Positions 1 through 26,365 of a stretch of DNA of 26,365 nt are shown in pieces (position 1 is the first letter of the stretch; every line of letters begins with the position of its first letter). This DNA comes from a virus. The DNA is taken from positions 1-26,365 of IMG/VR virus record IMGVR_UViG_3300030106_004377; one strand, 5' to 3'. A program made the position numbers and the translations under genes. The notes under the pieces are model-generated. The model had not been told where the DNA came from and ran no database searches. It worked only from the letters and a program-made list of their open reading frames with translations.

Positions 1-2
1 AA

Positions 3-794
3 AATCTACGTGATTTGCACACTATTCTTGAGTGGAATCTTGAGCATGATATTTACTTTTATCGGCTTTCATCCGATATTATTCCATGGGCGTCTGAATA
101 TGCACTCACAGACATGCCTAATTTCGGCTCTATTCACGCCGCGGCCCTTAAGGCGGGTAACTTTGCCCGTGAGCACGGAATGCGCCTCACATCGCATCCT
201 GGGCCGTTTAACAAACTAGCTTCCCCAAAGGAGCGAGTGTTCCAGCTAACTAAGACTGACTTGTCGGTTCACGGTGATCTGTTTGATCTCATTGGTTTGC
301 CACGCACACCATACGCTAAGTTAAACATTCACGTTGGTGCCGCCTACGGTGACAAGCCTTTTGCTCTAGATAACTTTTGTCGCAACTTTGAGCGGCTTCC
401 TGAAAATGTGCGTACCCGGCTGACTGTTGAGAACGACGATAAAACTTCGTTGTATTCAACACTGGAGTTGTACGAGGGTGTATACAAGCGCATTGGTATT
501 CCGATTGTGTTTGACTACCATCATCACATGCTACACCCCGGTGGTCAGACCGAACAGGAAGCACTTGAGTTGGCTTTGTCAACATGGGGTGATGTCAAGC
601 CTGTTGTGCACTACGCCGAATCACGCTCTATTGAGCATGGTAATCCTAAAATCAAGCCTCAAGCACATTCTGATCTTGTTTACAATACTCTCAATGATTA
701 CGGCAATGAGTTCGATATTATGATTGAGGCGAAGCATAAAGAGCTTGCACTCCTACAGTATCGTGATATATTGAATAAGAGGTCGGTGGCATGA
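3..794 (+). CDS. uvdE: UV damage endonuclease UvdE-like, 5'-truncated by window edge
   Basis: The reading frame is open from base 3, so the true start lies outside the window; the first in-frame TTG (15) is only an internal Leu codon. UvdE enzymes nick DNA 5' of UV photoproducts through a TIM-barrel active site holding divalent metals. Visible family motifs in order are RLSSDIIPW near the visible N-terminus, HPGPF, NIHVGAAYGDK, VENDDK, DYHHHMLHP and VHYAES, which supply the conserved His, Glu and Asp metal ligands. The C-terminal half of the barrel appears complete. The stop codon overlaps the ATG of the next gene (791), suggesting translational coupling. On a phage it would be an alternative excision-repair enzyme, comparable in role to T4 DenV. 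Assignment is by motif recognition; activity is inferred. Confidence 0.9.
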   Translation, partial: NLRDLHTILEWNLEHDIYFYRLSSDIIPWASEYALTDMPNFGSIHAAALKAGNFAREHGMRLTSHPGPFNKLASPKERVFQLTKTDLSVHGDLFDLIGLPRTPYAKLNIHVGAAYGDKPFALDNFCRNFERLPENVRTRLTVENDDKTSLYSTLELYEGVYKRIGIPIVFDYHHHMLHPGGQTEQEALELALSTWGDVKPVVHYAESRSIEHGNPKIKPQAHSDLVYNTLNDYGNEFDIMIEAKHKELALLQYRDILNKRSVA

Positions 795-970
795 TTAAGC
801 AATTTTTGAGAAAAATGAAAGTCAACAAGCTTAGAAAAAAGATTCAAAGCTTACAAACTGAAGCGATGCATTATCAGCGTAATGGCAATCTGCGTATGCT
901 CGGCTTTATCACGTCGGAGATTCAAAAACTGGAAAACAAGCTAATGGATCTGGAAGATGACGAAGATTGA
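791..970 (+). CDS. Small coiled protein, DUF6435/Lacal_2735-like
   Basis: This 59-residue ORF fills the gap between the UvdE and VOC genes. It starts at ATG 791, overlapping the upstream stop by four bases, and ends 14 bases inside the next gene. The sequence is basic at the N-terminus (KKLRKKI-type pattern around residues 12-18) followed by a helical stretch ending in an acidic tail (LEDDED). The layout of a short basic start, a helix containing QRNGNLR and a second helix with EIQKLENKL resembles the small Lacal_2735/DUF6435 family, whose function is unknown. Tight overlaps on both sides and a continuous frame support a real gene. No catalytic motif is visible; it may be a structural or adaptor peptide. 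Confidence 0.65.
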   Translation: MIKQFLRKMKVNKLRKKIQSLQTEAMHYQRNGNLRMLGFITSEIQKLENKLMDLEDDED

Positions 971-1262
971 CCACATTGCCTTGGTGGTTGATGAGCCTAA
1001 ATTGGCCGCTAAGTGGTATGAATTCAATTTTAATGCTGAGTTGTTATATGCTGATGAGACATGGGCTTTTATTGAATTTGAAAATATTAAAATGGCATTT
1101 GTTAAAAAGGGGATGCACCCCGCACATTTTGCTTTTGAGGTTGAAAACTTTGAAGGCATTGAAGGTAAAGTTAAAACACACAGAGACGGCTCCAGATCTG
1201 TGTACAAGAGTGATCCATGGGGCAACATTTACGAGTTAATTAATTATGAATATGAAGAATAA
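957..1262 (+). CDS. VOC-superfamily (glyoxalase/bleomycin-resistance fold) protein
   Basis: A 101-residue single-module VOC protein. It opens with IDHIALVVDEP, the first beta strand with the usual metal-site His, and continues with a helix (KLAAKWYEFNF) and paired strands. It closes with DPWGNIYELINYEYEE, which matches the DPxGNxxEL signature that carries the C-terminal Glu ligand. VOC proteins act as dimers in glyoxalases, dioxygenases and antibiotic-binding proteins, so the substrate cannot be told from the fold. The start overlaps the preceding gene by 14 bases and the end overlaps the exonuclease gene by 17 bases, placing it in one translational block. A host-metabolism or drug-resistance role is possible but unsupported. 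Confidence 0.8.
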   Translation: MTKIDHIALVVDEPKLAAKWYEFNFNAELLYADETWAFIEFENIKMAFVKKGMHPAHFAFEVENFEGIEGKVKTHRDGSRSVYKSDPWGNIYELINYEYEE

Positions 1263-2244
1263 AGAAAACAAAAGGGTACTGATTATTGATGCCCTGAACA
1301 TGTACCTACGCGCCTATATCGTAGATCCAAGCCTGTCTCAGCATGGCCAGCCTATTGGTGGCCTGAAGGGCTCTCTAAAGATTCTGCAAAAGCTTGTGCG
1401 TACTACCAAACCAGACAATATTATCATCGCTTGGGACGGTCCAGACGGCTCACGAAAGCGCAAGACAATGGACAAGAACTATAAGCAGGGTAGAAAGCCC
1501 ATTCGTCTTAATCGTGCCTTCCACAATCTTACTGATGATGAAGAGATTCAAAACAAGATTTGGCAACAAAGCAGGTTGATTGAGTATCTGAACGATATGC
1601 CTATTATTCAAACTATGATTGAGCAGGTTGAGGCTGATGATGTGATTTCTTACGTTTGCAATTTGTCTCACTATGATGGTTGGCAAAAAATTATTGTATC
1701 TAACGACAAGGACTTTATGCAACTTTGCGACGATCAGACAGTTTTGTGGCGTCCAACTAAGGATGAGTTACTCAACACCAACAGAATTGTTGAACAGACT
1801 GGGGTGCACCCAACAAACATGGCCCTTGCAAGGGCGATCATCGGAGATTCTTCTGATAATCTTCCCGGTGTTAAGGGTGTGGGGTTTGGCACTGTTGCAA
1901 AAAGGCTTGAGTTTTTATCTGAAGAGACGACACACACGATTGATGATGTTATTGAACATTGTGAGAAGCAACTGGAAACCAGTAAGCTGAAAGTATACAA
2001 TAATATAATTGACAATAAGGAGCTTATCGAACACAACTACAAGATGATGCAACTATATGCTCCACAGATGTCTGTGCAGTCAAAATTGGTTGTCAAGGGC
2101 TCAATTGAAAATTTTGATTTTTCTTTTAATAAAACTGGCATCTTAAAGATGATGATTGAGGATGGATTTGGTGAGTTAAATTGGGAAGAACTTAAGGTTC
2201 ACTTAAACAAGATTGCTAACGAGAGTGTTGACGTAGCAATCTAA
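1246..2244 (+). CDS. 5'-3' exonuclease / flap endonuclease (FEN-1 family, RNase H-like)
   Basis: A 332-residue nuclease of the PIN/FEN-1 superfamily, comparable in role to T4 RNase H, which removes RNA primers and 5' flaps from lagging-strand DNA. Metal-binding acidic residues appear in the expected order: D15 (LIIDALN), D64 (AWDG), E129/D131/D132 (VEADDV), D154/D156 (SNDKDF) and D201/D204 (GDSSDNLPG). These are followed by the helix-hairpin-helix segment VKGVGFGTVAKR near 209-220. Basic residues 70-88 probably form the arch that threads 5' ends. ATG 1246 overlaps the VOC gene; ATG 1252 is a close alternative. The promoter and helicase gene follow directly, fitting a replication cluster. Family assignment is strong; its exact substrate preference is inferred. 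Confidence 0.9.
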   Translation: MNMKNKENKRVLIIDALNMYLRAYIVDPSLSQHGQPIGGLKGSLKILQKLVRTTKPDNIIIAWDGPDGSRKRKTMDKNYKQGRKPIRLNRAFHNLTDDEEIQNKIWQQSRLIEYLNDMPIIQTMIEQVEADDVISYVCNLSHYDGWQKIIVSNDKDFMQLCDDQTVLWRPTKDELLNTNRIVEQTGVHPTNMALARAIIGDSSDNLPGVKGVGFGTVAKRLEFLSEETTHTIDDVIEHCEKQLETSKLKVYNNIIDNKELIEHNYKMMQLYAPQMSVQSKLVVKGSIENFDFSFNKTGILKMMIEDGFGELNWEELKVHLNKIANESVDVAI

Positions 2245-2247
2245 TTA

Positions 2248-2285
2248 ATAACATTTAACCTTGACTTTACGTCAAGAAATGTTAT
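2248..2285. promoter_or_regulatory. Long inverted repeat overlying the helicase promoter
   Basis: Left arm ATAACATTT (2248-2256) plus CTTGAC (2260-2265) pairs with GTCAAG (2271-2276) plus AAATGTTAT (2277-2285). Fifteen base pairs are possible, with a three-base bulge (2257-2259) and a five-base loop. The dyad covers the -35 box and part of the -10 box of the promoter here, so it could be an operator. As RNA it would form a hairpin at the end of the exonuclease transcript, but no T-run follows. Confidence 0.55.
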
Positions 2286-2288
2286 AAT
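2261..2288 (+). promoter_or_regulatory. Sigma-70-like promoter upstream of the helicase gene
   Basis: TTGACT (2261-2266), a 16-base spacer and TATAAT (2283-2288). Predicted initiation near 2295 gives a leader of about 15 bases containing GAGAGG just before ATG 2310. It lies in the only gap between the exonuclease and helicase genes. Confidence 0.75.
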
Positions 2289-2309
2289 TACTGACACATT
2301 GAGAGGCAC

Positions 2310-3689
2310 ATGCTGACAGAAAAAAATGACTTTAGTAGATACGGCAAAGCCTTTCAAGAAGGACTCGTTCAACTCATATTAGAAGATAGGGCATTTGCCG
2401 ATCAAATTACCGAAGTACTAGACATTAATTTTCTAGAGCTTGAGTACTTGAGAGTCTTTGTCAGCAAGTTAATGAGATACCGACATAAGTATGGCAACCA
2501 TCCTTCAAGCCAAGCCTTGTTGACTATTTTTAAGACTGAGGATATAGGAGACGAGGTAGCCGAAAAGCAGCTATTTGAATTCTGCAATCGCATTGAAGTG
2601 AATGAGATCACTGACGGCGAATACATTAAAGAAGTGTCTCTTGAATTTTGCCGTAAACAAAAGCTTAAAGAAGCTATGATGGAGTCTGTTAACTTGCTAC
2701 AGGCATGCTCATTTGATGAGATCTCTAAAGTTATTAATGATGCTTTGAAGCTAGGCTCTGATAACAATTTCGGCTATGACTATCTCGCAGATTTTGAACA
2801 GAGATTTGTTCCCAAATTCAGAAACCCCGTCACTACTGGTTGGAATGAGATTGACACCATTTCAAGCGGTGGGCTAGGCAAGAGCGAGTTGGGTGTTGTA
2901 ATTGCTCCGACTGGCGCTGGTAAGTCGATGGTACTGGTTCACTTGGGGGCACAAGCCGTTAAAGAAGCAAAGACTGTGATCCACTACACCTTAGAGTTGC
3001 AGGATACGGTGGTTGCGTCAAGGTATGATAGTTGTATTACCGGATATCCACTTTCAGATTTGAAAAGCTTCAAAGATGAGATTTATGATGTTGTCAAGGA
3101 TATTGATGGTAAGCTCATCGTTAAAGAATATCCTACAAAATCTGCATCTACAAACACTATCAAGACACATCTTTCAAAGTTAGTTAAAAGAGGTATAAAG
3201 CCCGGACTCATAGTCGTTGACTATGCTGATTTGCTTAAACCTGTAGTAGTACGCAAAGAAAAACGCAATGAGCTAGAGTCTATCTATGAAGAATTAAGGG
3301 CAATATCTCAAGAGTTTGAGTGTCCGGTCTGGACGGCTTCCCAGACCAACCGATCTGGTCTTAACGCCGAGGTGATCACGATGGAACAGATTTCTGAAGC
3401 ATTTAATAAATGTTTTGTTGCAGATTTTATTTGCACTATATCGCGTACCATAGAGGATAAGCAAAAAAATCAGGGAAAAATGTTCATCGCAAAGAATAGA
3501 AACGGTCCTGACGGTATTATTTATGATATATTCATGGATACTTCTAATGTCTGCATTAAGATGCTTCCAAAAATATCACCAACCCAAACAAATAGCACAT
3601 TACCGATGAACCCATTGCCGGTGACTGCTAAAGAGCAGAGAAATATACTGCAAAATCGTTATGAAAAATTTAAAATTAAAAGGAAATAA
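2310..3689 (+). CDS. DnaB-family replicative DNA helicase
   Basis: A 459-residue RecA-fold helicase like T4 gp41, DnaB superfamily IV, expected to form a hexamer that unwinds DNA at the fork using NTP. The N-terminal 170 residues are helical and would form the collar and primase-contact region. Walker A is APTGAGKS at 199-206 and Walker B is LIVVDYADLL at 300-309, with D304 as the metal-coordinating Asp. SQTNRSG downstream matches the DnaB H3/sensor region, and KNRNGPDG resembles the KNRxG arginine-finger loop. The start ATG 2310 follows GAGAGG and its own promoter. The ribonucleotide reductase gene follows six bases later. No primase or helicase loader is visible in the window. Confidence 0.93.
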   Translation: MLTEKNDFSRYGKAFQEGLVQLILEDRAFADQITEVLDINFLELEYLRVFVSKLMRYRHKYGNHPSSQALLTIFKTEDIGDEVAEKQLFEFCNRIEVNEITDGEYIKEVSLEFCRKQKLKEAMMESVNLLQACSFDEISKVINDALKLGSDNNFGYDYLADFEQRFVPKFRNPVTTGWNEIDTISSGGLGKSELGVVIAPTGAGKSMVLVHLGAQAVKEAKTVIHYTLELQDTVVASRYDSCITGYPLSDLKSFKDEIYDVVKDIDGKLIVKEYPTKSASTNTIKTHLSKLVKRGIKPGLIVVDYADLLKPVVVRKEKRNELESIYEELRAISQEFECPVWTASQTNRSGLNAEVITMEQISEAFNKCFVADFICTISRTIEDKQKNQGKMFIAKNRNGPDGIIYDIFMDTSNVCIKMLPKISPTQTNSTLPMNPLPVTAKEQRNILQNRYEKFKIKRK

Positions 3690-3695
3690 AAAATA

Positions 3696-5660
3696 ATGAG
3701 AACAATTGACAACATCAGAAAATTTAAGCTGTCCGACACCTTTATCGACCAATACAAAGACCAAGAAGTTCCATGGGGACCACTTGGTTATGTTACTTTT
3801 AAGAGAACGTATTCGCGTCGTTTGAGTGAATTTGATCCCTCTGCTGATGGCACTGAGGAGTGGTTTCATACTTGCCGCCGTGTTATTGAGGGTATGTTTA
3901 ACGTGCAAAAGCAGCATGTTTTTCAGCTTGGTCTTGAGTGGAATGATAGCAAGGCACAAAAGACTGCTAAAGATGCGTATGATAGACTGTTTAACCTTAA
4001 GTGGACCCCGCCGGGCCGCGGCCTTTGGATGATGGGCACCAAATTTATTGAAGAGCGCACGGCTGCTGGATTGTTTAACTGTGCATTTCGTTCAACTAAA
4101 GAGTTGTCAACAAAGGGTGGTTATCTCTTTGCTTGGATTATGGACGCTTTGATGGTCGGCATTGGTGTTGGATTTGACACTCTTGGTGCTGAGACAGTGA
4201 CAATTCAAGAACCGCAGTTTACTAATGAAGTTCACTTTGTGGCTGATAGTAGAGAGGGCTGGGTTGAATCTGTTAAAATTCTTCTTGATGGCTACTTTTT
4301 TGGAAATCAAGTCCCTAAGTTTGATTACTCTTGTATTCGTGGCTATGGTGCTCCTATAAGGGGCTTTGGAGGCACATCTTCCGGTCCCGATCCACTTATT
4401 GAGCTGCATCAAAATCTTAAAGAGTTGTATGACAGTCGCATCGGACAAAAAATTACCTCTGTTGATATTGTTGACACTGAGAACCTTATCGGGCGCTGTG
4501 TTGTATCTGGGAACGTTCGCAGATCCGCTGCACTTGCTATGGGCTCTCATGACGACACTCATTATCTTGAGATGAAAAATGATCAAGAGAAGTTATACCA
4601 CCATCGATGGGGTTCTAACAACTCTTTCCACGCTCTGGTAGGGATGGATTACACTTGGCACGCAACCCAGTCACAAAAAAATGGTGAACCCGGCTATATT
4701 TGGCTAGACAACGCGCGCACCCGCGGTCGTATGGCAGACGAACCTAGAGATGATGATAAGAGTGTGATGGGTTTCAACCCGTGCGTTGAACAACAGCTTG
4801 AAGACGCTGAATTGTGCTGTCTTGTTGAGACATTTCCTGCCAAACACGAGACGTACGAAGACTATCTTAAGACTTTAAAGATCGCTTACTTGTATGGCAA
4901 GACTGTGACACTTTCTAATACGCATTGGCCAGAAACTAACGCCAAGATGCTTAAGAATCGACGCATCGGCCTCTCACAATCAGGTGTTGTGCAAGCATTC
5001 AACAAGCACGGTCGTAGAGAGATTTTGAATTGGTGTGATAACGCATATGAGCACGTTAAAGGTTTGGATGAGGATTATTCCGATTGGCTTTGTATTCCTA
5101 AGTCTGTGCGTATGACTTCAATTAAGCCCTCTGGGACGGTATCATTGTTAAATGGCTCAACTCCCGGTATCCACTTCCCAGAAGATGAATACTATATTAG
5201 AAGAATTAGATTCTCCAAAGACAGTAAAATGATTGACACTTTGAGAGATGCAGGTTATAATATTGAGGATGATAAGTATACTCCTAATACTGTGTGCGTT
5301 GAGTTCCCGGTCAAAGAACCATACTTCCTCAAAGGGAAGAAGGAAATAAGTATGTGGGAACAACTAGAGATCGCTGCACAATACCAACACTACTGGGCAG
5401 ACAATTCAGTATCTGTCACTGTTACATTTAAGCCTGATGAGGCTGATCAAATTAAAGATGCACTTGAGATGTATGAAACACGCTTGAAAGCTGTGTCATT
5501 TTTGAAGTATGAAGAGACAGGCTATGAGCAAGCACCGTATGAGCCGATTACTGAAGAGAAGTACAACGAATTATCAGCCAAAATTACTCCAATTACGAGA
5601 TTTGATGCTGAGGGTGGCTCTGGTACCAAATTCTGCGATGGCGAGTCTTGCACAATTTAG
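3696..5660 (+). CDS. nrdJ: Class II (adenosylcobalamin-dependent) ribonucleoside reductase
   Basis: A 654-residue reductase close in layout to the monomeric Lactobacillus leichmannii enzyme, which reduces ribonucleoside triphosphates using a B12-generated thiyl radical. Visible active-site residues are C129 (FNCAF) and C374 as the reducible pair, NPCVE at 361-365 with C363 as the likely radical Cys and E365 as the catalytic acid, and a C-terminal shuttle pair C647/C652 (CDGESC). The C-x4-C tail matches the leichmannii type. No small radical subunit (NrdB) or activase (NrdG) gene is nearby, as expected for class II. AAAGGAA precedes ATG 3696. A thioredoxin-like gene at 16007 may re-reduce the tail cysteines. 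The enzyme would need cobalamin from the host. The 3' half also carries a consensus promoter (5233-5261). Confidence 0.92.
   Translation: MRTIDNIRKFKLSDTFIDQYKDQEVPWGPLGYVTFKRTYSRRLSEFDPSADGTEEWFHTCRRVIEGMFNVQKQHVFQLGLEWNDSKAQKTAKDAYDRLFNLKWTPPGRGLWMMGTKFIEERTAAGLFNCAFRSTKELSTKGGYLFAWIMDALMVGIGVGFDTLGAETVTIQEPQFTNEVHFVADSREGWVESVKILLDGYFFGNQVPKFDYSCIRGYGAPIRGFGGTSSGPDPLIELHQNLKELYDSRIGQKITSVDIVDTENLIGRCVVSGNVRRSAALAMGSHDDTHYLEMKNDQEKLYHHRWGSNNSFHALVGMDYTWHATQSQKNGEPGYIWLDNARTRGRMADEPRDDDKSVMGFNPCVEQQLEDAELCCLVETFPAKHETYEDYLKTLKIAYLYGKTVTLSNTHWPETNAKMLKNRRIGLSQSGVVQAFNKHGRREILNWCDNAYEHVKGLDEDYSDWLCIPKSVRMTSIKPSGTVSLLNGSTPGIHFPEDEYYIRRIRFSKDSKMIDTLRDAGYNIEDDKYTPNTVCVEFPVKEPYFLKGKKEISMWEQLEIAAQYQHYWADNSVSVTVTFKPDEADQIKDALEMYETRLKAVSFLKYEETGYEQAPYEPITEEKYNELSAKITPITRFDAEGGSGTKFCDGESCTI
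5233..5261 (+). promoter_or_regulatory. Perfect-consensus sigma-70 promoter inside the RNR gene
   Basis: TTGACA (5233-5238), a 17-base spacer and TATAAT (5256-5261), all inside the RNR coding sequence about 0.4 kb upstream of the Cys-rich protein and 0.63 kb upstream of GroES. All twelve consensus bases match. It would give independent transcription of the Cys-rich protein, groES and amidase genes. Activity is inferred. Confidence 0.6.
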
Positions 5661-5668
5661 GAGGAAAA

Positions 5669-5902
5669 TTGAAGAATTTTAATCACTTACTAGAAAAACG
5701 CGAACTACTTATTAATTGTAAGCTAAGAGACACAGAACAGTGCCAATGGCGTCCTACCGGCAACATTAAAGCGACTTCGGGAGATAATGTATGTGTCTCG
5801 TTAGTTTGCGAAAAATGTGACTCTAGAACTAATGTGTTTTTGAATGAAAACAGTTATAAAAACCACGAGAAAATTTTACTAAAGGAGATAGCACGTGTTT
5901 AA
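5669..5902 (+). CDS. Small Cys-containing hypothetical protein (possible zinc site)
   Basis: A 77-residue ORF with an unusual TTG start at 5669, chosen because AGGAGG (5659-5664) lies four bases upstream; the in-frame ATG at 5648 sits inside the RNR gene with no ribosome site. Cysteines are spaced as CQW, then CVSLVCEKC, which could bind zinc in the second half, though the arrangement is not a textbook ribbon. The C-terminus is rich in Lys and Glu and overlaps the GroES start by eight bases, suggesting coupled translation. I do not recognise a family. A DNA- or RNA-binding role would be a guess. Confidence 0.7.
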   Translation: MKNFNHLLEKRELLINCKLRDTEQCQWRPTGNIKATSGDNVCVSLVCEKCDSRTNVFLNENSYKNHEKILLKEIARV

Positions 5903-6167
5903 ACCAGTCAACCGACATGTTCTTATTAAAAATAGAGCACCTAAGAACGATAAGGAGACCCCGATGGGTATCTTACTACCAGAGGATTTCAACCCTACGG
6001 AAGAAAGATATATCTGCAGCCACGTTATAGATTGGGCCGAAGATATTAGATTTAAGCTCAGAGAAGGTAGCAAAGTTATTGTTGATAGCAGCATGATTGA
6101 AGAAATTACTGTAGATAATACGACATATTCGATTATACAAGATAATTATATAGTAGGCATTATATAA
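5895..6167 (+). CDS. groES: Co-chaperonin GroES-like protein
   Basis: A 90-residue protein of the GroES/gp31 fold, expected to form a seven-fold lid on GroEL. It starts at GTG 5895 with AAGGAG at 5882-5887, seven bases upstream. The N-terminus MFKPVNRHVLIK is the first core strand. Residues 16-33 form the mobile loop, with GILLP (25-29) matching the hydrophobic IVL tripeptide that docks on the GroEL apical domain. KVIVDS and the final strand DNYIVGII fit the end of the barrel. Length is close to bacterial GroES (about 97). Its likely partner is the GroEL encoded 14 kb downstream, not adjacent as in bacterial groESL operons. T4-like phages use such a lid with host GroEL; here a phage GroEL is also present. 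Confidence 0.87.
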   Translation: MFKPVNRHVLIKNRAPKNDKETPMGILLPEDFNPTEERYICSHVIDWAEDIRFKLREGSKVIVDSSMIEEITVDNTTYSIIQDNYIVGII

Positions 6168-6182
6168 CAGGACACATAATGA

Positions 6183-7088
6183 ATGGACAAGAATTTTTAC
6201 AACGAAGCTTCGGCTTCTAAGTTGGGTTGGGATCCATCATGGTTTGGTGAGAAGTTTTTTGACGACAAACTAACGCGAGCCATAAAGATTTTTCAACGTG
6301 CGCTCGGACTAGTCGCTGACGGTCTGTGCGGCCCTGCCACCTTTAGAAGACTTTGGACTAAGCGACAGGAGAACATCGACGATCATACGCCTGAGTTTGC
6401 CCAATATTCAAATTACATTGTCTTTAACGGCAATTTTACTCAGATTAATTGGGATAAGGTTGTGTTATGGTCTGAGCCTAGCGGTCTTAAAGCGAAGAAG
6501 GGCACCTACTACGACTATACTGGTAGGCCCAAGAGAAAAATTCGTTATTTCGTTAATCACTGGGACGTTTGTTTAAGCTCAAAGTCTTGCCAGAGAGTTT
6601 TAGACAAGCGCGGTATCTCCGTGCACTTTTTGATTGACAACGACGGAACAATTTATCAGACCCTTGACCTGCAGCACGCAGCTTGGCATGCTGGCTCTGA
6701 GAGAACTAACAGGCCATCTATTGGTGTTGAGATAACGAATGCTTACTACCCTAAATATCAAAATTGGTATATTAAAAATGGATTTGGCGAGCGTCCAATC
6801 ATTGAAAAGGCGTTTGTGAATGGTAATGAGTTGGGTCCATTCACCGGCTTTTACCCAAAACAACTTGAGGCTTTAAAAGCATTGTGGAAAGCAATCCATG
6901 AGGCCACTGACATTCCTTATGAAACTCCCGTGAACCAGTTTGGAAAAACTTCAAACTACTATCAACAGCATGTTGCTTATGGAAAGTTTAAAGGCTTTGT
7001 TAGCCACTATCATGTCAGCAAAAGAAAGATTGATTGCGCTGGATTAGACATCAAGAGCATGCTTGATGAAGTGAAGGAAGAACAATGA
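6183..7088 (+). CDS. N-acetylmuramoyl-L-alanine amidase with peptidoglycan-binding domain (endolysin)
   Basis: A 301-residue lytic enzyme. Residues about 25-60 form a PG_binding_1 module (RAIKIFQRALGLVADGLCGPAT pattern, in part). Residues about 115-290 form an Amidase_2 (T7 lysozyme-like) domain that cuts the amide bond between MurNAc and L-Ala. Probable zinc ligands are H126 (NHWD), H277 and C285; the last two are eight residues apart, as H122 and C130 are in T7 lysozyme. HAAWHAG and SIGVEI are further family motifs. No signal peptide or transmembrane segment is seen, so export would need a holin not visible here. ATG 6183 follows AGGA; the nearby ATG 6179 is out of frame. The protease gene begins three bases after the stop. 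Confidence 0.92.
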   Translation: MDKNFYNEASASKLGWDPSWFGEKFFDDKLTRAIKIFQRALGLVADGLCGPATFRRLWTKRQENIDDHTPEFAQYSNYIVFNGNFTQINWDKVVLWSEPSGLKAKKGTYYDYTGRPKRKIRYFVNHWDVCLSSKSCQRVLDKRGISVHFLIDNDGTIYQTLDLQHAAWHAGSERTNRPSIGVEITNAYYPKYQNWYIKNGFGERPIIEKAFVNGNELGPFTGFYPKQLEALKALWKAIHEATDIPYETPVNQFGKTSNYYQQHVAYGKFKGFVSHYHVSKRKIDCAGLDIKSMLDEVKEEQ

Positions 7089-7091
7089 TTC

Positions 7092-7625
7092 ATGTTATTT
7101 TTGTTCCTATTCATGTTTGGTTTTCAAGTTAATCATGCTGTTGTCGACAATTGCCCATACGAACAATTTTATAAGATTGGTAAATCGCAACGTCAGCCGG
7201 TTCAGAAATATACATGGACCGGCCCACCTGATGTAAGAGTCTGTGAGAATACTGGTGCATCACTTTTAAGGGTCAGAAATGCATTGAAATATTGGGAGCG
7301 CTTAGGTTATGAGTTTGGTGATGTTTATCTTGACCGGCTCTCTTATTGTATGAACCCAAAAGATCAAGAGATCGCGATTGTACTGCCATCAGATGGAGCG
7401 GTCGGTGACAAGATGGCAGCAACTAGAGTTTATTCTAGTCGCCTAACTGGTGAAATTTTAAAAGCTAAAATTTTTGTTCTTCCTAAAACGGTAAACAAAG
7501 AAAGACTTTTAGAGCACGAGATTGGGCATGCTTTGGGTTGGAGTCATTATAATAGTAGGGGTCATATCATGCATCCTAATTGGTGGCTTGGCGGGTTTAA
7601 CTCTTATGGGTTGCGCAAAAACTAA
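7092..7625 (+). CDS. Matrixin-type (metzincin) zinc metalloprotease with N-terminal export signal
   Basis: A 177-residue protein. The first 18 residues (MLFLFLFMFGFQVNHAVV) are strongly hydrophobic and look like a signal peptide or anchor, though without a basic start. The catalytic metzincin motif HEIGHALGWSH gives zinc ligands H142, H146 and H152 and catalytic E143. HIMHP with M160 supplies the Met-turn, as in matrixins. The mature domain would be about 155 residues, compact for the family. It lies three bases after the amidase gene, implying a shared role at the cell envelope during lysis or entry, which is inference. A phage-structure-processing role is also possible. A promoter for the next transcript starts right after its stop. 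Confidence 0.87.
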   Translation: MLFLFLFMFGFQVNHAVVDNCPYEQFYKIGKSQRQPVQKYTWTGPPDVRVCENTGASLLRVRNALKYWERLGYEFGDVYLDRLSYCMNPKDQEIAIVLPSDGAVGDKMAATRVYSSRLTGEILKAKIFVLPKTVNKERLLEHEIGHALGWSHYNSRGHIMHPNWWLGGFNSYGLRKN

Positions 7626-7654
7626 TTGACAAGTTAGGTAAGATATTGTATACT
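7626..7654 (+). promoter_or_regulatory. Sigma-70-like promoter
   Basis: TTGACA (7626-7631), a 17-base spacer and TATACT (7649-7654) in the gap before TTG 7687. It would drive 7687-9392 and perhaps dnaE. Confidence 0.75.
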
Positions 7655-7686
7655 ATACCAAACTTTATAAATTTTAGAAGGCAACA

Positions 7687-16029: not shown

Positions 16030-16402
16030 TAAAGCAGACTTAGAACAAATTATGGACGGTGGAGTAGACGAGAAGCATTCAGTTATGATTAAGTTTTATT
16101 CCCAGACGTGCTACTTGTGTCATGCATTAGCACCGGTATATATGAGAGTCTCTGATAAACATGAGGACGTAATATTTTATGTTTACAACATGGCTGAGTC
16201 AGACGCCGGCGATATTATTGAAGCTAAATACGGCCTCGATGGTGTCCCCTCTCTTTGTTTTGTCCGCACTAATGGCGAGGAAACTAAAATAAAGTTAATG
16301 CCAAACCCGGAGACACCAGACGATAAAACATGGTATTACGAACAAGATATACACGAATTTATTGAGAGATATAAATATACAGAAACAGAAAGGAGTAGAT
16401 AA
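16007..16402 (+). CDS. Thioredoxin-like protein (CYLC active site)
   Basis: A 131-residue thioredoxin-fold protein. The active site is C35-Y-L-C38 at the start of the first helix after strand MIKFYSQ, and the cis-proline is P81 in GVPSLCF. The dipeptide between the cysteines differs from bacterial thioredoxin (GP), and phage glutaredoxin-like T4 NrdC (VY) shows such change is common. A strong AAGGAGG site (15991-15997) precedes ATG 16007. It is a likely reductant for the C-terminal cysteine pair of the class II reductase, or of the protein's other phage partners; this is inference. The C-terminus (KYTETERSR) is charged and encodes a T4-late-like motif at the DNA level (16370). Confidence 0.87.
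   Translation: MPRTQRINKADLEQIMDGGVDEKHSVMIKFYSQTCYLCHALAPVYMRVSDKHEDVIFYVYNMAESDAGDIIEAKYGLDGVPSLCFVRTNGEETKIKLMPNPETPDDKTWYYEQDIHEFIERYKYTETERSR
16370..16377 (+). promoter_or_regulatory. T4-late-like TATAAATA motif
   Basis: TATAAATA sits 26 bases before ATG 16404, within the end of the thioredoxin-like gene. It equals the T4 late promoter -10 element, but no late sigma or coactivator gene is proven here, and a single AT-rich octamer can arise by chance. Confidence 0.25.
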
Positions 16403-16403
16403 A

Positions 16404-16775
16404 ATGCCCTCATTAAAAAATTTAGAAGCCGCCCTGCTTCAACTTCAGGGCAAAGCACTTGAACATTATGGAGCTATTGAGATATTAATAAACTCCCCAG
16501 CAGGCATTTCAGAGCACACTGATTATGTGGCTGAGATCATAAGGCACGCCAAAGCATTGTCGGAGTGTGAAGAAGCGTATGGTTCTTTGAACACACACTT
16601 TGTGCCCAAACCAGAGCCTGCATCGCCCGTTCAAATAAATGAAAATCGGCCGGCCACTAGACCGGAGCCTGTTGATGGTGCAATTACAATAGATGAAAAT
16701 AATTCTGCAACTATGAAACGCGCGCAAAAAAGAGCGGCATCACGAAAAAAAAGGGAAACTAAAAAAGATGACTAA
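16404..16775 (+). CDS. Hypothetical protein with basic C-terminal tail
   Basis: A 123-residue protein starting at ATG 16404, eight bases after AAGGAG (16390-16395); the upstream in-frame ATG 16362 lies inside the thioredoxin-like gene. Residues 1-60 are helical (LEAALLQLQGKALEHYGAIEILI, in part), followed by a Pro-rich linker (residues 65-85, PKPEPASP and RPATRPEP) and a tail rich in Lys and Arg (KRAQKRAASRKKRETKK). The tail could bind nucleic acid. It overlaps the next gene by eight bases. I do not recognise a family and give no function. Confidence 0.75.
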   Translation: MPSLKNLEAALLQLQGKALEHYGAIEILINSPAGISEHTDYVAEIIRHAKALSECEEAYGSLNTHFVPKPEPASPVQINENRPATRPEPVDGAITIDENNSATMKRAQKRAASRKKRETKKDD

Positions 16776-17814
16776 TAACTTGAATAACGACGCATTAACC
16801 TATGATGATGTTCTGCTGCAGCCGCAATATTCTGAGATTAGATCTAGGTCTGATATTGATATTGGCTCTGATTTAGGTCGCGGAATCAAACTTGACCTGC
16901 CCATATTTTCATCACCGATGGACACGGTGACTGGAGGACAGATGGCAGCTTCTATATACAAGCTCGGTGGTGCTGGTATTATTCATCGCTATAATAGTAT
17001 TGAAGAACAAGTGCTTGAGGTAGTAAGCGCTTACGAAAATAGCGTGAATTCTACTTCGCCAATACTTGGCGCGGCCATCGGCATATCCGGCGATTACTTG
17101 GAGAGAGCTACAGCGTTATTGTCTGCGGGTGTTGACTTTTTGTGTGTCGATGTGGCACATGGTCATCACATCATGATGAAAGAGGCGTTAGAGAATCTTA
17201 GAAATCTCACGTCTGATTTTCACATCATGGCTGGCAATGTGGCTACTCTTCAGGGTGTCAATGATTTAGCTGACTGGGGCGCTGACTCTGTTAGGTGCAA
17301 TATTGGCGGCGGTTCTATTTGTTCCACGAGAATCCAGACCGGCCATGGTTTACCGGGCCTTCAAACTATCTTTGAATGCGCGCAAACTGATCGTGATGTG
17401 GCAATTATCGCTGACGGTGGTATTAGAAATTCAGGCGATATTGTCAAGGCTCTAGCAGCAGGGGCTGATGCTGTTATGTGCGGTTCGCTCTTGTCTGGAA
17501 CAACTGAAACTCCGGGTAATGTTTTTGAGGGAGCCGATGGGTTCAAATACAAAGCTTATCGTGGCATGGCTAGCAAAGAGGCGCAGATGAGTTGGAGAGG
17601 CAAATACTCATCATTTGAGGGCGTGTCTTCTCAGGTACCTTTCCGTGGAACTGTTACGAAAATCCTTGAAGATATTGAAAGGGGTGTAAGAAGCGGCTTC
17701 TCATACACCGGAGCATGCAGTCTTAAAGAATTACAGTCTAAAGCTAAGTTTGTTCGTCAAACTAGTGCTGGACTTGGGGAGAGTCGAACACATATTAATA
17801 CGAGGAAATGGTAA
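16768..17814 (+). CDS. IMP dehydrogenase / GMP reductase family protein lacking CBS domains
   Basis: A 348-residue TIM-barrel enzyme of the IMPDH/GMPR family. It starts TYDDVLLQP, has FSSPMDTVT early, an AGNV strand, and the catalytic loop GSICSTR with C185, followed by [18 protein letters not shown] and YRGMAS are phosphate-binding and flap-adjacent motifs, and [11 protein letters not shown] and [12 protein letters not shown] close the barrel. The CBS pair that usually interrupts IMPDH is absent, as in GMP reductases. IMPDH makes XMP for guanine synthesis; GMPR returns GMP to IMP. The IMPDH Arg-Tyr flap dyad is not evident and the [10 protein letters not shown] stretch leans to GMPR, but the ending leans to IMPDH, so the reaction is undecided. 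It would adjust purine pools. Confidence 0.88.
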
Positions 17815-18155
17815 TGATTGAAACAACCAACAACTATGGCAAGATTACCAAAAGAATTGTATTCAATGTGACTGACCACGAACACGCCCAGCTAATCATA
17901 CGCTTAAGACACAATTCTCTAACTCAGTCAGAGTTTTTTAAAGCTATAATAGAGGCAGTAAATACCAATGACGAACACCTGATATCGTTTATCTCAGATT
18001 ATGCCAGTAAGAAGCAAAAACTGAGTAAGAATAGAATCAAGAAAAGCAATAAGTTGATGAAAATTGGCAAACAAAAAATCGCAGATTTTAGTCTCAGCGA
18101 GGAAGAGGTTGAAGATGTTTTTGATCTAATAGCTAAGGAGCACCCTGAGCTATGA
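17814..18155 (+). CDS. Hypothetical protein, possible ribbon-helix-helix-like regulator
   Basis: A 113-residue protein. ATG 17814 is chosen because GAGGAA lies six bases upstream; ATG 17808 in frame is too close to that site. The N-terminus has a strand KITKRIVFNVTD followed by two helices (HEHAQLIIRLR and SEFFKAIIEAVNT), a ribbon-helix-helix-like order of strand, helix, helix. A Lys-rich segment (KKQKLSKNRIKKSNK) follows, then an acidic helical tail (SEEEVEDVFDLIAKEHPEL, in part). It overlaps the GMPR/IMPDH stop and the next gene by small amounts. DNA-binding is inferred from shape and charge only. Confidence 0.7.
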   Translation: MIETTNNYGKITKRIVFNVTDHEHAQLIIRLRHNSLTQSEFFKAIIEAVNTNDEHLISFISDYASKKQKLSKNRIKKSNKLMKIGKQKIADFSLSEEEVEDVFDLIAKEHPEL

Positions 18156-18400
18156 GAGGTGATGGCTTAAGAGTCTGTGCGAAGCTCTGCATGGTTACAG
18201 ACAAGCAATGTGATAAAAAAGAATGCCGTCATTTCATTGATTACCCAGATGAACTCAACTGTGTCTTAATAACTGTTTTTAAAAATGGTAATCTAACACT
18301 GAGAGAGACCGCTGCAAGGTTGGGCATCTCTTTTGCCCGTGTTAAACAAATTGAGAAGAAGGCACTTTTAAAGATGAGAAAGTCTGATTTGGCTGATTGA
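18152..18400 (+). CDS. Small sigma-70 region-4-like DNA-binding protein with zinc-type cysteines
   Basis: An 82-residue protein. The C-terminal part, about residues 48-75, is a helix-turn-helix like sigma factor region 4: LTLRETAARLGISFARVKQIEKKAL, where ARLGIS is the first helix-turn and VKQIEKKAL the recognition helix. The N-terminal half has four cysteines, C9, C13, C20 and C25, with H27, a possible zinc site. Full sigma regions 2 and 3 are absent, so it is not a complete sigma factor. It could bind -35 elements or redirect host RNA polymerase. It ends a gene block, directly before the promoter-like region for the acidic protein. It overlaps the upstream stop by four bases. Confidence 0.8.
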   Translation: MRGDGLRVCAKLCMVTDKQCDKKECRHFIDYPDELNCVLITVFKNGNLTLRETAARLGISFARVKQIEKKALLKMRKSDLAD

Positions 18401-18426
18401 ATAACATTTTGTGTCTTTTATCAATA

Positions 18427-18456
18427 TTGACTACTATTTAAGATTGAGTTTATTTT
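18427..18456 (+). promoter_or_regulatory. Weak sigma-70-like promoter or late-type element before the acidic-protein gene
   Basis: TTGACT (18427-18432), an 18-base spacer and TATTTT (18451-18456). The octamer ACTATTTA (18433-18440) sits between them and recurs just upstream of the last gene (25286-25293). An AAGGAG site (18459-18464) precedes ATG 18472. Which signal is used, if any, is unknown. Confidence 0.35.
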
Positions 18457-18471
18457 TAAGGAGAATTTACA

Positions 18472-19143
18472 ATGGCTCGTAAGACACTTTTAACCGAGGC
18501 TGAAATTCGCAGCTTCATGAAGCTTGCAAATTTGACACCCGTTGGTGATGCGAGACTACAAGAATGGTCGCCCACTCTTGATGAAGAAGAAGCTTTTCTT
18601 GATGAAGAAGAGGAAGAAGAGGAAGAGATGGGGCTTGATGATGCTGCTCCTGATGCTGACCCTGCGCCCGCTGGTGACATGGAAATGGACATGGATATGG
18701 ATGTAGACATGGAGCCTGAGCCTGCCGCTGATATGGACATGGATATGGACATGGGCGATGCTGGCGACATGGGTGGAGATAAAGAAGAACAATTTATGGA
18801 TCTTGTTCAGCAGCTTGCTGACATGATCGGTGTTGATGTTGAGATGGATGATGGCGATGCTGCCGCAGATGCTGAGATGGATATGGACATGGGTGATGAT
18901 GTGGATTCCCTAGAAGGGGGTGATGACTTAGGTGATGAAGCCGCACTCGATGACGAAGATGAGATGGACGACATGGGCGAAGAAGAGCCCGGTATGCGTT
19001 ACATGGAAGGCGAGCTGGATCAAGATGCTGTCGTTAATGAAGTCGCGAAAAGAGTTTCTACACGACTTCAGCAGGAAAGCAAGAAACAAGAAATGGTCGA
19101 TGCACTTGCCGAACGTATCTTTAATCGCCTAGCGAACAAATAA
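18472..19143 (+). CDS. Highly acidic Met-Asp-repeat protein (possible prohead core or structural protein)
   Basis: A 223-residue protein. An ordered N-terminus (LLTEAEIRSFMKLANLTP, about 6-23) is followed by a run of Glu/Asp (about 36-60), then repeated MDM units at three places between about 70 and 145, and more acidic repeats to about 180. The last 40 residues form a helix (DAVVNEVAKRVSTRLQQES, in part) ending with a basic tip. There are no cysteines. The extreme negative charge and low complexity recall phage scaffold or prohead core proteins, whose N-terminal helices anchor to shell proteins, but function is not shown. The DNA of the repeats is rich in GATATGGACATG units. A hairpin terminator follows the stop. 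Confidence 0.82.
   Translation: MARKTLLTEAEIRSFMKLANLTPVGDARLQEWSPTLDEEEAFLDEEEEEEEEMGLDDAAPDADPAPAGDMEMDMDMDVDMEPEPAADMDMDMDMGDAGDMGGDKEEQFMDLVQQLADMIGVDVEMDDGDAAADAEMDMDMGDDVDSLEGGDDLGDEAALDDEDEMDDMGEEEPGMRYMEGELDQDAVVNEVAKRVSTRLQQESKKQEMVDALAERIFNRLANK
18676..18900 (+). repeat. Met-Asp coding repeats
   Basis: Three clusters of ATGGAC/ATGGAT hexamers (about 18680-18712, 18730-18755 and 18876-18896) encode MDMD runs inside the acidic-protein gene. Their close nucleotide likeness suggests expansion by slippage. Confidence 0.7.
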
Positions 19144-19146
19144 TGT

Positions 19147-19175
19147 TTGACAAACATCTTTCTGTTTGATATAAT
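19147..19175 (+). promoter_or_regulatory. Perfect-consensus sigma-70 promoter, nested with a terminator
   Basis: TTGACA (19147-19152), a 17-base spacer and TATAAT (19170-19175). The -10 box overlaps the left arm of the following terminator hairpin. Initiation near 19182 would start inside the loop, giving a leader that lacks the left arm. Confidence 0.78.
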
Positions 19176-19201
19176 AACCATCTAACGATGGTTATTTTTT
19201 T
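19173..19201 (+). terminator. Intrinsic terminator after the acidic-protein gene
   Basis: AATAACCATC (19173-19182) pairs perfectly with GATGGTTATT (19187-19196) around the loop TAAC, and T residues run to 19201. It would end transcripts arriving from the acidic-protein gene. Stem GC content is low, so strength is moderate. Confidence 0.7.
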
Positions 19202-19210
19202 GGAATTTAT

Positions 19211-19618
19211 ATGGGTTTAGAATATTACGCTCTACACTTACTAACATTTTTATTTGGATATGTGACTTGTCGCACGTTTTATTTTGTCAAGTCATCTAGA
19301 ATATCTGTCCGCTTACTTAAGGTCATGCACGTGGTATCTCTTGGCATACTGGTAAAGTGCATAGAAGAGTATAGCTACGCTGAATCTCAAAAATTACTTG
19401 CGTTATTAAAATGTGGTGTGACCGAGCAAGATGAAGTTTATAAAAAAATTGTACGGGAACATGAACAAGACTTAGAACTATTTAAGATGCGTAGTATCGC
19501 AATAATTCATGCGCTGCATCCTGATTATTTTAAACCTACAATTGAGTTTGATGACTGGGATTCGGCAATGAAATATTTAAGCGATAACAAAAACATCGCA
19601 CAAACATTTTTATCATAA
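19211..19618 (+). CDS. Membrane-anchored hypothetical protein (135 aa)
   Basis: A 135-residue protein with a hydrophobic N-terminus (YYALHLLTFLFGYVTC, about 5-20) and a second hydrophobic stretch near residues 38-50 (VMHVVSLGILVKC), separated by basic residues. One or two membrane segments are thus likely. The remainder is helical and charged (KKIVREHEQDLELF, in part). ATG 19211 lies about 30 bases after the predicted transcript start and has only a weak GGA upstream. It is followed after 12 bases by the ClpP-like gene. No family is recognised; an envelope or regulatory role for the protease would be speculation. Confidence 0.75.
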   Translation: MGLEYYALHLLTFLFGYVTCRTFYFVKSSRISVRLLKVMHVVSLGILVKCIEEYSYAESQKLLALLKCGVTEQDEVYKKIVREHEQDLELFKMRSIAIIHALHPDYFKPTIEFDDWDSAMKYLSDNKNIAQTFLS

Positions 19619-19630
19619 AGGAAATAACCA

Positions 19631-20272
19631 ATGTTAGACAAAATTATTAAAAAACTACAAGAGGCGCTAGCGGATCCGCCGGCTTCAAAAGACAGGGTTA
19701 TTCTTTTAGATCCTGATGCTCTCGGCGGAGGCGGCGACCCAGAGCTTAGAATTTTAGGTCTATTTTCTGACGTTGAGCAGGAGAAAATCGCTGAGATTTG
19801 TCAATCTATGATTTATTTGAATGAGACAAACAAAAATCTCAAAAAAGACCAAGAGAAGAAGCCAATTGAATTTTATGTCTCAACATACGGTGGCAACGCA
19901 GACGACATGTTCGCCCTGTATGATCTGATGAATACTATTAAAGAAACCACAGAGATCCACACTATTGGTCTCGGTAAAGTTATGTCGGCGGGAGTCCTAA
20001 TCCTTGCAGCGGGCACTCAAGGAAAGCGAAAGATCGGTAGAAACTGTCGGGTCATGATTCACAATGTTGTTGGTGGCAGCTATGGTGCTCTGCCAAACTT
20101 GACAAACGAGATTGAAGCGATCCAACAGTTACAAGATGATTATGTTGCTGCCTTGGTCGAAAACACCAAACTTTCAAAAAAGAAATTGACCAAGATGCTG
20201 AATGAAAAGGTCAATATTTATCTTTCTGCCGATGAGGCAGTCCAGCATGGAATTGCTGATATTATTATATAA
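19631..20272 (+). CDS. clpP: ClpP-like serine protease (Ser-His-Asn triad)
   Basis: A 213-residue protein of the ClpP fold, the barrel protease that degrades proteins fed by Clp ATPases. YVSTYGGNADD matches the N-terminal IxSxGG oxyanion strand. The nucleophile S119 lies in GKVMSAGVLILAAGTQGKR, equivalent to the usual SMG(A) site, with Ala replacing Gly-like neighbours. H144 is in RVMIHN. At the third triad position, two short helices later (NEKVNIYLSADEA), N191 aligns with E. coli D171. Listeria ClpP1 is known to have Asn there. Length is normal for ClpP. No Clp ATPase is visible. AAAGGAA precedes ATG 19631. Phage prohead proteases of ClpP fold exist, so structural processing is an alternative role. 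Confidence 0.88.
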   Translation: MLDKIIKKLQEALADPPASKDRVILLDPDALGGGGDPELRILGLFSDVEQEKIAEICQSMIYLNETNKNLKKDQEKKPIEFYVSTYGGNADDMFALYDLMNTIKETTEIHTIGLGKVMSAGVLILAAGTQGKRKIGRNCRVMIHNVVGGSYGALPNLTNEIEAIQQLQDDYVAALVENTKLSKKKLTKMLNEKVNIYLSADEAVQHGIADIII

Positions 20273-20277
20273 AAGAC

Positions 20278-20306
20278 TTGACAAATTTGTAATAATAAAC
20301 TATAAT
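20278..20306 (+). promoter_or_regulatory. Perfect-consensus sigma-70 promoter for groEL
   Basis: TTGACA (20278-20283), a 17-base spacer and TATAAT (20301-20306). The palindrome ACAAATTTGT (20281-20290) overlaps the -35 box. Initiation near 20313 leaves a short leader before ATG 20328. Confidence 0.8.
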
Positions 20307-20327
20307 ATTGTATAACTTGAGGTACTA

Positions 20328-21905
20328 ATGAGCAGAGCATTTGATAACAAATCTTCATTGCAACAAAAAATTCTGAGAGGCGTCAATACATTAGCTGATA
20401 ATGTTGCATCGACGCTGGGGCCACGAGGCCGTAATGTGATTCTACAGGAAAATGGAAGACCGCCCTTCATCACTAAAGATGGGGTGACTGTTGCACATTT
20501 TGTTTCACTAGAAGATCCTTTTGAAAACGCTGGATCTCAAATTATTAAACAGGCTGCTATTGAGACTAACAATACTGCTGGTGATGGAACAACTACCGCA
20601 ACTGTGCTAGCTCGTGCAATCTTAAATGAGTCACAAAAATACATTGCTACTGGTGTTTCACCTATTGAATTAAAGAGAGGAATAGATGCAACTGTTAAAG
20701 AAATTACAAACAAACTTGAAGAAATGGCGACCCCTGTTACTAGTGCGGAAGATATCGCTCACGTCGCTACTATTTCAGCCAACAACGATAGTACTATCGG
20801 AAATCTTGTTACTCTTGCTATTGATAGGGTGGGCGAAGATGGCTCTATAACAATTGAAGAGTCAAGGTCGCTAGACACATCCATCGATGTCACAGAGGGT
20901 TTTAGAATTGAGTCAGGCTACTGCGCATCAGCTTTTATTACAGATGAACGCCGAGCGACTATGAACTATGAAGAGCCACTTATCTTCGTTACTGATTATA
21001 AGATTTCTCAGGTTGAACCCATCCTTCCACTCTTAGAGATGGTAGCGAGAGAAGGTCGTCCACTAATTATTGTGGCTGAAGATATTGAGGGTCAAGCTTT
21101 GGCGGCGATGATTATGAATGCCATGCGTGGCACTCTTAAGATTGCCGCTATTAAGGCACCATACTACGGCGAAGAGCGCCGCTACTTACTGGATGACTTG
21201 GCAATATCTGTGGGGGCCACATTCATTACACGCGAAAGTGGTACTAAGCTAGCGGATGTTAAGTTGTCGGATTTGGGGATGGCGCGCGCTATTGAAAGCT
21301 CCAAGTATTCTACTACCATTGTAGGCGGTAAGTCAAACTTCACAGCCATCGATGAAAGGATTCAGGCGCTTAAGAAGCAAGTTAAAGATACTGAATCTAT
21401 GGGCGAAGCAGAGATGTTACAGTCAAGAATCGTCAGGCTTTCATCTGGCGTAGCAATCATATCTGTCGGTGGCACAACCGAAGTTGAGATGATTGAAAGA
21501 AAGCACAGAATTGAAGATGCATTGGAGGCAGTGCGCTCAGCACAAGACAAGGGAATCGTGGGCGGCGGTGGAACTGCTTTGTTACGAGCTAGCAAAGATG
21601 TTGAAATTATGGTTTCGCATGAGGATCAAAATATTGGAAAGCTAATAATTATGGAAGCGTGCAAGGCTCCATTTAAGCAAATGGCTCTTAATGCTGGAGA
21701 TTCTCCAGATGTGCTTACCAACTTAGTTATTGATTCTGAGGACGGAATGGGCTGGGATTTTAGGAATAATAAATTGACAAACATGGTTGACAGTGGTATT
21801 ATAGATCCAGTAAAAGTTACAACAACTGCTTTGCAGAATGCTGCTAGCTGTGCCGGCACGCTCATAACAACTGGTTTTGCAATTATCCAAACGGAGGACA
21901 AATGA
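20328..21905 (+). CDS. groEL: Chaperonin GroEL (phage-encoded)
   Basis: A 525-residue group I chaperonin. Equatorial ATP site motifs are intact: TLGPRGRNV (29-37), KDGVTVA (50-56), GDGTTT (85-90) and D397 in EDALEAVR, the ATP-hydrolysis Asp. Apical residues facing GroES and substrates are partly changed: YCASAF at 198-203 replaces E. coli YLSPYF, so Y203 is Ala here. PLIIVAEDIEG and AAMIMNAMRG keep the apical core. The C-terminus ends TEDK and lacks the GGM tail, explaining the shorter length. It has its own promoter and lies 55 bases after the ClpP gene. With the GroES at 5895 it may form a phage-specific folding chamber for capsid or tail proteins. Confidence 0.96.
   Translation: MSRAFDNKSSLQQKILRGVNTLADNVASTLGPRGRNVILQENGRPPFITKDGVTVAHFVSLEDPFENAGSQIIKQAAIETNNTAGDGTTTATVLARAILNESQKYIATGVSPIELKRGIDATVKEITNKLEEMATPVTSAEDIAHVATISANNDSTIGNLVTLAIDRVGEDGSITIEESRSLDTSIDVTEGFRIESGYCASAFITDERRATMNYEEPLIFVTDYKISQVEPILPLLEMVAREGRPLIIVAEDIEGQALAAMIMNAMRGTLKIAAIKAPYYGEERRYLLDDLAISVGATFITRESGTKLADVKLSDLGMARAIESSKYSTTIVGGKSNFTAIDERIQALKKQVKDTESMGEAEMLQSRIVRLSSGVAIISVGGTTEVEMIERKHRIEDALEAVRSAQDKGIVGGGGTALLRASKDVEIMVSHEDQNIGKLIIMEACKAPFKQMALNAGDSPDVLTNLVIDSEDGMGWDFRNNKLTNMVDSGIIDPVKVTTTALQNAASCAGTLITTGFAIIQTEDK
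21774..21802 (+). promoter_or_regulatory. Possible sigma-70 promoter at the 3' end of groEL
   Basis: TTGACA (21774-21779), a 17-base spacer and TATTAT (21797-21802), about 100 bases before ATG 21902. It fits the spacing of other sites in the window, but lies in coding sequence. Confidence 0.5.
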
Positions 21906-22108
21906 TGCAACAAGGTGATTTAGTTCACATTCCACAGGGAACAGAACTGTGGACTGATACAGACAAGGGAATGAGAATGAGATTCGCTGAGAAGCCCATC
22001 GCTGGTGTTTACTTGAGCACTCGCGGTCAATACATATATCGTGTCTATGCTGATGGTCATTGGAATGTTAAGAGAAGAGATGTGTACCCCATGGGGGAAG
22101 CGTGTTAG
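21902..22108 (+). CDS. Small beta-rich hypothetical protein (68 aa)
   Basis: A 68-residue protein starting at ATG 21902 (or 21905), five bases after GGAGG (21892-21896), and overlapping the groEL stop. Alternating short hydrophobic and polar segments (GDLVHIPQGTELW, GVYLSTRGQYIYRVYA and HWNVKRRDVYPM) suggest an all-beta, SH3-like barrel. The start of a proline after the first strand is typical of such folds. It overlaps the next gene by seven bases. I do not recognise a family and give no function. Confidence 0.72.
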   Translation: MMQQGDLVHIPQGTELWTDTDKGMRMRFAEKPIAGVYLSTRGQYIYRVYADGHWNVKRRDVYPMGEAC

Positions 22109-22392
22109 TAAAACTGACTGAAGTCTGTGGCACTGGTGCTGTTACCACTAATGCGAAGTATGCACTAAGAGAGGTTTTTGTTAACCCTGAACATGTAGTG
22201 ATGGTACGTGAAGAACACAGACTTAGACAATTGAATGAAGAAGGATTGATCAATGAAGATTTGGATGTCAATCATCGCTTTTCCAAGATTACTATTGATA
22301 AAGGAAATACAGGCACTGAGATTGTAGTAATCGGTGCGCCTGAAATAATTGAAAAAACACTACACACCAACAAACAAATTTTAAGAGGATAA
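22102..22392 (+). CDS. Small hypothetical protein with FlbD-like N-terminus (96 aa)
   Basis: A 96-residue protein with a GTG start at 22102 after a GGGGGAAG stretch. The opening VKLTEVCGTGAVTTNAKYALREVFVNPEHVVMV has the order of the flagellar-regulator-like FlbD family: strand, turn, strand LREVFVNPEHV. A second strand pair (FSKITIDKGNTGTEIVVIG) and a short final helix follow. FlbD-like proteins are common small phage proteins of unknown role, so the resemblance does not imply flagella. It overlaps the upstream stop and is followed by a good RBS for the next gene. Confidence 0.68.
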   Translation: MLVKLTEVCGTGAVTTNAKYALREVFVNPEHVVMVREEHRLRQLNEEGLINEDLDVNHRFSKITIDKGNTGTEIVVIGAPEIIEKTLHTNKQILRG

Positions 22393-22393
22393 A

Positions 22394-23077
22394 ATGAAAA
22401 AACCAATTATGTTACAATACACTATAGATGAAGATCAACTGCCGGCTGAGACCGCTCGACTTTTGGGCAACTCAATTGAAAGACTTATGGGAATTACTGC
22501 TTCCCCACCCGAAGAAGATGATATGTTAACAACAAAAACCATGAAAGAGGTTAATGCTTTAAGGCAGGAGTTGGCCGGCGTTGACACTATGTTAGGTGAT
22601 GTTAGTTCTATTATTGACCAATACTTAGAATATCAGTATGAAGCGCAGCGGAGGATGACCAACAGTGAAGGTGAGATTGAAATTCCGAATGAACACGTAG
22701 TGCCAGATTTGAGCAACGTTGATCTATCAAATGTAGATATAAACGATCTGAAGAGTAAACTTCAACACCTTAAGACTTTACCAGAGATAAACTCTAAAAA
22801 AGAAATGGACAGCTTTCTTCCTGACGTTGATGTCACAACCAGTACAGTCGTGAACGATGAGGAAGAGTTCAACGCACAAATTCAAGAGAATGGTGAAATA
22901 GTGAATTCGCTAAGAGAAGCCCAGACTGAGCTTCTAGGCTTTACTGATTCTGGGGCAGCTGAATCAATTTCAAAGGAGGCAGCTATGGCTGCCTTAACGT
23001 CCCTCAATGAAATTGACTTCAGTGATTTAGAAAATATTGGTCAAGCCGTAAGCAACTGGAAAGCTAAAATAGGTTAG
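22394..23077 (+). CDS. Acidic hypothetical protein with DLSNV repeats (227 aa)
   Basis: A 227-residue acidic protein preceded by AGAGGA. Residues 1-35 are mixed (MLQYTIDEDQLPAETARLLG). The middle has a coiled stretch (MKEVNALRQELAGVDTMLGDV). A short pentapeptide-like repeat DLSNVDLSNVDINDL is near residues 110-124. The C-terminal half is acidic and helical. No enzymatic motif or membrane segment is seen. It may be a structural or adaptor protein. It is followed after two bases by the D12-like gene. Confidence 0.75.
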   Translation: MKKPIMLQYTIDEDQLPAETARLLGNSIERLMGITASPPEEDDMLTTKTMKEVNALRQELAGVDTMLGDVSSIIDQYLEYQYEAQRRMTNSEGEIEIPNEHVVPDLSNVDLSNVDINDLKSKLQHLKTLPEINSKKEMDSFLPDVDVTTSTVVNDEEEFNAQIQENGEIVNSLREAQTELLGFTDSGAAESISKEAAMAALTSLNEIDFSDLENIGQAVSNWKAKIG

Positions 23078-23079
23078 TA

Positions 23080-23844
23080 ATGAGATCACCAATTAAAGAT
23101 TTGACATTTACACCCAAGTCTTTGCAAGTTTTAAAACAATTGATTCCACCGGGTGCAAAAGTAGACAGTTACCTTTTGTATTCAGGAGAGCTAGAGATGA
23201 ATCTAGCCAAAGATAACAGGCATGTTGTATCGCATACCACAAGTTTTATGATTTATGATTTCTGGCGTGGCATGTTTGATAGTCCAGATATTATTCTAAA
23301 AGCAGTTGAACATTTTTGGCCCATCAAAGACCCGAATTTGTTTATTACGTATCAGACGGGCTTCAGAAGATTTAAAGATCACTTGGTTCGGGCAGCGATG
23401 TTTTTTATTTTAAATCGTTGCTCATCAGAAGGAAAAATTCAAACAGGCGTCTTTGATGCTAAAAATTTTAATCCAATAGCATTAACATATATTAAAAGAT
23501 TTGAAAGAATAAACTTTGATGTGGCATGGGATGAGAAAGAGGATTTTATTGACAGCATTAATACCCAAACTGATGCTGATTACATTTATTTTCCTGTTGG
23601 TAAATTCAGTTACAATTTTTTTGATGATGGTAAAAGTAGAGGATTTGACGACACAATGGTTAATCATAAATTGCTCTGTGCTAAAGTTAAAGAGCTTGAC
23701 AAGAAAGTAATATTGGATTATATTTACCACCCAAGAGTACTAAAAATTTATAGAGATTTCCCAACCAAAATTTTTATTGATCAACATGGGAGAGTCGTAC
23801 AAAATGCAGAAGACGCCAAGGAGGTTATAATTGCCAATTTCTGA
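23080..23844 (+). CDS. D12-class DNA adenine methyltransferase homologue, DPPY motif lost
   Basis: A 254-residue protein whose order follows D12 (Dam) methyltransferases. The motif I region is YLLYSGELEMNL (about 31-42), where active enzymes have F-x-G-x-G; HTTSFMIYDFWR matches the NT-D-Y-x-I-Y-N-F region. RAAMFFILNRCS matches the conserved helix R-A-x-x-F-x-x-L-N-R. The catalytic DPPY position reads YFPVGKF (about 168-174), and the following GFDDTMVNHKLL and LDYIYHPRVLKIY match the region after it. The AdoMet glycines and the DPPY residues are thus missing. It is probably catalytically dead, perhaps a DNA-binding or regulatory relic. It begins two bases after the preceding stop. Confidence 0.68.
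   Translation: MRSPIKDLTFTPKSLQVLKQLIPPGAKVDSYLLYSGELEMNLAKDNRHVVSHTTSFMIYDFWRGMFDSPDIILKAVEHFWPIKDPNLFITYQTGFRRFKDHLVRAAMFFILNRCSSEGKIQTGVFDAKNFNPIALTYIKRFERINFDVAWDEKEDFIDSINTQTDADYIYFPVGKFSYNFFDDGKSRGFDDTMVNHKLLCAKVKELDKKVILDYIYHPRVLKIYRDFPTKIFIDQHGRVVQNAEDAKEVIIANF
23696..23724 (+). promoter_or_regulatory. Possible sigma-70 promoter inside the D12-like gene
   Basis: TTGACA (23696-23701), a 17-base spacer and TATATT (23719-23724), about 105 bases before TTG 23831. It would serve the membrane protein, cupin and phosphomannomutase genes. Confidence 0.5.
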
Positions 23845-24181
23845 ACTTTTAAAAACGTTTGCTATGTTTTCAATTGCACAGACATTCGTATGGTTTCAGT
23901 GTTACTCACACTATATTTGGGCTTGGTGGGAAGGCAAGCCGGTCCATGCTGCTGTTATTTATGGTATACCAGCGAGCATTCTCTTCTGGTATGGCACACG
24001 TCTAGCTGTAGATACCACCGGCGCAGCATGGACAGCACGCATGCTTGGATTTGGGTCGTCGTATTTCACGTTCCCTGTCTTGACTTGGTGGCTTTTGGGT
24101 GAGAGCATGTTTACACCCAAGACTATGATCTGTATATTCTTGTCATTTTTAATTATTGGCGTACAACTATTCTGGAGGTAA
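23831..24181 (+). CDS. Small multi-pass membrane protein (116 aa)
   Basis: A 116-residue protein with a TTG start at 23831, chosen because AAGGAGG (23818-23824) lies six bases upstream. Hydrophobic segments are near residues 7-26 (TFAMFSIAQTFVWFQCY), 39-58 (AAVIYGIPASILFWYG), 68-90 (MLGFGSSYFTFPVLTWWLLG) and 97-115 (TMICIFLSFLIIGVQLFW), giving about four membrane helices. The layout recalls half-sized transporters of the drug/metabolite type, but the family is not certain. It overlaps the D12-like gene by 14 bases and precedes the cupin gene by one base. It could be an envelope modifier or holin-like; neither is shown. Confidence 0.78.
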   Translation: MPISELLKTFAMFSIAQTFVWFQCYSHYIWAWWEGKPVHAAVIYGIPASILFWYGTRLAVDTTGAAWTARMLGFGSSYFTFPVLTWWLLGESMFTPKTMICIFLSFLIIGVQLFWR

Positions 24182-24182
24182 T

Positions 24183-24515
24183 ATGAAATTTGTAGAGAAA
24201 CCATGGGGCTTTGAACACATATGGGCCGAAACCGACGACTATGTAGCCAAGATGCTACACATAGAGCCACATCAGCGTCTTTCTTTACAGTATCATGAAA
24301 TAAAAGAAGAGACAGTTTATGTGTTAGAAGGTACTCTTCTGAACTGGACCGATGAGACAAGTCCACCACAAAAGTTTAGAGCCGGCTCAGTTTATCATGT
24401 TAAACCAAACCAAGTACACAGGTTTGGAGCGGGCGACAAACTAGTTAGATTGATGGAAGTATCCACACCACATCTAAATGATGTTGTAAGACTGGCGGAT
24501 GATTATAAAAGATGA
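24183..24515 (+). CDS. Cupin protein, ManC C-terminal/phosphomannose isomerase-like
   Basis: A 110-residue single cupin, starting at ATG 24183 with GGAGG (24174-24178) just upstream. The opening VEKPWGFEHIW and RLSLQYHEIKEETVYVLEGTL (in part) match the phosphomannose-isomerase domain of bifunctional ManC enzymes. Metal-site residues are Q36/H38, E43 and H79 (PNQVHRF). The domain would interconvert mannose-6-phosphate and fructose-6-phosphate, or bind a nucleotide sugar, though a stand-alone 110-residue form may have lost activity. It overlaps the phosphomannomutase gene by four bases, so both may act on phosphomannose. Fold and resemblance are clear; reaction is inferred. Confidence 0.82.
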   Translation: MKFVEKPWGFEHIWAETDDYVAKMLHIEPHQRLSLQYHEIKEETVYVLEGTLLNWTDETSPPQKFRAGSVYHVKPNQVHRFGAGDKLVRLMEVSTPHLNDVVRLADDYKR

Positions 24516-25270
24516 GCGATATATATTTGTTTGACGTTGACGGAACATTAACAGTCGCAAAACAAAAAATAGATCCGAAGTTTCAAAAACAATTCTTGAA
24601 GTGGATGGATGACAAAGAAGTCTATATCGTTTCAGGTGGCACGTTTGAAAGAATACTAAATCAGGTTGGCATCGATGTTCTTAATAAAACATCTGGTGTC
24701 TTTGCGTGTATGGGCAATATCTTTTTACAAAAGCGTGATATTGTGAATGAGCCTGATTATAGCGAATGGGAGATAATGTACGAGAACAAGTTTACTTACC
24801 CTAAGAATCTCGTTCGCCGTCTTGAATCTATCGTTGCCAAGTCCGATTATCCTGTTAAGACTGGTAACCACTACGAAGAGCGCGTTGGCATGATCAACTA
24901 TTCAATTGTTGGTCGCAATGCAAACCAAGACCAGCGCAAGCAATATGAAGAGTGGGATGCCGAGAAACAAGAGCGTAAACAAATTGTGGAGAAACTTAGG
25001 AAAAAGTTTGATACCCTCGACTTTGTAATCGGCGGCGCTGTCAGCATGGACATATTTAATAAAGGTAATGACAAGTCACAAATTATTGACAAGTATTTTA
25101 GCGATGCCCTAGAACACAACAAGATTCACTTTGTAGGCGACAGAATCCCCGCACCCGGCAACGACCACACGCTGGCTGAGAAGTTGCGTTCACACCCAAA
25201 TGGGCTGGCTTACGAGGTTGAGACGTGGGAAGATACAGCTAAACTATTAAAGTCTGAACCATTTGCGTAG
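24512..25270 (+). CDS. HAD-superfamily phosphomannomutase, eukaryote-type
   Basis: A 252-residue HAD enzyme. FDVDGTLT at 7-14 gives nucleophile D8 and general acid D10. VSGGTF (40-45) takes the second HAD motif. MINYSIVGRNANQDQR (127-142) resembles the cap region INVSPIGRN of eukaryotic phosphomannomutase, and GGAVSMDIFNKGNDKSQ (174-190), with K188, matches its GGxxSxDxFPxGxDK motif. FVGDR and GNDH (208-219) give D210 and D218 for magnesium. This family, not the bacterial PGM/PMM type, converts mannose-6-phosphate to mannose-1-phosphate for GDP-mannose. It is co-translated with the ManC-like cupin. It could instead be a sucrose-phosphatase- or other Cof-type phosphatase. Phage glycan or nucleotide-sugar synthesis is inferred. 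Confidence 0.82.
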   Translation: MSDIYLFDVDGTLTVAKQKIDPKFQKQFLKWMDDKEVYIVSGGTFERILNQVGIDVLNKTSGVFACMGNIFLQKRDIVNEPDYSEWEIMYENKFTYPKNLVRRLESIVAKSDYPVKTGNHYEERVGMINYSIVGRNANQDQRKQYEEWDAEKQERKQIVEKLRKKFDTLDFVIGGAVSMDIFNKGNDKSQIIDKYFSDALEHNKIHFVGDRIPAPGNDHTLAEKLRSHPNGLAYEVETWEDTAKLLKSEPFA

Positions 25271-25285
25271 TTAACATCAAAAACA

Positions 25286-25293
25286 ACTATTTA
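25286..25293 (+). promoter_or_regulatory. ACTATTTA element before the last gene
   Basis: ACTATTTA (25286-25293) lies 18 bases before ATG 25312 and matches the octamer upstream of the acidic-protein gene. It could be a late promoter core, but AT-rich octamers recur by chance: another copy lies inside the gene at 19211. GGAG (25301-25304) is the ribosome site. Confidence 0.25.
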
Positions 25294-25311
25294 TAGTGAC
25301 GGAGACTTTAC

Positions 25312-26365
25312 ATGGACATCTCAACAGGAAGCTGGTTTAAGTATTTACGCGAAGAAGTTTTAACCGAAGGCTTACGCGACATCGGATTACCAGAATTTGT
25401 CATCGACTACTTAGAAGACTCAATGCCGGACACATCTGAGAAGGCGCGTATGTACATCGCGAACAATTGGAAGAAGTCTCGCGGTGGAATGTCTGGCGCA
25501 ATGACTATATCTGCCCTTCAATACGAAGTGGTTACATTTCTTATGGACAATATGTTCAGAGACGATGTTATCTCTGACAAGCCCGAAGGACGCGAAAGAT
25601 TAAATCCCGTAGCGAGAACGGTGGAGCCTTATGATCCAAGTGCGATCCGAGTTAAGCCTCGCCAACCATACGACGAGGAAAAAATAGAACAAAACCAGAA
25701 GATTGCGTTTGTCATTACGAACATCCGCAACGCACTGGACAAGCCCCAGGGCACATGGCGCAAGGCATTTATGAAGGCAGTCAAGGGATTGAGCAAGGCT
25801 GGGCTTCCAAGCGAGAAGGTGGAGAGCTTCAAAGAGTATCTACGCAGTCTCGCCAGTAAGAACTTCCACTACTGGATGAACCAATACTCTGAGCTTGTTA
25901 GCTTTCTCAATGACGACCCGACCAACTATGAACTTATCAAAGATGAGTACAGTATTCAAGACGCTCAAAACAAGGCACTTGAATATCTTGCGAACAAAGA
26001 AGAACCAGAGTTCATTATTCACACATTTGATGACGGTTCTTACTGGTACAACCTAAACGTATCTTCTTGCGATGTTGAAGGATCGCGAATGGGACACTGT
26101 GGTTCTGACAGTCGCGGTGTGCTTGTATCTCTCCGTAAGAAGCTGAGCGGACGCCGCGAGTCATCTTCGTATGTTACAATGACTTGGAGTGATTATGAGA
26201 ACACAATCTATCAAATCAAGGGACGACAAAACGACGCACCAGATGAAAAAACATGGGATCACATCGCATGGTTCATTGACAACATGCGTGTCGAGAATGT
26301 AGAAGAGACAGGCGAGCACTCAGGCGATCAGGAAGGCATACAAGAGATGATTGAGTATCTCAGCC
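25312..26365 (+). CDS. Protein with PcfJ-like HC motif, 3' end beyond window
   Basis: The frame is open from ATG 25312 to the window end, 351 residues without a stop; it is therefore partial. The N-terminus has SWFKYLREEVLTEGLRDIGLP (about 7-27, in part) and a segment EKARMYIANNWKKSR. A Lys/Arg-rich middle (RVKPRQPYDEEK) and helices follow. Near residues 260-325, GSRMGHCGSD, VLVSLRKK, YVTMTW and IYQIKGRQNDAP follow the order seen in PcfJ-like proteins: HC, a strand SLR, then an R/K-G-x-x-N motif. PcfJ-like proteins are of poorly known function and are frequent in mobile elements and phages. GGAG (25301-25304) is upstream. Confidence 0.8.
   Translation, partial: MDISTGSWFKYLREEVLTEGLRDIGLPEFVIDYLEDSMPDTSEKARMYIANNWKKSRGGMSGAMTISALQYEVVTFLMDNMFRDDVISDKPEGRERLNPVARTVEPYDPSAIRVKPRQPYDEEKIEQNQKIAFVITNIRNALDKPQGTWRKAFMKAVKGLSKAGLPSEKVESFKEYLRSLASKNFHYWMNQYSELVSFLNDDPTNYELIKDEYSIQDAQNKALEYLANKEEPEFIIHTFDDGSYWYNLNVSSCDVEGSRMGHCGSDSRGVLVSLRKKLSGRRESSSYVTMTWSDYENTIYQIKGRQNDAPDEKTWDHIAWFIDNMRVENVEETGEHSGDQEGIQEMIEYLS

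Follow-up and report, generated by a model that had tools for sequence, protein, structure and literature searches.

The question raised by the locus described here is whether a phage-encoded ClpP-like protein, in which Asn stands at the place of the acidic third residue of the catalytic triad, is a working peptidase, a subunit active only together with another ClpP, an inhibitor, a capsid protease or the product of a decaying gene. The gene is located in a virus record of 26,365 bases from a marine bacteriophage (IMGVR_UViG_3300030106_004377, positions 1 to 26,365), which is called the window below and may be a fragment.

Identification of the ClpP-family gene and its surroundings

The open reading frame at positions 19631–20272 (plus strand; 213 amino acids) matched the Pfam family CLP_protease PF00574 with 108.4 bits (cut-off 20.2, E 4.9e-31), which was the single PF00574 match in the record, and a ribosome-binding-like AAGGA, part of the AAAGGAA stretch read directly from the sequence at 19617–19623 (plus strand), lies 8 bases ahead of its ATG. 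The AF2 model of the protein had a mean pLDDT of 89.8 and its best matches in the PDB were all ClpPs (Foldseek E 5e-18 to 4emp; VIA Z 26.4 and rmsd 2.1 over 169 residues against 1tg6). These results bear out the ClpP-like protease placed here by a preliminary description of the sequence; on the profile match and the predicted structure, the protein is a member of the ClpP family with the ClpP fold. Its identity to cellular ClpPs is about 26–30%, it scored 80.0 bits against TIGR00493, the canonical ClpP equivalog with a cut-off of 308.6, and it has Asn195 instead of the third-triad Asp of canonical ClpP. With the E. coli and S. aureus enzymes of peptidase family S14, it shares the fold and the Ser and His positions (VIA Z about 26), whereas it differs from them by Asn in place of Asp171/172, by two extra residues before this position and by changes at some positions of the ClpX-loop pocket.

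The gene is adjoined by a GroEL chaperonin gene (20328–21905, plus strand; PF00118, E 1.5e-61), and the conserved block upstream includes an 82-aa sigma-70 region 4-like protein (18152–18400, plus strand; PF04545, E 1.1e-10). The other genes of the window are phage-like, encoding a DnaB-type helicase, a B12-type ribonucleotide reductase, DNA polymerase III alpha, thioredoxin and IMPDH. A GroES-like co-chaperonin is encoded at 5895–6167 (plus strand; PF00166, E 6.5e-8), 14 kb apart from groEL and not in one operon with it, and an adjacent pair of adenine-type DNA methyltransferase genes (N6_N4_Mtase and Dam) occupies 14406–15775.

A first scan of viral contigs gave 80 loci, the best of them with a ClpP 95% identical to that of the window. 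Across these loci, many of which are incomplete, a block with the order IMPDH – 115-aa protein – sigma region 4-like protein – clpP – groEL was conserved, with IMPDH detected in 60, the 115-aa protein in 75, the sigma-like protein in 70 and a downstream GroEL match in 65. The window also encodes a 223-aa very acidic low-complexity protein with Asp-Met repeats (18472–19143; start LLTEAEIRSFMKLANL), which had no match in Pfam or PHROG, while a similar ORF was present in 61 of the 80 loci. The relatives often carried a variable ORF of about 280–730 aa between clpP and groEL, which is absent from the window. Four such ORFs were analyzed (L044:6547–8238, L015:6664–8295, L075:6567–7550 and L073:6683–7540): none belonged to a clear Pfam family, three had no clear PHROG, and the sole PHROG match, of L073, was to phrog_26930 of unknown function. 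Several of the intervening ORFs share recurring 'AGF.FE.FLA ... SLKLY' stretches.

Residues of the active site

Catalytic Ser119 (KVMS119AG; codon at 19985–19987, plus strand) and His144 (VMIH144NV; codon at 20060–20062, plus strand) are in place, as previously described, and each was kept in all 201 aligned rows reaching it, a count that takes in two second ClpP copies (see below). The preliminary description had further proposed that the triad Asp is replaced by Asn191 (codon at 20201–20203, plus strand), using the following YLSADEA stretch as an anchor. The replacement by Asn is real, but the residue concerned is Asn195 (codon at 20213–20215, plus strand): the same anchor gives N195, in the motif EKVN195-IYLSA, the MAFFT alignment placed N195 opposite D171 of E. 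coli ClpP, and the HMMER alignments to solved ClpPs (3q7h, 2f6i, 4emp) placed it opposite the catalytic Asp. The structural superposition ended with model residue 213 at S. aureus residue 190 and E. coli residue 189, and with an ungapped tail, residue 195 corresponds to residue 172 in the former and 171 in the latter. Position 191 is variable in the relatives (of 59 distinct rows, 24 had N, 18 had E, 6 had D and the rest other residues), and it was rejected as a triad position on this variability together with the alignments and the superposition.

An acid located elsewhere in the protein may substitute for the triad Asp. The columns with at least 85% Asp/Glu in the rows with Asn at position 195 (Asn-type) were listed, and some of them, such as 51, 65 and 91, were mostly non-acidic in the rows with Asp (Asp-type); none of the listed columns is shown to lie near His144.

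Distribution of Asn195 in the phage family

The first and later scans gave a total of 365 loci, several of them sharing a contig; with identical cores counted once and the window added, these made 202 rows, two of which were second copies and 200 belonged to the main family. Of the 200 distinct main-family rows, window included, 169 have Asn at position 195 and 29 have Asp, while 2 lack the residue (169 N, 31 D including the two second copies, and 2 missing over all 202 rows). At the level of the sequences, the presence of Asn in 169 of the 198 distinct main-family rows reaching the position exceeds chance and is not a private mutation of the window, while Asp in the other 29 shows that Asn is not indispensable. 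In the first set alone, with the window, the 59 distinct main copies had Asn in 54 and Asp in 5, with Ser and His invariant.

Outside the family, Asp occupied this position in each of the 12 ClpPs used for comparison (one from E. coli, the others from 11 phage records) and in all five cellular loci nearest by sequence (28–30% identity). These five were the only cellular loci returned by a scan with short conserved patterns, which misses distant relatives, and no cellular donor was found among them. A ClpP-like ORF from a Nitrosarchaeum MAG contig (L147:2929–3492) grouped with Synechococcus phage BUCT-ZZ01; this contig may be viral. Environmental genomes of marine T4-like viruses had earlier been noted to encode ClpP (PMC5332604), and PMC12900304 calls the Ser-His-Asn ClpP rare, describing it from individual cellular examples, Listeria ClpP1 among them. 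Our literature search found no published case of a phage ClpP with Asn as the third triad residue.

Selection and evolutionary history

One changed triad residue might be expected from a decaying gene, with Asn as a step toward loss of function, but Asn was kept family-wide, the synteny was conserved and dN/dS amounted to 0.02–0.09 in seven of 11 pairs, the other four being saturated. Decay was rejected on the family-wide retention and the low dN/dS, and we give it next to no credence. On a first tree of 85 rows, built with the triad column excluded, the N/D state needed 2 changes, and at least nine switches between AAT and AAC occurred while Asn stayed. The codons at position 195 in the wider set of 197 distinct rows (without the window) were AAT in 106, AAC in 62, GAT in 18 and GAC in 11. 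The silent AAT/AAC switching together with the low dN/dS indicates that Asn is retained by selection. Ser119 was encoded by TCN in 184 and by AGY in 13 of the 197 rows, and the use of both codon sets points to selection for Ser itself.

A wider tree included 171 rows, 148 of them from the family (124 N and 24 D); it omitted RaK2 and Vpir03 (long branches), two incomplete rows (L166 and L401) and rows that exceeded 92% identity to a retained row with the same N/D state. An additional fold alignment (A2) included 47 rows. On the wider tree, a quick one with SH-aLRT support only and several weak deep forks, the family needed four N/D changes, with starred branches forcing only 2, and the first-branching rows had Asn; with the all-Asp outgroup, the simplest history was a single basal D-to-N change followed by four N-to-D returns. 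Asn is probably ancestral in the family, Asp probably came back about four times independently, and the Ser-His-Asn state looks like an old and kept one, a tuned design and not damage.

Covariation of Lys193 with the triad position

Lys193 (codon at 20207–20209, plus strand), two residues ahead of Asn195, co-varied with it, being present in 103 of the 124 Asn-type and in a single one of the 24 Asp-type tree rows. The 197 distinct rows, window excluded, were distributed as 147 with Lys and Asn, 21 with another residue and Asn, 1 with Lys and Asp, and 28 with another residue and Asp. None of the four Asp lineages has kept Lys193, apart from a single row in the first. In a control designed after the pattern was seen, in which four random Asn-type clades of 3–9 rows were drawn, a column as extreme appeared in 10 out of 1000 draws, and an independent-pairs test had no power with just 2 starred pairs. 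HMMER placed Lys193 opposite an Arg of S. aureus ClpP that directly precedes its catalytic Asp and belongs to the ring-ring sensor, while MAFFT placed a gap there. Four loci close to the third Asp lineage in the wider tree (L071, L282, L283 and L293) were Asn-type and already without Lys193, as if in this case the loss of Lys193 had preceded the N-to-D change.

Second ClpP copies, unfoldase and docking pocket

The closest parallel at the triad is ClpP1 of Listeria monocytogenes, to which the protein had been likened already from its sequence. According to PMC5361862, an inactive heptamer is favored by Asn172 in LmClpP1, the change N172D leads to tetradecamers with more activity, and, as PMC9765437 also has it, ClpP2 forces the Asn site of LmClpP1 into the active state. 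The phage protein shares with it the ClpP fold, Asn as the third triad residue and, judged against the description in PMC5361862, a putatively altered chaperone docking. In contrast to the phage protein, Listeria ClpP1 is cellular, comes from a genome that also encodes ClpX and its partner ClpP2, and has a stated identity of 44% to the E. coli enzyme (PMC5361862), whereas the phage model matches ClpPs at 26–30%; moreover, Asn is the norm of the whole phage family, with Asp-type branches.

The Listeria ClpP1/ClpP2 pair (PMC9765437, PMC5361862) provides a precedent for obligate mixed assembly, in which the Asn-type subunit would be active only in mixed barrels with an Asp-type second ClpP of the phage or with the host ClpP, and the phage would redirect host Clp proteolysis. 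A second ClpP was looked for in the records of 49 of the 80 loci, the longer ones, and 10 of these had two PF00574 genes. Eight of the 44 Asn-type records carried a second, Asp-type ClpP of about 205 aa located 5.5–8.9 kb upstream; at least 9.5 kb of upstream sequence was available in 32 of the 44, and all eight second copies were among these (8/32). Asp was present at the third triad position of all nine distinct second copies. Such copies would fit as partners, but 24 of the 32 Asn-type records had none, and none was found in the window (19.6 kb upstream) or in its nearest kin G011–G014 (13–45 kb upstream). Furthermore, the Asp-type relatives G002 and G003 also had a second ClpP, of a different type and about 50 kb away, the main and second copies share only about 25% identity, and no clear link between a second ClpP and the Asn state was seen in these records. 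The Asp-type second ClpP (L113, L116–L122) was 52% identical to H76 in LR756511, an uncultured 595-kb phage genome, and far closer to it than to the main copy.

A ClpX/ClpA unfoldase was not found in the related records, fragments, in which AAA_2 was above the cut-off in none of 12 and ClpB_D2-small in none of 17; the single AAA_2 match below the cut-off was in G009. In this, the family differs from gp257 of Bacillus phage G, likewise a phage-encoded ClpP, which has an Asp triad and a ClpX-like neighbor, gp258. The hydrophobic pocket for the IGF loop of ClpX/ClpA is presumably formed in E. coli ClpP by Y60, Y62, I90, M92, F112, L114 and L189. By alignment only, the residues at Y62, I90, M92 and L189 were still aromatic or aliphatic, while Y60, F112 and L114 were replaced by E, K and G in the window protein, with K at the F112 position in 55 and G at the L114 position in 58 of the 59 main copies. 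With F112 and L114 replaced, docking may fall to a partner ring. The lack of a Clp unfoldase in the related records and the Asp-type second ClpP in 8/32 of them fit a partner-dependent protein, so that the Listeria comparison, apt at the residue level (Asn195 = Asn172), has two facts in favor of its second part, partner dependence, and the missing second ClpP in the window and the nearest kin against it. We consider obligate mixed assembly a tentative possibility.

Mixing with the host ClpP, or its poisoning, might occur. A near-dead subunit that enters and blocks host ClpP rings would agree with the lowered activity that Asn imposes on Listeria ClpP1 homo-oligomers (PMC5361862) and with the reported modulation of Clp by phages (PMC6873191). 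A pure poison, however, would not need Ser119 and His144, which were invariant in all 201 rows, the former through two codon sets, and cellular ClpPs share no more than about 26–30% identity with the phage protein. The strict conservation argues for an enzyme and not for a dead inhibitor; the poisoning suggested in the preliminary description found no support, and an inhibitor appears very unlikely.

Capsid maturation

Head maturation protease is the usual phage annotation for ClpP-like proteins, and the best PHROG match of the window protein was indeed phrog_94, head maturation protease (E 1.7e-20). The score against NCBIfam NF045542, however, was 66.7 bits with a cut-off of 120, and the neighbors of clpP are IMPDH, sigma-like and GroEL genes, with no capsid genes. 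In a survey of 17 related records, a T4-like gp23 was found in four and an S77 prohead protease in the same four. In the two longest of them, clpP, gp23 and S77 were located at 126, 170 and 182 kb (G001) and at 140, 1–3 and 8 kb (G002), respectively. In the relatives with gp23 (4 of 4), clpP thus does not encode the only prohead protease next to the capsid gene, S77 being present wherever gp23 was and clpP lying elsewhere. Since the gp23 relatives have their own S77 protease far from clpP, the window ClpP is most likely not a capsid maturation protease despite its PHROG label, and we regard that role as highly improbable; the phrog_94/NF045542 proteins are also ClpP-related phage proteins but differ in their capsid function. 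The case speaks against labeling genes of this kind 'head maturation protease' by default.

Proposed function and significance

We consider it fairly likely that the window encodes a phage serine peptidase of the ClpP family, whose predicted Ser119-His144-Asn195 site is kept by selection and whose activity is low or conditional; a functional Ser-His-Asn ClpP peptidase, either assembly-gated or attenuated, is the best reading of the sequence data. A serine protease is generally slowed considerably when Asn takes the place of the triad Asp, so the phage ClpP on its own could have very low activity. Asn195 is unlikely to turn into Asp by self-deamidation, given that the next residue is usually a bulky Ile or Val, which disfavors this reaction. 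The protein would form ClpP-like rings, in which Asn195 would hold His144 in place yet supply no negative charge, and the activity, low or conditional, would be turned on when the ring assembles properly or a partner binds, similarly to Listeria ClpP1. The enzyme most likely degrades peptides and proteins that are small or have already lost their fold, or it acts together with an unknown or host partner, because no unfoldase was found in the related records and the canonical ClpX-loop pocket appears partly lost. The gene would act within a block that also holds GroEL.

A non-acidic third triad residue is also present in ClpP1 of Pseudomonas plecoglossicida (Ser-His-Pro), which forms homotetradecamers of low activity and mixes with ClpP2; it differs in having Pro and not Asn and in being cellular, and, according to PMC12900304, Pro at this place is not the main cause of its low activity.

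A broader scheme, which we hold with little confidence, is that in marine T4-like phages the ancestral Ser-His-Asn triad, locked by Lys193, gates the activity to ring assembly, that lineages losing Lys193 can return to Ser-His-Asp, and that in some phages the Asn-type subunit and an Asp-type ClpP of the same phage make up a two-subunit barrel, which works without a phage unfoldase and reroutes protein turnover in the infected cell. The link to Lys193 offers a specific double-mutant test. The approximately 200 distinct phage sequences, with Asn as the norm and several apparent returns to Asp, represent a natural mutant set for the third triad residue, which addresses the question whether in ClpP this residue serves catalysis, ring assembly, or both.
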